Shown: one piece after another, positions 1-64,000 of the stretch
How positions within the stretch are numbered: the stretch's first letter is position 1
How the letters are laid out: the number at the start of each line of letters is the position of its first letter
From: Hyalangium ruber
GTDB lineage: Bacteria; Myxococcota; Myxococcia; Myxococcales; Myxococcaceae
Reading direction: 5' to 3'
DNA: 64,000 bases
Assembly (NCBI RefSeq): GCF_034259325.1
Contig: NZ_JAXIVS010000018.1
Span: forward strand, 1 to 64,000
Translations under genes and position numbers: made by a program
The notes under the pieces: generated by a model
The model's input: only the letters and a program-made list of their open reading frames with translations
Told to the model about the DNA's origin: nothing
Databases searched by the model: none

Positions 1-1
1 T

Positions 2-638
2 GCAGCAGTCGTCGAGGCTGAGCTCGACGCCATCTGCCGGGACGACTCCTTCCTGCGCCGCCTGTGGCAGAGTTCGGAGCTTCCGATCCCGCCAGCCCTG
101 ACATTACTTTCCTGAGAGCCTATAAATTAGGGGAGGTCGTCTACCAGGAGCCCTACCTTCTGCTGGGCCTCGGGAATGGAGGCAACGCCTGCACCGAGGA
201 CCTTCTCTTCGACTGTGGCGCGTCGATCATCGCGCGCGCCTCGTTCCTCCGGTTACCGGAGGTTGCGATCCCTATCCTTGGCGGCAAGGACGGCCTGCGG
301 ACGCTTTGGGCCGTGGAGAAGGGAGTCTTCGAACAGGCGGACTACCTGGAAGCGGCCAGGCTCTTCGCCTCGCGCCACGTCTACATGGTGAAGAGCCTCG
401 CGGTCTGGAATTGGAGCCGCTCAGGCACTGTTGGCTGCGGAATGGCCAACAGCGCAACGCAACTTCTTCGGCTACCTGCCCGAGGAGCTTCAAAGGCATT
501 TCCCTGAGGGACGCGATGCCGGGCGCCCTGCACGCGAGCCCGGGGGCAGAAGCGGGCTTCCTGGAAGCGCGCTTGGCGGCAGCTGCGCGTTCACCCGTCC
601 TGCGCGCCAAACTCATTGGGCTTCGGTATCGAGCGTAA
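2..638 (+). pseudogene. Frameshifted remnant of an unidentified gene
   Basis: The coding signal on the plus strand jumps between three frames. Frame 2 runs from the window edge to a TGA near 113. Frame 1 then reads on from about 112 (YKLGEVVYQEPYLLLGLGNG). Frame 2 resumes near 413 (AEWPTAQRNFFGYLPEELQR). Frame 3 runs from about 505 to a TAA at 636-638 (EAGFLEARLAAAARSPVL). Each piece reads like ordinary protein and joins end to end, so at least three frameshifts, or sequencing errors, break one gene whose start lies outside the window. I do not recognise the family. The 3' end overlaps the convergent gene at 613 by 26 bases. Confidence 0.4.
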
Positions 639-2316
639 TCCAGGCGAAGCCTTCACCATCGACCGACACCTTTGAAAGAGGGCCCTCGCCTGTCGGCAGC
701 GTCCCGGCGGCGAGCGCCGTTTCCCGGCGACTGAGAAGGTCATCTCGATACCGCTCCACGTCGTTCGCCAGGCGTTCTCGGGAGGGCCGCTTCGAGAGGG
801 CGAGGAGTTGCGCCGCGGCAAGTGCCGCGTCGTCGGCGTTCTTCGCGACGACCCGCAGCTCCGTTGTGCGGCGGGAAAGAGGCGCACGGTAGAGCCAGAC
901 GTTTTGCCCCTCGCGGACCGGAAGCGCAGTCACAGCGGTAGCTGAACGTGCGCGACGCAGCGTCGACGCCACCGTCTCCCAAGTGACCCCCTCAAGGAGC
1001 AGCGGCGGCAATGATGCCCGGTCTCGGGGCCGTCGAATGCTCCTGTGAGAGTGCTCCTTGAGCCACGTCTCAGGAGGGACGAGCTCGACCTCCTTTGCCT
1101 TCGCTGGGGGTGTCCGCGCAGGCGGCCCCCGCTTCGGGCCTTCCCGGTCCACCTGTGGAGCGCTCATAACCTCATCCGCCGACCCGCTGGCGGTAACACC
1201 TGGGGCCATCGCCGCAGTGGGATGCGTTCCCCGCTCGAAGTCGTGGAGTGTGACCGCGTCTGTCAAGGCTTCGCGGCCTGCGATGTGCTCCAGCTCCTTC
1301 AGCATCTTCCCCGCATCCGCCCAATCGTTGTCCGCTGCGAACGCGACCATGTCGAGGAGGGGCTGAAGGTGAGCCTGCGACTGGGGCTCCGGCGTGGTGT
1401 GGAGCAAAGAGGAGAACGCCTCGTGCAGAAACTCCGCCGCCTCAGCCCAATCGGCCTTGTTGGCGAGCATGTACGCCTCGAAGACCTGGGCAGGGCTCTT
1501 TGGCACCATCGGCTCGATGACGGTTTTGCTGTTGAAGAACAGCGGAAGGAGCACCATCGGCGCGCCGGCTCTGCGGAGGCATTCGGAGCACGTGTGGGGG
1601 CATGACTTCTGTTTCTTGAACTGCAAGCCTGGCAGCATGCCCAGAACGAATCTCCCGTCCGCGATAAAGGGGGTTGCAATCGCGGAGCGATGCGCGCTGA
1701 CCCGAGCGCGGCGCACAATACGCTTCGTCACGACGGCCGATGCCTTGCCGCTGCCGAGCGGCCGGCTCAGCGTGTACACGGACGAAATCTGCTCTAACGC
1801 TTCCCGGCGCCTGGCGGAGATTTCACTACAGATGGAGTACGTCAGGGGGTCGAAGCTCCGCCGCGCGGCCTTCGCTCGAAGGCGCTCCGCGTTGTTAGTT
1901 CGGGCCTTCGCCTCAAGGGCGACGATTTCGTTTTTCGCCGGGTCGAAGCAGAGAAAGTCGGGGCGCATGTCACCCGACGGGCGAACGATTCGCGCGATGC
2001 GTGCTCGTGGGACATGCACTTGGCGGACTACCTCCGCCGCGAGGAACTCGCCGAAGTCGCCCAACAGCGAAGTGGGGACGGACTGAGAATCGTCGCCACG
2101 CCAATTTCCAGCGAGGAGGTCCGCGTAGAACTCAGGGAGGGCGCTGAGGATCTGGCCCCAGTTCCCCTCCAGCCGTGGCGCGAATTGCTCGAGCGTTTCC
2201 GGCGCGACTTCGAGGTCCAGCGGCTTCGCACGAGCCGCGAGAATCCCCTTCTTTATCGCGGATGCCTTGTCGCCGATGTGGAGCCGCGGCGTGACGATTT
2301 GGAACTTGGCTGGCAT
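613..2316 (-). CDS. Unknown protein with PD...ExK nuclease-like motif
   Basis: A 567-residue protein of no family I recognise. The start at 2316 is chosen because GAGGGAG stands 5 bases before this ATG; the frame stays open 40 codons further upstream. Around residues 140-165 it has RPDFLCFDP followed by IVALEAKA, the spacing expected of a PD-(D/E)xK restriction-like nuclease core (Asp, then Glu-x-Lys). Near residue 245 the stretch SCPHTCSEC (C-x3-C-x2-C) could bind zinc. A proline- and charge-rich linker (about residues 395-450) separates this from a C-terminal alpha-helical region. There is no signal peptide or membrane segment. It sits between a gene remnant and an insertion sequence, as accessory or defence genes often do. 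The nuclease reading is inference from motif spacing; other DNA-handling or structural roles are open. Confidence 0.6.
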   Translation of the reverse strand: MPAKFQIVTPRLHIGDKASAIKKGILAARAKPLDLEVAPETLEQFAPRLEGNWGQILSALPEFYADLLAGNWRGDDSQSVPTSLLGDFGEFLAAEVVRQVHVPRARIARIVRPSGDMRPDFLCFDPAKNEIVALEAKARTNNAERLRAKAARRSFDPLTYSICSEISARRREALEQISSVYTLSRPLGSGKASAVVTKRIVRRARVSAHRSAIATPFIADGRFVLGMLPGLQFKKQKSCPHTCSECLRRAGAPMVLLPLFFNSKTVIEPMVPKSPAQVFEAYMLANKADWAEAAEFLHEAFSSLLHTTPEPQSQAHLQPLLDMVAFAADNDWADAGKMLKELEHIAGREALTDAVTLHDFERGTHPTAAMAPGVTASGSADEVMSAPQVDREGPKRGPPARTPPAKAKEVELVPPETWLKEHSHRSIRRPRDRASLPPLLLEGVTWETVASTLRRARSATAVTALPVREGQNVWLYRAPLSRRTTELRVVAKNADDAALAAAQLLALSKRPSRERLANDVERYRDDLLSRRETALAAGTLPTGEGPLSKVSVDGEGFAWITLDTEAQ

Positions 2317-2489
2317 ATCTCCCTCGAAAATGGCGGTTCGCTCTCCGCGTTGACCGTGGGGCTCCTCAATGTGAGCAGCGGTTCCGGGCGTTGTGAGCAG
2401 CGGAGCGTTGACAGGTTCCGGTTTCCGCGCCCCCACGCGGCCGCGCCACGCAGGCTTGCCGGAAAGACACTATAGAATATGTCTCTTTA

Positions 2490-3342
2490 GAGCGCCTAAC
2501 AAAAGTCAGGTTTGAAGGCGGCGAAAGAGTATCAGGCAGTAGCCCAGGACGAGGAAGCCGAAGTGGATATCCTCCCGCCGTTCATCGCGTACCCGTAGGC
2601 GCCGCTACCGGTTCTTCCACGAGTTCGTTCGCTCCACCACCCAGCGGTGGCGCCCCAGCCGCTGCTTCGATTCGATGCCGGGTCTTGCAATACGAGGAGC
2701 GATGCCGCGTCGTCGCAGTTCCCGACGGTTCTTGCGCGAGGCGTACGCCTTGTCGGCGTGCAGTTTGGCGGAGCGGTGACGAGGACGCCCCTGCGGCTGC
2801 TTGACATCCGGGATGACGTCCAGCAGGGGGAACAACTCGTGGGTGTCATGGACGTTGGCCTCCGTCAGACTCTCGGCCAGAGGAAGGCCCTCTCTGTCGA
2901 CGAGAAGATGATGCTTGCTACCCGCCTTCGCTCGGTCCGTCGGGTTCTTGCCTGCGAGGGCCCCCTTTTGAAGCTCGGACTGTCGAGGAGTCGATCGAGA
3001 CACGGCTGAAGTCCACCAAGTCCTGCTGCCCCAACTCGTTGAGCAGGGCGCGCTGGAGCTTCTCGAACACTCCGGCCCGAATCCACTGCTCCAGGCGCCT
3101 CCATGCCGTCATCCCCGACAGGCCGAACTGCTTCTGTGGGAGCATCTCCCAGGGGATGCCGGTTTTGAGCACGAAGACGATGGCCTCCAAGGCGGCCCGG
3201 TCATCGGCACGTGGCCGGCCGGGCTTCTTCTTCTTGGGGGCGGGAAGCAGCGGAGCCACTCGCTCCCACAGTGCGTCCGGTACCAGCTCGCGAGCCATGC
3301 ACCACGGTGTTCACGGTCCACCCGTCCGTCCAACTAAGCGTC
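2490..3342 (-). mobile_element. Decayed IS5-family (IS427-like) insertion sequence
   Basis: An element of about 850 bp, the usual size for IS427-type IS5 members, containing one transposase split over two frames. The outer ends carry a weak inverted repeat: GAGCGCCTAAC at 2490-2500 against the complement of CTAAGCGTC at 3334-3342. No convincing target duplication remains on either side, which fits an old copy. It lies between the start of the PD...ExK gene and a plus-strand gene remnant at 3346. The exact boundaries are estimates. Confidence 0.6.
2510..3298 (-). pseudogene. IS5-family transposase, frameshifted and with an internal stop
   Basis: The N-terminal part (3298 down to about 2970) begins MARELVPDALWERVAPLLP and carries the DUF4096-like DNA-binding region and the first catalytic Asp region (VSIDSSTVRASKGG). 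The second part (to 2605) carries the DDE region: GSKHHLLVDREGLPL, then ADKAYASRKNRREL, then HRWVVERT. Moving from the first frame to the second needs a +1 (or -2) slip at CAAAAGGGGG near 2970. This may be a programmed frameshift, since IS5 members use such slips, or a mutation. The second frame is then cut by a TAG at 2605-2607 where family members have NRFRRLR; the frame continues after it with RRLRVRDERREDIHFGFLVL and ends near 2510. This nonsense codon very probably makes the copy inactive. Confidence 0.75.
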
Positions 3343-3345
3343 GTG

Positions 3346-3776
3346 CAAGCGATATTCGTGCGCTACGCAGGCTCATCGGGTGCATCACGCAGGGGTGGAA
3401 ATGGCATGAGCAACTCCAGCGCCTTCTCGACGGGCATCGCACCGTACAAGATTTCAGAGGTGCATTGGTCTGGGGCAGCAGCTTTTTGAAAACCGCTGAT
3501 CGACGCACAGGAAACTCAATCAATCTGAAAGCGCTCTGCCAGGCACTCTACCATCACAATTTCACGAAGGCGGATCAACCGGCTCATGCACAGGCTCTGC
3601 TTCAAGTCATTACGGCAGTCGCGGCTGAGTTGGGGCTTCGCAACGAACTCGCTGAGGCACACAGGTCCTGGCGGCATCACACGCGGAATCAGTTCAGCTG
3701 GAGGTTGGCTGCACAAGACGGTGAACCTGAACTGGATCCCGTATTGGCCGAACTCTGGCCAAGGAAGAAGTCCTGA
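3346..3776 (+). pseudogene. C-terminal remnant of an unidentified gene
   Basis: A reading frame next to the right end of the insertion sequence encodes about 140 residues of ordinary-looking protein (KALCQALYHHNFTKADQPAH; then AAELGLRNELAEAHRSWRHH) ending in a TGA at 3774-3776. There is no sensible start codon with a ribosome site: the nearest in-frame ATG (3297) lies inside the IS and overlaps the transposase start. I read it as the 3' part of a gene cut by the IS or by a nearby deletion. I do not recognise the family. Confidence 0.35.
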
Positions 3777-3999
3777 GGGGCGAAGGACCGCGTGCCCGGA
3801 GCTGGTGCTTGACGGTGGACTGGACCTGATCACTTCCGTTGCCAGGGACTACAACTGTTGTCAGCCCCCTCGGCGACGGGCGCGGCACCGGGGGCTGGCT
3901 CTGGATCGAGCGTGGACTACAGGCCTGGAAGAACCTGCACGGGGACGGATCTTGCCGCCCCCTCCCCCTCCTCGCTCGTGTCCGTGGGCCTCGCTAGAA

Positions 4000-4389
4000 T
4001 CAGGCTCTGGGCTGCTTGAGCGTGCCGACCGTGAAGACCACGATGCTTGCCACGAACAGCAGCCCCGACACCAGTGCGAACACCGCTGTGACGAGCATGG
4101 CCCGAGTGATGGACTGCGCCAACAGGGCTGCCTTCTCCGCGGGATCCGCCGAGACGGTCTGGAACGCCCACACCAGGCTGAGTGCCGTGCAGGCCATGCC
4201 CAGGAGCCCGGCGCCGAGCGAGAGGACCGGCATCCATGCGGCCCGGCGCCACCAGCTACCGCCCTGCCGTTCCGCGACGCTCCGTCCCCAGACCCGCAGC
4301 GCCCAGGTGATGAGCACCTGGACCGCCACGCTGACAATCGCGCCAACAATGAAGCCAATGAATTCAGCGAAGGATCCCGAATCCGTCAT
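4000..4389 (-). CDS. Small integral membrane protein of unknown function
   Basis: A 129-residue protein with about four hydrophobic helices: residues 8-30 (FIGFIVGAIVSVAVQVLITW), 48-75, 90-105 and 105-125, ending in a short basic tail. A cluster WGRSVAERQGGSWWRRA between helices 1 and 2 is probably cytoplasmic. The start is the ATG at 4389. It is flanked by mobile-element debris on both sides and has no obvious operon partner. Nothing in the sequence suggests a substrate or enzymatic role. Confidence 0.6.
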   Translation of the reverse strand: MTDSGSFAEFIGFIVGAIVSVAVQVLITWALRVWGRSVAERQGGSWWRRAAWMPVLSLGAGLLGMACTALSLVWAFQTVSADPAEKAALLAQSITRAMLVTAVFALVSGLLFVASIVVFTVGTLKQPRA

Positions 4390-4599
4390 CGGCGCCCATC
4401 ATAGGGCCAAAAGGAGTGGTGGGCTCCAGCCGCGTCCCCGCATCGCAACGTGATGATCCGCACCGTGCCGGACGACCGCGCAACTGGCGGCCCATGGCCT
4501 CTCCAGCGTGACGCACGGCGCATCGATGGGATGAAGCGGCGGAGCACTATCCATGTGGTAGTGCAGCAGCCCACCACTCAGGACAAGTGGAGGCGCGCA

Positions 4600-4950
4600 G
4601 TGGACTTCATCGGCATCGACGTGCACAAGAGGGAGAGCCAAGTGTGCATCCTGGCTGCAGGGGGAGAGGTGGTGGAGAAGCGCATCCGCACCGAGCGGGA
4701 GCGTTTCGCCGAACTGCTTGAGGGCAGGCCCTCTGCCCGCATCTTCATCGAGGCCTCCACCGAGAGTGAGTGGGTGGCCAGATGCCTGGCGAAGCTGGGG
4801 CACGAAGTGGTGGTGGCCGACCCGAACTTCGCCCCCATGTACGCGACACGGAGCCGGCGAGTGAAGACGGACAAGCGCGACGCGCGGACGCTGGCGGAGG
4901 CGTGCAAGCTGGGAGCGTACAAGCCGGCTCACCGCACCTCGGATGCTCGC
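4600..4950 (+). pseudogene. Truncated IS110-family transposase (N-terminal DEDD domain)
   Basis: From the GTG at 4600 the frame encodes the RuvC-like catalytic domain of an IS110 transposase. It has DFIGIDVHKRESQ (first Asp), then RIFIEASTESEW (Glu), and VKTDKRDARTLAEACKLG (the last two Asp residues). Homology stops just after AYKPAHRTSDA, at about 4950, where family members continue with a long helical linker and the transposase_20 domain (about 200 more residues). The frame runs to a stop at 5076 in unrelated sequence. This is a 3'-truncated, inactive copy, and the cut marks a recombination or deletion joint. Confidence 0.75.
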
Positions 4951-5168
4951 CGTCATCTGCGTGCCCATCCGGGCCACCGGGCGGATCCCCTCGCTCTGTC
5001 CCGACGGGGACGGCGAACTCTTACGAGCAAATCGGTTCTTGGCGGACCAGATTTGGACCCAATCCGGCGCGCATAGATCGCCGCTTCTGCGCCAAGTAGA
5101 AGTGGCCAGTTGGGGAGAGCGGACGTGTTGGGGCACTGCCGGCTGTACGTCGTGGCCCTGATGCGGAG
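4951..5168. other. Non-coding debris between truncated IS110 and lysR
   Basis: About 220 bases with short open frames in several phases and no ribosome site or recognisable domain. It begins at the point where IS110 homology breaks off, so it is probably the far side of a deletion joint. Confidence 0.4.
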
Positions 5169-6074
5169 TCACATCGTCTTGGCAGCCACTTCCTTGGCAA
5201 CCTCGATGAAGAGCCGCAGCGGTCCCGAGCGCTGTGCGCGGCTCGGGAAGTAGAGAAAAAAGCCGGGCACGCTGGGCGCATACTCCTCGAGCACGCGCAC
5301 CAGCCGCCCCGTGTGCAGCGCCTCCTTCACCGCTGGTTCGAAGGCGTATGCGAGCCCCAGGCCCTGCTCGACCAGGGCCTGCGTCAGCTCGCGGTGGTTG
5401 GTGACGATGCCGCCGCGCACGGGCACCCGCCAGTTGCGCTTGCCGCGCTCCAGTTCCCAGGCGTAGAGCGCACCGCTTGAGGGGACGCGGATGGTGAAGC
5501 ACTCGTGGCGCAGCAGGTCCTCAGGCCGCCGAGGCGTGCCGTGCTTCGCGAGGTAGCTGGGGGCGGCCACCACAACGAAGCGAAAGGCGTCGGTGAGGCG
5601 CACCTGCACCATGTCCCGCTCGATGGCCTCGTGGAGGCGCACGCCCGCGTCGTAGCCCTCGACGACGATGTCCACGAAGCGGTTCTCGACCACCACCTCC
5701 ACCTCCACCCTCGGGTGGCGGCCGCGGAAGGCCGGCAGCACCGGGGCGATGACGTAGGGCACCGCGATTTCGGGCACCGTCAGCTTCAGCCGCCCCACCG
5801 CTTCCCCCGGCTGTGCCGACACCTCCTGCAGGGAGGCAAGCGCCTGGCCGAGTCCCGGCCCTGCACCCTCAAGCAGTCGCCGGCCTGCTTCGGTGAGCGC
5901 CATGCTGCGGGTGGTGCGGGTGAAGAGCACTACCCGCAGCTGATCCTCGAGCTGGCGCACGGACTGGCTCACCGCCGCCGGAGAGACACCCAGTTCGCGC
6001 GCCGCTGCGCTGAAGCTCCGCAAACGGGCCACCACGAGGAACGTCTGCAACTGTGGCAGGAGGTTGGTCTTCAT
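5169..6074 (-). CDS. LysR-family transcriptional regulator
   Basis: A 301-residue protein of typical LysR length. The N-terminal winged helix-turn-helix (residues 5-64) reads FSAAARELGVSPAAVSQSVR and is followed by LEDQLRVVLFTRTTRSMALT. The remainder is the periplasmic-binding-protein-like effector domain, with VENRFVDIVVEGYDAGVRL typical of the CrgA/PecT-type subgroup that often controls oxidoreductases. It is divergent from the aldo/keto reductase at 6317 with 242 bases between them, the usual LysR layout, so it probably controls that gene and perhaps the three behind it. It resembles the second LysR of the window (41755), which also stands divergent to an oxidoreductase gene. Confidence 0.92.
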   Translation of the reverse strand: MKTNLLPQLQTFLVVARLRSFSAAARELGVSPAAVSQSVRQLEDQLRVVLFTRTTRSMALTEAGRRLLEGAGPGLGQALASLQEVSAQPGEAVGRLKLTVPEIAVPYVIAPVLPAFRGRHPRVEVEVVVENRFVDIVVEGYDAGVRLHEAIERDMVQVRLTDAFRFVVVAAPSYLAKHGTPRRPEDLLRHECFTIRVPSSGALYAWELERGKRNWRVPVRGGIVTNHRELTQALVEQGLGLAYAFEPAVKEALHTGRLVRVLEEYAPSVPGFFLYFPSRAQRSGPLRLFIEVAKEVAAKTM

Positions 6075-6316
6075 CGGGAAGTGTCCATGCGGACGCTGAT
6101 GGGGCGCCCTGTCTGCGCATCGCGCCTCGGACCTGACGCGCTGGCCGCGACTGCCTCTTAGCAGCAGCCATTTTCAACTGCAGCTTTAAAGCCCTTTGAG
6201 CTCTCGCCACCTAGTTTGGTGCAGCCCAGAGGGCTACTTCTCTTCTTGTCACGGCGGAGCCCTCGAGTCGGGGGCCGCCACCCACCGCGCGACGGACGCG
6301 CAGGGAAGAGAAGAGC

Positions 6317-7213
6317 ATGAGCACGAGGAACCCCTTTCTCACCCTCAACAACGGCGTGCAGATGCCGGCCCTCGGGCTCGGCGTGTTCCAGAGCACGCCC
6401 GAGCAGACATCGAGCTCCGTCGTCGCGGCCCTCGTGCGTGGCTACCGGCTCATCGACACGGCGGCCGCCTACCTCAACGAGCGGCAGGTGGGTGAGGCCA
6501 TCGCCCGCAGTGGCGTGCCGCGCTCCGACGTGTTCGTCACGACGAAGCTGTGGATCAGCGACTACGGCTACGAGCGCGCCCTGCGCGCCTTCGATGTGAG
6601 CTTGCGCAAGCTCGGCCTGGAGTACATCGACCTGTATCTCCTCCACCAGCCGTTGCCCTCGGACTTCGAGGCGACCGTGGGGGCGTACCAAGCCGCCGAG
6701 AAGCTGCTCGCGGACGGGCGCGTCCGTGCCATCGGCGTGAGTAACTTCAGCCCGAAGCAGTTGGAGGACCTCGCCGCGCGCACCCGCGTGGTGCCCGCCG
6801 TGAACCAGGTGGAGGTGCACCCCTTCTTCACCCAGCGCGAGCTGCGCGCCCACCACGCGCGCCACGGCATCGTCACCCAGGCCTGGTCGCCACTCGGCGG
6901 CGTCAACGTGTATATGCCCGGTGACCCCAAGGCGGTAAAGAACCCGCTGGCGCACCCGGTCGTCGTCGTGCTCTCGGAGAAGTACCGCAAGACGCCCGCC
7001 CAGGTGGTGCTGCGCTGGCACGTGCAGAGCGGCCTGTCGGCCATCCCCAAGTCGGTGCGGCCCGAGCGCATCGCCGAGAACTTCGACGTCTTCGACTTCG
7101 CCCTGACGGCGGAGGAGGGCGCGGCCATCGACGCGCTGGACACCGGCGTGCGCGGCGGCCCGCCCGCCGAGGTCGTCGACAGCATGCGCTTCTCCATCTC
7201 CATCCCGGACTGA
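6317..7213 (+). CDS. Aldo/keto reductase (cytoplasmic)
   Basis: A 298-residue NAD(P)H-dependent reductase of the AKR5-like 2,5-diketogluconate/prostaglandin F type. The four catalytic residues are visible: Asp and Tyr in RLIDTAAAYLNERQ, Lys in VTTKLW, and His in LLHQP. The motif GVSNFSPKQLEDL and the C-terminal cofactor segment SAIPKSVRPERIAENFDVFD are intact. There is no export signal. The start ATG follows a purine-rich GGAAGAGAAGAG. It is the first gene of a run of four on the same strand (gaps 43, 61 and 20 bases) and the likely direct target of the divergent LysR. The substrate cannot be told from the sequence. Confidence 0.93.
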   Translation: MSTRNPFLTLNNGVQMPALGLGVFQSTPEQTSSSVVAALVRGYRLIDTAAAYLNERQVGEAIARSGVPRSDVFVTTKLWISDYGYERALRAFDVSLRKLGLEYIDLYLLHQPLPSDFEATVGAYQAAEKLLADGRVRAIGVSNFSPKQLEDLAARTRVVPAVNQVEVHPFFTQRELRAHHARHGIVTQAWSPLGGVNVYMPGDPKAVKNPLAHPVVVVLSEKYRKTPAQVVLRWHVQSGLSAIPKSVRPERIAENFDVFDFALTAEEGAAIDALDTGVRGGPPAEVVDSMRFSISIPD

Positions 7214-7256
7214 GTGGTCAGTTCTCGAAGACGCGGGAAAAGAAAGCATTGGACCG

Positions 7257-8354
7257 ATGAAACACCTCGAGGCATTCGCGCTGCTCACTGTCGTTCTCAG
7301 CGCCTCTGCATGCGCAACCAGGGCCGAATACAATCCACCCGGAGCGCTGCTCATTCAGGAGCAAGGCAGCTTCGCGGTCGGCGGAACGGTCATCACCGCG
7401 CCCGGCACGTTCGACCCCTTCAGACAGGGCCATTTCAACCCCGCGGGGCAAGATCCCGCGGGGCAGACGTTGCACGGTGATCACGCCTATGTGTCCTATC
7501 AGCTCCCGGTAAATGCCAGAGCGCTCCCGCTCGTGTTCTGGCACGGCCATGGCCAGTCCGCGAAGACGTGGGAGAGCACGCCGGACGGCCGGGAGGGATT
7601 CCGGAGCATTTTCCTGCGCCGCCGCTTTCCGGTGTATTTGATCGATCAACCCCGGCGCGGCCGCGCGGCGCGCAGCACTCAGCCCAGCACACTGACGGCT
7701 GCGCCTGATGAACAGCTCTGGTTTGGTATCTTCCGCATTGGCCTGTGGCCGGACTTCTACCCGGGCGTGCAGTTCTCGAGCGATCCGGAGGTGCTCAACC
7801 AGTTCTTCCGGCAGATGGTGCCCAACACGGGCCCCTACGACGCGGACGTCAATATCAACGCCGTCTCCGCGCTCTTCGACCGGATCGGGCCCGGCGTTCT
7901 CGTCACACACTCACAGAGCGGTGGACTCGGCTGGCGCACGGCGATCAAGAACAGAAGTGTGCGAGCCATCGTTTCCTACGAACCGGGTAGTGGCTTCATC
8001 TTCCCGCAAGGCGAAGCACCTGAGCCGATGACGTACGCCGGAGGCACGGCAAGAGGCGTCGAGGTGCCGCTGTCGGACTTCATGCAGCTCACGAAGATCC
8101 CGATCGTCATGTACTACGGCGACTTCATTGCCGAGAGTCCGACCCCGAATCCGGGCCAGGACCAGTGGCGTGCCACGCTCGCTATGGCACGGCAGTTCCG
8201 CGATGCGGTGAACCGCCACGGCGGTGACGTGACTGTCGTGCACCTGCCCGAGGCCGGGGTTCGCGGCAATACGCACTTTCCCATGTCCGATCTCAACAAT
8301 GTCCAGGTCGCCGACCTTCTGTCGCAGTTCCTCGCGCAGAAGGGGCTGGAGTGA
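7257..8354 (+). CDS. Lipoprotein alpha/beta hydrolase
   Basis: 365 residues. The N-terminus is a lipoprotein signal (EAFALLTVVLSASACA), so the enzyme should be anchored outside the cytoplasm. The hydrolase fold shows an HGHGQSAKTWE oxyanion-side loop, a nucleophile elbow VTHSQSGGLGW (G-x-S-x-G variant H-S-Q-S-G), an acidic region at MYYGDFI, and a C-terminal His in RGNTHFPMSD. It resembles the esterase-like exported hydrolases often found near aldo/keto reductases and carboxymuconolactone decarboxylases. It lies second in the LysR-linked run, 43 bases behind the first reductase. The substrate is unknown. Confidence 0.85.
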   Translation: MKHLEAFALLTVVLSASACATRAEYNPPGALLIQEQGSFAVGGTVITAPGTFDPFRQGHFNPAGQDPAGQTLHGDHAYVSYQLPVNARALPLVFWHGHGQSAKTWESTPDGREGFRSIFLRRRFPVYLIDQPRRGRAARSTQPSTLTAAPDEQLWFGIFRIGLWPDFYPGVQFSSDPEVLNQFFRQMVPNTGPYDADVNINAVSALFDRIGPGVLVTHSQSGGLGWRTAIKNRSVRAIVSYEPGSGFIFPQGEAPEPMTYAGGTARGVEVPLSDFMQLTKIPIVMYYGDFIAESPTPNPGQDQWRATLAMARQFRDAVNRHGGDVTVVHLPEAGVRGNTHFPMSDLNNVQVADLLSQFLAQKGLE

Positions 8355-8415
8355 GCCTGGTTGAGCCGTACTACCGAAGAGCAGCCGTCGCAGGACAATG
8401 AAGGAAACACCATAC

Positions 8416-9591
<1,176 letters not shown>

Positions 9592-9611
9592 GGAGTTTCG
9601 AAAGGACCGAC

Positions 9612-10508
9612 ATGAAACTGCTGCCCCTGATCGCATTAGCGCTCCCGCTCGTTGCTGCGGCCTGTGCCCACACAAATAAAACTGGGACCGTCTCGGGTGC
9701 GCAGGTGCCCGCGACCGCCCCAGGCGACGGCGCGCAGGCGCTGCAGATTGCCCGTAGCGGCTCGCAGCCCCCGCGCCAGGGACCTGCCGAGAACTTCACG
9801 GGGGAGGTGCGCGTCGACCCGCTGTTCCAGGCGAAGGCCCCGGCACGCGCCTCGGGCGCCGCCGTCACGTTCGAGCCTGGCGCCCGGTCCGCCTGGCACT
9901 CGCATCCCCTGGGCCAGGTCCTGTACGTGACCGAGGGCGTGGGCCGAGTGCAGCGCTGGGGTGACCCCGTCGAGGAGATTCGCGAGGGGGACGTCGTCTG
10001 GATTCCGCCGGGGCAGAAGCACTGGCACGGCGCCTCGCCAAACAGCCGGATGAGGCATATCGCGGTTACGGAGCAGCTCGACGGCAAGGGGGTGGACTGG
10101 ATGGAGAAGGTCAGCGACGCGCAGTATGGCGCGCCCGCCACGCGTCAGCCGGCCACGGCCGCCGCCCCCGCACGCCTTGGCGTCGGTGCAGATGGCCAGC
10201 CCACCACGGCGCAGCGCCTGTTCGGCGACATCTCGCCGAAGATGGTGGAACTCACGGACGGCGTGCTCTTTGGCGACATCTGGGAGCGGCCGCAACTCTC
10301 CAAGCGGGACCGCAGCCTGGTGACGGTGAGCGCCCTCATCGCGATGAACCGCCCGGACCAGCTCCGCGGCCACTTCGCCCGTGCGCGTGAGAACGGTGTG
10401 ACGCGCGAGGAACTCATCGAGAGCATCACCCACCTGGCGTTCTACGCGGGCTGGCCGAGCGCGGTCACGGCACTCGGCGTGGCGAAGGAAGTCTTCGAGA
10501 GCAAGTGA
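9612..10508 (+). CDS. Lipoprotein fusion of cupin and carboxymuconolactone decarboxylase domains
   Basis: 298 residues. The signal [15 protein letters not shown] ends in a lipobox Cys. A cupin domain follows (about residues 70-155) with the metal-binding motif [18 protein letters not shown] and a second motif [11 protein letters not shown]. The C-terminal half (about 190-295) is a carboxymuconolactone decarboxylase/AhpD-type domain ([20 protein letters not shown], then [20 protein letters not shown], then [17 protein letters not shown]). Such cupin-CMD fusions are common next to aldo/keto reductases and short-chain dehydrogenases and are often under LysR control. It is the last gene of the 6317-10508 run, 20 bases behind the Tat reductase. 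Confidence 0.9.
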
Positions 10509-10834
10509 CACCTGGGCGAGGACACCTCCCGCACACTTCGCCACCCGCGAAGGGCCACCACCATAAGCACCTACCACCCTGCCCCTGCCTCGCACGGCCC
10601 CGGCCGCCGTAGGAGCGCTCGCGGCCGCCTGTACTTTCAAGACGGCGCTATTCCCAACGGAAACGGCGCTCGACTGGGTTAGAGCTCTCTCGCCAGAAGC
10701 TCCGAGCGGCGGGTTCGATTCCCGCCGCCTCCGGTATCCACGAGCCCTGTGATGGAGCAATAGGCCCGCGTCATCCTGTTAATCTCCTCCTGTGCGCCTG
10801 GTAGCGAGCGGGGGCACTGCCTAGGAGGCTGCAG
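10509..10834. other. Intergenic region with tRNA-like sequence before the toxin cassette
   Basis: 326 bases without a gene. The first part has a short hairpin (CTTCGC...GCGAAG near 10540) with no following T-run. 10659-10733 is a degenerate tRNA-like sequence described separately. An AGGAGG ribosome site (10823-10828) precedes the GTG of the toxin gene. Confidence 0.5.
10659..10733 (+). repeat. tRNA-like sequence with perfect tRNA/tmRNA 3' end (copy R1)
   Basis: A 75-base stretch has the spacing of a class I tRNA: acceptor strand GGAAACG against CGCCTCC (5 of 7 pairs), D-arm GCTC/GAGC with loop GACTGGGTTA, and a perfect T-arm GCGGG-TTCGATT-CCCGC. The anticodon arm (10687-10703) does not pair, so it is not a working tRNA. 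The last 25 bases (10708-10732; GGCGGGTTCGATTCCCGCC then GCCTCC) recur exactly at 13023-13047. This 3' end matches the common ending of bacterial tmRNA genes, a favoured integration site. Confidence 0.5.
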
Positions 10835-12265
10835 GTGCTGCGCTGGTGGGTTCCGCTACTATTCGCGTTCCTCGCGGGGTGCAGTGCGTCTACAAAGCTC
10901 GTCCGACTCGATACAGGTCAGGGCGAGGCGCTCGTCCACTCCCCACGCCGAGACATGGAGCCGGTGGAGGTGAGCGAAGCGCAGTTCAAGCAAGCTGTAG
11001 CAGCGCACGCCCCGGCTGTGCCAGCCGTGGAGCGTCCTTTGGAGCACGCCCGGCAACTGCTCGGAGTGCCCGAGCGAAGCGGCTGGTACCGGTACGAGGG
11101 CAGGAACCCGCGGCTCATTCCCTCCGCGCCGGGGAACCATCAAGACCTGCGCCTGTTACCAGCGGATGACGAACTGAAGAGTCGCTATCTGCTGTGGTGC
11201 GCGAGGACATGGGCCAAGGGGGATTGCCTGCGCCTGCTGGTAGATAGCCCCTCTCTGGACGGGGATGCCAAGTACGCCTTGGCCATGGCGATTGCCCAGA
11301 GCCATGTGCTGGGGGCCATGAAGGAAGAACTCGCGCAGATGGTGAGCCCCCAGGCGGTAGTGGCCACGATCGTCAGTGGACTGACCATGTACGCCATTTT
11401 GTTGGCGCTCCCAGAGCCGGTGACCAAGGGTGTGGCCGCGCTGCTGACACTGGGAGCCGTGGCGTACCTGGGTTGGGACACGGTGTGGCGTCTGGTGGAT
11501 GGGTGGCTGGTACTGATGAAGGAGGTGGATCGGGCCACCACCTTCGATGAACTCCAAGCGTCTGGAGAGAAGTTCGCGGGAGTGATGGGGCAAAAGGCGG
11601 CCCGAGCGTTTGTCATGCTAGCCACCGTGGCGATGGGAAACACGGCAGCGGGCATGGCGACGACGCTGCCAAAGTTGCCAGGCGCTGGGCAGGCCGCAGG
11701 GGTGGCCAGAGCGCAGTTGAACATCCACATGACGGCTCCTGCGCTGGCTCAAGTGGAATCCGTCGCCATCAGTGCCGAAGGCGTCACCATTGCACTGGCC
11801 CCCAACGCCGTGGCCATGGCGGCGCCCGACAGCCGCGGCAGTCAGGGTGACGCGAAGGCTGTGCTCTCCCGCTCCCAGGGTCCGGGAGAATGGGGCCACG
11901 CGGACGAGTCCATGTCTGAGCAGGCCCGCCGCTATCAGGCACAGGTGACGGGTGCCCCTGAAGGCTACGTCTACCGCGTCAAGGTGGGTGACAAGTCCGT
12001 CAAGTTCGATGGCTTCGATGGGGAAGTTCTGCTCGAAACCAAGAGCACTGGCTACGCACAATGGCTCAACAAGAAGCTGGATTTTTTCGGGAACTTCGAG
12101 GGGCGCGACCAGATGCTCGAACAGGCCAGGCGCCAGCTCAGGGCCGCCCGTGGAACGCCCATCCGCTGGGTCGTCGCCGAAGAAAAACTCGCGGGTGCGC
12201 TCAGGAAGGTATTCCAGGGAGAGGGCCTCCCCATCGAGGTCATTCATGTTCCCCCGGATCCGTGA
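10835..12265 (+). CDS. SitA-like lipoprotein polymorphic toxin with Tox-REase-5 domain
   Basis: 476 residues from the GTG at 10835 (AGGAGG 6 bases upstream). The N-terminus WWVPLLFAFLAGCSAST is a lipoprotein signal. A middle region carries two hydrophobic helices (about residues 170-225: MYAILLALPEPVTKGVAALL, then TLGAVAYLGWDTVW), as in the SitA5 family of myxobacterial toxins delivered by outer-membrane exchange. The C-terminal 110 residues are a restriction-endonuclease-fold toxin (Tox-REase-5): VKFDGFDGEVLLETKS supplies Asp and Glu-x-Lys, followed by GTPIRWVVAEEKLAGALR. It should act as a DNase in non-immune sibling cells. The matching immunity gene is 22 bases downstream, and the pair lies between tRNA-end repeats. 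No sitB-like gene is seen upstream. SitA assignment is from architecture; the nuclease domain is the firmer call. Confidence 0.82.
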   Translation: MLRWWVPLLFAFLAGCSASTKLVRLDTGQGEALVHSPRRDMEPVEVSEAQFKQAVAAHAPAVPAVERPLEHARQLLGVPERSGWYRYEGRNPRLIPSAPGNHQDLRLLPADDELKSRYLLWCARTWAKGDCLRLLVDSPSLDGDAKYALAMAIAQSHVLGAMKEELAQMVSPQAVVATIVSGLTMYAILLALPEPVTKGVAALLTLGAVAYLGWDTVWRLVDGWLVLMKEVDRATTFDELQASGEKFAGVMGQKAARAFVMLATVAMGNTAAGMATTLPKLPGAGQAAGVARAQLNIHMTAPALAQVESVAISAEGVTIALAPNAVAMAAPDSRGSQGDAKAVLSRSQGPGEWGHADESMSEQARRYQAQVTGAPEGYVYRVKVGDKSVKFDGFDGEVLLETKSTGYAQWLNKKLDFFGNFEGRDQMLEQARRQLRAARGTPIRWVVAEEKLAGALRKVFQGEGLPIEVIHVPPDP

Positions 12266-12287
12266 GGAATCGAGGAATCGCCGTTCG

Positions 12288-13007
12288 ATGATAGAGACCT
12301 ATTACGCTGGCTCCTACTGGCTCGCCCGGCCTGAATCCGCCGAGGCTTGTGCATACCGCGCGGAGCATTTCTTCCGTAGCCTGGAACGCTGCGACCCAGC
12401 GTGGAATCGCTGGTACCCGCCTGCGGATTCCTTTGAGCAGGCGCGCAAACGCCAGTTCACTCCCAATGCCGCGAGTTTCCAGAAACTGTTCGCACAGCAG
12501 AAGCACCAGAGCGGTGAAGGCTTCAGTTTCCGCTTGTGGACGGGTGAAAGTCCGGAAGAAACCTCTTCTGCTGGGGCATCGTGCGGTTCAGCTGAGTCTT
12601 GGCTTCCATCCAACTGTGTGCTCACACCCTTCGATGAAGGTCCTGTCGGAGAGCGAGTGCTGACCGCTTCCGTCATGACCGACGTGCTGCGCTCCATGAG
12701 CGTGGCCTGGGAACCCGAGTGGGCAGTGGCTACCTCTCATCAGCACTTGGAGATGCTGGCTCAGCAGGTCATCCCCCCAGGCACTTTCGTAGGCTGGGTG
12801 ATGTATTTCTCGCGGCTGCGAGGCACCGTGCCCCCACTGCCTGCCCCTGTGCGTATCGAGCCCTTGGAAGACAAGGGCACCCTCGTCATCCTTACCCCTG
12901 AGCGGTTCTCCGCCTCCAACCCCGAGCACGTGGCCCTGGCCGCCCGTGTCCATGAGTTACTGAAGCGTGCCGGGCTGCTGCGGCCGTTGCAACCCTGGCC
13001 GGCATGA
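12288..13007 (+). CDS. Imm52-family immunity protein
   Basis: 239 residues with no signal peptide, so cytoplasmic. It begins MIETYYAGSYWLARPESAE and continues with FFRSLERCDPAWNRWYPPAD and FTPNAASFQKLF, the pattern of the Imm52 family, which is known as the partner of Tox-REase-5 toxins. The start is the ATG at 12288 with GAGGAAT about 10 bases before it. It follows the toxin by 22 bases and should bind the nuclease domain and protect the producer. The gene ends 16 bases before the second tRNA-end repeat (13023), so toxin and immunity gene would travel together if the repeats recombine. Confidence 0.85.
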   Translation: MIETYYAGSYWLARPESAEACAYRAEHFFRSLERCDPAWNRWYPPADSFEQARKRQFTPNAASFQKLFAQQKHQSGEGFSFRLWTGESPEETSSAGASCGSAESWLPSNCVLTPFDEGPVGERVLTASVMTDVLRSMSVAWEPEWAVATSHQHLEMLAQQVIPPGTFVGWVMYFSRLRGTVPPLPAPVRIEPLEDKGTLVILTPERFSASNPEHVALAARVHELLKRAGLLRPLQPWPA

Positions 13008-13022
13008 CGGCTTCACCAAGAT

Positions 13023-13047
13023 GGCGGGTTCGATTCCCGCCGCCTCC
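13023..13047 (+). repeat. tRNA/tmRNA 3'-end repeat (copy R2)
   Basis: An exact 25-base copy of the end of R1 (GGCGGGTTCGATTCCCGCC then GCCTCC), in the same orientation, 16 bases after the immunity gene stop. The bases upstream do not form a D-arm or anticodon arm, so only the 3' end is present, as in an attachment-site half. With R1 it frames a 2.3-kb toxin-immunity segment. Confidence 0.7.
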
Positions 13048-13111
13048 ATGCAGAACAACCCGCCGCTTTGAGTTCGCTCTCCTGCAACCCATGCACTAGG
13101 TTGGGACTCGC

Positions 13112-14620
13112 GTGTCCGAGACTGAGCTGCTGCCCGAGTCTGAGCCACCCACCCCCCCCGTGCCGCCTCCCGGGCAGCCCGTGCCGCCCGTGCGTCCCTT
13201 CAATGACGCGGTGACGGTGGGGTTCACGCTGGTGCTCCTCTTCGGTGTCATCACCACCATCGTGGGCTCGCTGGAGGGCACGCGTTACTTCGAGTCCTTC
13301 CGGCAGCCGCTGGCAGTGACAGCGCAGTTCTTCGATCGCGAACTGGAGATCGCCGAAGTGCCGCCTCCCACGGCCGCGTGGGCCCAGCCGTTGAAGCCGC
13401 TGCTCATCTCGCCGATGCCCGAGGTGCATGAGCTCGTCATCCGCGCGTTTGAACAGGCGCTCGAGGCGCATCTCCGCGGGACGATTGGCGGCCCACCGGA
13501 GGAGGTGCGCCTCGTGGAAGGGCGGCTCGCGCTGGTGCTGGGCGAGGCCGGCAGGAGCAAGCCGCTGGAGGGGCGGCTCCACTCCCTCGCGGCGATGGGG
13601 CAGGAGGAGGCGCGGCTCGCGAGGGTGATTCGCTACGCCTACGGGTTCTCGGACGAGCCGCTTTCCCGGGAACAGCTGGAGGAGGTGCTCCCGCTGTTGA
13701 ACGATCCCGCGCGCCCGAAACACACCTGGGCCACGGACCGGCTGGAACAGCGCACCCTGCGCCGCTTGGGCGATCAGGAGGGAGCGCGCAACGCCGAGGC
13801 GCGCATCCTGGAGCGCGGCTCGCGGGCGTTCACTCACGACCTGGCGCTGTACGGGACGATGATGGGGGTGGTGCTGGTGGGGCTGCTGCTCGGGGTGCTC
13901 CGACTCCTGCTGCGCCGTCCGCTGCCGCGAGTGGCCTCGGGTTTCAGCCCCGCGCCCTGGACCGGGAGCGAGGGCTACGCCATGGCGGTGCGGGCCGTCG
14001 TCTTCTCTCAGGCCGGCTTCTTCTGCATCCCCGACGTCAGCCCGGCGAGCATGCTCCTCGGATTCCTGCTCGGCTGGGTGCCGATGCTGTACTACCTGAC
14101 CCAGCGGGTGCCCAAGGCATACGGTGTCCAGCCCTCCGGGTTGTTCGGCCTCCGGCTCGAGGCGCCCGTCACGTCGCTGCTGCTGGTGACGCTGGTGCTC
14201 GTCTCGCTCGAGCAGGCGTTCGCGATGGGCGTGGGCATCGCGGGCCGCTCCCTGGAGATGGAGCGCTGGTACGAAGGGATGATGGAGGACCTGATGCGCG
14301 GCAGCCCCGCCGAGGTGGCGGGGCTCGTCATCATGGCGGTGATCGGCGCCCCGCTCTTCGAGGAGCTGGCCTTCCGGGGGATCCTCTACACGTCCCTGCG
14401 CACCCGGTTGGGCCCGTGGCTCTCGGCGGTGGTGAGCGCCGCGCTCTTCACGCTGCTGCACGTGTACTCGCCCATCGGCATGCTGATGCTGTTCACCGGC
14501 GCCGTGGTGAGCGCCCTCGTCTACGAGCGCACCCGCAGCCTGCTGCCCTGTATCATCGCTCACGCGATGAACAACCTGCTCGTCGCGGGGACGAGCCTGC
14601 TCGTGTACCGGGGGGCTTGA
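13112..14620 (+). CDS. CPBP-family intramembrane metalloprotease
   Basis: 502 residues from the GTG at 13112. After a proline-rich start and one membrane helix (about residues 33-53) comes a 200-residue outside domain of unknown type. A multi-helix membrane core follows, from about residue 245. The CPBP (Abi/Rce1) motifs are in order: FEELAFRG (EExxxR), FTLLH and HAMNN, which supply the Glu, His and Asn of the metal site. Known members process prenylated proteins or peptides, including bacteriocin-linked ones. It lies just after tRNA-end copy R2 and before a possible degraded copy at 14624, so it may be a second cassette. It could also be ordinary chromosome sequence; the large outside domain is unusual for the family. 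Confidence 0.88.
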   Translation: MSETELLPESEPPTPPVPPPGQPVPPVRPFNDAVTVGFTLVLLFGVITTIVGSLEGTRYFESFRQPLAVTAQFFDRELEIAEVPPPTAAWAQPLKPLLISPMPEVHELVIRAFEQALEAHLRGTIGGPPEEVRLVEGRLALVLGEAGRSKPLEGRLHSLAAMGQEEARLARVIRYAYGFSDEPLSREQLEEVLPLLNDPARPKHTWATDRLEQRTLRRLGDQEGARNAEARILERGSRAFTHDLALYGTMMGVVLVGLLLGVLRLLLRRPLPRVASGFSPAPWTGSEGYAMAVRAVVFSQAGFFCIPDVSPASMLLGFLLGWVPMLYYLTQRVPKAYGVQPSGLFGLRLEAPVTSLLLVTLVLVSLEQAFAMGVGIAGRSLEMERWYEGMMEDLMRGSPAEVAGLVIMAVIGAPLFEELAFRGILYTSLRTRLGPWLSAVVSAALFTLLHVYSPIGMLMLFTGAVVSALVYERTRSLLPCIIAHAMNNLLVAGTSLLVYRGA

Positions 14621-14623
14621 CCT

Positions 14624-14642
14624 TCAATTCCCGCCTCCGCCA
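14624..14642 (+). repeat. Possible degraded tRNA-end repeat (R3)
   Basis: TTCAATTCCCGCCTCCGCC, four bases after the CPBP stop codon, resembles the T-loop and 3' end of R1/R2 (TTCGATTCCCGCCGCCTCC) with one substitution and a small deletion. The match is short enough to be chance. Confidence 0.3.
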
Positions 14643-14698
14643 AGACCAAGCTCTGGGAGGTTCGTGGAGCCGGAGAGGCCGGCCCATTCTCGGCCCCC

Positions 14699-16240
14699 TC
14701 AGGGACTGGGCGTCGGGGCTCTCTCTTGACGCTCCGGTGGAGCGGGCACCCGCACACTCTGGGGGTGAACCACCTGGGGGATGACCCGCTGGTATCGCTC
14801 GCCGTGGGTCAGCGTCCCCAGGGCATAGACGACGAAGGGCGTTGAAGGGAGTTCCACCGATCCGAACAGCTCCAGCGGGTCTCCTTCCGCGTCCGGTGCG
14901 AGGTGGAGGGTGCGCAGGGGTACTCCCGCCTTGCTGCGCAGCTCGACCTGGACCGAGGCGATATCGCCGGAGAGCTCCACGGCCACGGTCATGGGCATGC
15001 CACTGACAGGGGAACCCTGGATGCGGAAGAGCCCCTGATGCCCGGGGCGCCCGCGAGGCTCGACGAAGGTGAACTGGTCCAGGTTCACCGGGCTCTCTCC
15101 GACGACGGTGAGCGAGTACGCGCCGCTCGGGTTCGTGGTGATGGTCCAGAGGCCGGCCTTGGGGGCGAGCACGGTCGCTACAAGGCCTGTCGAGAGCGAA
15201 ACGAACTCCACCTCTCGATCCGTGGGCTTCACCACGGACCCATCGGGGCGGAGGAGCTGAAGAGAGGGGCTGCCGCTCATCGAGACCGTCACCCGTGACA
15301 ACGTGGAGTCCACAGGGAGGGTGAAGCGCCTGTCGCCACCGCCGACGTCCGTCACCGAGAGGAGGGTGACGGCGTTGGCCGGAGCCAGGGTGGGCCCCAC
15401 TCCGAGGAGCAGCTCGAGCTGACTCTGGGTGAGCTGGGCCTTGAGGTCACGGATGAACTGTTGGGTGGCCTCGCGCGCGGAGCGGGCCGCGGCACCGTGG
15501 AGGTGGGAGTGCTCGGAGAGCACCGGGAAGAGCGTGTCCTTGTTGATGCCTCCTCGCGGGCCGCGCCCGGAGTCGAAGGGCCCGCCGTGGCGACACTTGG
15601 AGGAGATCGCGGGTTGCTCCACCTCCCCCCCGTAGTAGCCACTGGTCAGGCTGGGGGTGATGACGTTGTGGGTGCAATCGATGCCTTCACAGGGCTTACA
15701 CGTCGGGGCCTCCGGAGCCGCGACCTCTGGGAGCCCGATGCTGGCGTTCCACAAAGCCGGGAGGGCACCGCGCCCTCCGGACTCGATGAAGGTGGAATGT
15801 GAGTAGAAGTCCTGGAGGGTGTGGAGCGCCTGGCCCAGGCTGCTCCGGGCGCCCGTGGCGTCCCCCACGGCGAGCTTGCGCTTCACCTCGTCGGTGAGCG
15901 TGATGAGCCGTTGCTTGCCCGCGGCGAAGCTCTCGCCATCGAAGTGCTTGAAGCCATTCGTCTGGTCTTCATCCACCGCGGCGTTCGCGGTCCAGATTTC
16001 CTGGATGGCCTGCTTCATGGACGGGGTCAGCTCTGAAGTACCGAAGAACTCGGCATCGAGTTCCTGGATCGATTGCTTCGTCATCTCCTGGTGCGTGACA
16101 CCCGATCCACCCAGGCCACACCGGAGACCCTTGGTGGGACAGAACGCCTGCGCCGGGTTCGACACACCCAAGGCGACCATGCCCAGCCCCAGTGCCCACG
16201 AGCGAACTCTCCAGGACACGCCCCTTCCCTGCCCCGCCAT
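14699..16240 (-). CDS. Secreted Het-C-domain protein
   Basis: 513 residues. The start is placed at 16240, where GGGGAGGGG precedes the ATG; the frame is open 47 codons further upstream. An N-terminal signal peptide (SWALGLGMVALGVSNPAQAF) is followed by a Het-C-like region (about residues 45-270) with GVTHQEMTKQSIQELDAEFF, FKHFDGESFAAGKQRL and LHTLQDFYSHSTFIE. This is the signature also found at the N-terminus of VWA7-type proteins, thought to adopt a zinc phospholipase C-like fold. The spaced Cys pair CKPCEGIDC may form disulphides. The C-terminal half consists of beta-rich domains resembling pre-peptidase C or VWA-linked repeats. Probably a secreted or periplasmic hydrolase or surface protein; activity not shown. 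Confidence 0.7.
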   Translation of the reverse strand: MAGQGRGVSWRVRSWALGLGMVALGVSNPAQAFCPTKGLRCGLGGSGVTHQEMTKQSIQELDAEFFGTSELTPSMKQAIQEIWTANAAVDEDQTNGFKHFDGESFAAGKQRLITLTDEVKRKLAVGDATGARSSLGQALHTLQDFYSHSTFIESGGRGALPALWNASIGLPEVAAPEAPTCKPCEGIDCTHNVITPSLTSGYYGGEVEQPAISSKCRHGGPFDSGRGPRGGINKDTLFPVLSEHSHLHGAAARSAREATQQFIRDLKAQLTQSQLELLLGVGPTLAPANAVTLLSVTDVGGGDRRFTLPVDSTLSRVTVSMSGSPSLQLLRPDGSVVKPTDREVEFVSLSTGLVATVLAPKAGLWTITTNPSGAYSLTVVGESPVNLDQFTFVEPRGRPGHQGLFRIQGSPVSGMPMTVAVELSGDIASVQVELRSKAGVPLRTLHLAPDAEGDPLELFGSVELPSTPFVVYALGTLTHGERYQRVIPQVVHPQSVRVPAPPERQERAPTPSP

Positions 16241-16428
16241 TCCCACCCCTCCCCGCGTGTGAGCGCAAGCTATGGCTTGCCCCCTGGCCCCGCAATCCCC
16301 GCGCTTCCATCGCGCCAGGCCGCGGTTGCCTGGGAATTGGGAGACACGGCTGGAGTTCAAGCTGGCCTGGACACTGCCCACGGGAACGGGGCGGCGGTGG
16401 AAGCGCTCAGCGGAGTAGAGTCGCGTGG

Positions 16429-16893
16429 ATGGCGATCATCCTCCGCTCCTCCACCCTCGCCGATGTCGATGCGATGTTCCGCGTCTGGCATGACGCCGTG
16501 CGGGCGACACATCATTTTCTGACCGAGGAGGACATCGCGTTCTACGCGACGATTGTCCGCGAGCAGTACTTACCCGCAGCGGCCTTCACCGTCGCGGTGG
16601 ACGACGCGGATGGCGGCGAGCAGATTGTGGGGTTTCTGGGCGTCACCGGGCCGAAGCTCGACTCACTGTTCATCGACCCGGCCGTCCACGGCCGCCGAAT
16701 CGGTCGGCGGCTGGTGGAGTTCGCCCGCGCGGGACACGACTTCATGGACGTGGACGTCAACGAGGCCAATCAGGCAGCCCACGCGTTCTACGAGCACATG
16801 GGGTTCGTGCGGATCGGCCGCACACCCATCGACGAGCAGGGCCGGCCGCTGCCGCTGCTGCACCTGCGGTGGACACGCGGGGAGAATGGATGA
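16429..16893 (+). CDS. GNAT N-acetyltransferase
   Basis: 154 residues, cytoplasmic, with the length and pattern of the E. coli YjaB-like GNAT group. It reads ILRSSTLADVDAMFRVWHDA at the start, the acetyl-CoA binding segment LFIDPAVHGRRIGRRLVEFA in the middle, and DVNEANQAAHAFYEHMGFVR near the end (the Asn and Tyr of the catalytic region). The start is the ATG at 16429. It is followed after 34 bases by an exported hydrolase and stands divergent to the Het-C gene. The acetyl acceptor is unknown. Confidence 0.9.
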   Translation: MAIILRSSTLADVDAMFRVWHDAVRATHHFLTEEDIAFYATIVREQYLPAAAFTVAVDDADGGEQIVGFLGVTGPKLDSLFIDPAVHGRRIGRRLVEFARAGHDFMDVDVNEANQAAHAFYEHMGFVRIGRTPIDEQGRPLPLLHLRWTRGENG

Positions 16894-16927
16894 CTTTGTG
16901 CATCTGCACACGAATGGAGGAAGTGCC

Positions 16928-17842
16928 ATGTGTCTGAAATCATTCGCCTTGCTACTGATGCTGACGGGAGTCGCCGCGACGCCCGAAACCCAGAGCGCCG
17001 CTGGCCCTCGCCCAACCCAGAGCGGGCACCTTCCCATCCATGGCCTCCAGGTCTACTACGAGGTCTATGGCGAGCTCGGGAAAGGGAAGACGCCTCCCCT
17101 CCTGCTGATCCCCGGCGCCTTCGGCTCGACCGAGTCCATGAAACCCATGGTCTTGGAGTTCATGAAGAAGCGAGCGGTCATCGTGTTCGACCAGCAGGGT
17201 CACGGCCGCACGGCGGACACCTCTCGAAAGATGTCCTACGAACAATTCGGAGACGACGCAGCGGCGCTCTTGCGCGCGCTCAAGGTCGAACGCGCGGACG
17301 TGCTCGGCTACTCCCAGGGCGGCGGCGCCGCGCTCCAGCTCGCCATTCGCCACCCGAAGCTCGTCAACAAGCTCGTCTCGCTCGCCGCGACGTACCGCAA
17401 AGACGGTTGGTACCCCTCGGTGTTCAAGGCCATCGAGGGCCTGGACGCGAAAATGTTCGCCGGTTCTCCCATCGAGGCGGCGTTCAAGAAGATGACGCCC
17501 GACCCGAAGGCTTTCGCGGCGTACATCGAGAAGATGAAAGTCTTGAACATCAATGACCAGAACATCAGCGATGCCCAGATGCGGGCGATTCCCGCCATGA
17601 CGATGGTCATCATCGGCGACGCCGACGGAGTGAAGCCCGAGCACGCGGTGGCGATGTTCAAACTGCGCGGCGGAGGCAGTGAAGAGGCTGCCGCCTCGGG
17701 TCAGCTGACGACGCTTCCCAAAGCTCGCCTCGCCATCCTTCCCGCGACGTCTCACCTCGCGGTGGGTTCGGACCCCGCGATCCTGTCCGCGCTCGTCACA
17801 CCGTTCCTCGACGACGTGCCGCCCGTCCAGGTGGCCTGGTAG
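16928..17842 (+). CDS. Exported alpha/beta hydrolase
   Basis: 304 residues from the ATG at 16928, with GGAGGA 6 bases upstream. A short N-terminal hydrophobic signal (CLKSFALLLMLTGVAATPE) suggests export. The fold is clear: LLLIPGAFGSTESM (oxyanion loop), VFDQQGHGRTAD, nucleophile LGYSQGGGAALQLA, Asp in IIGDADGVKPEH and His in PATSHLAVGSD. It resembles epoxide hydrolase/haloperoxidase-type enzymes. A related protein stands at 57523-58401, sharing HGRTAD, the GYSxGGG elbow and the region just before the catalytic His. It follows the GNAT gene by 34 bases. The substrate is unknown. Confidence 0.88.
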   Translation: MCLKSFALLLMLTGVAATPETQSAAGPRPTQSGHLPIHGLQVYYEVYGELGKGKTPPLLLIPGAFGSTESMKPMVLEFMKKRAVIVFDQQGHGRTADTSRKMSYEQFGDDAAALLRALKVERADVLGYSQGGGAALQLAIRHPKLVNKLVSLAATYRKDGWYPSVFKAIEGLDAKMFAGSPIEAAFKKMTPDPKAFAAYIEKMKVLNINDQNISDAQMRAIPAMTMVIIGDADGVKPEHAVAMFKLRGGGSEEAAASGQLTTLPKARLAILPATSHLAVGSDPAILSALVTPFLDDVPPVQVAW

Positions 17843-17865
17843 CGAGGCCCCGTCTCCAGAACTGC

Positions 17866-19263
17866 TCAAAGGTCCTTCGCGGCCGCCAGGACTTCCTCCA
17901 CCACCTGCCGGACATCCTCCGGGGTGGTGCGGTGGTTCACGAAGCAGGCCCGTAGGGCGAAGCGCCCGGAGATCGTCGCATTGGAGAGGTAGACCCGGCC
18001 CCGCGCGTTGAGCCGGGTCAGGAGCCCGGCGTTGAAGGCATCCCGCTCGGCCTCTGGTACGGCGCCCGCGTACCGGAAGCAGACAGCGCTCAGGGAGACA
18101 GGGGCCAGCAACTCCAGGGAGGCCTCCGCCTCCACGGCCTCGGCCAATCGCCGGGCATTCTGGAGATCCCGGTGGATCGCCTCCCGAAACGCGGCCAGGC
18201 CATGGTAGCGCATCGACAGCCACAGCTTGAGCGCGCGGAAACGGCGGGAGAGCTCGATCGACTCATCGAAGAAGGCGAAGCCCTCCACCGAGTCGCTGCT
18301 CATCACCCGCACATAGTCGCCCGAGAAGGAGAAGGCGCGGCGGGCGGCGATGGCATCCCGGAAGAGGAGCACCCCGCAGTCCACGGGCTGGTAGAGCCAC
18401 TTGTGCGCATCCATCGAGAGCGAGTCGGCGCGCTCGAGCCCCGTGAAGAGCTCGGGGAGCGCCATGGCGGCGGGCACTCCGAAGGCGCCATCCACATGGA
18501 GCCAGAGGCCGTGCCGTGTAGCGAGCTCGGCGAGAGCGGGCAGCGGATCCACGGCGCCGGTATTGACCGTGCCGGCGGTGGCGACCACCGCCAGCGGCCG
18601 CCTGCCAGCCGCGACGTCCTTCGCGATGGCCTGCTCGAGCGCGTCGGGCCGCATCCGCCACTGCGAGTCGGTGGGAATGAGCCGCAGGTTTCGCCGCCCC
18701 AGGCCGAGCAGCGCCACGGCCTTGGCGATGGACATGTGCGCTTCGGTGGAGGCGTACACCACGCCCGAGGGAGAGCCGTTCTCGTTGGCGGGGGCGTGCG
18801 CTTCTCGCGCCATGGCGAGCCCCATCAGGTTGGCCGCCGAGCCGCCCCCCGTGAGACTGCCGGAGAAGCCCGGACAGCCCACGGCGGTGGCCAGCCCTCG
18901 CACCACGGCGCGCTCGAGGCTCACCGCCGCGGGAGAGGAGCGCCAGGCCGTGATGTTCTGGTTGAGCACGCTCGCCAGAAAGTCTCCCAGCGCTCCCACG
19001 GGCTCACCCGAGCCGAGCACGTAGCCGAGAAAGCGCGCATTGCCCGCGCGCGCTCCTTCCAGCAGCAGCGGCAGCGAGTCGAGCGCGGCTTCCTTCAAGC
19101 CCACCTCGGGGAGCCCCTCGGCGAAGGAGGCTTCGGTGTCCGCGCCCGTGAGCGCCGGGGCGATCCGGCGAGAATCCAGGGTGACGAGCCACTGCTCGGC
19201 AAGAGCGGTGATGCGGTCTGCCAGACGCCTGAACTCCTCGGGCGATAATTCAAGTGCGTTCAT
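17866..19263 (-). CDS. PLP-dependent group II decarboxylase (aromatic amino acid decarboxylase type)
   Basis: 465 residues, the usual length for group II amino-acid decarboxylases. The PLP lysine lies in SLSMDAHKWLYQPVDCGVLL, the cofactor-binding Asp and neighbouring Ala in LWLHVDGAFGVPA, and a glycine-rich phosphate site in GSLTGGGSAANLMGLAMARE. A His in VYASTEAHMSIAKAVALLG stacks on the ring in relatives. Substrates of the family are tyrosine, tryptophan, DOPA or glutamate; which is used here cannot be told. It is convergent with the hydrolase at 16928 and divergent to the repeat protein at 19334. The start ATG at 19263 is the first in frame. Confidence 0.93.
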   Translation of the reverse strand: MNALELSPEEFRRLADRITALAEQWLVTLDSRRIAPALTGADTEASFAEGLPEVGLKEAALDSLPLLLEGARAGNARFLGYVLGSGEPVGALGDFLASVLNQNITAWRSSPAAVSLERAVVRGLATAVGCPGFSGSLTGGGSAANLMGLAMAREAHAPANENGSPSGVVYASTEAHMSIAKAVALLGLGRRNLRLIPTDSQWRMRPDALEQAIAKDVAAGRRPLAVVATAGTVNTGAVDPLPALAELATRHGLWLHVDGAFGVPAAMALPELFTGLERADSLSMDAHKWLYQPVDCGVLLFRDAIAARRAFSFSGDYVRVMSSDSVEGFAFFDESIELSRRFRALKLWLSMRYHGLAAFREAIHRDLQNARRLAEAVEAEASLELLAPVSLSAVCFRYAGAVPEAERDAFNAGLLTRLNARGRVYLSNATISGRFALRACFVNHRTTPEDVRQVVEEVLAAAKDL

Positions 19264-19333
19264 GGGGTTGGGTGCGGCTCTGTATCAGGAATGTCCAAGC
19301 TGGGTAGAGTTCGCACATGAGCAGGAGGGCGTG

Positions 19334-21943
19334 ATGAACCGGAAGGCAGCCGTCATCGGGGCCGTGCTGGTGCCCCTGGGGGTGGTGGGGCTCTGGGCGC
19401 TCCTCGACACCCGCCCCACCCCTGGCGCTTCGGACAGCGTGGCCTCCGCCGCACCTGCGTCCCCCTCCCCCTCCCCGCCCAAGCGACGCTCCCCGGAGAG
19501 GCGCGCACCGCTCCCTCCGCTCAGCGAGGCGGAGCCCGGACAGGTGGTGGATGTCGAGGTCATCGCGGGGAGCACGCCCGTGGAAGGAGCCCAGGTCCAG
19601 CTCTACTGGAGCGAGCCTGGAGCTTCCCCCGCTTCACCGTCTCGCTGGCGGGGCGTGAGCGGAGGCGAGACAGGAGCGGACGGGCGCTGGCAAGGCCCGG
19701 CACGAGCCGGGAGCTACTTCGTGACGGCTCGCGCCGAGGGCTTTGCCCCTACCTCCCTCGGAGGGACGCATCCCCCGGGACAGGAGCGGACCTCGGTGCG
19801 CCTCTACCTGGAGACGGAGGCAGAGCTGGTGGGCTCCATCCTGTCGAAGGCCACGGGCGAGCCCGTGGCCCTGGCGGAGGTCCTCCTCACGCCGCAGGTC
19901 TTCCCGCCGGAGCTTCCAGAGCCCTTGGAAGGCCCCGAGGAAGAGCAGCGCTTCGCCATGAGCAGTCCGAGCGGCGAGTTCTTCTTCACGGGGCTGGCGC
20001 CGGGCCGCTACCGCGCCGAGGTGCGCGCCTCGGGCTACCTCCCCCAGGTGCTCCCCTCCCTCCCGGTCCCCTTCGGAGGACGCGTTACCCTCGAGCTCGC
20101 GTCGGGGAGCCACCTCGAGGGCATCGTGCTCAGCGCGGACGGACAGCCCCAGGCCGAAGCGGAGGTCGTCGCCTTCGGCCGGACCCCGCAGGCGCAGGCC
20201 ACCACCGACGCCGAGGGGCGCTTCTCCCTCGATGTGCCCGCCGGCACCTACTCCCTCTCCGCCCAGCATGGAACGCAGTTCGGCGAGCTGGGCCAGCCGG
20301 TGACGGTCTCCGCGGGCCAGCAGCTCCGAGACCTGCGCATCACCCTGAGCGCGGGCGCCAGCATCTCCGGGTGGCTGCGACAGGAGGACGGCACGCCGAT
20401 CCTCGGAGGACGGGTGGAGGCCTCCCCCCACAAGACCTACAAATCCGTGGGACGCTCGGTGACCGATGCGAGCGGCGCCTTCTCCCTCTCGCCTCTGGTT
20501 GCTGGGACCTATGACCTCCGAGCCGTGCTCCCCTCGGGAAAGAGGCTCCTCCACGAAGCGCTCACCGTGGCTCCCGGCGAGCACGCCACCGTGACGCTGA
20601 CCGCCAACCAATCCCAAACCAGCCTCGAGCTGCAGGTGACGTCGCTCACGACACCTGAACACCCTCTGGAAGGTTGCCAGGTGAAAATGAGCGCCTTGCA
20701 GTCCCAAGCCCAGAGCGACAGTCAGGCCCTGGAGGGCAGAACAGATGCCCAAGGCCTCTTCTCCCGCACGGGACTGGAGGCGGGACTGTACCGACTGGAG
20801 GTCCAGTGTGCGCCAGGCGCTCCTGGCTCCGTGCTGATGGCAGCCGTCCGGCAGAACCAGACGAGACGCCTCACCGTCAAACTGCCTGGCGCGGCAGAGA
20901 CTGAAGGTGGGATGGCGACGATCGAGGGTCGGGTCCTCCAGCGCTCGGGAACTCCTGTCCACGGCCCCGTCACCGTGCAGGTACAGCGGAAGTCCCCTGA
21001 GCGTCCGCAGACGCTCGAGTCCTACCTCTCTGGAGTCCTCACGGATGAGCAAGGGCGTTTTCGCCTCGTGCTGCCTCCCGGGCCGTATCTCCTGAGCACG
21101 TGGACGGCGGGGTCGGACCACTGCTCTGACGAGGCCAGCACTCCAATCCAGGTCGAAGCGGATCAGCGCATGGAGGTCACCCTCCACGTGGAGCAGCAAC
21201 GCGAGCCCGTGGTCGTGCTCCATGTTCAGCAGGAGGATGGAACAGCCTTGAGCTTGAGACCGCTGCAGGTGCGCGCCACTTCTTTTTTCAGATCGGGGTA
21301 CACGGATGCGCTGGGACAGTTCGCGCTGTGTGCCTACCGTTCAGAGAGCTTCCCGAGCGGTCCCTGGGTGGTCGAGTCCCTCACCACTCGGCAGATAGCG
21401 CTCCCGGAGTGGTCGCGCGACAGAGACCTCCCGGTCCGCCTGCGCTCCGTGGCTTCCGTTCGGGGGCGCCTGATCTCTGTGAGCGGCGCTCCGGTGAGGC
21501 GCTTTCACGCGACGCTGTGGAGCCAGGCCATGTCCCTCAGCCTCCAAAAACACGAATTCGTGGGAGACCAGTTCGAGTTTCAGGGGGTGCCGGCTGGCCA
21601 GCGTCTGCTCTCCATCCAGGTGGAGGATGGACGCAGGGCCGTGGTCTCGATCGACCTGCAGCCCGGGCGAGTGCTGAGCGTGGAGGTTCCCGTGGATTTC
21701 GATGTGCCGCTGACAGGCCGGCTCGTGGATGCCACCACGCGAGCCCCGCTGTCCGGCGTGCATGTCTCCATCTCCATGTATGACCAGGTCATTACTTCCC
21801 CGAGCGGGCGCTTCTCCTTTCGGCTTCCCCCCGGCGAGCACCTGATCCACACAGGCCGCGGATCCTCATGGGCGAAACACTCCGTGAAGCTCACGTCGGG
21901 CCGGCCGCACGACATGGGGGACATCCCGCTCGCCGCACCGTGA
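19334..21943 (+). CDS. Carboxypeptidase-regulatory-like repeat protein
   Basis: 869 residues from the ATG at 19334, preceded by AGGAGGGC. A single N-terminal membrane anchor or signal (AAVIGAVLVPLGVVGLWALL) leads into a Pro/Ser-rich linker. The rest is a chain of about eight beta-sandwich repeats of the CarboxypepD_reg/Cna-B type, each with a G-x-V-x-x-x-x-G-x-P-[VL] entry and a D-x-x-G-x-F-x-[LF] core (for example TDAEGRFSLDVPAGTYSLSA; TDASGAFSLSPLVAGTYDL). It is probably an exported structural or adhesive protein. No catalytic domain is seen. It stands alone between the decarboxylase (divergent) and the tannase-like gene. Confidence 0.85.
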   Translation: MNRKAAVIGAVLVPLGVVGLWALLDTRPTPGASDSVASAAPASPSPSPPKRRSPERRAPLPPLSEAEPGQVVDVEVIAGSTPVEGAQVQLYWSEPGASPASPSRWRGVSGGETGADGRWQGPARAGSYFVTARAEGFAPTSLGGTHPPGQERTSVRLYLETEAELVGSILSKATGEPVALAEVLLTPQVFPPELPEPLEGPEEEQRFAMSSPSGEFFFTGLAPGRYRAEVRASGYLPQVLPSLPVPFGGRVTLELASGSHLEGIVLSADGQPQAEAEVVAFGRTPQAQATTDAEGRFSLDVPAGTYSLSAQHGTQFGELGQPVTVSAGQQLRDLRITLSAGASISGWLRQEDGTPILGGRVEASPHKTYKSVGRSVTDASGAFSLSPLVAGTYDLRAVLPSGKRLLHEALTVAPGEHATVTLTANQSQTSLELQVTSLTTPEHPLEGCQVKMSALQSQAQSDSQALEGRTDAQGLFSRTGLEAGLYRLEVQCAPGAPGSVLMAAVRQNQTRRLTVKLPGAAETEGGMATIEGRVLQRSGTPVHGPVTVQVQRKSPERPQTLESYLSGVLTDEQGRFRLVLPPGPYLLSTWTAGSDHCSDEASTPIQVEADQRMEVTLHVEQQREPVVVLHVQQEDGTALSLRPLQVRATSFFRSGYTDALGQFALCAYRSESFPSGPWVVESLTTRQIALPEWSRDRDLPVRLRSVASVRGRLISVSGAPVRRFHATLWSQAMSLSLQKHEFVGDQFEFQGVPAGQRLLSIQVEDGRRAVVSIDLQPGRVLSVEVPVDFDVPLTGRLVDATTRAPLSGVHVSISMYDQVITSPSGRFSFRLPPGEHLIHTGRGSSWAKHSVKLTSGRPHDMGDIPLAAP

Positions 21944-22004
21944 AGCATTCTGCGCTACTGTCCTGCGCCTCGACAGGGGTTGCTGTGGACATCCGGAGGA
22001 AAAA

Positions 22005-23558
22005 GTGAAAGCGATTGTACGTTCGGCACGCGCTGGCTGGGCCATCGGGCTTGCGTGCCTGTTGGCGGCATGCAGTGGAGATGACGACAACGTTCCCCCC
22101 GCCCCCACGCCAACGCCACCCGCCGCGCAGCTATGCGCCGACCTGGCTGGCAAGACGATCGGCGGCGCGACGATCAGCGCCACGAACATCGTCGCCGCAG
22201 CGGGCACCGTGCCCGAGTACTGCAATGTGATCGCGAAGATCCCTCCGAAGCTCAACTTCGAGGCGCGCCTGCCGTCCCAGTGGAATGGCAAGTTGCACTA
22301 CAACGGGGGTGGCGGCTTCAACGGCATGATGACCCCTCCCAGTGCGGACGCGCTCTCCAAGGGCTTCGCGGACGTGGGGAGTGACTCCGGGCATAGCGCA
22401 GACCCCTTCACCGCCAACTGGGCGCTTGATGACCAGACCGCATTGGTGAACTTCGCGTTCGCCTCGGTCCCCACCGTCACGAATGCAACGCGCGAGATTC
22501 TGAAGGTGCGCTACGGAAAGGACGCCGACCGGTCGTACTTCGAGGGATGCTCGAACGGTGGCAGGGAAGCGCTGATGATGGCGCAGCGATACCCTGCTCA
22601 GTTCGACGGCATCATCTCGCGCGCGCCCGCCTACAACTTCACCGGCTTGCTGATGGCCTTCAACCGCACCGCCAAGGCCCTTGCGGCACCCGGCGGGGCG
22701 TTTACCTCCGGCAAGGTCGCCACGCTGGCCGGCGCCGTGCGTACCGCCTGTGACGCGCAGGACGGCGTCGCGGACGGCGTGGTCTCGAATCCACAAGCCT
22801 GCACCTTCAATCCCGCGACACTGCGGTGCGCGGGCGGCACGGATACCGGTGATTCATGCCTGTCTGACGCACAGCTCGCGGTCGTCCAGTCCTGGACCAC
22901 CGACTTCTCGCTCTCGAGCGGCAATTTCTTCCTCAATACGGGATGGGCCCTGAGCGGCAACGAGGACGGTCTGTTTGCCTGGCCCGCCTGGGTGACTGGC
23001 GCCAACGGCGATCCCAGCACCTCGGTGCAGTTCGGCTTCCAGCTGGGCATGGTTCGATTCATGCTCAACAAGGACCCGGCGCTGAACACGCTGACCTACG
23101 ACCCGAACGCCAACCCCGGTGCCGTGATGAGCTTGTCGGCGCTGCTGGATGCGACCGACCCGGAGCTCACCTCGTTCCGCGCGCGCTCCGGCAAGCTGAT
23201 TCTCTGGCATGGAGAGAACGACTCCGCGATCAGCTATCGCGGCACGGTCCGGTACTACACGCAGGCAGTGAATGCCGCGGGCGGCCAGGCGAACGCCGAC
23301 CCGTTCCTGAAGCTGTACCTCGCACCGGGCGTGGACCATTGCGCAGGAGGCCCTGGCGCGGACACCGTCGACCTGTTGGCCGCACTGGATGCATGGGTGA
23401 CGACCGGCACGGCGCCGGGAGACCTCACGGCGACCAAGGCGGATGAAAATGGAAACCCGGTCCTGAGCCGTCCGCTGTGCCGCTACCCGAACTACCCTCG
23501 ATACAACGGCAGCGGCGATGTGAACGCGGCTTCGAACTTCACGTGTACCGCTCCCTAA
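22005..23558 (+). CDS. Tannase/feruloyl esterase family lipoprotein
   Basis: 517 residues from the GTG at 22005 (GGAGG upstream). A lipoprotein signal AIGLACLLAACSG is followed by the tannase/feruloyl esterase domain. The nucleophile Ser sits in YFEGCSNGGREALMMAQRYP, the Asp in LILWHGENDSAIS and the His in APGVDHCAGGPG. The Cys before the Ser and the Cys after the His form the CS-D-HC disulphide known in this family. A calcium loop CDAQDGVADGVVSNP is present in the lid. It should hydrolyse ester bonds of plant phenolics or related aryl esters at the cell surface. It stands alone. Confidence 0.93.
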   Translation: MKAIVRSARAGWAIGLACLLAACSGDDDNVPPAPTPTPPAAQLCADLAGKTIGGATISATNIVAAAGTVPEYCNVIAKIPPKLNFEARLPSQWNGKLHYNGGGGFNGMMTPPSADALSKGFADVGSDSGHSADPFTANWALDDQTALVNFAFASVPTVTNATREILKVRYGKDADRSYFEGCSNGGREALMMAQRYPAQFDGIISRAPAYNFTGLLMAFNRTAKALAAPGGAFTSGKVATLAGAVRTACDAQDGVADGVVSNPQACTFNPATLRCAGGTDTGDSCLSDAQLAVVQSWTTDFSLSSGNFFLNTGWALSGNEDGLFAWPAWVTGANGDPSTSVQFGFQLGMVRFMLNKDPALNTLTYDPNANPGAVMSLSALLDATDPELTSFRARSGKLILWHGENDSAISYRGTVRYYTQAVNAAGGQANADPFLKLYLAPGVDHCAGGPGADTVDLLAALDAWVTTGTAPGDLTATKADENGNPVLSRPLCRYPNYPRYNGSGDVNAASNFTCTAP

Positions 23559-23582
23559 CACCGCGGCTCGGGCATCGCGCTG

Positions 23583-23660
23583 TGGAGGCGGCGGGAGTCG
23601 AACCCCCAAGGGGACTTCGCTCCCGCCAGCGCTCCGAGGGCGCTACACCGGCGGCCGAGC
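23583..23660 (-). repeat. Degenerate class II tRNA-like sequence / tRNA-end repeat, inverted (R4)
   Basis: Read on the minus strand, the last bases are GGGTTCGACTCCCGCCGCCTCC, the R1/R2 ending with one T-loop change. Before it are a variable-arm-like stem (GGGA...TCCC) and a perfect 5-bp anticodon-type stem AGCGC-CCTCGGA-GCGCT. The loop lacks U33 and the acceptor 5' strand pairs poorly, so this is a tRNA-Ser-like pseudogene or attachment-site fragment, not a working tRNA. It overlaps the last codons of the glutathione transferase gene: that gene's TAG lies inside it. Confidence 0.45.
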
Positions 23661-24257
23661 CTTCTGCATGCTCGGGCGCGCATCCATGCGCTCGGCCCAG
23701 GCCTTCACGTTGGGGAAGGGCCTGAGGTCAATGCCCGCCATGTCCCGCATCAGCAGCGTCGTGGCGAGCGCGAAGTCCGCGACGGAGAGCTTCCCCGTCA
23801 GGTACTCGCGGCCCGTCAGCGCGGCCTCCAGCACCTTCAGGTCGCGCTTCACCGCCTCCATGCCTTCGGCCAGCACCTTCTCGTCCTTCGGGTGGCCAAA
23901 GAGCTTCTGGTAGTACGTGTTCCAGTTCACCTTGAACGCGTTGCCATAGAAGGCGGCCGAGTGCCAATGCAGCCACTTCTGCACCTCCGCCAGCCCGCGC
24001 GGATCCGTGGGCATCAGCCCACGCTCGGGCACCTTCGCGCCCAGGTACGTGACGATCGCGTTGGACTCCCAGACGATCAGGTCCCCATCCACGAGCACGG
24101 GCACCTTGGCATGCGGGTTGATGGCCAGGAACGCCGGCTGCAACTGCTGGCCCTTGGCGAGATCGACGGTGATGAACTCCACGTCGAGCCCCAGCTCATG
24201 AACGACGGCGGTGACCTTGAATCCAGAACCCGAAAAGGGATTGTTGTAGACCTTCAT
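23643..24257 (-). CDS. Glutathione S-transferase
   Basis: 204 residues. The N-terminal thioredoxin-like domain reads MKVYNNPFSGSGFKVTAVVH, with the glutathione-binding cis-Pro motif AKVPVLVDGDLIVWESNAIV (Val-Pro, then Glu-Ser). The C-terminal helical domain has the N-capping motif LTGKLSVADFALATTLLMRD. The length fits bacterial phi/theta-like GSTs. It should conjugate or exchange glutathione on electrophiles in the cytoplasm. The stop codon lies inside the tRNA-like repeat R4, so the final few residues (about ARPPV) may have been set by insertion of that sequence. It is divergent from the peptidase E gene at 24408. Confidence 0.9.
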   Translation of the reverse strand: MKVYNNPFSGSGFKVTAVVHELGLDVEFITVDLAKGQQLQPAFLAINPHAKVPVLVDGDLIVWESNAIVTYLGAKVPERGLMPTDPRGLAEVQKWLHWHSAAFYGNAFKVNWNTYYQKLFGHPKDEKVLAEGMEAVKRDLKVLEAALTGREYLTGKLSVADFALATTLLMRDMAGIDLRPFPNVKAWAERMDARPSMQKARPPV

Positions 24258-24407
24258 GCTTGATGTTCTCCGTGCGGGCGAGGCGCGCGAGGTTGCCTTC
24301 CCCGCCCCCTGCCTGTCCAGGACTCACGAGCCCGCCGCCGCCGGTTCTCTCGTGGTACATGGAGTGGGTAGTGGTCCGGCACACGCCGCGACGGGAACGG
24401 AGCCTCG

Positions 24408-25106
24408 ATGGCGACACGACAGATCGTGGCCCTGAGCGGGGGCGGCTTCCTGATGGAGCCGGGCAACCCCCGCCTGGACAACCACCTCCTGGAGCTCCTC
24501 GGCTCCACCCGGCGGCGCGTGTGCTTCATCCCCACCGCCAGTGGGGACTCGGCCGACTTCATCGTCCGCTTCTACCAGGCCTATCCCGCCAGCCGCTGCC
24601 AGCCCTCGCACCTGCCGCTCTTCGTTCGTGGCAAGGAGGAGCTCCGCGCGCGCCTGCTCGAGCAGGACGCCGTCTTCGTCGGTCCGGGAAATACGCTCAA
24701 CATGCTCGCCCTCTGGCGGCTGCATGGGCTGGATGCGGTGCTCCGGGAGGCTTGGGAGCAAGGCGTGATGCTGTGCGGCATGAGCGCCGGCGCCATGTGC
24801 TGGTTCGAAGGAGGCCTCACGGACTCGCTCGGGTCGCTCGCGCCCTTTCGCAACGGGCTGGGGCTGCTGCCGGGCACCCTCTGCCCCCACTATGACTCCG
24901 AGCCGGAGCGTCGGCCCGCCTACCAGCGCTTCATCTCCGAAGGCCTCTCGGGAGGCCTCGCCGCCGATGATGGCGTGGGGTTCCACTTCATCGGTACCCA
25001 GCTCACCCACACCTTCTCCTCCCGAGAGAAGGCCCAGGCCTGGCGCGTGGAGCGAACCGAGGCGGGCGTCCGGGAGCAGTCTTTGCCCGTCACCCTCCTT
25101 CAGTGA
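24408..25106 (+). CDS. Peptidase E-like (S51) protein
   Basis: 232 residues of the class I glutamine-amidotransferase-like S51 peptidase fold. The family pattern is clear: VALSGGGF at the start, VGPGNTLNMLALWR, the nucleophile Ser in MLCGMSAGAMCWFEGGLTDS, and the His region LLPGTLCPHYDSEPERR. E. coli peptidase E cleaves Asp-x dipeptides; cyanophycinase is a relative. There is no signal peptide, so it is cytoplasmic. It is first in a run with the LLM oxidoreductase (38-base gap) and the glutamine amidotransferase. Confidence 0.9.
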   Translation: MATRQIVALSGGGFLMEPGNPRLDNHLLELLGSTRRRVCFIPTASGDSADFIVRFYQAYPASRCQPSHLPLFVRGKEELRARLLEQDAVFVGPGNTLNMLALWRLHGLDAVLREAWEQGVMLCGMSAGAMCWFEGGLTDSLGSLAPFRNGLGLLPGTLCPHYDSEPERRPAYQRFISEGLSGGLAADDGVGFHFIGTQLTHTFSSREKAQAWRVERTEAGVREQSLPVTLLQ

Positions 25107-25144
25107 ACATCCGGCAAGGTAGCTCGCGCAGGTAGGAGGTCCGC

Positions 25145-26401
25145 ATGCTCTTCGACGTCTTCCACTCCCTGGGAACCTTCTCCTTCGAGCAGTCCGAGCG
25201 ACAGACCTTCCAGGACTTCTTCGCGCAAGTCCGCCTGGCCGATGCGCTGGGGTTCGGCACCTGGTGGACCGCCGAGTCCCACTTCTCCAGTGAGGTCCAG
25301 AAGCGCCACAAGGAACCGGTCGTCCCCCACTACGTCGGAGAGGTGGGGCTGAACAACGACAGTCCCCAACTCGCCCACGGGGTGTTCGAATGCACCCGGC
25401 GCATCGGCTTCGGGACCGCCATCTACAACATCGTCGGTGGCAACGGCGGGCCCATCGCCGCCGCCGACCGCATCCGCTCCCTCGTCTTCCTCAACAGCCT
25501 TCGGGAGACGCCGCGCCAGCTGCACATCGGCGTGGCCAGCGGGCGCTTCCCGTACATCAACAAGCCCTTTGGCATCGTCCCCCGCGACCGCGAGGAGGAG
25601 GTGCTCTGGGAGCACTACAAGCGCTTCATCTTCCTCGAGGCCCTGGAGATCTTCCTGCGGTTGAGCAAGGGGGAGACGCTCAGCTCGGAAGACGTGACGC
25701 AGCGTGCCTTCACCCGCGAGTGCTTCCCCTCCGAGGCCGCCTGGGCCCGTTTCCTGGCCGAGGTGAAACAACTGCCGCCGCGCGCCGGCGCCTCCCCGGA
25801 GCGCCTCCCCTACCAGCCGCGATGGGTGTTCGAGCCACTCCGGCTCGTCCCCTCCCTGCCCGACAACGCCTCCGCGTTCTGCCGCTTCGTGCTGGGCTCC
25901 ACGGATCCCCTGGCCCGGGAGCTTGGCCTGCGCCACGTGGATCTGGACCTCTTCAGCCTCTCCGTCACGCCCCCGCCCGCCCTGGAGGCGCTCCATGCCG
26001 AGATGTACGAGCGCAGCCTCGCCAGTGGCCGCCTGTGGCACCGCGGCCGGATGCCCCGCACCTCGCTCATCTTCATCGACAAGGACCGCAAGCGGGCCGA
26101 GGACATGGCGTCTCGCGGACTGGACGTCTACCTCGAGGGCATGCGCGGCACGGTGAATGTGCCCCGCAAGGAGGAGCTGCTCTCACGCGTGCTCGTGGGG
26201 GATGCGGCGATGGTGCGCGAGCAGCTCTCCCCAGGCAATCCGCGCGGGTTCCACCCGGAGGATTGCCTGATGCTCTGGTTCGAGTTCGCCAGGGACCACG
26301 CGGACGTCGTCTCGCAGATGCGCTACTTCGCCGAGGCGGTGATGCCCCACCTGGCCTCGCCCCTTGCGGCGCCTGGAGCTGGGGTAGACTCGCCCTCCTA
26401 G
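25145..26401 (+). CDS. LLM-class flavin-dependent oxidoreductase
   Basis: 418 residues of the bacterial luciferase-like TIM-barrel family. It shows the F420/FMN monooxygenase layout: MLFDVFHSLGTFSFEQSE at the start, the conserved GFGTWWTAESHF segment, RIGFGTAIYNIVGGNGGPIA and IGVASGRFPYINKPFG for flavin binding. It is close to the alkanal-monooxygenase-like group but longer, with an insertion around residues 180-240. The start is the ATG at 25145, with GGAGG 3 bases upstream. The stop is 4 bases before the next gene, so it is cotranscribed with the amidotransferase. The substrate is unknown. Confidence 0.9.
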   Translation: MLFDVFHSLGTFSFEQSERQTFQDFFAQVRLADALGFGTWWTAESHFSSEVQKRHKEPVVPHYVGEVGLNNDSPQLAHGVFECTRRIGFGTAIYNIVGGNGGPIAAADRIRSLVFLNSLRETPRQLHIGVASGRFPYINKPFGIVPRDREEEVLWEHYKRFIFLEALEIFLRLSKGETLSSEDVTQRAFTRECFPSEAAWARFLAEVKQLPPRAGASPERLPYQPRWVFEPLRLVPSLPDNASAFCRFVLGSTDPLARELGLRHVDLDLFSLSVTPPPALEALHAEMYERSLASGRLWHRGRMPRTSLIFIDKDRKRAEDMASRGLDVYLEGMRGTVNVPRKEELLSRVLVGDAAMVREQLSPGNPRGFHPEDCLMLWFEFARDHADVVSQMRYFAEAVMPHLASPLAAPGAGVDSPS

Positions 26402-26405
26402 GAGG

Positions 26406-27074
26406 TTGAAAGCCACGCCGGTGCGGATCCTCTACCTGTCGCAGATCCTCTCCCATGACCACCCGCGCCGGGCCGCGTTCCCGGACGAGCGGCTGACGGT
26501 GGCGGAGCTGTTCAAGGAGCTGAACGCCGAGGCACACGTGGTGGATGCCACCTGCGAGGCGCTGCCGGACCCGCGCGGCTATGCGGGCGTGATGGTTGGC
26601 GGCAGCGCGGGCTCGGCCAACGACACGGAGCCGTGGCGGCTGCGGCTGGGTGAGTGGATGGGCACCTGGCAGGACGTGCCGCTGATGGGCATTTGCGGCG
26701 GCCACCAGCTCCTGGCCCGGGTGCTAGGAGCACGTGTGGCGAAGATGTCCCGCCCCCAGGTGGGCGTCCATCCGCTTCAGCTGCCCGGAATCCCCGACTT
26801 CACGGGCTGGGTCATGCACATGCATAGCGAGCGCGTGGAGGACGTTCCCCCGGGCGCCACCCTCTGGGCCGAGGACGTGGCGGGAATCCAGGCGCTCCGC
26901 TACCCCGGGCACCGCTGGACGGTGCAGTTCCACGCGGAGATGCCCGAGTCACTCGCCTACGGCGCGGGCCGCGGGCTGGGCGCCACCGCCGAGAGCTGGC
27001 CACAGCGCGAGGTGCGGGCCGCTGTCTCCGGGGGCCTGGCGCTCTTCCGCGCCTGGCTCAAGGACCTGCGCTAG
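26406..27074 (+). CDS. Class I glutamine amidotransferase-like protein
   Basis: 222 residues from a TTG at 26406; a GTG at 26421 is the other candidate, and the AGGAGG at 26400-26405 fits neither well. The triad of a class I amidotransferase is present: Cys in LMGICGGHQLLARVLG, His in RWTVQFHAEMPE and a following Glu. It resembles the GMP-synthase-like GATase group that acts without a fused synthetase. The preceding gene ends 4 bases upstream, so it closes the peptidase E-LLM-GATase run. The ammonia or glutamyl substrate is unknown. Confidence 0.88.
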   Translation: MKATPVRILYLSQILSHDHPRRAAFPDERLTVAELFKELNAEAHVVDATCEALPDPRGYAGVMVGGSAGSANDTEPWRLRLGEWMGTWQDVPLMGICGGHQLLARVLGARVAKMSRPQVGVHPLQLPGIPDFTGWVMHMHSERVEDVPPGATLWAEDVAGIQALRYPGHRWTVQFHAEMPESLAYGAGRGLGATAESWPQREVRAAVSGGLALFRAWLKDLR

Positions 27075-27154
27075 GCGCGCGAACGCCGCGTCGGACTCAC
27101 AGGGAATCTCGCGAGAGTGAAATCCCCGTTACGGATTCACTCCAGGTAGTTCTT

Positions 27155-27185
27155 TTGTTGCGAGTTGTCTGATTCTAATTATCAT
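27155..27185 (+). promoter_or_regulatory. Possible sigma-70-type promoter of the IDO operon
   Basis: An AT-rich patch in otherwise GC-rich DNA has TTGTTG at 27155-27160 and TAATTA/TATCAT at about 27176-27185, upstream of the ATG at 27260. Spacing is 15 or 19 depending on the -10 chosen, so this is a weak guess. Confidence 0.3.
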
Positions 27186-27259
27186 TTGCGTTCACTCCCG
27201 TGTTTCAAAAAGTCAGCTCAGCTCACCCTTGGTGACACACCGCGTAGGAGCTGCCCTCG

Positions 27260-28102
27260 ATGCTGTCCCTCCCCCCGCCCTGTCCCAGCGGCATCGATTC
27301 TTCATTCCAGCACTCCGGCTCCGTCAGAAACGGAGTGGACCTTTCCAGGCTCGCGTTGGAGCCTCCCGAAGCGCTTTCCGCTCCAGCGCTCCCGAGAATG
27401 CACCATGCGCTGGACGTCCTGGCGCTAGAGGAAGGTGCGCTGCTCGAGGGACAGGACGCTCAAGAGACGGCGGTCCTGCGGGCCGTGGCGCAGTGGTCTC
27501 GAGACTACCTGACCCGACCGCATCCGGCGGTGGGACGCACGGGCGCGGTGTGCCCCTGGGTCGAGAAATCCATCCAGCAACGCTTGTATCACCTCACGTT
27601 GCTACCCGAGGCCCACCTGCGCATGGAAGAGGCGGAGCGGACGTTGCTCCTGCTCCTGAATCACTTCCTCGAGATGCCCCCCACGGTGTTCCGTCAAGGG
27701 CAGTTCAAAGCCATCGTGACGATCTTCAACGGGCTGCCGGGGGAGCTGGAGGCGGAGTTCATCAGCGGCCTCCACGATCGTCTCAGGCCTGCCTTCGTGA
27801 AGCAGGGGCTCATGCTGGGCGAGTTCTACCCGAGCTGCGTCAAAACGGGGTTGCACAACCGAGACTGGTATCCGCTGCGCTCGTCCCCACCGCTGCTGGT
27901 CATCCGCTCCATGGTGCGGCCGGACATCGCCTTCCTCCACACCCACGAAGAGTTCGTCCAGGCCTACCTGGGCAAGCACCAGCAGGAAGGCTGCACGGAG
28001 CTGCGCAACTACATCGCGCGCAACCGGGAGCACCTGGCGCCGGGCAACGTGAGCATGCTCGAGGAGACGCTGCTCAAGTTCCAGCAAGCCAAGGGCGGCT
28101 AG
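27260..28102 (+). CDS. DUF6875-like protein
   Basis: 280 residues. The recognisable region (about 75-250) has WSRDYLTRPHPAVGRTGAVC followed by PWVEKSI, and later GLMLGEFYPSCVKTGLHN and LLVIRSMVRPDIAFLHTHEE, which resembles the DUF6875 domain, a family without an established function. The histidines and cysteines in these motifs could bind a metal or haem. The first 50 residues are low-complexity, so the true start may lie further in. The stop codon directly abuts the start of the indoleamine dioxygenase gene, so the two must be cotranscribed and probably work on one pathway. Confidence 0.65.
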   Translation: MLSLPPPCPSGIDSSFQHSGSVRNGVDLSRLALEPPEALSAPALPRMHHALDVLALEEGALLEGQDAQETAVLRAVAQWSRDYLTRPHPAVGRTGAVCPWVEKSIQQRLYHLTLLPEAHLRMEEAERTLLLLLNHFLEMPPTVFRQGQFKAIVTIFNGLPGELEAEFISGLHDRLRPAFVKQGLMLGEFYPSCVKTGLHNRDWYPLRSSPPLLVIRSMVRPDIAFLHTHEEFVQAYLGKHQQEGCTELRNYIARNREHLAPGNVSMLEETLLKFQQAKGG

Positions 28103-29284
28103 ATGGAGTACTCCACGAACATGGCGCATGCACGAGGGGACGAGCCCCTTCCCGTCCAATCCGCGTGTCCAGGGCGCGGCTTCCTCCCCGAGCAGGACCC
28201 CTGCTCCCGGCTGCCTCCGGCCTTCGCCCCCTGGGATGAGCTGGGCAGCGAGCTGCCGCACCTGCTGGCCGCGGGCAGGGCGCGCGAGAAAATCGAACAG
28301 CTCCCGCTCCTGGACCCCCAGCACCTGGAGGACCCGCGGCACCTGGAGCGGGCAATGATGCTGCTGTCCTTCTTCGGGAACTCGGCGGTCTGGGAGAAGG
28401 GGCGGCAGCACCCGCAGCTGAGCTTCCCTCGCAGCGTGGCGGTCCCGTGGGTGAAGGTAGCCCGGCAGTTGGGGCGACCGCCGGTGCTCGCGTACACCTC
28501 GCACGCGCTGAACAACTGGCAGCGCATCGACCCCGAGGGCCCCATCGCCCTGGGCAACCTGAGGGTGCTCCAGACGTTCCTGGGGGGATTGGACGAGTCC
28601 TGGTTCATCCTCGTCCACGTGGAGCTCGAGGCCCGGGCCGTACCCATCTCGCGGGCCGCGGTGGCCGTCCAGGAGGCGGTGGTCTCGGACAAGCCCGCGC
28701 TGCTCCTCCAGCAGCTGCGGCTCATCGCCGAGGCGCAACAGGAGATGGAGCGGACGCTGCTGCGCATGACGGAGCGCTGCGAGCCCTCCATCTTCTTCAG
28801 CCGGATCCAACCCTTCCTCCATGGCTTCCTCGAGATGCCGGTGCTGTACGAGGGGGTCGAGGAGTTCACGGGCCAGCGGCAGCCGTTCGCGGGGGCCAGC
28901 GCGGCGCAGAGCGTGCTGGTGCCGCTGCTCGACGCGGTGCTGGGTGTGCGGCACGTGCAGGACACGCTGCACCAGTACCTGCTGGAGCTGCGCCGCTACG
29001 TGCCTCCCGCGCACCGGGCCTTCCTCGAGTCCGTGGAGCGGGGGCCCTCGGTTCGCGACTACATCCTCTCCCGCCAGACGCCGGAGCTCGCGGAGGCCTA
29101 CAACGGCTGCCTGGAGGGGCTGGGCCGGTTCCGCCAGAAGCACATGGAGCTGACGGCCCGCTACATCGTCCAGCAAGCCCGCGAGCAGGCGCCCTCGCAG
29201 GGTGATAAGGGCACGGGCGGCACGCCCTTCATGCATTACCTCAAGAAGCACCGGGATGAGACGCACCGCTACCTCATCCGCTGA
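28103..29284 (+). CDS. Indoleamine 2,3-dioxygenase family protein
   Basis: 393 residues, the normal length for IDO. Family motifs in order: ARQLGRPPVLAYTSHALNNW (substrate pocket), LDESWFILVHVELEARAVPI, PFAGASAAQSVLVPLLDAVL, ELRRYVPPAHRAFLE, the proximal haem His in FRQKHMELTARYIVQQ, and GTGGTPFMHYLKKHRDETHR near the C-terminus. IDO opens the indole ring of tryptophan or derivatives to N-formylkynurenine. The gene starts immediately after the DUF6875-like stop and is followed after 24 bases by a methyltransferase. No kynureninase or formamidase lies in the window, which favours a special-metabolite role over bulk tryptophan breakdown. Confidence 0.9.
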   Translation: MEYSTNMAHARGDEPLPVQSACPGRGFLPEQDPCSRLPPAFAPWDELGSELPHLLAAGRAREKIEQLPLLDPQHLEDPRHLERAMMLLSFFGNSAVWEKGRQHPQLSFPRSVAVPWVKVARQLGRPPVLAYTSHALNNWQRIDPEGPIALGNLRVLQTFLGGLDESWFILVHVELEARAVPISRAAVAVQEAVVSDKPALLLQQLRLIAEAQQEMERTLLRMTERCEPSIFFSRIQPFLHGFLEMPVLYEGVEEFTGQRQPFAGASAAQSVLVPLLDAVLGVRHVQDTLHQYLLELRRYVPPAHRAFLESVERGPSVRDYILSRQTPELAEAYNGCLEGLGRFRQKHMELTARYIVQQAREQAPSQGDKGTGGTPFMHYLKKHRDETHRYLIR

Positions 29285-29308
29285 GAGCGCTCCGGAGAGA
29301 ACACCGCA

Positions 29309-29974
29309 ATGGACAATGAGTACTGGCTCAACCGCTGGCAGGTGGGACAGACCAGCTTCCACCAGGCCGACGTCGAGAAATACCTCCGGGCGAACCTCGG
29401 GCGGCTGGGACTTGCCCCGGGAGCGACGGTCTTCGTGCCCCTGTGCGGCAAGTCCATCGACATGCTGTGGCTGGCGACCCAGGGCTACCGGGTGGTCGGC
29501 GTCGAGCTGAGCGCCATCGCCTGTGAGGCCTTCTTCTCCGAGAACCGCCTGGAGGCCGCCACGCCGGTGACCGAGGGCCGCTTCCGCGTCCACCGCGCCA
29601 AGGACCAGCCCATCACCCTCTATGAAGGCGACTTCTTCGACCTGCGCGCCGCCCACACCGGGCCCGTGGCGGCCTTCTATGACATGTCCTCCTTGATCGC
29701 GCTGCCCGTCGAGCTGCGCAAGCGCTACGCCCAGCACATGAAGGACGAGCTGCTTCCCCCCACCGCCACGGGGCTGCTGATCAGCGTGGCCTACGATGCC
29801 CCGCACTACCCGGGCCCGCCCTTCTCCATCTCACCCGAGGAGCTCCCGCGGCTGTGGGGAGACCGGTTCCACCTCGAGCCGCTCGGGAGCGGCGAGAAGC
29901 TGGTGGGTCCCCCGACTGGGCGCATCTCGACGACCGAGAGCGCCTGGCTGCTCACGCCCCGCGCCCAGCGCTGA
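29309..29974 (+). CDS. tpm: Thiopurine S-methyltransferase-like SAM methyltransferase
   Basis: 221 residues of the TPMT class. It begins EYWLNRWQVGQTSFHQADVE, then TVFVPLCGKSIDMLWLATQG (SAM motif I region) and VVGVELSAIACEAFFSENRL, with AFYDMSSLIALPVELRKRYA further on. Bacterial TPMTs methylate thiols, selenium or tellurium compounds, and a diverged one makes thiopurine-like products. It lies 24 bases after the IDO gene, so it is probably the third gene of that operon, and it is convergent with the PatB-like lyase, with only 9 bases between the stops. Which nucleophile it methylates here is open. Confidence 0.88.
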   Translation: MDNEYWLNRWQVGQTSFHQADVEKYLRANLGRLGLAPGATVFVPLCGKSIDMLWLATQGYRVVGVELSAIACEAFFSENRLEAATPVTEGRFRVHRAKDQPITLYEGDFFDLRAAHTGPVAAFYDMSSLIALPVELRKRYAQHMKDELLPPTATGLLISVAYDAPHYPGPPFSISPEELPRLWGDRFHLEPLGSGEKLVGPPTGRISTTESAWLLTPRAQR

Positions 29975-29983
29975 GCTACGCGC

Positions 29984-31144
29984 TCAGCGTCTGCGCTCCA
30001 GGGCCTGGCGCATCCGCTCCAGCCCCTCGCTCAGCAGCGCCCGGGGGCAGCCGAAGTTGAGCCGGACGAAGCCCTCTCCTCCCCGGCCAAAGCTCTCCCC
30101 AGGGCTGAGCGCCACCCGCGCGTGCTCCAGGAAGAAGGCCGTGGGGTTTCCCGGAATCCCCGCCCCACGGCAATCCATCCAGGCCAGGTAGGTCCCTTCC
30201 GGCGCCGTCATCTGGACACCGGGCAGGGAGCGCCGCACGAAGTCCACCAGGAAGTCGCGGTTCGCCTCCAGATACTCCACCAGCGCGCGAAGCCACGGCT
30301 CCCCCTCGTTGTAGGCGGCCTGCATCGCCACACAGCCAAAGAGGTTGGGCGAGGGGAGCATGTCCGCGCGCGCCGCGAGGAACTTCTGCCGAAGCGCGGC
30401 GTTCGGAATGACCGCGAACGCCATCTTGAGCCCGGCCAGGTTGAAGGCCTTGCTCGGAGACATGAGGGTGATGGTGCGCGCCTCGACCTCCGGGCTGAGC
30501 ATGGCGATGCAGGTGTGCCGGTGGCCCCGGAAGACGAGATCGCAATGGATCTCGTCCGAGACGATGGTCAGCTCGTTGCGCAGGCAGTGCTCGGCTATGC
30601 GGGTGAGTTCCTCCCGCCGGAAGACGCGCCCCAGGGGGTTGTGGGGATTGGAGAGGAGCAGCACGCGCGAGCGCGGGTGGATCGCCTTCTCGAAGGAGTC
30701 CCAGTCGATCTCGTAGGCGCCGCTCGCGTCCCGGGTCAGGAACGCCTCGTCCCGACTGAGCCCGGCGTTCTTCGAGCACTGGAGCAGCGGGGGATAGGTG
30801 GGGACCTGCAGCAGCACGCCATCGCCAGGCTGAGCGAAGGCCCGGCACGCGACGTTGAAGGCGGGGATCAACCCAGGCAGGAGCACGATGGCCTCGGGCG
30901 CCACCTGCCAGCCATGGTGCTTGAGGAGGTAGCGGGTGACACTCTCGATGAGTTCGGGCAGCGGCTCGAAGGGATAGCCCAGGACACCCTGCTCGACGCG
31001 CGCGCGCAGGGCCTGGATGACGGGCTCCGGGGAGCGGAAGTCCATGTCCGCCACCCACATGGGCAGGACATCCCTCCCGTACTTTCGCCACTTGAGGCTG
31101 TCACTGCGCTCGCGCTCGAGGAGCTGGTCGAAGCCGTAGTCCAT
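29984..31144 (-). CDS. MalY/PatB-type PLP aminotransferase (C-S lyase)
   Basis: 386 residues of fold-type I PLP enzymes. VLPMWVADMDFRSPEPVIQA at the N-terminus is the hallmark of the MalY/PatB group. The PLP Asp is in IVSDEIHCDLVF, the PLP Lys in MSPSKAFNLAGLKMAF, and the Arg that binds carboxylate in VRLNFGCPRALLSEGLERM. Such enzymes cleave cystathionine or cysteine conjugates to thiols, pyruvate and ammonia. It stands convergent to the TPMT, a thiol methyltransferase, which would fit a shared sulphur chemistry. Upstream are three tandem palindromic sites, so it is probably repressor controlled. Confidence 0.92.
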   Translation of the reverse strand: MDYGFDQLLERERSDSLKWRKYGRDVLPMWVADMDFRSPEPVIQALRARVEQGVLGYPFEPLPELIESVTRYLLKHHGWQVAPEAIVLLPGLIPAFNVACRAFAQPGDGVLLQVPTYPPLLQCSKNAGLSRDEAFLTRDASGAYEIDWDSFEKAIHPRSRVLLLSNPHNPLGRVFRREELTRIAEHCLRNELTIVSDEIHCDLVFRGHRHTCIAMLSPEVEARTITLMSPSKAFNLAGLKMAFAVIPNAALRQKFLAARADMLPSPNLFGCVAMQAAYNEGEPWLRALVEYLEANRDFLVDFVRRSLPGVQMTAPEGTYLAWMDCRGAGIPGNPTAFFLEHARVALSPGESFGRGGEGFVRLNFGCPRALLSEGLERMRQALERRR

Positions 31145-31174
31145 GTCTCCGTCCTGTACCGATGAAGTGCCCCA

Positions 31175-31249
31175 TCCTACCAGTTAGAAATCGAGCCCAG
31201 TCCTAACCGGTTAGGAGTCGAGCCCAGTCCTAACCGGTTAGGAGTCATG
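31175..31249 (-). promoter_or_regulatory. Three tandem palindromic operator repeats
   Basis: Three direct repeats of about 27 bp start at 31175, 31201 and 31228. Copies 2 and 3 each contain the perfect palindrome CCTAACCGGTTAGG (31202-31215 and 31229-31242), joined by AGTCGAGCCCAGT. Copy 1 has the decayed form CCTACCAGTTAGA (31176-31188). The array lies 31-105 bases upstream of the MalY/PatB start at 31144, where a repressor or activator would control it. The 27-bp period (about 2.5 turns) puts successive sites on opposite faces of the helix. No regulator gene lies next to it. Confidence 0.75.
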
Positions 31250-31465
31250 CGATGTGCCTCCACCGAGTTGGCATCGGCGCACCGTCTCGCTGCGTGGACG
31301 GGTGTCCACGTTCTCGGACTGGGCCTCGTACACTTCACGCCCAAGTACCTGTTTTCAGGTCCGCTCAGAGGTTGGCGCGTCTCCTGCTTTACACCCTCGC
31401 AACCAATGCAGCCAGGTTGGCCGGGCTCACAATGACGTGCAGCCCTTCAAAAGGGGGAACCCCTC

Positions 31466-32182
31466 ATGCTGAACCTGTGGAAGCCAAAGGAAGAGAAGAA
31501 CACCCTTCAGAAGGACATGACACTCGAGGAAGTGCGAGTCGCCATGCGCCAGCTGCTGGGCGAGGAGAACACCAACCATTACCGCATGGGCGAGCTCTAC
31601 AACTATGTGGTGAATCAGCGGCTGGCCGAGGCGGCGCACTACAAGAACGCGCAGGAGTACTTCAGCCAGCACCTGCGCGAGGTGTCGCAAGCGGCCCTGA
31701 CCATGTACGGGGCGGTGGCGGAGTCCTTCAGCGTGCAGGTCTGCGGGCAGTTCGGCGTCACCCGCCTCTCGCTGCTGCTGACGTACGAGGAGTTCGTTGT
31801 GGGAGGGCTGAACCACGAAGAGCCGGGCGGCACGCTCATCCATGTACCGGGAGCGAAGGGCGAAGTGACGCCCAAGCGCTTCTCGGAGTGCAGCGTGGAT
31901 GAGATGCGCAAGGCACTCCAGATCAAGCGCAAGCCCTCCTCTAGCCAGCCCTTGCCGCAGGAGGATATGTCCATCGCGGACCAGTACATGAAGGCGGTGG
32001 CGGGCCACTTCACCAAGGGAGATCGCGTCCAGGTACAGCTGCGCAACACCAAGGGCAAGCCGGTGCTCGACTTCAAGGGCATTCCGCTGGCGAAGGTGAG
32101 CAAGCTGGCCGAGGCGCTGCTGGCTCAGCCTCCCGCTCCGCGCGAGGAGAAGGAGGCAGCGCAGGCGCCGCTCGAGGTGTAA
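31466..32182 (+). CDS. Unknown protein, paralogue of 52479-53246
   Basis: 238 residues, no signal or membrane segment, alpha-helical. A ribosome site AGGGGG precedes the ATG. Recognisable blocks are HYRMGELYNYVVNQRLAEAA, AVAESFSVQVCGQFGVTRLS, LIHVPGAKGEVTPKRFSECS and PVLDFKGIPLAKVSKLAEAL. The same blocks, in the same order, occur in the protein at 52479-53246 (for example QYQIGRIISEVVDRRLAGVG and VPGEDGYPREKPFPEC). I know no function for this family. It stands alone and ends in a strong terminator. Confidence 0.75.
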   Translation: MLNLWKPKEEKNTLQKDMTLEEVRVAMRQLLGEENTNHYRMGELYNYVVNQRLAEAAHYKNAQEYFSQHLREVSQAALTMYGAVAESFSVQVCGQFGVTRLSLLLTYEEFVVGGLNHEEPGGTLIHVPGAKGEVTPKRFSECSVDEMRKALQIKRKPSSSQPLPQEDMSIADQYMKAVAGHFTKGDRVQVQLRNTKGKPVLDFKGIPLAKVSKLAEALLAQPPAPREEKEAAQAPLEV

Positions 32183-32201
32183 GCCCTGGCATCTGAAGGG
32201 T

Positions 32202-32243
32202 GGCACCGCGCTCCCGAGACAACCGGGGGCGCGGTGCCGTTTT
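32202..32243 (+). terminator. Rho-independent terminator after 31466-32182
   Basis: A perfect 10-bp stem GGCACCGCGC (32202-32211) / GCGCGGTGCC (32229-32238) with a 17-base loop is followed by GTTTTCG, 20 bases after the stop codon. Confidence 0.85.
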
Positions 32244-32452
32244 CGTCCCCGTCTCCTACTTCCTCATGGGTCGCTCAGCCCATACGGAGCCTTCTGCTTC
32301 TGCCCCGAAGTAGCCGGACGGGGCGCCCCAAGGGCGGGCCAGTAACACTGCTTCTTCCATCCACCGATTGGAGCACCTCCACCGTCGAGACTTTCCGCTA
32401 TTTTGCGCAGGAGCCCCCGAGCCTGCGTGGGGCTGCATTGGAGATTCCAGCC

Positions 32453-32872
32453 ATGGCCGAACTCAAGACGAAGAAGACCGTTGCCAGCGTCGAGGATTTC
32501 CTCGCCAGCGTCAGCCCGGAGAAGAAGCGCCAGGATGCGATCGCCCTCTGCGAGCTCATGCGGAAGGTGACGAAGCTCGAGCCGAAGATGTGGGGTCCCA
32601 GCATGGTGGGCTTCGGCGATTACCACTACCAATACGAGAGCGGCCACGAAGGAGACACGTTCCTCGTCGGGTTCTCGCCACGAAAGGCGAACCTCACCCT
32701 CTACATCATGCCGGGCTTCGAGCCGTACACCGACCTGCTCTCCCAGCTCGGCAAGTACAAGACCGGCAAGTCGTGTCTCTACATCAACACGCTCGATGAC
32801 GTAGACGCCCCCACCCTGCGGAAGATCATCCAGAGCGCGTTCGCGGACATGAAGAAGCGGAAGAAGGACTGA
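32453..32872 (+). CDS. DUF1801 (YdhG-like) protein
   Basis: 139 residues, cytoplasmic. It has the DUF1801 pattern: TVASVEDFLASVSPEKKRQD at the N-terminus, MWGPSMVGFGDYHYQYESG in the middle, FLVGFSPRKANLTLYIMPGF, and LGKYKTGKSCLYINTLDDVD ahead of a lysine-rich tail. The structure of relatives is a small alpha/beta protein of unknown role (B. subtilis YdhG, sometimes linked to iron chaperone-like frataxin fold claims). The start ATG follows GGAG at a short distance. It is convergent with the membrane protein at 32885, with 12 bases between stops. Confidence 0.85.
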   Translation: MAELKTKKTVASVEDFLASVSPEKKRQDAIALCELMRKVTKLEPKMWGPSMVGFGDYHYQYESGHEGDTFLVGFSPRKANLTLYIMPGFEPYTDLLSQLGKYKTGKSCLYINTLDDVDAPTLRKIIQSAFADMKKRKKD

Positions 32873-32884
32873 CTCCCTCTGCGT

Positions 32885-33928
32885 TTACCGGGCCGTGCCG
32901 AGCACCAAGGTGGAGACGCCCGCGATGAGGGGAGCCAGCAGGGTGACGCCTTGCTGAATCTCCTGGAGCGCGGAGCCTTGCAAGCCCAGGTAGCTGCGAA
33001 CGGCCTGCTGCTCATCGGTCCACTCCTTCCAGGTAGCCCGTGGACCGAGGGATTGCAGGACAAGTCGATCCGCGAGCGCCAGACCCACGTCCGACAGCGT
33101 CTTGGCGGCAGGCAGGTAGAGACTGGCGAGCATTCCCGTGAAGTAGATGCCGAAGCTCATGCCCACCGCGGTCGACATCAACTCGGGCTGCGCGGGGGCG
33201 GAGGCGTTGATCAGGTTCCGGAAAATGCCGATGCTCAAGAGCGAAGAGGAGATGCTCGCGGCCGCGAAGCCCAGAAACCGCTTCAACTGAGCGCGCAGGC
33301 GCAGAAAGCGTTGTACCTCCGCTTGGACGTCTGGCTCTGCCACCTCTGCAGGGGGCTTGTTCGGAGGCATGCACCCAATGAGTTGCACGTGGACCCCCAC
33401 CATGCCGCCGGCGAGCATCACGCCGACCAACGAGCCGACGAGGTTGAGCAGATGCAGCTTGATGTACACATAGGGTACCTCGACCAACTCCTCCGCGTTG
33501 CTAGGGATGAAGGGTTGGCCGGCGATGACCTGGCCCCACACGGGTAGGGCGGCCATGGCAAAGAGGAAGCCGGCATAGAACACGACCGCCATCCGCTCCT
33601 TCCGCGTGGAGGGCCAGACCGAGGGGTTGCCCCGGAAGTCGCCCATCAGCCCCAGGAGGGCAGCCATCCAGAGCGTGGGCTGAAAGGCCACGAACACGTG
33701 CCAGAGCCGCGCGTGGCGTGAGTTCAGGAACGCCAGGCTCTCGAGGCTTTTCTCTCCCCGGAAGAGGAGCAGCGAAGCCATGAACGTCAGCGCCAAAAGG
33801 ATGAAGAAGGCCAGGGGCGATCGGAAGATGAGCGCGAGGGCCGCGCCTGCATCCCGCCAGAACGAAAGAGGGTTTGCTTGCCGCGAGGCCCCAGGCATGA
33901 ACGGCGCCCTGTCGTGCGATTCCCTCAT
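32885..33928 (-). CDS. Multi-pass membrane protein of unknown function
   Basis: 347 residues from the ATG at 33928; a TTG 21 bases upstream is in frame but weaker. About seven hydrophobic segments are visible, among them ALIFRSPLAFFILLALTFMA, WMAALLGLMGDF, AVVFYAGFLFAMAALPVWG, LLNLVGSLVGVMLAGGMVGV, a pair near residues 220-275, and a C-terminal GVTLLAPLIAGVSTLVLGTA. A charged loop (EVAEPDVQAEVQRFLRLRAQ) lies between helices. I do not recognise a family. It is convergent with DUF1801 and stands upstream of the adenosine deaminase end with its own start. Confidence 0.6.
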   Translation of the reverse strand: MRESHDRAPFMPGASRQANPLSFWRDAGAALALIFRSPLAFFILLALTFMASLLLFRGEKSLESLAFLNSRHARLWHVFVAFQPTLWMAALLGLMGDFRGNPSVWPSTRKERMAVVFYAGFLFAMAALPVWGQVIAGQPFIPSNAEELVEVPYVYIKLHLLNLVGSLVGVMLAGGMVGVHVQLIGCMPPNKPPAEVAEPDVQAEVQRFLRLRAQLKRFLGFAAASISSSLLSIGIFRNLINASAPAQPELMSTAVGMSFGIYFTGMLASLYLPAAKTLSDVGLALADRLVLQSLGPRATWKEWTDEQQAVRSYLGLQGSALQEIQQGVTLLAPLIAGVSTLVLGTAR

Positions 33929-34092
33929 GAATGTCCCCCCCGCCTGCAATGCCTCTCAGGCGATACACCTCTCACGCAGAGAGGAAGGGACCATGCTTGA
34001 AGCGAAATCCCCAAGCACGCCCAGGGGCTCGGGTCTGTTGGCGGGCGAGCAGCCCTCTCTCCCCACAGAACGGGAGAGACCCACCCCGCAGT

Positions 34093-35136
34093 TCAGCGCG
34101 TGACTTCCCCGGCGGCGATCTCACGCTGCGCTGCGAGCCAGGCCTGTTTGGTTTTCAGAGGCAGGAGGCTGTGCTCGAAACCCGCCGCCGCGAGCGACAG
34201 GACCTGCTCGGCACTCCAGGAGAAACGGGCCGCGCAGCGCAGGTACTCGTCAGTCAGGGAGGTAGAGAACAAGGGGGGATCATCGCTCGCCAGCGTCACG
34301 GCGAGTCCGGCCGCCAGGAGGCGCGGCAAGGGGTGCTGGCCGAGCTCGGCGCAGACACCCAGGGAGACGTTGCTGCTGGGGCACACTTCGAGGGCAATCC
34401 GTTTCTCGACGAGGTGCTGGACCAGCTCGGAGTCCTCCAGACAGCGCACCCCGTGGCCCAGCCTCTCCGCGCCCAGCCACCGCAGGGCCGCCCAGATGCT
34501 CTCGGGACCTGCATGCTCGCCGGCATGGGGCAGGCTGTGCAGGCCGTTCTCTCGTGCCCGCGCGAAGAGCGGCGCGAACGGCTGCAGCGGCCACTCCAAG
34601 GACTCGGGACCCGTCAGCCCCAACCCCACCACCCCTTGCTCCCGCCCTCGCAGCGCCAGCTCCAGAGTGGGCTCGGCCCGGTCGGCCTGATTCCGGAGGA
34701 TGTCGAACACCCAGGCGAGCTCGACCCCATGCTCCTCGCGCGCTCGCATGCGGCCCTCGGCCAGCCCTGCCAGCAGCGCGTCTCCCGGAACTCCGCGCGC
34801 CACGTGCGTCATGGGCGTAACGGTGACTTCGGCATAGCGCACGTTCTGCTCGGCGAGCTGCCGCGCCAGGTCGACGGTGATGGTGGTGAAGTCCTCGGCG
34901 TCCGTGAGGCAGCTCGAGAGCGCGAGGTAGAGCCGTAGGAAATCGTCGAACGAGGTGAACCGGTAGTGCCGCCGCAGTCCCTCGACGCCCTCCTCACTTC
35001 CGGGGAGCGAGACGCCATGCCGACCCGCGAGCTGTAGGGCCAGCTCGGGCTGGATGCTCCCTTCGAGGTGAAGGTGGAGCTCGGCCTTGGGCAGGCGGCG
35101 GATGAGCTCCTCCCTGGGCAGTGCGAGTTCTGGCAT
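34093..35136 (-). CDS. add: Adenosine deaminase family protein
   Basis: 347 residues from the ATG at 35136. The metal-dependent deaminase residues are in order: AELHLHLEGSIQPELALQL (first two His), GLHSLPHAGEHAGPESIWAA (His and Glu), LGHGVRCLEDSELVQHLVEK (His) and LASDDPPLFSTSLTDEYL (Asp pair). It deaminates adenosine, or possibly adenine or a modified nucleoside, as the family also contains adenine deaminases. It is cytoplasmic. Divergent from the sigma factor at 35192 with 55 bases between starts. Confidence 0.92.
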   Translation of the reverse strand: MPELALPREELIRRLPKAELHLHLEGSIQPELALQLAGRHGVSLPGSEEGVEGLRRHYRFTSFDDFLRLYLALSSCLTDAEDFTTITVDLARQLAEQNVRYAEVTVTPMTHVARGVPGDALLAGLAEGRMRAREEHGVELAWVFDILRNQADRAEPTLELALRGREQGVVGLGLTGPESLEWPLQPFAPLFARARENGLHSLPHAGEHAGPESIWAALRWLGAERLGHGVRCLEDSELVQHLVEKRIALEVCPSSNVSLGVCAELGQHPLPRLLAAGLAVTLASDDPPLFSTSLTDEYLRCAARFSWSAEQVLSLAAAGFEHSLLPLKTKQAWLAAQREIAAGEVTR

Positions 35137-35191
35137 ACCTGCTATCCCACCACTGCCCCGGTGCGGAGGCCAGCGCAGCTCGAGGAGCGGA

Positions 35192-36088
35192 ATGCCTGCA
35201 CAGCACTTTCTGACTTCCCTCTTCATCCCCTGCCTACGCCCGCCAGCCCGAGGCCTCGAGGCGCCGCCGGAGTTGGAGGCGTATCTCTTGGAGATGCTGG
35301 CCAACGCCCGCGCGGCGTGGCCTGGCCTGAACCTGCCAGAGGCCACCTTCCTCCGCTACCTGGCCGAACGGCTCCCGGAGGAGGGCTCACTCCTGGACGC
35401 GCTGCGCAGGCTGCATGTCACGGACCTCTACCTCGCCTGTGCCTGCACCGAAGGGCTCGCGGCCGCTCAATCCGTGCTGGACACGCGCTTTCTCCCGAAG
35501 GTGGACGCGGCGGTGGCTCGGGTGGAGGGCTCGGGGAACAAGGCCGCAGAGGTACGCCAGCGCTTGCGCGAACGGCTGCTCATCTCGGAGGACGGAAGGC
35601 CCCCTCCCCTCGCCGGCTATCAGGGCACGGGCCCGCTCGTGGCCTGGCTGCGCGCGGCCGCGGTGCGCACCGCCCTCAACCTCCGGCGCTCGGAGCGCAG
35701 GCGGGCCCGCGTCGAGGAAGAGGTGCTCTCCGAGGGGCCGGTGGTGGGAGGAGACCTGGAGCTGGACTACCTGCGGCAGAAGCACCGGGTGGACTTCCAG
35801 GCCGCGCTCGCCGAGGCGCTGGCGGCGCTGCCTGCCCGTGAGCGCACCGTGCTGCGCCTGCACTTCGTCGAGGGGTTGAGCCTGGAGCGAATCGGCGCCA
35901 TGTACCAGACGCACAAGTCCACGGTGTCCCGGTGGCTGGCACGCGCCCGGGAAGAGGTGCTCGCCGAGGTACGCAGGCGGCTGGCGGAGCGGCTCCAGCT
36001 CTCCGCCGAGGAGCTGCAGAGCCTGCTGCGCGCCATCCGCAGCCAGCTCGATGCCAGCCTCTCCCAGCTCCTGCCCCGCTCGGAGTAA
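35192..36088 (+). CDS. RNA polymerase sigma-70 family (ECF-like) factor
   Basis: 298 residues. The C-terminal region 4 is clear: LPARERTVLRLHFVEGLSLE, then RIGAMYQTHKSTVSRWLARA (helix-turn-helix). Ahead of it, PLVAWLRAAAVRTALNLRRS resembles the end of region 2. The N-terminal half is more diverged, and there is a C-terminal extension of about 45 residues after region 4, as in myxobacterial ECF factors tied to Ser/Thr kinases. It is followed by a secreted pilus-N-like protein and a kinase whose N-terminus is an anti-sigma-type zinc finger, so that kinase is the likely regulator of this factor. Confidence 0.85.
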   Translation: MPAQHFLTSLFIPCLRPPARGLEAPPELEAYLLEMLANARAAWPGLNLPEATFLRYLAERLPEEGSLLDALRRLHVTDLYLACACTEGLAAAQSVLDTRFLPKVDAAVARVEGSGNKAAEVRQRLRERLLISEDGRPPPLAGYQGTGPLVAWLRAAAVRTALNLRRSERRRARVEEEVLSEGPVVGGDLELDYLRQKHRVDFQAALAEALAALPARERTVLRLHFVEGLSLERIGAMYQTHKSTVSRWLARAREEVLAEVRRRLAERLQLSAEELQSLLRAIRSQLDASLSQLLPRSE

Positions 36089-36173
36089 TGCGGTGCGCCA
36101 GACGATTTTTTCGCGGCGCTGTGCAACGCCGCGCGGTCACCGGTGTCACCTGGGCGAAAGGGAGGAAATCACC

Positions 36174-36482
36174 ATGAAGCACTTCGCTCGCAGCATCCTT
36201 GTGGCCCTGACCCTGTTCGCAGGTCCCGTGCTTGCCAACCCGTCGTCCCCGCCGCCCGCGTCCGCGGATACGCATGAGACCCTGAGCCTGCGCAAGGGCG
36301 GCTCGAAGGTGGTGCAGGCTCCAGGCATGAACCGCGTGGCGGTGGGGGACCCCGAGATCGCCGAGATCACGTTCCCGGAGGATGCCGTCATCCACGTCAC
36401 GGGGCTGAAGGCGGGAGAGACGACGCTCGTCGTCTGGATCGGGACGACGATCAAGACCTACCGCATCGTCGTGCAAGGCTGA
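36174..36482 (+). CDS. Secreted pilus-formation N-terminal-domain protein
   Basis: 102 residues. The signal peptide (ILVALTLFAGPVLA) is followed by one domain of the T2SS/T3SS pilus-formation N type, normally found at the front of CpaC-like secretins: SLRKGGSKVVQAPGMNRVAV, GDPEIAEITFP, then VTGLKAGETTLVVWIGTTIK. Here it is free-standing, not fused to a secretin. The extracytoplasmic C-terminus of the kinase encoded 74 bases downstream has the same domain, so the two may bind each other or a common ligand. A GGGAGGAAA ribosome site precedes the ATG. Confidence 0.85.
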   Translation: MKHFARSILVALTLFAGPVLANPSSPPPASADTHETLSLRKGGSKVVQAPGMNRVAVGDPEIAEITFPEDAVIHVTGLKAGETTLVVWIGTTIKTYRIVVQG

Positions 36483-36555
36483 GCCAGACGGTGAAGCCTC
36501 GCGCGAAGCCGGGGGCTTTCCCGGCTCTGCCCGAGGCTGAGAAGATGCCTTGGTC

Positions 36556-37998
36556 ATGAACGCCTCCGCGCACTCCCTGCCCGAGCGGTGCCCGGACGAG
36601 AACGCGCTCGCGAGCTTCGCGAGTGGCGCCTTGTCCGGCCCGAACGCTTCGAGCGTGGAGACCCACCTGGATGGGTGCGCCGACTGCCGCGCCCTGGTGG
36701 CGGCGGTCGCGGCCGAGCACTCCGCCACGGACGCCATGAGCCTCCAGACGCGGCTGGATACGGGGGTGCCGACGCAGCTGGACACGGGTGAGTCGCTGCC
36801 GCCGCCCGTCCTCGAGGGGCCACCGCTACGGCCGGGAGAGGTGCTCGGCCGCTTCGTCATCTCCGGAGTGCTGGGAGCGGGGGGAATGGGCGTGGTGTAC
36901 GCGGCGGAGGATCCACAGCTGGGGCGGAAGGTGGCGCTCAAGCTGCTGCGCTCGGCGAGGGCGGACGCCACGGAGGAGCGACAGGCGCGGCTGCTGCGCG
37001 AGGCTCAGGCCATGGCGCGGCTATCGCACCCGAATGTGCTGCCCGTCTTTGACCTGGGCACGGAGGGAGGGCAGGTGTTCCTCGCAATGGAGCTGGTCGA
37101 GGGACCGACGCTGGCGGAGTGGCTGCGGCAGCGCGAGCGCCCCTGGCGCGAGGTCGTGGAGCTCTTCCTGGAAGCGGGCCGAGGGCTGGCCGCCGCGCAC
37201 CGGGCCGGGCTGGTGCATCGCGACTTCAAGCCGGCCAACGTGCTGGTGGGCAGGGACGGGCGGCCGCGCGTGACGGACTTCGGGCTGGTGCGCGTGGGCG
37301 CGAGCGGGGAGGAGGTTGTGGCCGAGGCGGCTGCAGGAGGCTCCGAGCTCGCCCTCACCCAGGCCGGTGCGGTGCCCGGCACGCCCGCCTATATGTCCCC
37401 CGAGCAGCTCGCAGGCCGCCCCGTGGATGCGCGAGGCGACCAGTTCAGCTTCTGCGTCGCGCTCTACGAGGCGCTGTACGGCCTGCGCCCCTTCGCGGCG
37501 GAAGCACCGCCGGAGCGCCGCTGGACGTTGCGGCGCCCGGAGCGTGGACCTCGCCTGCCAAGACAGGTGAAGGCCGCGCTCGCCCGGGGGCTGGCGCTGG
37601 AGGTGGAGGACCGGTTCCCCTCCATGGATGCGCTCCTGGCGGTCCTGGCCCGGCCCCCGCTCCTGCGCGGGCGCTGGTGGGCGCTGAGCCTGGCTGCGGG
37701 ACTCGCCCTTGCGGGAGTGGCGGTAGGCACCCAACGAGAGTTCGCGGACGCCTTGAGTGTGGACGACCTGGTCCCCCTGTCGCTCGCGGTGGACGAGACG
37801 AGCGCCCTCGAAGTGCCGGGGGTGTCGCGGGTGGCCGTCGAAGAGCCTGGCATCGTGGACATCGTCGCGGATGGAGAGCAGCTGCACCTGGTGGGGCTGA
37901 CACCCGGGGCCACGCGGTTGATGGTGTGGACGAAGGACAAGCAGCGCCACGACTTCCTTGTGACCGTCATGGGGCATCCGGCTCCCGCCTCCAGGTAA
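36556..37998 (+). CDS. Transmembrane Ser/Thr kinase with anti-sigma zinc finger and pilus-N-like sensor
   Basis: 480 residues from the ATG at 36556. Domains in order: a zf-HC2-type zinc finger (residues 10-60; CPDENALASFASG, then HLDGCADCRAL); a Hanks kinase (about 90-370) with LGAGGMGVVYAAED, VALKLL, LVHRDFKPANVLVGRDG, VTDFGLVRVG and GTPAYMSPEQLAGRPVDARG, all catalytic residues intact; one membrane helix (WALSLAAGLALAGVAVG); and an outside domain PGVSRVAVEEPGIVDIVADG followed by LVGLTPGATRLMVWTKDKQR that matches the secreted protein just upstream. The layout suggests a receptor that holds the sigma factor through its zinc finger and signals by phosphorylation. Confidence 0.9.
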   Translation: MNASAHSLPERCPDENALASFASGALSGPNASSVETHLDGCADCRALVAAVAAEHSATDAMSLQTRLDTGVPTQLDTGESLPPPVLEGPPLRPGEVLGRFVISGVLGAGGMGVVYAAEDPQLGRKVALKLLRSARADATEERQARLLREAQAMARLSHPNVLPVFDLGTEGGQVFLAMELVEGPTLAEWLRQRERPWREVVELFLEAGRGLAAAHRAGLVHRDFKPANVLVGRDGRPRVTDFGLVRVGASGEEVVAEAAAGGSELALTQAGAVPGTPAYMSPEQLAGRPVDARGDQFSFCVALYEALYGLRPFAAEAPPERRWTLRRPERGPRLPRQVKAALARGLALEVEDRFPSMDALLAVLARPPLLRGRWWALSLAAGLALAGVAVGTQREFADALSVDDLVPLSLAVDETSALEVPGVSRVAVEEPGIVDIVADGEQLHLVGLTPGATRLMVWTKDKQRHDFLVTVMGHPAPASR

Positions 37999-38070
37999 TC
38001 CCTGCAATGGTTCCGGAGCCCATTCGTAGCGCCCCTGCCCCCTGCTATTTTCGGGGCCTGGAGGAGCACC

Positions 38071-38361
38071 ATGAGTGAAACAGAAGCGCTCGTTGCGGTC
38101 ATGACCGTGGGCATGGTTTGTGGCGTTCCCATCCTGGGCCTGACCCTGCGCTTCTCGCTCAAGCCTCTGGTGGATGCCTACATCCGCCTGCGCGAGGCAC
38201 AGCTGGCGTCTTCCCAGATGGAGCAGCTCCGTGAGCGGGTGGCCTATCTGGAACGGGAGCTGGAGCGGCGGGGGTTGATGGAGCGCCCGCCCGCCATCGT
38301 CTCGCAGCTCAGCATGCCGGAGAGCGTGGCCCTCCAGCTCAAGGACCGGGAGCGCAGCTAG
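38071..38361 (+). CDS. Small membrane-anchored coiled-coil protein
   Basis: 96 residues. An N-terminal membrane segment (LVAVMTVGMVCGVPILGL) is followed by an amphipathic, charged coiled coil (about residues 40-70: AQLASSQMEQLRERVAYLER, then ELERRG) and a short tail. GGAGGAGCACC precedes the ATG. It follows the kinase gene by 72 bases on the same strand and could be cotranscribed. It resembles phage-shock-type small proteins only in layout. Function unknown. Confidence 0.65.
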   Translation: MSETEALVAVMTVGMVCGVPILGLTLRFSLKPLVDAYIRLREAQLASSQMEQLRERVAYLERELERRGLMERPPAIVSQLSMPESVALQLKDRERS

Positions 38362-38457
38362 GCAGCGCCGCTCCAGGGCATAAGGGGCTCTCCAGACTTG
38401 CCGCCCGTCTCGCGCGGGTGCCAGTCTCCGGCTCCCTTACCGCACCGGGAGTCATAC

Positions 38458-39624
38458 ATGGCATCGAGGCCCGCTGGAGTCCTCCGGTTTCTTCTGGCGT
38501 GGGTGTGTCTGCAAGTCATCAGCGCGTGTGGTGATGACACACTCCCGCCCCAACCTGCTCCCGAGCGGGACACCACGGCGCCGACCACCCAAGCGACGCA
38601 GCCGGGGGGAACCTTCACCTCGGCCGTCTCGGTGACGCTGACGTGCGCGGACGCAGGGGGCAGCGGCTGCGAGGCCACCTACTACACCACGGATGGCTCG
38701 ACTCCGACGAAGAGCTCCCCCCGCTACAGCGCGCCCCTCTCTCTGGAGGCCACCACCACCCTCCGGTTCTTCTCGGTGGATGTGGCGGGCAACGCGGAGT
38801 CGGTGAAAGCCGAGACGTACACCATGACCCTGGAGGTGGCCGATACCACGGCGCCGACGGTGAGCGCCTCGCCGGCAGGGGGCACGTACAACACGGCCCA
38901 GAGTGTCACGCTCACGTGTACGGACGGCACGGGCACCGGTTGCCAGGCCATCCGCTACACCACGAATGGCTCCACGCCAGCAGCCTCCTCCACCGCGTAC
39001 ACGGCGCCCATCGCGGTGAGCGCCAACACGACGCTCAAGTTCTTCGCGACGGATGCGGCCGGTAACGCCTCGGCGGTGGTGAGCGAGACCTATGTGCTCG
39101 ACACCACGCCGCCGACGGTGTCGGCCAGCCCCACAGGCGGGACGTACGCCTCGGCGCGGACCGTGAAGCTCACCTGTACGGACGGCTCGGGCACAGGCTG
39201 CGCCGCCATCCACTACACCACGGACGGCAGCACGCCAGACACCAACGCCGCGCGGTACACGGAGAGCCTGTCCATCGGCGCCACCACCACGCTGCGGTTC
39301 ATCGGTGTGGACAACGCCGGCAATGTGAGCGCCGTGAAGACCGAGGAGTACCTCATCGACACCACGCCACCCACCACGACCATCAGCCCGGAAGGTGGGG
39401 TGTACTCGGAGCCGCAGACCGTCGTGCTCAGTTGCAACCACGGCCCGGTGGGCGAGTGCGACACCACCTATTACACCCTGGATGGCAGCACGCCGGACAC
39501 CAACTCCCCGGAGGCCAACACCCCGCTGTACATCGAGGTCACCACCACGGTGAAGTACTTCTCGATGGACACGTACGGCAACCGCGAGCCCGTGCAGTCC
39601 CAGACCTTCGTCATCACCCAGTGA
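38458..39624 (+). CDS. Lipoprotein with four chitobiase/hexosaminidase C-terminal repeats
   Basis: 388 residues from the ATG at 38458. A lipoprotein signal (LLAWVCLQVISACGDD) is followed by four tandem beta-sandwich repeats of the CHB_HEX_C_1 type, each about 85 residues, with the shared core T-x-T-C-x-D-G-x-G-x-G-C, then IHYTTDGSTPDTNAARYTE and TTTLRF. Each repeat has a Cys pair that could make an internal disulphide. The first three repeats are very similar and suggest recent duplication; the fourth (from about residue 305) is more diverged. Probably a surface-displayed binding or spacer protein. No enzymatic domain. Confidence 0.88.
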   Translation: MASRPAGVLRFLLAWVCLQVISACGDDTLPPQPAPERDTTAPTTQATQPGGTFTSAVSVTLTCADAGGSGCEATYYTTDGSTPTKSSPRYSAPLSLEATTTLRFFSVDVAGNAESVKAETYTMTLEVADTTAPTVSASPAGGTYNTAQSVTLTCTDGTGTGCQAIRYTTNGSTPAASSTAYTAPIAVSANTTLKFFATDAAGNASAVVSETYVLDTTPPTVSASPTGGTYASARTVKLTCTDGSGTGCAAIHYTTDGSTPDTNAARYTESLSIGATTTLRFIGVDNAGNVSAVKTEEYLIDTTPPTTTISPEGGVYSEPQTVVLSCNHGPVGECDTTYYTLDGSTPDTNSPEANTPLYIEVTTTVKYFSMDTYGNREPVQSQTFVITQ

Positions 39625-39777
39625 CAATTTCCGGTCGCCAGGTGACGTAAAGGGTCGGAGCGCGCGGGGGGCGTGAGGGCCACCCAACGAGCCAGCATGG
39701 ATGAAGGCGGGCCCTGGCATGGGGCTCGCATCCCTGCCGAGTGCCTGGCGATCCGCCTCGCACCGAAAGGGCTCGTG

Positions 39778-40494
39778 ATGTCCCGGAACCGCCTGTTCCT
39801 CCTGCTCCTACACCTGGTGGCGCTTCCCGCGTTCGCCGAGGACAAGGAGTCCTCTGAGTACGAGGACGCCTCGGAGTACGAGGAAGAGGAGGCGAAGAAT
39901 CCGTCACTCGAGGGCTCGCGTCGCTTCTCGCTGCAGACAGGCTGGCGGTACACGCCCAACACCCGGTTCTTCGATAACTTCTATGCGAGGCAGGAGAACC
40001 GGGGCCTGACGCGCGCGGGGGGAGCGCTTGGAGGGCCGCTGCTGGCGGGGACCTTCGCGTACTCGCCCCAGAACTGGCTCGAGGTGGGGTTCGATCTGTT
40101 CTTCACCTACGAGCGGATGCAGCTCACGAAGAAGCCGGGGCTCAACGCCATCACCTTCGGGGCAATCCTGGGCCTTCGCCTCCAGAGACGGCTGGAGCTC
40201 GGGTCCAAGGAGTTCATCCCCTTCGTGGGAGCGCTGGTCGGGCCCACGTTCGCCGGCGCGTACTTCGACGGCGGGCAATCCGTGGAGAACTTCGCCCATG
40301 CCTTCGGGGCCACCGCGGGAGGCACGCTGCGCCTCTCCTCCAAATGGGGCCTCTGCGTCGAGTACCGGCTGACCTACGCCAAGGGGCAGGCGGAACGCCT
40401 CGGTACCTACGACGCGGGCGGGAGCTGGCTCGCTGTGGGTTTGACGTATGTCTTCCCCACGGCCCAGGACCGGCCGCTGAGCCGCAACTTCTAG
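39778..40494 (+). CDS. Outer-membrane beta-barrel-like protein
   Basis: 238 residues from the ATG at 39778. A signal peptide (LFLLLLHLVALPAFAED) is followed by an acidic tract (SSEYEDASEYEEEEAKN) and a series of alternating strands: FSLQTGWRYTPNTRFFDNFY, NWLEVGFDLFFTYERMQL, FIPFVGALVGPTFAGAYFD, WGLCVEYRLTYAKGQAE, and the final strand LAVGLTYVFPT. This fits a small (8-10 strand) outer-membrane barrel. A ligand or function is not indicated. No operon partner is evident. Confidence 0.75.
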   Translation: MSRNRLFLLLLHLVALPAFAEDKESSEYEDASEYEEEEAKNPSLEGSRRFSLQTGWRYTPNTRFFDNFYARQENRGLTRAGGALGGPLLAGTFAYSPQNWLEVGFDLFFTYERMQLTKKPGLNAITFGAILGLRLQRRLELGSKEFIPFVGALVGPTFAGAYFDGGQSVENFAHAFGATAGGTLRLSSKWGLCVEYRLTYAKGQAERLGTYDAGGSWLAVGLTYVFPTAQDRPLSRNF

Positions 40495-40571
40495 CCCTTC
40501 ACTGTCTGCCGCTTGGCAAAGCGAGGCGCCAGCACTGGTGCCAATCCGCGCGCCCGTGGGATGAAAAACCC

Positions 40572-40836
40572 ATGGCCATCGCCGAGCTCCATGTCCGAAT
40601 CGGGAAGCTCCTCGCCGTCATCGACGAGCTCCTGGGGGCGCCCACTCTCGACAGAGGAGGAGGCACGCCAGCTGCTGGTGGAGTTCCGCGCCAGGCTGCG
40701 CGATGTCTCCGCGGTGACAGCCGGACACGTCGAGCTTCGCAACCTGCGCGCCCGCGTCGAGGGAGTCCTGAACGTCGCCCAGGACTGGTGGAAGGCGAAG
40801 GCCGAGGAGAAGTCGCCCCCCTCACGGCATGCGTGA
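40572..40836 (+). pseudogene. Frameshifted small gene, unknown function
   Basis: Frame 3 starts at the ATG at 40572 (MAIAELHVRIGKLLAVIDEL) but loses sense near 40645. The next frame carries on with STEEEARQLLVEFRARLRDV and LRARVEGVLNVAQDWWKAKA to the TGA at 40836. The joined product would be an all-helical protein of about 88 residues. Either one base is wrong in the sequence or the gene is broken. It overlaps the convergent dehydrogenase gene by 15 bases. Confidence 0.4.
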
Positions 40837-41661
40837 CACCTTCGGCCCGACGCGCGCTCGCATGAACGCCATGTACTCACTCTCGGACGTCTGCCGGCGC
40901 GCCTCGACGAGCGGAAGGATGTCGCTGGTGGCGACGTAGCGCAGGCGATCCGACGCATCGTTCGTGGCCTCGAAGATGACCTCGGCGACGTGCTCCGACG
41001 TCGCGTCCTTGTCCGCGCTGCGTGCCGCACGCATCTCCGCGAAGACCTGGTTCGCCGCCAAGACGAACGGGTCGTAGTCGCGGATGTCGTTCGACGACAT
41101 GCTCGCATCCTTCGCCGATCGCTCGCCGAACTTCGTGCTGGTGACGCCGCCCGGCTCGACGAGCTTCACGCGAATGCCGAGCGCGCCGAGTTCGTACGAG
41201 AGCGATTCGGAGAAGCCCTCGAGCGCGAACTTGCTCGCGTTGTAGAGGGAGATCATCGGCAGCCCGAACACGCCAGCGCCGGAGCTCACGTTGACAATGC
41301 AGCCTCCCTTGTTCTCGCGGAAGTGCGGCAGCACGGCGCGCACGACGTTCATGACGCCAAAGACGTTCACCTCGAACTGCTCGCGTACCTTCGCTTCCGG
41401 GGTCAGCTCGAACACGCCAAAGAGGCCATAGCCCGCGTTGTTCACCACGGCGTCGATGCGCCCGAACCGCGCGAGGCCCGCGTCCACGGCGGCGCGGATC
41501 GTCTCGGGCTTCTCCACGTCGAGTCGGGTGACGAACGTGCCGGGAATGTCCTGTGGCGTGCGCATGGTGGCGATGACGTTCCACCCTCGGGCAACGAAAA
41601 ACTCCGCGGTGGCCTTGCCGAATCCGGACGACGCGCCGGTGATGAGGACCGTCTTTTTCAT
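40822..41661 (-). CDS. Short-chain dehydrogenase/reductase
   Basis: 279 residues of the classical SDR type, from the ATG at 41661. It has the cofactor motif VLITGASSGFGKATAEFFVA, the NNAG motif in VVNNAGYGLFGVFELTP, catalytic Ser in IVNVSSGAGVFG and the Tyr-x3-Lys motif ISLYNASKFALEGFSESL. MRTPQ after the second strand suggests NADP use. The divergent LysR at 41755 probably controls it. It follows the common pairing of a LysR with an oxidoreductase, as at 5169-7213. The substrate is unknown. Confidence 0.93.
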   Translation of the reverse strand: MKKTVLITGASSGFGKATAEFFVARGWNVIATMRTPQDIPGTFVTRLDVEKPETIRAAVDAGLARFGRIDAVVNNAGYGLFGVFELTPEAKVREQFEVNVFGVMNVVRAVLPHFRENKGGCIVNVSSGAGVFGLPMISLYNASKFALEGFSESLSYELGALGIRVKLVEPGGVTSTKFGERSAKDASMSSNDIRDYDPFVLAANQVFAEMRAARSADKDATSEHVAEVIFEATNDASDRLRYVATSDILPLVEARRQTSESEYMAFMRARVGPKVSRMP

Positions 41662-41704
41662 GAGGCTTCCTCCTGGGGAGTCGTTCAAATAGCGCCGGGC
41701 CACC

Positions 41705-41743
41705 GGTGCAACAATCGGTGCAAACCGGCATGGACTGATGCAA
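41705..41743. promoter_or_regulatory. Repeated GGTGCAA boxes between SDR and LysR genes
   Basis: The 93-base divergent spacer holds GGTGCAA at 41705-41711 and 41717-41723 (12-base period) and GATGCAA at 41737-41743 (20 bases further). These are candidate binding sites for the LysR encoded at 41755. Reading is from repetition only. Confidence 0.4.
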
Positions 41744-41754
41744 AAAGCAACACA

Positions 41755-42663
41755 ATGAAACGCCCGGGTCTCTTCGAGCTCCAAGCCATCTCGGCCGTCG
41801 CGTCGCACCGCAGCTTCCGTGCAGCCTCGGCCGAGCTTGGCCTCTCGCCCTCGGCTTTGAGCCATGCGGTCGCCGCGCTCGAGAAGCGGCTCGGCGTCCG
41901 GCTCTTCCAGCGCACGACTCGCAGTGTCTCGCTCACGGAGGCCGGCGATCGGTTCCTCTCGCGCGTGCGGCCCGCGCTCGCCGAGCTCTCGGCGGCGATG
42001 GAGTCGGTCAACGCGTTCCGCGACACACCCACGGGCACGCTGCGCATCACCACCTCGGAGGGCGCCGCGCGGCAGGTGTTCACGCCGATCGTGCTCGAGT
42101 TCATGAAGCGCTACCCCGACATGAAGGTCGAGCTCGTAGTCGAGTCGCGGTTCGTCGACATCGTGAAGGAGGGCTTCGACGCCGGCATCCGGCTGCTCGA
42201 GGCGGTACCGCAGGAGATGGTGGCCGTGCCGTGCGGTCCAAGACAGCGCTCCGCGGTGGTCGGTTCACCCCGCTACTTCAAGGCGAACCGGCGCCCGATG
42301 GTGCCGGCTGATCTGCGGGCACATCGGTGCATCCGCCTGCGGAAGAGGAATGGCGGGCTCTACGCCTGGGAGTTCGAACGTCGCGGAGAGGAACTCGCGA
42401 TCGAGGTGGACGGGCCGCTCACGCTCGACACGCTCTCCCTGGTCATCGAGGCCGCGCTGAACGGCGCGGGGCTCGCGTATCTGAATGAGTGGGACGTTCG
42501 AGCGTATCTGGCGTCCGGAAAGCTCGTGAGCGTGCTGGAGGACTGGCTGCCGGCGTGGCCTGGGCTGTGCGTCTTCTATCCCAGCCAGCGTCACGTCCCA
42601 GCGGGGCTGCGTGCATTCGTCGAGGTGGTGAAGGAGGTCACGAAGCGCGACGCTTCGCGCTGA
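41755..42663 (+). CDS. LysR-family transcriptional regulator
   Basis: 302 residues from the ATG at 41755, the first with LysR homology. The helix-turn-helix reads SFRAASAELGLSPSALSHAV and is followed by LEKRLGVRLFQRTTRSVSLT. The effector domain has VESRFVDIVKEGFDAGIRLL, closely like the LysR at 5169, and a C-terminal VFYPSQRHVPAGLRAFVEVV typical of the CrgA-like group. It stands divergent from the short-chain dehydrogenase with three candidate boxes between them, and probably controls that gene and itself. Confidence 0.93.
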   Translation: MKRPGLFELQAISAVASHRSFRAASAELGLSPSALSHAVAALEKRLGVRLFQRTTRSVSLTEAGDRFLSRVRPALAELSAAMESVNAFRDTPTGTLRITTSEGAARQVFTPIVLEFMKRYPDMKVELVVESRFVDIVKEGFDAGIRLLEAVPQEMVAVPCGPRQRSAVVGSPRYFKANRRPMVPADLRAHRCIRLRKRNGGLYAWEFERRGEELAIEVDGPLTLDTLSLVIEAALNGAGLAYLNEWDVRAYLASGKLVSVLEDWLPAWPGLCVFYPSQRHVPAGLRAFVEVVKEVTKRDASR

Positions 42664-42701
42664 GCCGTGTAGCCCGGACTCCCTCCACCACCTGACCCCG
42701 C

Positions 42702-43457
42702 CTACGACTTGGGGATGATGACGATGTCCTCGTCCTGCTCCAGGCGATACATCCCGTCGGCGCCCCGGCAGGCCTCAGCGTGCATGCGAACCTTGTCTTC
42801 GAGTTCGCGCACCGCGTCCTTGCTCAGGGCCGCGAGCTGCTCGGCCGTGAAACAGCCCTCGAGCACGAAGAAGCGACACAGCGTGTACATCTCCTCGAAG
42901 GTCTTCGTGAGGAACCCGCTCATCGTCGGGATGACCTCGTGCGGCAGCCGCTTCTGCTGAACCGTGGCGATCAACTGCTGGCTGAACACCAGCGTCTCCG
43001 AGAAGTCGCGGCACAGCTCGTAGGTCGGCCCTCTCGCGGCGGCCATGACGATGAGGCAGTGTCCGCCGGGGCTCACGAACGAGAGCAGCCTGTCGATGAA
43101 CCCTCCCCAGTCGGAGGGGGACACGTGGTACAGGACGTGCGAGCACACGACGAGCTCATACTTCTCGGACGCGTGGTATCGATCCAGGGGCTCGACGAGG
43201 ACCTTCGCCTTCTCGTGCTTGAACCCGACGATCTGATCCTTGTTGGGCTCGAGCAGGGTGAGCGAGCCGAAGTACGGCGCGAGCCGTTCGGCGACCTTGC
43301 CCGACCCCGCGCCCACGTCCAGCAGCGCGGGCTGCTTCGGCATCCGCGGAAGCAGTCGCTCCTCGACGAGCTGCCCGATGTTCTCGGGGTGCCTGGCGGT
43401 GGCCGCGAGGATGCGGAACGCCGTGGCGTACTCCTGCGGCGACATGGTGATTCCCAT
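42702..43457 (-). CDS. Class I SAM-dependent methyltransferase
   Basis: 251 residues from the ATG at 43457. SAM motif I is LLDVGAGSGKVAERLAPYFG, followed by an acidic residue in SLTLLEPNKDQ, and motif post-II VVCSHVLYHVSPSDWGGFID. The C-terminal part has a FSETLVFSQQLIATVQQKRL stretch and ends in an acidic segment. The pattern is near the histamine-methyltransferase/UbiE-like group. It is cytoplasmic. It sits alone between the LysR (convergent) and the MFS/spermidine synthase fusion, 77 bases upstream on the same strand. The acceptor is unknown. Confidence 0.88.
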   Translation of the reverse strand: MGITMSPQEYATAFRILAATARHPENIGQLVEERLLPRMPKQPALLDVGAGSGKVAERLAPYFGSLTLLEPNKDQIVGFKHEKAKVLVEPLDRYHASEKYELVVCSHVLYHVSPSDWGGFIDRLLSFVSPGGHCLIVMAAARGPTYELCRDFSETLVFSQQLIATVQQKRLPHEVIPTMSGFLTKTFEEMYTLCRFFVLEGCFTAEQLAALSKDAVRELEDKVRMHAEACRGADGMYRLEQDEDIVIIPKS

Positions 43458-43534
43458 TCCAGCCTCCCTCTTGTTGGAACGACCCCGGACTCTACACGGC
43501 CACGCGGCGCGTGTACGACCCAACCCGAAGCCGC

Positions 43535-45742
43535 TCAGGGAGGCGGCTGGGCCACCGGCAGCGCGGCGGCCGGAGCGGTGACCGTCCGGGTCTTCACCGC
43601 CGCATGCTCCCTTCGGAGCACCGGCAGCACGCTGCTGCGCTCATCCGTCCAGGTAAAGGGAGGCGGCTCGGCCAGCTCCACGCGGGCAACGGTCGCTCCC
43701 GCCGCGACGAAGGTCGCCCCCCAGGAGAAAGCGGGATCCGCACTGAGGATCATCCACGTGCTGCTCAGCGCGTCTCCCTTCAGCTCATTGGTGACGAGCG
43801 TCGCATGCAGCCCGAAGGCCCGCGCGTGCGCCAGCGCGATGGGCACCAGGTCCATGTGGATGTTGCTCAGGTGCATCGCCAGCACGCCGCGAGGCGCCAG
43901 GTGCTTGCGGTAGAGGTCCACGGCCTCCTCGGTGAGCAGGTGCAGGGGAATCGAGTCCGAGCTGAACACATCCAGCGCCAGCACATCGAAGGCTTGGGGC
44001 TCGCCCCGCTCCAGCTCTGACTCCAAGGAGATGCGCGCGTCTCCCTCCACGGCCTCCACCTTCGCCGGGCTGTCCGCCAGGAAGGTGAAGTAGCCTCCTT
44101 CGCCGCGCGCCAGGGAGGTGACCTTCGGGTTGATCTCATAGAAGCGCATGGTGTCACCCGCCTGGGTGAGCGCCGCGCTGGTGCCCACGCCCAGCCCCAG
44201 CACGCCGAGACGCAGGGCCTGCACCTGGCCCGCCTCCTGGCGCAGGCGCCGCTGCTCGGCGATGGCCAGCCCCAGGCCGCCCTCCGGCGTGTAGTAGGCC
44301 GACGGGAGCGGCCGGCGCCCCGGGCGGATGAACTGGAAGCCGTGGTTGATGGCGCCGTGCTTCAGCGAGTACTGGTGCCACAGCGGATCGGCCCGGTACT
44401 GCTCCAGCACCTGCACCACACCGAAGAAGTTGCGTGCCGTCAGCCGCACCTCCTTGCGGCTGTCCAGCACCGCCACCACCAGCCCCATCACCGCTCCGGC
44501 CAGTACGAACACCCGCAGCAGCCGCCCCACCCGCGCCACGTTCCGCTCCCCTTCCGGGCGTTTCATGAGGACCCCCACCATCACGGCGCAGCAGGCCGCC
44601 AGCGCCAGGGGGTACTCGGCATAGGTGTCGAAGATTCGCTGCGCCACCAGGGAGACGAAGAGGCCACCGACCACCCCTCCCACCGACACCCAGAGGTAGA
44701 AGGCGCTCAGGTGCCGAGGCGAGGGCCGCAGTCGGTACAGCTCGCCGTGGCACACCATGCAGCCGGCGAACAGGGCTCCGCCGTGGGCCAGCAGCTGAAA
44801 GGGCAGCGGGAAGTGCGGCCCCTCGATGATGGCGCGGGCCACGCCGCCCATCGACGCGACGAGCAGCAGCATGCAGAGGGAGCGCGAATAGAGGGCCTCA
44901 CGCTCGAAGGTGAGGATGAAGGTGAGCAGGTAGAGGCCCAGGGGTAGCACCCACAGGAAGGGGCCCGCCGCCACGTCTTGCGAGAGCTGGTTCGTGGTGG
45001 CCAGCAGCAGCACCGAGGCGCAGGCGCTCAGCCCCAGCCACGCCAGGGTGCGCCCCACACCGGGCCGCGGCTCCTCTTGCGCGGGTGCCTCCGCGCCTTC
45101 CTTCGGCGCGTCCTGCCCGGTGGCCCGCTCCTCCCCTCGTCTCCACATGTCCCACGCACACACGGAGCACCCCACGGTGAACACCAGGAAGCCCACGGCC
45201 CACCCCCAGCCCTGCAGGGAGCGCGGCACATACGGCTCGACGAGGAAGGGGTAGCCCAGCAGCGCCAGCAGGGAGCCCACGTTGGACAGGGCATAGAGCC
45301 GGTATGGGGAGACGCCGGGCCGCGCGCGCGCGAACCAGCTCTGCAACAGCGGCGCCGTGGTGGAGAGCACGAAGAAGGGCAGCCCGATCGTCACCGCCAG
45401 CATCGCCAGGAGCCGACTCGTGAAGCCCTCCGCGCCGGTGGGGCGCCACTCCGGCCCGGGCGCTACCGGCGAGCCCGCCAGCCACGCGCGCGCCGCGAGC
45501 ACCGCCACGGTGAAGGCCACCAGCCCCAGGTGCAGCCGGACCTGAGCGCGCGGCCTCAGGTGCGTGGCGACGACATGGGCGTAGGCGTAGCCGGCCAGCA
45601 GCGCCGCCTGGAAGAAGAGCATGCACGCCGTCCACACCGCTGGGGTGCCCCCGAACCAGGGCAGCGCGAACTTCCCCACCAGCGGCTGAACGCCGAAGAG
45701 CAGGAAGGCGCTGAGGAAGAGCGTGAGGGCGTATCGGGCCAT
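43535..45742 (-). CDS. Fused MFS membrane region and spermidine synthase-like domain
   Basis: 735 residues. The N-terminal 430 residues form about 12 membrane helices beginning ALTLFLSAFLLFGVQPLVGK, the typical opening of this fusion family. The C-terminal part is a soluble Rossmann methyltransferase-like domain with LGVLGLGVGTSAALTQAGDT (SAM/dcSAM motif), MRFYEINPKVTSLARG, and DVLALDVFSSDSIPLHLLTE, the last matching the DxF/D segment of spermidine synthases. Aminopropyl transfer has been proposed but not proven for these fusions. The start ATG at 45742 is first in frame. It stands divergent to the histone-tail protein at 45856. Confidence 0.92.
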   Translation of the reverse strand: MARYALTLFLSAFLLFGVQPLVGKFALPWFGGTPAVWTACMLFFQAALLAGYAYAHVVATHLRPRAQVRLHLGLVAFTVAVLAARAWLAGSPVAPGPEWRPTGAEGFTSRLLAMLAVTIGLPFFVLSTTAPLLQSWFARARPGVSPYRLYALSNVGSLLALLGYPFLVEPYVPRSLQGWGWAVGFLVFTVGCSVCAWDMWRRGEERATGQDAPKEGAEAPAQEEPRPGVGRTLAWLGLSACASVLLLATTNQLSQDVAAGPFLWVLPLGLYLLTFILTFEREALYSRSLCMLLLVASMGGVARAIIEGPHFPLPFQLLAHGGALFAGCMVCHGELYRLRPSPRHLSAFYLWVSVGGVVGGLFVSLVAQRIFDTYAEYPLALAACCAVMVGVLMKRPEGERNVARVGRLLRVFVLAGAVMGLVVAVLDSRKEVRLTARNFFGVVQVLEQYRADPLWHQYSLKHGAINHGFQFIRPGRRPLPSAYYTPEGGLGLAIAEQRRLRQEAGQVQALRLGVLGLGVGTSAALTQAGDTMRFYEINPKVTSLARGEGGYFTFLADSPAKVEAVEGDARISLESELERGEPQAFDVLALDVFSSDSIPLHLLTEEAVDLYRKHLAPRGVLAMHLSNIHMDLVPIALAHARAFGLHATLVTNELKGDALSSTWMILSADPAFSWGATFVAAGATVARVELAEPPPFTWTDERSSVLPVLRREHAAVKTRTVTAPAAALPVAQPPP

Positions 45743-45855
45743 GGCGAAAGGTTACACCGTCAGTACAGACCGAGCGCCACTCCAGGACGCAGCGCTTCGA
45801 TGCGAACTGGGGTAGATCGCCTGCACTCTCGACCCTCAGCCCCCGGTTGCTCCCT

Positions 45856-46290
45856 ATGACAGCGAAGAAGTCCAGGACCGCGAAGAAGCCCGCCGCAGCC
45901 AAGAAGAAGCCCGCGGCCAAGAAGAAGCCCGCGGCCAAGAAGAAGCCCGCGGCCACCAAGAAGAAGCCCGCCGCTCAATCGGAGATGGACCGACTGCTCA
46001 AGGCCGCGGACCGCATCGAGGAGACCCTCCAGGACATGGACCTCGATGACCCGGAGCTCGATTTGACGCTCGAGGATTTCGAGCAGGTCCTCAGGGAAGT
46101 CCTTCGAATCGACCCGGGAAACATCGCCACCATGATCCGCCTCGGCGAGTTCTTCCTCGATCGAGCCGGGGCCGAGGATGTGGCGCTGGAGTTCTTCGGG
46201 CAAGCCTCCAAGCTCCAGCCTGGAGACAAGAAGCTCGCGAAGCTGATCAAGAAGGCCCAAGCGCAGCTCGAGGAGAACAGGGACTCCTGA
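45856..46290 (+). CDS. Histone H1-like lysine-rich tail fused to a TPR-like region
   Basis: 144 residues from the ATG at 45856. The first 40 residues are Lys/Ala/Pro repeats (KKPAAKKKPAA and similar), like the tail of histone H1 or bacterial H1 homologues, encoded by near-identical DNA repeats at about 45886-45975. The remaining 100 residues are acidic and helical (DRLLKAADRIEETLQDMDLD, then LREVLRIDPGNIATMIRLGE), with two helix-turn-helix pairs of TPR type (FFGQASKLQPGDKKLAKLIK). It may bind DNA or RNA by its tail and a protein by its body. It is convergent with the large kinase hybrid, with 10 bases between stops. Confidence 0.75.
   Translation: MTAKKSRTAKKPAAAKKKPAAKKKPAAKKKPAATKKKPAAQSEMDRLLKAADRIEETLQDMDLDDPELDLTLEDFEQVLREVLRIDPGNIATMIRLGEFFLDRAGAEDVALEFFGQASKLQPGDKKLAKLIKKAQAQLEENRDS
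45889..45975 (+). repeat. Tandem DNA repeat encoding Lys/Ala/Pro tail
   Basis: About four copies of a 15-18 base unit (AAGAAGCCCGCGGCC with small changes) code for the basic tail. Such a repeat can gain or lose units by slippage, so tail length may vary among strains. Confidence 0.7.
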
Positions 46291-46300
46291 CGCGTGTACC

Positions 46301-49300
46301 CTACCGCCCATCCGTGGGCTGACCGGCTCCCGTAACGGGGAGCTTGAGGATGGCGGTGGCTCCCAGCCCTGGCCCGGGGCTCTCCAGCGTGAGCTGTCCC
46401 CTCATGAGCCGCGCCGTGAGGGCACTGGAGTGCAAGCCAAGGCCGTGGCCAGCCCTGCGGGTGCTGAACCCCTGGGTAAAGAGCTGCTTGCGCACCTCGG
46501 GCGTAATCCCCTGCCCCGTGTCCTCCACCTCGAGGTAGGCCCAGTGACTGTCACGCCACAGGCGGAGCTCCAATCGCCGCTGGCCCACGGCAACGGCCTC
46601 CAAGGCATGCCGGGCGTTGCTCAGCAGGTTGAGGAGGATCTGAAGCAGCCGGTGCCTGTCCACCATCACCCGAGGCATGGGCTGCAGCCTCTTCGTCACC
46701 TGAACCTCCGCGCTTTTCAGGGTGCTCTGCTTCAGCCGCAGGGCCTCCTCCACCACCCCGGCCAGCTCACACTCCTCTTCGAGCAGCGTCGCCTTCCCGT
46801 AGTTCTGTTGCAGGGAGACGATGGAGCGCACCCGCTCGACGTTGCTGGCCATGTCCTTCAGGCCCTTCTGAAAGACCGTCCGCTCCTGCGCCAGCCGGTC
46901 CGAAAGGCCCCGGAGGTAAGCCACGATGTGGCGGCCGCGGGGATCCTCCGTGAGGAAGTCCGATAGCCGGGTCTGGTTCTCCTCCAGGAGCTGGGCCACC
47001 TGCCCCACCCGGTCTCCTCGCGAGGAGGCCAGCGCATCGCGCAGATGCTCCGTGGACACCACCAGGCTGGTCAGGGTGTTGCCCACCTCGTGCAGCACGT
47101 TGGAGGCGACCTCCGCCATTCCCACCAGGCGGGCCGTCTCCAGCAGCTGGGCCTGGGCCTGCTTCAGCTCGTGCGTCCGCTCCTCCACGCGCACCTCCAG
47201 CTCCTCGTTGGCGGTGCGCAGGGCCGCCTCGGCCAACTGGACCTCCGTGTAGAGCTGTGCGTTCTCCAGCGAGATGACGGCGTGCGAGGCCAGGTACTGC
47301 AGCAGGGAGATGCGAGCAGGGCTGAAGGCGCCTGGGGCCAGCGAGTTCTCCAGGTACAGCATCCCCCGGAGCTGCTGGTTGCGCGTCAGCGGAAGACACA
47401 GCAGGCACCGGGCCCGGCTCTGGGAGAAGAAGGGCGCCGAGGAGAAGGGATGCGGCTCGGCGGTGTCATCGATGAGGACATGCTCGCCGGTGCGCTTCAC
47501 ATAGGAGAGCACCGTCCACGGTAGCTCTTGATCCGCGAGCTGCCGCGGCACGGCCCGGGCGTCTTGCGCGGAGGCCTCCACCACGGCCTTCACCTGCAGC
47601 TCATCACCCTGCGACAGCACGAGCGCGCCGCGCTGCGCCCCCGCGCTCTGCAAGGCCACGTTCATGAGCGTGGCCACCAGCTTCTGCAGGTGCATTTCAC
47701 TGGAGATGGCCTGCTGGGCCTTGACGAGGCTGAGCGCATCCAACTGCGTCGTCGGGCCCGAGTCATACGTGTCACTCTGGCGGCCCGTGGACAGGTCGGC
47801 CAGGCGAGGCCACTGCTCGTCCATGTGCCGTACCTTGCCCTCCGCGCCCCACTGGCTGTAGGCCTCGCGGGCCTGGCGGGCATAGGACGTCGCGATGGTG
47901 GGGTAGCCCCGCTCCTTCCAGAAGCGCGCGGCCAGCTCACTGGCGACCGCCACGTTCTGGATCTGGCCATGCGTGTGGGCCGCTTGAATCGCCTCCTCGT
48001 AGGCCTGCATGGCTGCCTCGGGTCTCCCCCGCAGGCGCTCCAGCTCCGCGAACACCATCCGCTCCACCGGGGAGAAGGTCTCCGGACAGCTCGCGGACCA
48101 GTCGGCCAGCTGTTCCTGGTGCTTCTGGATCTGCTCCAAATACTCCTGCTGCAGCGGGGCGGGAGCCTCCCGGTAGCACGCCGCCAGCGAGAGCGCCCGG
48201 TAGTGGTGGTAGTCGAGCTGGAAGATGCGTCCGAGCTGCGAATAGAGCAGCGGCCGGGCCTGCTCCGCCGACTGGCGCGCCTCCTCATAGGCGCCACACA
48301 TGAACCGGGAGCGCGCCTTGGTGATGGCATACCAGCAATACTGGGTGGCGAGGTTGGAGCTCTTGCGGCTCTCGAAGTACGCCTCGCTGAACTCGCCCAG
48401 GCTCAGCGAGGTGAACGACTCATTGAGCCCCCGCATCTGCTGCACGAAGCACTGGTGAATGCGGAGGGAGTCCTCGGCGGAGCGAAAGTTGATCTTCCGC
48501 GAGAAGTCCGTGCCGACGACCGTCTCCCGATACACCTCCGACAGCTCGGTGCCCATGAAGAACGGCAGGGACGCGAGCAGGATGCCGCTGAAGGCCGCGG
48601 TCTGGAAATCACCCGCCTGGAGCGCGTGCTGGAAGGCCTCCTGGTACAGCCCCTTCGCGTCCGAGAGCGGGCGCACCCAGGCGCTCAGCTGCCCCAGGGT
48701 GAAGAGGACCTTGGGGAGGTAGGCCGTGCCTTGGTAACGCGTGGTGACGGCCTGGGCGAGCCTGCCAAACTCATAGCCGCGGCGGTACTCCCGGAACTTG
48801 CCGCTGGTCACCAGGCCATACCAGGCATAGCCCACCCCCGTGGCGGCGGTGTTTCCATGGCGCAGGGAGAGGGTGACCAGCTTGCACAGCTCCAGCGTCA
48901 GGAGGCTCTCGCTGGTGAAGAAGGCGGGTGAAATGAGGGCCACCAGCAGGCCCACGATCGTCCGCACCTCCGGATCCGTCAGGGCCGGCAGCTCCAGGAG
49001 GCTCTCCACCGGGCGGTCTCCCAGCAGGGACTCCAACTCCTGACGGGCGGCGACCGCCTCCTCCCAGGTGGGCTGCGCAGGGATGACCACCCCCAAGCGC
49101 GCCAGGGCCTCCAGCAGACTGGCGGCGGCGGCGCGGGCCTCGCCCGTGAGCAGGAGGATTTCCCCCTGGAGCTGGTAGCCCGCCACGAGGTGCTGACGCG
49201 TAGGGGCTCTGGGCAGCACCTCCTCGATGATGCGGCGGGCCTCGGCGAGGTTCCCGCTCGCGGACTCGCCGCGGGCCTGCTCCAAGCGCAACTGGAACGC

Positions 49301-51616
49301 CTGCTCGGGCGCGGTCTGCCAGGGGTCACCGGGCAGCAGCGACAGCGCCAGGGTGAAGCAGTCGATGGCCGTGCGGTAGGCGGTAGAGGCCTTGGCTCGA
49401 AAGCCCGCCTGGATGTTCAGCTGCGCCAGCCGGGAGCGCTCCTCGGGATCCTCGATCGACCGCGCGCCCGCGTTGAGCTGTCCCACCACCTCGAAGAGGC
49501 GCTCGTGCAGCTCCTCGGGGGCGAGGCGGGCCCACAGCAGGCGGCCGATCTCCAGGTGGAGGGCTCGCCGCTCCTCCTCGGCGATGAGGGAGTAGGCGGC
49601 CTGCTGGATGCGATCGTGGAAGAAGCGAAGATGCTGGAGGTCCGTCCGCACCACCAGCCCCTCGAGGAGCGCTGGCTCGAGGCGCTGTTCCACCTCGTGT
49701 ACTTGCTGGTGCGAGACGAGGGACAGTGTCTCCAGGGCGAAGGTATTGCCCACGCACGCGGCCCGGTGCAGCAACTGCTGTGTCGGATCAGGCAATTGCC
49801 GCAGCCGAACGGCCATGAAGTCCACGACGTTGTCCGAGTACTCCCGGGCACGCACGGCCTCGGCGTCCCAGCGCCAGTCTCCCTGCGCCCCCCGGGTGAC
49901 CAGGCCCTCCTGGTGCAGCGTCTGGAAGAGCTGAAGGAGGAAGAAGGGGTTGCCTCCGGTCTTCTCCTGCAACAACTCCGCGAGCGGCGCCACGAGCGTG
50001 GGCGCGGCACCGGGCAACGCCTCCGCCACGAGCATCCGGGTGTGCGTGAGGGAGAGCGGCTCCAGATGGACGGCCGTGCTCCGTCCCCCCGCCTTGCGCG
50101 CTTCCTCCAACATCATCGCCAGCGGGTGCGAGGCGCTGACCTCATTGTCCCGATAGGCGCCGATCAACAGATGGGCCGGCGTGTCCGGGTGGGTGACCAG
50201 GGTCTGCAGCAGCTTGAGGCTGGCGAGGTCCGCCCACTGCAAGTCGTCCAGGAAGAGGACCAGCGGCCTTCCAGCGCGGGCGAAGACGCCGAGCAAGCGC
50301 AGGAAGAGGCGATTGAAGCGGTTGCGTGTCTCCGCGGACGGCAACTCGGGCACGGGAGGCTGCTTGCCCACCACCTGCGCGAACTGGGGCACCAGGTCCA
50401 CCAGCACCTGACCGTTGCCCTCGAAGGCCTCCAGCAGATGCTGACGCCAAGCCTCCAGCTCCTCGTTGCTGCCGGCCAGGAGCTGCTGCACGAGCCCCCG
50501 GAGCGCCTGGGCCAGGGTGGAGTACGGCACGTCGCGCTGGAGCTGGTTGAACTTGCCGCTGAGGAAGAACCCGCGGCGCCGCAGGATGGGCTTGTGCAGC
50601 TCATGCACGACGGAGGACTTGCCGATCCCCGCGTAGCCGCTCACCCAGACCCATTCGGCCCGCTCCCCTCGCGCCACCCGCTCGAAGGCCTCCTGGAGCG
50701 CGGCGAGCTGCGCCTCGCGACCATAGAGGCGCTGCGGGAGCTGGAAGTGGGTGGGGAAGTCCCCCTGGCCCAGGGGAAAGTCCTCCAGCCGGCCCTGCCG
50801 AAGCCCTTGCAGGCAGCGCTCCAGATCAGCCTTCAGCCCGTCGGCGCTCTGGTAGCGCTCCTCGGCGGGCTTGGCGAGCAGCTTGAGCACCACCGCCGAG
50901 AGCATGGGCGGAACCGAGACCACTCGCGCGTGCGGAGGCTCGGGAGCCTGCGCGATGTGGGCGTGGATCCACTCCAGCGCGTCCTTGCCGTGGAAGGGCA
51001 ACTGCCCGGTGAGCAGTTGGTAGAGGGTGACGCCCAGCGAGTAGAGGTCCGTGCGGTAATCCACCGCCCGGTTCATTCTCCCGGACTGCTCGGGAGACAT
51101 ATAGGCCAGCGTGCCTTCGAGCAGGGCGGCGTGCGCCGCCTCCACGTGCTCCACCTGCTGCAGCGTGGCGAGCCCGAAGTCGATGAGCCACACCCCAGCC
51201 TCCTCCGAGAGGAGGATGTTGTGGGGCTTGATGTCCCTGTGGACGACGCCCCGCCGGTGTATCTCCGTCAGGGTGGTGGCGAGGGAGTTGGCCAGGGGCA
51301 GGAACCGGGAGGCGTCCCAGGGCTGCTCCAGGCGCTCCGACAGCGACTGGCCTCCCACGTCCTCCAGGATGAGGAAGGGGCTCTCCTCGTAGACCTCGCA
51401 GCCCAGGACACCGAGAACGCCGGGCGAGCCCTGCAGGCGCTGCAACAGACCGTGCTCGCGCATGTAGCGGGCGCGCTCGCGTGGGCCCGGGCGCTCCTGG
51501 CGAGGCGTCTTGACGATGACGGGCCGAGCATCGGCCTTGCGTACAGCGCGAAACAGCAGGTTGTTGCTCGTCGTCTGGAAGAGCCCGAGGAGCGTGTAGC
51601 CGGGGAGCTCCATCAT
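46301..51616 (-). CDS. Trifunctional Ser/Thr kinase - ATPase - histidine kinase hybrid
   Basis: 1771 residues. Domain order: Hanks kinase (about 5-265; VVHRDIKPHNILLSEEAG and VWLIDFGLATL intact), AAA/STAND-type ATPase (about 290-560; Walker A VSGYAGIGKSSVVHEL, Walker B LFLDDLQWADLAS), a long helical TPR-like region (about 600-1270), GAF domain (about 1320-1470; QPLVATLMNVALQSAGAQRG type start), coiled coil, and histidine kinase (about 1520-1771; H-box region VASNVLHEVGNTLTSLVVST, N-box LLQILLNLLSNARHALE, G-box EDTGQGITPEVRKQLFTQGF). Both kinase ends look active. It is a cytoplasmic multi-input sensor. Its gene overlaps the upstream gene by 4 bases (ATGA). Confidence 0.93.
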   Translation of the reverse strand: MMELPGYTLLGLFQTTSNNLLFRAVRKADARPVIVKTPRQERPGPRERARYMREHGLLQRLQGSPGVLGVLGCEVYEESPFLILEDVGGQSLSERLEQPWDASRFLPLANSLATTLTEIHRRGVVHRDIKPHNILLSEEAGVWLIDFGLATLQQVEHVEAAHAALLEGTLAYMSPEQSGRMNRAVDYRTDLYSLGVTLYQLLTGQLPFHGKDALEWIHAHIAQAPEPPHARVVSVPPMLSAVVLKLLAKPAEERYQSADGLKADLERCLQGLRQGRLEDFPLGQGDFPTHFQLPQRLYGREAQLAALQEAFERVARGERAEWVWVSGYAGIGKSSVVHELHKPILRRRGFFLSGKFNQLQRDVPYSTLAQALRGLVQQLLAGSNEELEAWRQHLLEAFEGNGQVLVDLVPQFAQVVGKQPPVPELPSAETRNRFNRLFLRLLGVFARAGRPLVLFLDDLQWADLASLKLLQTLVTHPDTPAHLLIGAYRDNEVSASHPLAMMLEEARKAGGRSTAVHLEPLSLTHTRMLVAEALPGAAPTLVAPLAELLQEKTGGNPFFLLQLFQTLHQEGLVTRGAQGDWRWDAEAVRAREYSDNVVDFMAVRLRQLPDPTQQLLHRAACVGNTFALETLSLVSHQQVHEVEQRLEPALLEGLVVRTDLQHLRFFHDRIQQAAYSLIAEEERRALHLEIGRLLWARLAPEELHERLFEVVGQLNAGARSIEDPEERSRLAQLNIQAGFRAKASTAYRTAIDCFTLALSLLPGDPWQTAPEQAFQLRLEQARGESASGNLAEARRIIEEVLPRAPTRQHLVAGYQLQGEILLLTGEARAAAASLLEALARLGVVIPAQPTWEEAVAARQELESLLGDRPVESLLELPALTDPEVRTIVGLLVALISPAFFTSESLLTLELCKLVTLSLRHGNTAATGVGYAWYGLVTSGKFREYRRGYEFGRLAQAVTTRYQGTAYLPKVLFTLGQLSAWVRPLSDAKGLYQEAFQHALQAGDFQTAAFSGILLASLPFFMGTELSEVYRETVVGTDFSRKINFRSAEDSLRIHQCFVQQMRGLNESFTSLSLGEFSEAYFESRKSSNLATQYCWYAITKARSRFMCGAYEEARQSAEQARPLLYSQLGRIFQLDYHHYRALSLAACYREAPAPLQQEYLEQIQKHQEQLADWSASCPETFSPVERMVFAELERLRGRPEAAMQAYEEAIQAAHTHGQIQNVAVASELAARFWKERGYPTIATSYARQAREAYSQWGAEGKVRHMDEQWPRLADLSTGRQSDTYDSGPTTQLDALSLVKAQQAISSEMHLQKLVATLMNVALQSAGAQRGALVLSQGDELQVKAVVEASAQDARAVPRQLADQELPWTVLSYVKRTGEHVLIDDTAEPHPFSSAPFFSQSRARCLLCLPLTRNQQLRGMLYLENSLAPGAFSPARISLLQYLASHAVISLENAQLYTEVQLAEAALRTANEELEVRVEERTHELKQAQAQLLETARLVGMAEVASNVLHEVGNTLTSLVVSTEHLRDALASSRGDRVGQVAQLLEENQTRLSDFLTEDPRGRHIVAYLRGLSDRLAQERTVFQKGLKDMASNVERVRSIVSLQQNYGKATLLEEECELAGVVEEALRLKQSTLKSAEVQVTKRLQPMPRVMVDRHRLLQILLNLLSNARHALEAVAVGQRRLELRLWRDSHWAYLEVEDTGQGITPEVRKQLFTQGFSTRRAGHGLGLHSSALTARLMRGQLTLESPGPGLGATAILKLPVTGAGQPTDGR

Positions 51617-52116
51617 GGCGGGCGGACGCCCAGAGGTGCTTCCACAGGCCCCAGCTCGCGAAGACGGCCGCTGGTGAACCGCAGCTCTTTCAAGGTGATG
51701 CGGACCGCGGGCTTGCCCTCCTTGCCCTCAATGGCGGTACACACGAGGGTTCCGCTCGTCGCCTTCTCGAGAGGCGATGTCTCGGGAATCGGCGGGGCGG
51801 CTCCTCCCCATGGGAGGAAGTTACGGACATCCTTCATCCGGTAGAGGGTGACGCCCGTGTCCCCAGCCACGGAGGCTCGGTATTCCGGCTGACACCCCTT
51901 GGCCTCGGGAAGGACGACGTGGAGCGCGGCCGCTTCGTCCACGAGGAACGCCTCCACGCCGCCCTTGTGCCAGCCGTAGACGACGACCTCTCGGGCCCGC
52001 AGGCGCAGCTCGGGCGGCTCCTGTGCCGAGGGCTTCCGTGGCGTCTTCGCCCAGGCGACCACCGCCACGAGTCCTCCTGCAACCGAGACGAGGATCCACC
52101 GTGTCGCGTGTCTCAA
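51613..52116 (-). CDS. Exported protein of unknown function, cotranscribed with the hybrid kinase
   Basis: 167 residues from a TTG at 52116, chosen because AGGAG lies 6 bases before it; a TTG 15 bases upstream is also in frame. A signal peptide or single anchor (WILVSVAGGLVAVVAWA) is followed by a small beta-rich domain (LRAREVVVYGWHKGGVEAFL; then PEYRASVAGDTGVTLYRMKD). I do not recognise a family. Its stop codon overlaps the start of the 1771-residue kinase (ATGA), so the two are translationally coupled, and it may be a periplasmic partner of the kinase. Confidence 0.6.
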   Translation of the reverse strand: MRHATRWILVSVAGGLVAVVAWAKTPRKPSAQEPPELRLRAREVVVYGWHKGGVEAFLVDEAAALHVVLPEAKGCQPEYRASVAGDTGVTLYRMKDVRNFLPWGGAAPPIPETSPLEKATSGTLVCTAIEGKEGKPAVRITLKELRFTSGRLRELGPVEAPLGVRPP

Positions 52117-52478
52117 GGGAGCTCCTGGCAAGCGTGGACTGCGTTTCCTACATGCTCTAGAGAATCTCGGCGAGTGGTGGAAACCCCCAACGCGCTTGCT
52201 CCGCGTCCGTCACGCTCCGCGGCAGGAGACACGGCATGAGGTGGCTCATGGCCGCTCCTGACCCTCTGGCCCCACCGGAGCTTAGGACGGACGGGAGCAT
52301 GGCTCCAACACCCCGGGCCGATGAAGAGCAGGCACCCGAGCCCTTGCGTCTCGCTAACTCCGCGACCTGCCAGCATCAGCCCATTGCCCAGGCGTGCCCA
52401 GGAGGGACTCTCCGTCACGCCAGCGGGGGGCCACGGAATGGCCCCACGAACAGGCGCCCTGCCCCCCTCAATCTTCGG
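52117..52478. other. Intergenic region without a supported gene
   Basis: About 360 bases upstream of the coupled pair at 46301-52116 and downstream of the unknown gene at 52479. Short open frames in several phases have no ribosome site or homology I can see. It probably holds the promoter for the minus-strand pair. Confidence 0.4.
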
Positions 52479-53246
52479 TCATGGAGAGCCGAGCAGCTCG
52501 CCCCCGGAAGCGCTCCACGGTCTCGTAAGAGGCCGGAGCGCATCAGAAGGCTCACGGCGTGGCAGTGTCTCCCGGTACATCGCCTGATCCAGCGGCAAGG
52601 TGCTGTCGAGGATGGCGTGCGCCAGCATCTTCAGCTCCGTCACGGAGACATTCTTGATGGTGACGTGCGTCCTTCCCTCTCTCAGGAAGGCCTTGATGCT
52701 GGCGGGAGAATCCTCGGCGAAGCGCTTGCGGATTCCCTCTCGCAGCAAGTGGACGCAGTACGCGTCCAGGCGAGGAACGATACCGGCCGCCTTCATCGAA
52801 TCTCGCGCAACCGCTCTTCCTACTTCCTCCGGAGTGCATTCAGGGAACGGCTTCTCTCGCGGGTAACCGTCCTCGCCGGGCACCCGCATGAGCAACTGGT
52901 CCAGCGCCGCACCTTCCCATTGCCGCCGGAGTTTCTGCCCGTACCGCACCAGCACGCCCAGCCGCCGCGTGCCGTACTTCAAGACAACCGCCTCCGAGAA
53001 CCGCCGGGCCGCCGCTTGAGCCCGGCCCAGCTCACCCTCCGAGAGGGCCCTGACCGCCGAGCCGAGTTGCCTCATCGCGCTCTCATAGGAGCCCACCCCC
53101 GCCAGCCGCCTGTCCACCACCTCGCTGATGATGCGGCCGATCTGGTACTGCTCGGCGTTGAGCCGCGCGACGTGGTGCTGCAGAAGCTCGCGCGCATGCT
53201 CGATCGTCAGGAGGGACACCGCTTCGTTTCCGTTCATCTCCGTCAT
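52479..53246 (-). CDS. Unknown protein, paralogue of 31466-32182
   Basis: 255 residues from the ATG at 53246, with GGGAG upstream; the frame is open 46 codons further. Alpha-helical, no signal. Blocks shared with the protein at 31466 are QYQIGRIISEVVDRRLAGVG, AAARRFSEAVVLKYGTRRLG, LLMRVPGEDGYPREKPFPEC and a final VTIKNVSVTELKMLAHAIL. The C-terminus after residue 235 is basic and unrelated. I know no function. It stands alone with unlabelled spacers on both sides. Confidence 0.7.
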   Translation of the reverse strand: MTEMNGNEAVSLLTIEHARELLQHHVARLNAEQYQIGRIISEVVDRRLAGVGSYESAMRQLGSAVRALSEGELGRAQAAARRFSEAVVLKYGTRRLGVLVRYGQKLRRQWEGAALDQLLMRVPGEDGYPREKPFPECTPEEVGRAVARDSMKAAGIVPRLDAYCVHLLREGIRKRFAEDSPASIKAFLREGRTHVTIKNVSVTELKMLAHAILDSTLPLDQAMYRETLPRREPSDALRPLTRPWSASGGELLGSP

Positions 53247-53530
53247 GGATTGCTCCCGGTCCGCCACGGGACTGTGGCCGAGCCGAGGCAAAGCAGGACC
53301 CGGGCCAAAGCGAAGCCCTCGTGAATCCAGCCACTTGCGGTCCTCACTCCCGTGGGAGTCTCGGCGCGGAGCCTCACCGTCCATGGGATGAGACGGTGCC
53401 CCACGCGACCCCGGGATGACCTGGGTGCTGTTGAGCGGGGATCCATCGGGGCCTGGCTTGGAGCTGCACTTCCCAGACTGGCGCCTCCAGCGCGCTCTCT
53501 AGTATGGCGGTGGTGCAAGGAGTCCATGCC

Positions 53531-54679
53531 ATGAGTTCGATTCGCAGCCTCGCCTTCCTCGCCCTCGCCCTGACGGTTGCTTGCGCCAAACCCAATGAGG
53601 CCGCCGCCGTTGGGAGCACCGAGCCGAAGAAGCCAGCCCAGAAGGCCGCGACGCAAAGCACGCCTCCGACGACCGACCTCGTGACGGTGCGCGACCCGGT
53701 CGAGAACGCCTACACGCTGGGAATGCCGAAGGGCTGGCACAACCGGACCTACTCGGCCCGGGTCTTCGACATCCACAGCATGGTGACCACCTCGGTCAGC
53801 CCGGACGGGAGCGTCCTGCTCTACAGCGGCGACCCCAGCATCCCCCAGTACTGGAATCCGGCCGCGGCGACGCCAGTCCACTACGACATGGCGCGGGTCC
53901 ATCCCCGGATGAAGATCGAGCCGTTCGTCCCCGCCACGAACTACTTCCCCGACTACGTGAAGCGGAAGTTCGGCAAGCTGCCAGACTTCAAGCTCGTCTC
54001 GACCGAGGCGGATGCCCAGGCAGAGCAGAAGCTTCGGAAGAAGTTCGCCGACGTGGGGCTCCGGATGGAGCCGACCGTCGTGAATATCTCCTTCCGCTAC
54101 ACGGACGGCGGCAAGCCCATGAACGCGCTGCTCATCGGCACCTCGACCGACAGCGGGCCGTTCTGGATGGCCACGGTCACGGGGATTGCCACCTCGGGCG
54201 ACCCGAAGCAGTACCTCCCGATGATCGAAGCCATGGGCCGCACCCATCAGATGAACCCTGATTGGCAGGCCGAGCAGAATCGAAAGCATCAAGAGCGCAT
54301 GGCGCAGATCCAGGACTTCGGTCGGCAGATGACCGCCCAGCATCAACAGAACATGGCGGCGATCCAGCAGAGCGCCCAGCGCCACCAGCAGCGCATGCAA
54401 GCCATCTGGGCGCAGGGCGACGCCAGCATGAAGAGCTATTACGACCGCATGGCCTCCGGCGACGCCCAGCACCGGAACTTCCTCAACTACATCAATGAGG
54501 AGAACACGGTGGTCGGCGCGAACGGCAAGACGTTCCAGGTGGACAACAGCTATCAGCGCTACTTCATGCACAAGCAGAACCGCACGTACGTCGGCGGCGA
54601 TATGCGCATGGAGCTCGATACCTTGCGTCGGCTCGGCCTGAACCCCGACGACTACGAGGAAGTGAAGCTCCAGCAGTAG
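53531..54679 (+). CDS. Lipoprotein with glutamine/histidine-rich helical segment
   Basis: 382 residues from the ATG at 53531. A lipoprotein signal (LAFLALALTVACAKP) precedes a Pro/Ala linker and a mixed alpha/beta domain (residues 55-230: VENAYTLGMPKGWHNRTYSA; FWMATVTGIATSGDPKQYLP). A Gln/His/Met-rich helix follows (about 245-305: QNRKHQERMAQIQDFGRQMT, HQQNMAAIQQSAQRHQQRMQ), then a C-terminal domain (VVGANGKTFQVDNSYQRYFM). I recognise no family. The extended His/Met/Gln stretch could bind metal or a partner. It stands alone, convergent with the ClpP-like gene. Confidence 0.7.
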   Translation: MSSIRSLAFLALALTVACAKPNEAAAVGSTEPKKPAQKAATQSTPPTTDLVTVRDPVENAYTLGMPKGWHNRTYSARVFDIHSMVTTSVSPDGSVLLYSGDPSIPQYWNPAAATPVHYDMARVHPRMKIEPFVPATNYFPDYVKRKFGKLPDFKLVSTEADAQAEQKLRKKFADVGLRMEPTVVNISFRYTDGGKPMNALLIGTSTDSGPFWMATVTGIATSGDPKQYLPMIEAMGRTHQMNPDWQAEQNRKHQERMAQIQDFGRQMTAQHQQNMAAIQQSAQRHQQRMQAIWAQGDASMKSYYDRMASGDAQHRNFLNYINEENTVVGANGKTFQVDNSYQRYFMHKQNRTYVGGDMRMELDTLRRLGLNPDDYEEVKLQQ

Positions 54680-54703
54680 GTCTTCGCGAACCTCGAGACG
54701 GCA

Positions 54704-55300
54704 TCAGAGCTGCGTCTTATCCAGGATCTGATCCACCAGCCCGTAGTGCTTCGCCTCGCTGGCGCTCAAGCGCCGCTGAGCGTCACAGTCCAACTGGATC
54801 TGCGCCACGGTCTGGCCCGTGGCGTGCGCCAGCCGCTCGGAAAAGACCTTGCGCATCCGCATCATGGCCGACGCATCCCCTGGCCTCCCACCGCCCGTCA
54901 GGGGTGTGAGCATGAAGTGGCTGTGGGTCAAGGCGACGCGCTGCCCCCGCTCCCCGAGGGCAAAGAGGAGCGCGGCGATTCCAGAGCACTGGCCAACGCA
55001 CACGGTGGACACGGCCGGCTTCACCAACTCCAGCGTGTCGCAGATGGCGAGCGCCGCCGTCACCTCGCCGCCGGGGGAGTTGAGGTAGAGGCGGATGCCC
55101 TCGGTGGGGTTCTCGCTCTCCAGAAAGAGCAACTGGGCAACGACGCGCTGGGCCACTTCATCGTTGATGGGTGTGCCGAGGAGGATGGTCCGCTCACGGA
55201 GCAGACGTGCTTCCAGGTCCTTCGAGGCAGGGCGCGGAGGGGAAGCGCTCCCGCTCGCGGTCTGCTCGCGGGACTTCTGGAAAGGGTTCCACCAGGCCAT
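54704..55300 (-). CDS. ClpP-like protein lacking the catalytic triad
   Basis: 198 residues from the ATG at 55300 (GGAGG 5 bases upstream); a GTG 18 bases earlier is possible. The ClpP fold is evident: RTILLGTPINDEVAQRVVAQ, LYLNSPGGEVTAALAICDTL, VSTVCVGQCSGIAALLFALG, LTHSHFMLTPLTGGGRPGDA and DAQRRLSASEAKHYGLVDQI. Against the family pattern, the nucleophile Ser (GQAAS) falls on Gly with a Ser one place earlier, the His (IMIHQP) on Thr in FMLTPL, and the Asp (RDxxMSA) on Gln in DAQRRLSA. It is therefore probably a non-catalytic ClpP/ClpR-type subunit that could form a mixed ring with an active ClpP encoded elsewhere. Confidence 0.85.
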   Translation of the reverse strand: MAWWNPFQKSREQTASGSASPPRPASKDLEARLLRERTILLGTPINDEVAQRVVAQLLFLESENPTEGIRLYLNSPGGEVTAALAICDTLELVKPAVSTVCVGQCSGIAALLFALGERGQRVALTHSHFMLTPLTGGGRPGDASAMMRMRKVFSERLAHATGQTVAQIQLDCDAQRRLSASEAKHYGLVDQILDKTQL

Positions 55301-55404
55301 CAGCGCCTCCGGGGCCACATCTTAGCAAGCCTGAGCGCACACATTTGACCTGCGAGCCTCCAAGGGAGAACCTGCTTCCGACAGCCGTCCCAGGGACCGA
55401 TGCC

Positions 55405-55959
55405 ATGCCGACCGCCGATGGAGCCGATGCCTCCGCCTTGCCACCCGAGCTGACCCGGCAGGCCCTGGAGGCCCTGGAAGCACCGGAGCTCCACGCGACG
55501 CCACTGCCCTCGGGCTTCGCCACGCTCATGAGGCTCTGGCACTACGAGGAAGCGGGGCCGTGGCGAGCCTGGTCGATCTCTCGCCGCTCCAGCGCCATCG
55601 ACTCTTCCGTGCTCCTCGTCCGCAAGGTGTCGTGGGATCGGCCGGCGGAGTACGCGCGGATCGCCGGGCCTCGGGCCCCGGCCGCGCTCCCTCCCCTGCT
55701 CAGCCTCTTCGAAGCGCGGTTCCCCGTGGAGTCCTGGAACTCGCTCCTCCAGGAGGCCACCGCGCTGAAGGTGCTGCCTCTGCTTCCAGGGAGGGAGATT
55801 CCCTCGGGAGGTGCCCGGGAGCGGCTCGGCCTCGCGTATCGGCTCCCGACGCAGACCGTCTCGTTCGAGTGGTGGGGGGCGCCGCCCGCGGAGTGGAGGG
55901 AGCTGGCGGAGTGGTCCTCGCGCGCCCTCGGAGCGATGGAGGCATGGCTTCAGCGCTGA
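55405..55959 (+). CDS. Unknown soluble protein
   Basis: 184 residues from the ATG at 55405; earlier in-frame starts exist but the sequence before this one is not protein-like. Composition is Trp-rich (WHYEEAGPWRAWSISRRSSA; TVSFEWWGAPPAEWRELAEW) with an Arg-rich centre. No signal, membrane segment or motif is recognised. The alpha/beta pattern is regular and codon use is as in neighbours, so it is a likely real gene. It is divergent from the ClpP-like gene and convergent with the P450. Confidence 0.55.
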   Translation: MPTADGADASALPPELTRQALEALEAPELHATPLPSGFATLMRLWHYEEAGPWRAWSISRRSSAIDSSVLLVRKVSWDRPAEYARIAGPRAPAALPPLLSLFEARFPVESWNSLLQEATALKVLPLLPGREIPSGGARERLGLAYRLPTQTVSFEWWGAPPAEWRELAEWSSRALGAMEAWLQR

Positions 55960-55997
55960 GGAGATTGCCCTGCCCTGCCCTGTCCCTGGCACGTGGG

Positions 55998-57434
55998 TCA
56001 GGTGCCGACCGGAGCCTCGAACAGCTCGCGGATGTCTCCCTCGATGCGCGGAGGGCTCGCCACGCGCTGCCTGGCCAGCACGCGCATCGGCATGCCCGCC
56101 TTCGTCGACAGCGTTGCCTGCACCTGATGGTCGATGCGCGCCCCGTCGGGCGGCAGCAGCGTGAAGCGCTGGAGCAGCATCGCCAGGGTGATGCGGATCT
56201 CCAACGCGGCGAGGCTCGCCCCCACGCACACGTGTGGCCCAGCACCGAAGGGCAGGTATGCCCAGGGTGAGGGGGGCTCGCCCTTCAGCCACCGCTCGGG
56301 CAGGAAGCGGTTCGGGTGCTCGTAGAACTCCGGGAGCCGATGCGTGGCGAGCGGGCTGATGAAGACGTCGGCACGCTCCGGTATCGCGTGGCCTCCCAGC
56401 GTCGCCCCCCGAGCGGCGCTGCGCGCGGTGAAGGCCACCGGGGACAGCAGCCGCAGGCTCTCCTTCACGACGGCGTCGAGCAGCGGCAGCGCGGCGAGCT
56501 GCTCGTGCGTCGGGGGCGCCCCCTGGAGCACCGTCAGCTCGTCCTGCACGTCATGCAGCACGCGAGGATGCAGCGCGAGCAGCAGCAGCGTCCAGCCCAG
56601 CGCGTTGGCCGTGGTGTCGTAACCGCCGAAGAAGAGCAGGAACGTGTGCCCCGCCAGCTCCTCGTCCGTGAAGGGCGCGCCGTCCTCGCCGCGCGCATGG
56701 ACGAGCGCGGCCAGCGCATCGCGGTGCTCGCCCGGCTGGGTGCGCTTCTTCGCGATGAGGGCGAGCAACTCCTGCTCCACAGCCTCCGCCCTGCGCAGGA
56801 GCGTCCGGTACGGCGAGCCAGGGAGGTCATGGGGCAGCAACATCGCCACGGGCGAGAACAGCCCCTGGACGATCTGCTTGATGCGCAGTCCCAGGCCCAG
56901 GTTCGCGTCGGTGGGTGACACGCCGTAGACCGTGTGACTCACCACCCACAGCGCCAGTTGCTGCATCTCCCGCTCGACGTCAATCACCTCGCCCAGGCGC
57001 CAGCGCTCGAACAGCTTGTCCGCCAGCGCCGCCATGTCCTCCCGGTAGGCCTCGACGCGGGGGCGGGTGAAGGCACTGCTGACCAGGCGCCGCGCCTTGC
57101 GGTGGTCATCGCCGTTCAGCCCGAGCAGGTGCGTGCGCAAGCGGTAGAGCGCCGAGGTCTTCGGTGCGTTCTCCGCGAGGGAGCGCACGCAGAAGCGGTC
57201 CGTGCTGGCGAGCACCTCGCGATTGAGTTCGGGGGAGAAGGCGAACACCATGCGCGCGTCCCCCTGCTGAATGGCCGAGAGCTTCCCGTAGCGCTCACGG
57301 ATGCGCAGCAAGGAGCGCACGGGGTCACTGAAGAAGCCGGCCAGCCGCAGCGGCCGGCCCACGAGAGGAATTTTGAGCGGTCCGCTCAAGGGGCCAACCG
57401 GCTCGGCTGCCGGTGTCGTCTCTTCCGTACGCAT
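55998..57434 (-). CDS. Cytochrome P450
   Basis: 478 residues from the ATG at 57434 (AGGGAGGG upstream). Family signatures: I-helix FLLFFGGYDTTANALGWTLL, ExxR motif KESLRLLSP, the haem Cys in LPFGAGPHVCVGASLAALEI, and PERFLPERW-like NRFLPERWLKG. The threonine pair in the I-helix is intact. Soluble, no anchor, and no ferredoxin or reductase gene in the window. It is closest in style to CYP110/CYP120-like and myxobacterial natural-product or fatty-acid hydroxylases. The substrate is unknown. It stands convergent with the small gene at 55405. Confidence 0.93.
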   Translation of the reverse strand: MRTEETTPAAEPVGPLSGPLKIPLVGRPLRLAGFFSDPVRSLLRIRERYGKLSAIQQGDARMVFAFSPELNREVLASTDRFCVRSLAENAPKTSALYRLRTHLLGLNGDDHRKARRLVSSAFTRPRVEAYREDMAALADKLFERWRLGEVIDVEREMQQLALWVVSHTVYGVSPTDANLGLGLRIKQIVQGLFSPVAMLLPHDLPGSPYRTLLRRAEAVEQELLALIAKKRTQPGEHRDALAALVHARGEDGAPFTDEELAGHTFLLFFGGYDTTANALGWTLLLLALHPRVLHDVQDELTVLQGAPPTHEQLAALPLLDAVVKESLRLLSPVAFTARSAARGATLGGHAIPERADVFISPLATHRLPEFYEHPNRFLPERWLKGEPPSPWAYLPFGAGPHVCVGASLAALEIRITLAMLLQRFTLLPPDGARIDHQVQATLSTKAGMPMRVLARQRVASPPRIEGDIRELFEAPVGT

Positions 57435-57522
57435 CACGCCCTCCCTCGGTGAGTCGAGGTTCGCCGAGGAATGATGGGGCCCCTGCTCTTCCCGCGTCCA
57501 GGGAGGCGTACCCCTGGGAGCC

Positions 57523-58401
57523 TTAGGTGCCTTCCTGCAGGAACGGCAGGGCGACGGACACCATGAGCGGATCCGCGAAGATGTTGTAGTGCGTCAGCCC
57601 CGGCAGAATGGCGAGCCGAGACTTCGGCCGCCCCGAGCCGTCCCAGCCACCGTCCTTCTTGCCGCCGCCGAGCAGTCCGAAGAACTCCACGGCGTGCGAG
57701 GGGGGGAACAGGTCCGCATCCGCGGCCATGACCAGCGTGGGCGCCTGAAGCGACGAGATCTGCTTCGAGAAGTCGAAGTCCTGCTTCATGGCCTCCCCGA
57801 TCTTCTTCAGGAGCCTGGGGAAGTCCTCGGGACGGGGCGCGATGGCGACGTAGCCCTGGTACATGGGCGTCTGCTTCATCATCTCGACGGCCCCCTCATT
57901 GACCTGCCCCTGCTGGGCGAGGATCTCCGGGTAGTAGGCGTTGCGGCGAAACACCGCGGAGACGATGACCAGCTTGTTCACGACGTCCGGATGACGAGCG
58001 CCCACCTGCAGCGCGACGCCACCGCCCAGGGAGTAGCCGAACACGTCGACACGCCCCAGCTTGAGGTGCTGGATGAGGGCCGCGATGTCATCCGCCATCA
58101 GCTCGACACTGAGCGGCCGGTCGATGTCGGCCGTCCGCCCGTGCCCCTGCAGGTCCACCGCGATGACCTTGCGGTGCTTCGCGAGTGTCTTGAGGTTGTC
58201 GCCGAACATGGACGTCGACCCGAGCCCTCCGTGGAGGAGGACCAGGGGCCGGCCCTTGCCGTGAGTCTCGTAGTAGAGCTCGAGTCCGTTGATTTTCGCG
58301 TAGTTACCGGGCGCCTTCTGCTTGGGCTGAGCGAAGGCCGGCGTCCCCAGGGCAACGAGCACGAGGACGAAGAACGAGAAATTCCAGCGCAGCAGGGTCA
58401 T
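57523..58401 (-). CDS. Exported alpha/beta hydrolase, paralogue of 16928-17842
   Basis: 292 residues from the ATG at 58401 (GGAGACACC upstream). Signal peptide WNFSFFVLVLVALGTPAFAQ. The fold is clear: GRPLVLLHGGLGSTSMFGDN, VDLQGHGRTADIDRP, the nucleophile in VFGYSLGGGVALQVGARHP, Asp in LVMAADADLFPPSHAVEFFG and His in LPGLTHYNIFADP. It shares most of these blocks with the hydrolase at 16928. It lies 88 bases upstream of the P450 on the same strand and may be read with it. The substrate is unknown. Confidence 0.9.
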   Translation of the reverse strand: MTLLRWNFSFFVLVLVALGTPAFAQPKQKAPGNYAKINGLELYYETHGKGRPLVLLHGGLGSTSMFGDNLKTLAKHRKVIAVDLQGHGRTADIDRPLSVELMADDIAALIQHLKLGRVDVFGYSLGGGVALQVGARHPDVVNKLVIVSAVFRRNAYYPEILAQQGQVNEGAVEMMKQTPMYQGYVAIAPRPEDFPRLLKKIGEAMKQDFDFSKQISSLQAPTLVMAADADLFPPSHAVEFFGLLGGGKKDGGWDGSGRPKSRLAILPGLTHYNIFADPLMVSVALPFLQEGT

Positions 58402-58518
58402 GGTGTCTCCGAACGAGAAGGTCATCGCGTCTATTGACCCCACGAGCCTCCAAAAATCATCGGTCCCCTGCGATTTCCGAATGAAATGGGACACACGCCC
58501 GCGGCGAGGTGGCTCGTC

Positions 58519-59868
58519 CTACCTGGCCTGGGAATCGATGGTGATCAGGCGCCGCAGCGTGTACGAGACGGCAACGGGGCTCTCCGCGCGGGTCTCCAGC
58601 GTGCCGCGGGCAGAGAAGAGGAGCTGGTCGGTCCTGTTCAGCCCGCTGAGCTCGACGCCGTGCTGCCCTGGCGACAGGGGGAACGTGGTCACCCGGTTGC
58701 CGTCAGCGCCCTCCGCGCAGTTGAACCGCAAATCGAGCCACCCGTCGATGAGGACCACCACCGAGCTCACGCCCGCCTCGGCGCAGGTGGGGTTCGGAGT
58801 CGAGGGGCCGTTCGAAAGGGTCCAGGAGACGTAGGCGAAGGAACTCTGGCCGCTGATCAAGGCGACCTTCACCAGCGTGTCCCCGTTCACCGTGAAGGCG
58901 CCCTTGCCCGAGTAGAGGACCGAGTTCGAGGCGTTCACGGCCTCGAGGGTGTACTCATAATGACCGGGGGCGAAGTCATGCACGGCGATGCCGTCCACGC
59001 CCTGGTTCGTACACGGGAAGGAGCCTCCATTGGGGAGGTTCTCGCCGGGGATGGTGATGCGCACCCCCACCACGTCTGGCACGTCCGCGCACCAGGTGCG
59101 GGGTGAGCCGGGGAACGACCAGAGGAAGGTCACGTCCCCAGGGACCGGGGGAGGCGGCGGAATCCGCTCGAGCGAGACGTTCACCTGCGTGTCTCCGTCC
59201 ACCGTGAAGGAGCCGGTGCCGCGATAGAGGGCCTCGCCCGAGGCGCCGAGCGCCTCGACGGTGTAGCTGTACGCACCGGGAGCGAAGTCCAGCAAGGTCG
59301 TGCCGTCCAGTCCCGAGGTGCTGCACGGAAAGAGGCCGTCGTTGGGGAGCACGTGGTCGGGAATGCGGATGCGCACGCTCCTCACGTCCGGCATGCTCAC
59401 GCACCGGAGCGGCGGCGAAACGAAGGACCAGCGGAACGACACATCCCCAGGGCTGGGCGGACGGCTGACCGGGGAGAGCTGTGAACTCACCACCGTGTTC
59501 CCATCCACCGTGAACGAGCCCGTGCCCGAGTAGAGGACCTCGTCCGAGGAGCCGAGCGCCTCGACGGTATAGGTGTAGAGGCCCGGCGCGATGTTGCGCA
59601 GAGTGAAGCCGTCCACACCCTCGGAGTTGCAGGCCTGTACGCCCCCGTTGGGAAGCGTCTGGCCGGGGATGGAGATGCGCACCTTCGTCACGTCCGGCAC
59701 GTCCGCGCACCGGCCCGAGGCGGCGCCGGAGAACGCCCAGAGGAAGGCCACGTCTCCGGGCTTCGCGCTCGGAGCGTCGGGAACGTCGGGCTCGTGGGGG
59801 GTGCCGTCATTGCATCCCGCGAGCGTGGCGACGAGGCAGAGGAGTCCAGCGAGGAGTCGGAGGTTCAT
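58519..59868 (-). CDS. Lipoprotein with four tandem internal repeats
   Basis: 449 residues from the ATG at 59868. The signal LLAGLLCLVATLAGCNDG ends in a lipobox. Four repeats of about 100 residues follow. The first three are very similar, each opening with GDVxFLW or GDVSFRW, then CxDVPDVxxVRIxIP, a second Cys after PNGG or PNDG, and a YTVEALGxSxExLYxGTGSF motif. The fourth (from about residue 345) is more diverged (WTLSNGPSTPNPTCAEAGVS). Pairs of Cys per repeat may be disulphides. It looks like a surface repeat protein built by duplication. No enzymatic domain. Confidence 0.8.
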   Translation of the reverse strand: MNLRLLAGLLCLVATLAGCNDGTPHEPDVPDAPSAKPGDVAFLWAFSGAASGRCADVPDVTKVRISIPGQTLPNGGVQACNSEGVDGFTLRNIAPGLYTYTVEALGSSDEVLYSGTGSFTVDGNTVVSSQLSPVSRPPSPGDVSFRWSFVSPPLRCVSMPDVRSVRIRIPDHVLPNDGLFPCSTSGLDGTTLLDFAPGAYSYTVEALGASGEALYRGTGSFTVDGDTQVNVSLERIPPPPPVPGDVTFLWSFPGSPRTWCADVPDVVGVRITIPGENLPNGGSFPCTNQGVDGIAVHDFAPGHYEYTLEAVNASNSVLYSGKGAFTVNGDTLVKVALISGQSSFAYVSWTLSNGPSTPNPTCAEAGVSSVVVLIDGWLDLRFNCAEGADGNRVTTFPLSPGQHGVELSGLNRTDQLLFSARGTLETRAESPVAVSYTLRRLITIDSQAR

Positions 59869-60041
59869 AGGTGGGCCGTGCCAGTAGATGCCAGGCCGGG
59901 CGGTCCCCGAGCGAGAAAGCTCACTGTGATGTGTAGGCATTTGTGATCCCTAGGGAATCTCGGTGGGGGGAGGGAACTCGGGGCGAACTCCGGCGATAAT
60001 TTCTCGAAATCTGAATTGTCCTAATTCCGCTGGAGTCCCCC

Positions 60042-63000
60042 ATGGCCCCCACCCCTGTAGGCTCAAACTCGTCCGACGCCGCCGCGGCACAACGCGCGGC
60101 GGAGATTGCCGCGGAGCGCGCACGCGCAGCCGCCGAGGCAGCCAAGGCCAAGGCCGCAGCGGAAGCCAAGGCCGCCGCGGAGGCCGCCGCCAAGGCCAAG
60201 GCCGACGCCGAGGCCAAGCGCCAGGAGGCCTCCTCCGCCCAGGTCAAGGCTCGCGAGGATGGGAAGACCGCGGACCAGGCCCAGGGCGCCAACAAGACCG
60301 CCCAGGAGAAGAAGACCACCGCCCAGCAGGAGCTGGACGCGGCCAAGAGCGCGTACGAGTCCAAGGGCCAGCAGGTCGACGAGCGGGGCCCTCGCCCGGG
60401 AGACGTGGAGCGCCTGGGTGAGCTCAAGCAGAAGGTGAACGACGCGCAGGCCAAGTTCGACCAGGCCAAGGCCGAGGCGGACAAGACCCAGAAGGCCGCC
60501 CAGGACGCTCGCACCACCGCCGACGCCTCGAAGAAGGACGCGGTCGCCAAGGGCAACGCCGCCATCGAGGCGCAGAAGGCGGCCAACACCGCCGCCAAGA
60601 AGGCCGGCGAGCCCGAGCCCTTCCGTGAGGCCAATGAGGTCCGGGATATCTACGACGCGGGCAGCCTGGATGCCGCGGCGCAGAAGAAGCTGCTGGGCGG
60701 AGAGACCTCCGTCGTCACCCCGCAGGAGGCCGCGCGCGCCGATGCCCAGCGCGTCTCCGAGGCCACCGCCCGCAGCCCGCGCGAGGGCGCCGCGGAGCTG
60801 GAGCGCCAGCTCAAGGCGAACACGGATCCGGCCTACCGCGAGGCGCTGCAGACCCAGACCGCCGAGTCGCGCCAGCAGATCGTCTCCTCGCTGGAGAAGT
60901 TGGACCTGAGCCCCACGGACGCCAACGCCATCGTGAAGAGCCTGGCGGGCAGCGCGGAGCTGGCGGGCCCCCAGGCGACCGAGGACCTGGCGCGTCAGCT
61001 CAACGACGTGGGCTCCGGCAGCCTCCTCGATGTGGGGGGCATGATGGCGCGCCAGCGCGTGCTGGACGGGCTCAAGACCAACGCGAGTGACCCCAAGTCG
61101 GTGGCGCTGGGCGCGGAGATGGCCAGCCAGCTGCGGGAGGCGAACCGCTACGAGTCCGCCGACGCCATCACCAACCTGAGCCCGGAGTTCAAGGAGAAGG
61201 CCGCTCAGAACGCGGGGGACGAGGCGCTGCGCGCCGAGGTGGACCTGCAGACGGTGGCCGAGGATCGCACCAACGTCGAGGACGTGACGAAGCAGGCCGA
61301 CACCGACGCGCGCACGCAGGCCGACGAGGTGTTCAAGCTGGCCGGCACGAATCCCAAGGATTTGCCGCCCGGCGTCTCCATCGAGCCCGGCGCGACGGAG
61401 GACCAGGCCACCCTCGTGCTGAAGGACGAGCAGGGCAAGGTGCTCGAGCGCACCACCGCCCAGCGCGACGGCGACAAGATCACCCTGGACAGCACCCAGT
61501 ACACGCCCGACGGCAACGCCCAGCGCAGCATCGTGTCCAGCGAGGGCGAAAGCGGCCCCACCACCGTCACCCAGGCGAAGTGGAAGGAGGCCGCCTCGGC
61601 CAGCCCCGGGACGCCGCCCTCCATCGACTCGCTGAAGAACAGCCGCGATCCGGATGTCTCCCTGTCGGAGACGACGGTGCGCAAGGACGGCGACAACCTG
61701 GTGCAGAGCTCCTACACCCAGGACGCTCAGAACGGCATCACCCAGACCGAGAAGACCTTCGGCCGCCAGGACGACAAGGACGGCATCACCGACCGGCTGG
61801 ATGAGCGCTTCGAGGATGGCCCCATCGACACGGTGGACATCAAGACCACCAACATCCCGCCCGAGGGCGCCAAGGGCCCGGATGGCAAGCCGGCCAAGGC
61901 CACCGTCACCACGGGCACCTCGTACTCGCAGGGCGACGTGCGCCTGACGGGCACCACCAGCAAGGCGGTGGACTCGCCGGCCGATGGCAAGCCGCCGAGC
62001 GCCGAGGACCTGAGCGCCGCCGCCGACAAGGCCGAGGACGCCGACAGCTCGCCCAAGAGCTGGCAGCTCGAGGTGAGCAAGTCCAACGAGCTGGCCACGC
62101 AGACGTTCGTCGAGGGCCAGACGGACCTGTCCGTCGTCACCACCAAGAAGGTGGAGGGCAACACCGTCACCGAGACGACCGAGGGCAAGGTGCCCAACCC
62201 GGACGGCGAGGGCGACCCGGTGAGCATCAGCGGCACCTCCTCGCGCACCTACAATGACAAGGGGCAGATCACCGCCGCGAGCTCGGACCAGACGGATGCG
62301 ACTGGCACGCGGCGCACCTCCGAGTACGCGCGCACCGAGCAGCGCAACGCGCAGGGCGAGCTGGAGGTGACCGAGAACACCACCTCCACCGAGCAGCCCA
62401 AGGACGGCGAGAAGCGCACCCTGGAGCAGCAGCAGGTGGCGGTGCAGACCGACCAGGGCCCGCAGCTGGTGCGCGCCTCGCAGACGATGACGGGCCCCGA
62501 GGGCACGGCCAAGGCGTCCATCACCCCCGAGGGCCAGGAGCTCACCGTCAACGGGCAGAAGATGGAGACGCTCGAGCAGCTCCAGGGGCTGCCGGCGGAC
62601 CAGGCCTCGCTGGGCGCCACCACGATGGACGCGCTGTCGCAGCAGGTGCAGGACTTCAACCTGCTGGCGACGGACATCCACACCGCGTACCAGGCGCAGC
62701 AGGCGGCCAACGACAAGGGCGAGCGGAAGGCGGCCGCGAGCGCCAACAACTACGGCCTGTTCCGGCTGAAGCAGGCGCTGACGACCGCCAACTCCGTGGC
62801 CACAGGCGCGCCGGATCCGACCGGTGGCCCCGCGCGCAGCAACACGCCGGTCCCCGAGTGGAAGAAGGCGCCCAGCATCAGCCTGTCGCCCACGCAGCGG
62901 CTGGCCGGTGGCAGCACGGGCGGCATCCAGCTGCTGGCCGGCGCGGCGGGGCTCTACTCGTCGGGCCGCTCGCTCATCAACAACGTCAGCCAGGGCAACT

Positions 63001-63446
63001 ACCTGGCCGCGGCGAAGGATGCGTTGGGGGTGGTGGGCAGCGGCGTCTCCATCTATGGCGGCGCCAACGCCCTCATCACCGCGGCGAAGGGCAGCGGCAG
63101 CGGTCTGACGCTGGGCGGCGCGGTCGGCACGGCGGGCGGCCGCATCAACCCGTCGGTGGCGGGCCAGGTGGCCGGCAAGTTCGCGGCGGGCCTGGGCGTG
63201 GTGGCCGGCGGCATCGAGGTGTTCCAGGGCATCCAGAACGGCAACGGCTGGCAGATCGCCAGCGGCGCGGTCACCGCGGGCGCGGCGATTGGCGGCTACC
63301 TGGCGGTGGGCGCGGCGGCGGGCGCCTGGGGTGGCCCGGCGGGCGCGGCGGTGGGTCTGGCCATCGGCCTGGCGGCGTTCGGCGTGACGAAGCTGTTCGA
63401 CTGGTTCGACGACAGCGAGCACGACATCGCCGCGCAGCAGATCTGA
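60042..63446 (+). CDS. Large coiled-coil protein with glycine-zipper membrane tail (candidate T6SS cargo)
   Basis: 1134 residues from the ATG at 60042. No signal peptide. Residues 10-190 are Ala/Lys/Glu-rich TolA-like coiled coil (AAEAAKAKAAAEAKAAAEAA). A long mixed region follows (about 200-930), with many Thr/Asp/Gly-rich strand segments (TQTEKTFGRQDDKDGITDR). The last 170 residues are glycine- and alanine-rich membrane segments, including GAAIGGYLAVGAAAGAWGGP and AGAAVGLAIGLAAFGVTKLF, then a charged end (DWFDDSEHDIAAQQ). Such a glycine-zipper tail could form a pore or anchor. The next gene is a DcrB/DUF1795 protein, the chaperone type of T6SS effectors with membrane segments. No PAAR or Rhs motif is seen, so the T6SS link rests on context. 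Confidence 0.75.
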   Translation: MAPTPVGSNSSDAAAAQRAAEIAAERARAAAEAAKAKAAAEAKAAAEAAAKAKADAEAKRQEASSAQVKAREDGKTADQAQGANKTAQEKKTTAQQELDAAKSAYESKGQQVDERGPRPGDVERLGELKQKVNDAQAKFDQAKAEADKTQKAAQDARTTADASKKDAVAKGNAAIEAQKAANTAAKKAGEPEPFREANEVRDIYDAGSLDAAAQKKLLGGETSVVTPQEAARADAQRVSEATARSPREGAAELERQLKANTDPAYREALQTQTAESRQQIVSSLEKLDLSPTDANAIVKSLAGSAELAGPQATEDLARQLNDVGSGSLLDVGGMMARQRVLDGLKTNASDPKSVALGAEMASQLREANRYESADAITNLSPEFKEKAAQNAGDEALRAEVDLQTVAEDRTNVEDVTKQADTDARTQADEVFKLAGTNPKDLPPGVSIEPGATEDQATLVLKDEQGKVLERTTAQRDGDKITLDSTQYTPDGNAQRSIVSSEGESGPTTVTQAKWKEAASASPGTPPSIDSLKNSRDPDVSLSETTVRKDGDNLVQSSYTQDAQNGITQTEKTFGRQDDKDGITDRLDERFEDGPIDTVDIKTTNIPPEGAKGPDGKPAKATVTTGTSYSQGDVRLTGTTSKAVDSPADGKPPSAEDLSAAADKAEDADSSPKSWQLEVSKSNELATQTFVEGQTDLSVVTTKKVEGNTVTETTEGKVPNPDGEGDPVSISGTSSRTYNDKGQITAASSDQTDATGTRRTSEYARTEQRNAQGELEVTENTTSTEQPKDGEKRTLEQQQVAVQTDQGPQLVRASQTMTGPEGTAKASITPEGQELTVNGQKMETLEQLQGLPADQASLGATTMDALSQQVQDFNLLATDIHTAYQAQQAANDKGERKAAASANNYGLFRLKQALTTANSVATGAPDPTGGPARSNTPVPEWKKAPSISLSPTQRLAGGSTGGIQLLAGAAGLYSSGRSLINNVSQGNYLAAAKDALGVVGSGVSIYGGANALITAAKGSGSGLTLGGAVGTAGGRINPSVAGQVAGKFAAGLGVVAGGIEVFQGIQNGNGWQIASGAVTAGAAIGGYLAVGAAAGAWGGPAGAAVGLAIGLAAFGVTKLFDWFDDSEHDIAAQQI

Positions 63447-63473
63447 GCCAGTCGAGGGTAGACTGCGCGGCCC

Positions 63474-63944
63474 ATGGCAAACCCCACGACGATTCGACAC
63501 GGCCCCCTGACGATTCCCCTGCCCGAGGGGTGGTTCGACGCCAGTCAGGTGGTGGCCATGGGCCCGGAGGAGGCTGGCTTCCGCTCCAGCCTCGTTGTCT
63601 CCGTGGAGCCCGCGCTGGCCGAGGAGACGTCGCAGCAGTTCGCCGCGCGGTTGTTGCCGGCGATACGCAAGGTGGCCCCCGGCTTCAACCTGGTGGAGGA
63701 GAAGGCGGCCAACTTCGGCGGCAAGGACGGCGTGCTGCGCGAATGCACCTTCAATGTGGAGGGTGCGCTCGTCTCGCAGCTGCAGTTCTACCTGGTTCGC
63801 AGCGGGGTGGGGTTGACCTTCACGTACACCCAGCTGGCCTCCCGGCTGAAGGACACTCGCGCGGTGGCCGAGAAGTTCTTCACCGGCTCGCAGGTGAGCG
63901 GGGGCGTGGAGACGCTGCTGCGCCCCGGCACCATCCGCGGCTGA
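63474..63944 (+). CDS. DcrB/DUF1795-like protein (Eag-type chaperone candidate)
   Basis: 156 residues, no signal peptide. It has the DcrB-related (DUF1795) pattern: GPLTIPLPEGWFDASQVVAM, FRSSLVVSVEPALAEETSQQ, FAARLLPAIRKV, and the beta-rich second half ECTFNVEGALVSQLQFYLVR. In other proteobacteria, proteins of this fold that lack the DcrB lipoprotein signal are Eag chaperones: they hold the membrane segments of T6SS effectors until loading. Here it follows, 27 bases behind, a protein with a glycine-zipper membrane tail, which is the expected partner. The start ATG at 63474 follows a weak site. It could also be an accessory protein without T6SS ties. Confidence 0.75.
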   Translation: MANPTTIRHGPLTIPLPEGWFDASQVVAMGPEEAGFRSSLVVSVEPALAEETSQQFAARLLPAIRKVAPGFNLVEEKAANFGGKDGVLRECTFNVEGALVSQLQFYLVRSGVGLTFTYTQLASRLKDTRAVAEKFFTGSQVSGGVETLLRPGTIRG

Positions 63945-64000
63945 GCGACCGGTCCATCTCTGGGAGCGCAAGAGCGTGACAGGGGCGCTACCCTGGGCGG

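Follow-up and report, generated by a model that had tools for sequence, protein, structure and literature searches.

According to one review, the kinase-linked groups of ECF sigma factors were set apart because a kinase gene, rather than a gene for an anti-sigma factor, usually accompanies them (PMC8999054). In ECF43 (EcfP/PknT and EcfK/PknS), the sigma gene lies beside the gene for a transmembrane (TM) Hanks kinase, which presumably controls the sigma factor. Class I zinc-binding anti-sigma factors, such as RslA, ChrR, DdvA and RsiW, carry an N-terminal Hx3Cx2C three-helix domain, and many of them sit in the membrane and have a sensor outside. Helix 1 of the class I domain is reported to touch sigma4, and helix 4 sigma2 (PMC7406223). 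In Mycobacterium, PknB phosphorylates anti-sigma factors, which frees the sigma factor (PMC8999054); PknB action on anti-sigma factors is also cited from PMC13147305.

The window analysed here, a stretch of 64,000 nucleotides of Hyalangium ruber DNA, contains a three-gene module in which all features lie on the forward strand. The first gene (35192–36088) encodes an ECF-like sigma factor of 298 aa (TIGR03001, Sig-70_gmx1). The second (36174–36482) encodes a secreted (periplasmic) protein of 102 aa with a signal peptide and one PF13629 (T2SS-T3SS_pil_N) domain. The third (36556–37998) encodes a 480-aa receptor kinase composed of a zf-HC2/zinc-finger anti-sigma (ZAS) domain, a linker, a Hanks Ser/Thr kinase domain, one TM helix and a PF13629 domain. 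The Pfam and NCBIfam profiles and an AlphaFold2 model agreed with the first-pass annotation on all three genes, including the full Hanks domain, the single membrane helix and the outer domain that matches the free secreted protein, but that account had overlooked a conserved promoter-like element in front of the free-protein gene. Compared with ECF43, the module kinase adds the N-terminal zinc-finger anti-sigma domain, region 2.2 of the module sigma factor retains an acid, and the gene between sigma and kinase encodes a secreted partner that shares the outer domain of the kinase. Compared with class I anti-sigma factors, whose N-terminal domain it shares, the receptor has a full kinase domain inserted after the anti-sigma domain and ahead of the membrane helix. 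We rate sigma-linked kinases and zinc-finger anti-sigma factors as known; what we regard as new is that the two are fused and combined with a duplicated sensor domain and with a feedback promoter that is nearly unique. A description of the module was not found in the open-access literature searched; the main ECF classification paper lies outside that literature, and a prior mention of the pairing is possible.

The kinase tail served as query against 145 genomes of the order, and reading of 40 loci then yielded 26 PF13629-kinase loci. The first-pass annotation had suggested looking in other myxobacteria for the same zf-HC2/STPK/PF13629 architecture, and had regarded a kinase never near a sigma factor as evidence against its reading. 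In these relatives the sigma gene was upstream in 26/26 loci, an arrangement far beyond chance, although many loci came from close relatives and the counts are not independent. The sigma gene was inside the stretch examined in 24 loci; in the other two it lay further upstream, at a distance of 4.8 kb in one and about 9 kb in the other, split off by inserted DNA, which at one of them carries an IS66-like element. A free PF13629 gene was present between sigma and kinase in 25 of the 26, which supports a tight coupling of the secreted protein to receptors sharing its outer domain. The exception, L085 (5913–8441, reverse strand), has, beside a TIGR03001-type sigma factor, a zf-HC2 kinase whose PF13629 domain is repeated in tandem, giving four to five copies; no free PF13629 gene was found at this locus, where the free partner is possibly fused to the receptor. 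Two PF13629 kinases in tandem were observed at L099, L100 and L078, and a free protein with two PF13629 domains at L104, L106 and L079. At two loci, a second free PF13629 gene lies upstream of the sigma gene (L073, 7741–8205; L098, 4771–5460), so that the sigma gene is flanked by two.

With orthology of the sigma factor set at a score of at least 280 bits, the next best score being 230, an orthologue was present in 32/145 genomes. Carriers include Archangium violaceum, A. lansinium, Pyxidicoccus caerfyrddinensis and several Myxococcus species, among them an M. xanthus strain. No published phenotype for the M. xanthus copy was found in the open-access literature, which was searched in part with a guessed locus-tag range, MXAN_0077-0082. 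A typical Myxococcus module was also present at L119, in a genome named Comamonas sp. KCTC 72670, which is probably misnamed. When seven flanking proteins of the window were searched beside other modules, none recurred, two distant-family matches aside. Just downstream of the module, the window encodes a secreted protein with four CHB_HEX_C_1/Fn3-associated repeats (38458–39624), which is not conserved beside other modules. The module is small, its neighbourhoods are unrelated, its carriers include culturable Archangium and Myxococcus (the M. xanthus strain among them), and it provides a ready reporter promoter. It therefore offers a direct test of sigma capture, of phospho-release and of what a free copy of the receptor's sensor domain does.

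The ZAS domain comprises kinase residues 1–56 (36556–36723), with the ligands C12, H37, C41 and C44. The Pfam scores of the kinase were 24.4 bits for zf-HC2 (cut-off 22.2), E 8e-37 for Pkinase and E 4.6e-8 for PF13629. In the AlphaFold2 model, which was built with 29 family sequences, the N-terminal helices (15–22, 29–38 and 42–56) are placed as in zinc-finger anti-sigma domains, followed by a disordered linker, the kinase, a TM helix (371–397) and an all-beta outer domain (400–472). On the DNA, the Hanks-type kinase domain spans 36847–37647, the single TM helix 37666–37731 and the periplasmic PF13629 domain 37753–37971. The catalytic motifs, all of them intact, and the one TM helix identify the protein as a Hanks-type Ser/Thr receptor kinase, and the arginines N-terminal of the TM helix indicate, by the positive-inside rule, that its N-terminus is inside and its C-terminus outside. 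The zinc finger was the weakest call from the single sequence, and was secured by family conservation and PDB profile matches. The signature C-xn-H-x3-C-x2-C was unbroken in 30/30 module kinases, and a profile of the kinase N-termini matched anti-sigma factors in the PDB, with RslA the best (4.5e-5), followed by ChrR (1.3e-3), DdvA and RsiW. The upstream Cys/His with H-x3-C-x2-C, the three N-terminal helices and the adjacent sigma gene (at every PF13629-kinase locus and at 8/8 of the source genome's own paralogues) agree with a class I ZAS domain at the N-terminus. Thus the anti-sigma-type finger proposed in the first pass was upheld; the contrary finding, that the N-terminus is no zinc finger, did not emerge given the three-helix model and the invariant ligands, and the computation agrees that finger, kinase and sensor are joined in one receptor.

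The sigma factor matched TIGR03001 with E 9e-88 and 293.7 bits (cut-off 154.6), and therefore belongs to this family. Its sigma2 region lies at about residues 76–180 and its sigma4 region at about 203–260, with family-specific helical extensions at both termini. Sequence profiles grouped the module sigma factor with AlgU, RpoE and SigW, and its predicted structure was confidently helical. The top Foldseek matches were ECF sigma factors complexed with anti-sigma factors or polymerase (E 2e-3); their low TM-scores are probably due to different domain packing and to the additional N- and C-terminal helices.

The best explanation of these findings, in which we have moderate confidence, is that the receptor is an anti-sigma factor, kinase and sensor with a periplasmic partner, fed back by its own sigma factor. 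Architecture, linkage, zinc ligands, catalytic residues, PF13629 co-occurrence and an essentially unique promoter were computed directly, and we infer sigma-ZAS binding, the direction of regulation, phospho-release and a PF13629-PF13629 contact. The cytoplasmic ZAS domain would hold the cognate sigma factor, and the periplasmic PF13629 domain of the kinase and the free PF13629 protein would sense an envelope state. The response of the kinase would be an (auto)phosphorylation event, whose probable site is the linker beside the sigma-binding domain, upon which sigma would be released. Free sigma would then fire the TGCAAC-N14-GGTGTCA promoter, yielding more secreted partner and receptor, so that the sigma factor would be re-captured. 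The candidate autophosphorylation site is the linker at residues 65–78 (36748–36789), which contains TRLDTG and TQLDTG. The pattern TxxD/E-T(G) was present in 17/29 module kinases, in 0/40 other zinc-finger kinases beside TIGR03001-type sigma factors and in one of the source genome's own paralogues, and the TxxDT motif was absent from tandem-kinase and distant modules. Linker autophosphorylation is favoured as the release step because of the TRLDTG linker after the third helix, these counts and the analogy with PknB; it is the least certain step of the scheme.

Alternatively, the kinase might activate the sigma factor by phosphorylating it, as in PknT/EcfP and PknS/EcfK, with the zinc finger merely a docking site. 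ECF sigma factors beside Ser/Thr kinases are known, with direct phosphorylation as the activating step for two of them (PMC8999054; PMC13147305), and the module kinase is catalytically complete and resembles PknS among others. However, ECF43 sigma factors have a phospho-acceptor Thr for the acidic DAED, whereas the module sigma factor does not show this replacement: E120, which corresponds to the acid in region 2.2 in the alignment to RpoE and AlgU, is invariant among module sigma factors. An EcfP-like phospho-activation site was searched for in the module sigma factor and not found, as none of the variable neighbours of E120 is a conserved Ser/Thr across the module sigma factors. The retained acid without a conserved Ser/Thr disfavours EcfP-type activation, and the best matches of the kinase N-terminus are anti-sigma factors that sequester their sigma factor. 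We therefore consider activation by direct phosphorylation unlikely.

The source genome encodes 8 TIGR03001 sigma factors above the cut-off, and 8/8 adjoin a kinase with an N-terminal Hx3Cx2C finger. The seven further pairs have the same sigma family, zinc finger and kinase order as the module, but their kinases end in different, mostly long C-terminal parts; PF13629 parts were found in the window pair only, and the others have neither a PF13629 domain nor a free PF13629 gene. We gathered 80 loci with the module-sigma profile, including named organisms across Myxococcota. A kinase was present within 1.5 kb of the sigma gene in 60/80 loci, and 57 of those 60 had the finger. In other Myxococcota, TIGR03001-like sigma genes that lack a kinase gene at up to 1.5 kb distance were found at L130, L134, L136, L143, L147, L151, L154, L159, L160, L181 and L183. 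Together, the source genome's own pairs and these loci (57/80) indicate that an anti-sigma finger/kinase fusion beside a sigma gene is common in myxobacteria. The first-pass statement that no described example of this exact fusion is known is therefore too strong: the finger, kinase and sigma combination forms a large paralogue family, of which eight pairs occur here, and what is special is the PF13629 sensor with its secreted partner. Because one protein carries both anti-sigma and kinase parts, here and in the myxobacterial paralogue family, the division of ECF groups needs a third class. Over 63 pairs, sigma distances correlated better with the distances among ZAS domains (r 0.73) than with those among kinase domains (r 0.57), and 0/2000 shuffles were as high; within the 8 own pairs there was no difference (r 0.43 for sigma-ZAS and 0.44 for sigma-kinase). 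As the pairs share ancestry, this correlation is only suggestive of an association between sigma factor and ZAS domain.

The zinc finger might instead anchor the sigma factor while the kinase mainly phosphorylates other proteins, so that anti-sigma factor and kinase would be two outputs of one sensor. The kinases of the paralogous pairs are often extended by several hundred residues C-terminal to the kinase domain, and myxobacterial kinases are numerous, at about 100 per genome (PMC7694542), both of which are consistent with additional substrates. The conserved unit, however, consists of three genes, to which no shared fourth partner or substrate gene is linked, and we regard a kinase with a separate output as distinctly unlikely.

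Under the preferred reading, in which the receptor captures its own sigma factor, the sigma/secreted-gene gap would contain the feedback promoter. Gap alignment of 13–14 modules revealed (T)GCAAC and CCGGTGTCA as two boxes that do not vary; the spacer between them does, and the stretch upstream is rich in T. In the window the promoter-like element, TTTTCGCG-N6-TGCAACRC-N12-GGTGTCA, lies at 36108–36148, with the -35-like TGCAAC at 36122–36127 and the -10-like GGTGTCA at 36142–36148. By its sequence, TGCAAC-N14-GGTGTCA before the free-protein gene has the form of a two-box ECF promoter. Genome-wide searches were run with reversed-pattern controls. The short motif with zero mismatches gave 18 matches in 23 module genomes, 18/18 of them at the module and none elsewhere. 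With up to three mismatches, the extended motif was found in 28/145 genomes (reversed control, 0 matches), and at the module in 25/32 genomes with the sigma orthologue versus 0/113 without it. Of these 25 copies, 23 were 17–36 bp past the sigma gene, and the other two remain before the secreted gene although inserted DNA displaces the sigma gene by 1.4 or 9.3 kb. In G081, the promoter boxes are one base closer. Extended-motif matches away from the module occurred in G101, G112 and G133; the three-mismatch match in G101, which overlaps the start of a polyketide-synthase-like gene, was judged to be due to chance, and G112 has a similar match. One-mismatch and gapped searches for further promoter targets stayed at the level of the reversed-pattern controls.

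Since all perfect copies are at the module, the recognisable target of the sigma factor is its own partner and receptor. That the module's sigma factor reads this promoter is suggested by linkage and co-occurrence. Because sigma recognition was deduced in this way, the element might instead be bound by a different regulator or function as RNA. The two invariant boxes keep a fixed spacing across a variable spacer, however, and a version with the spacing one base longer found no module. The lack of perfect copies elsewhere in the genomes indicates that the element is not a general regulator's consensus. An RNA element or terminator was also rejected, as an Rfam search of the gap gave nothing above threshold, a single microRNA hit falling below it, and no terminator was found there. 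A role other than as promoter for this sigma factor thus appears quite improbable. A more tentative reading, somewhat less likely than not, is a closed circuit in which the only consensus-strength promoter in the genome would make the sigma factor's own partner and receptor, and the free and receptor copies of one periplasmic domain would meet, holding the ratio of partner to receptor at a set point.

The secreted protein matched PF13629 with E 2e-13, and its N-terminal hydrophobic signal ends at VLA/NP. Among the 80 sigma loci, 9 had both a kinase PF13629 domain and a free PF13629 gene, 0 the kinase domain alone, 1 the free gene alone and 70 neither (p 4e-11, with loci that are related and not independent); at the sole free-only locus the contig stops before the kinase. 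In a tree of the PF13629 domain, the free and kinase domains formed long-separated lines, a weak result from 70 columns only, and similarity between free and kinase domains within an operon was not above that between operons, which lends the proposed contact between them no support. The idea that the free protein is a recent duplicate of the kinase domain was unsupported, as the two lines are old and separate. On the simplest view, the free protein would pair with the outer domain of the receptor itself.

The PF13629 domain is common to Tad/CpaC-type secretins (RcpA) and the module, but in the module it is found on the kinase and on a free secreted protein, and the secretin domain PF00263 is absent from both. 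The source genome has a PF13629 secretin elsewhere (L034), in which PF00263 is present. The proposal that the outer domains read a Tad-type secretin or pilus assembly, with the free protein as a bridge or decoy (as the first-pass annotation had suggested), accords with that secretin, with the domain profile matches to RcpA (3e-12) and 8jvb (3e-15) and with MXAN_1370, a small PF13629 protein that M. xanthus encodes among minor-pilin and PilY1 genes (PMC13190605), but it is very improbable, because no secretin or pilus gene was seen beside the modules read, the window's tested neighbours do not recur, free-module domains stand apart from secretin domains in the short-alignment tree, and many genomes have PF13629 matches without the module.

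Secreted PF13629 proteins were also encoded at L035 (6003–6704, which also has a BON domain), L092 (5430–6086) and L093 (3060–3716). At L035 and L092, the gene downstream of them is the same conserved one, coding for about 505 aa, and there is no kinase or sigma gene, which represents another conserved myxobacterial setting of PF13629. Lone small secreted PF13629 proteins, encoded divergently from a conserved TPR-like gene, were observed at L036 (6150–6575), L083 (5283–5675), L084 (5538–5864) and L091 (5054–5425).
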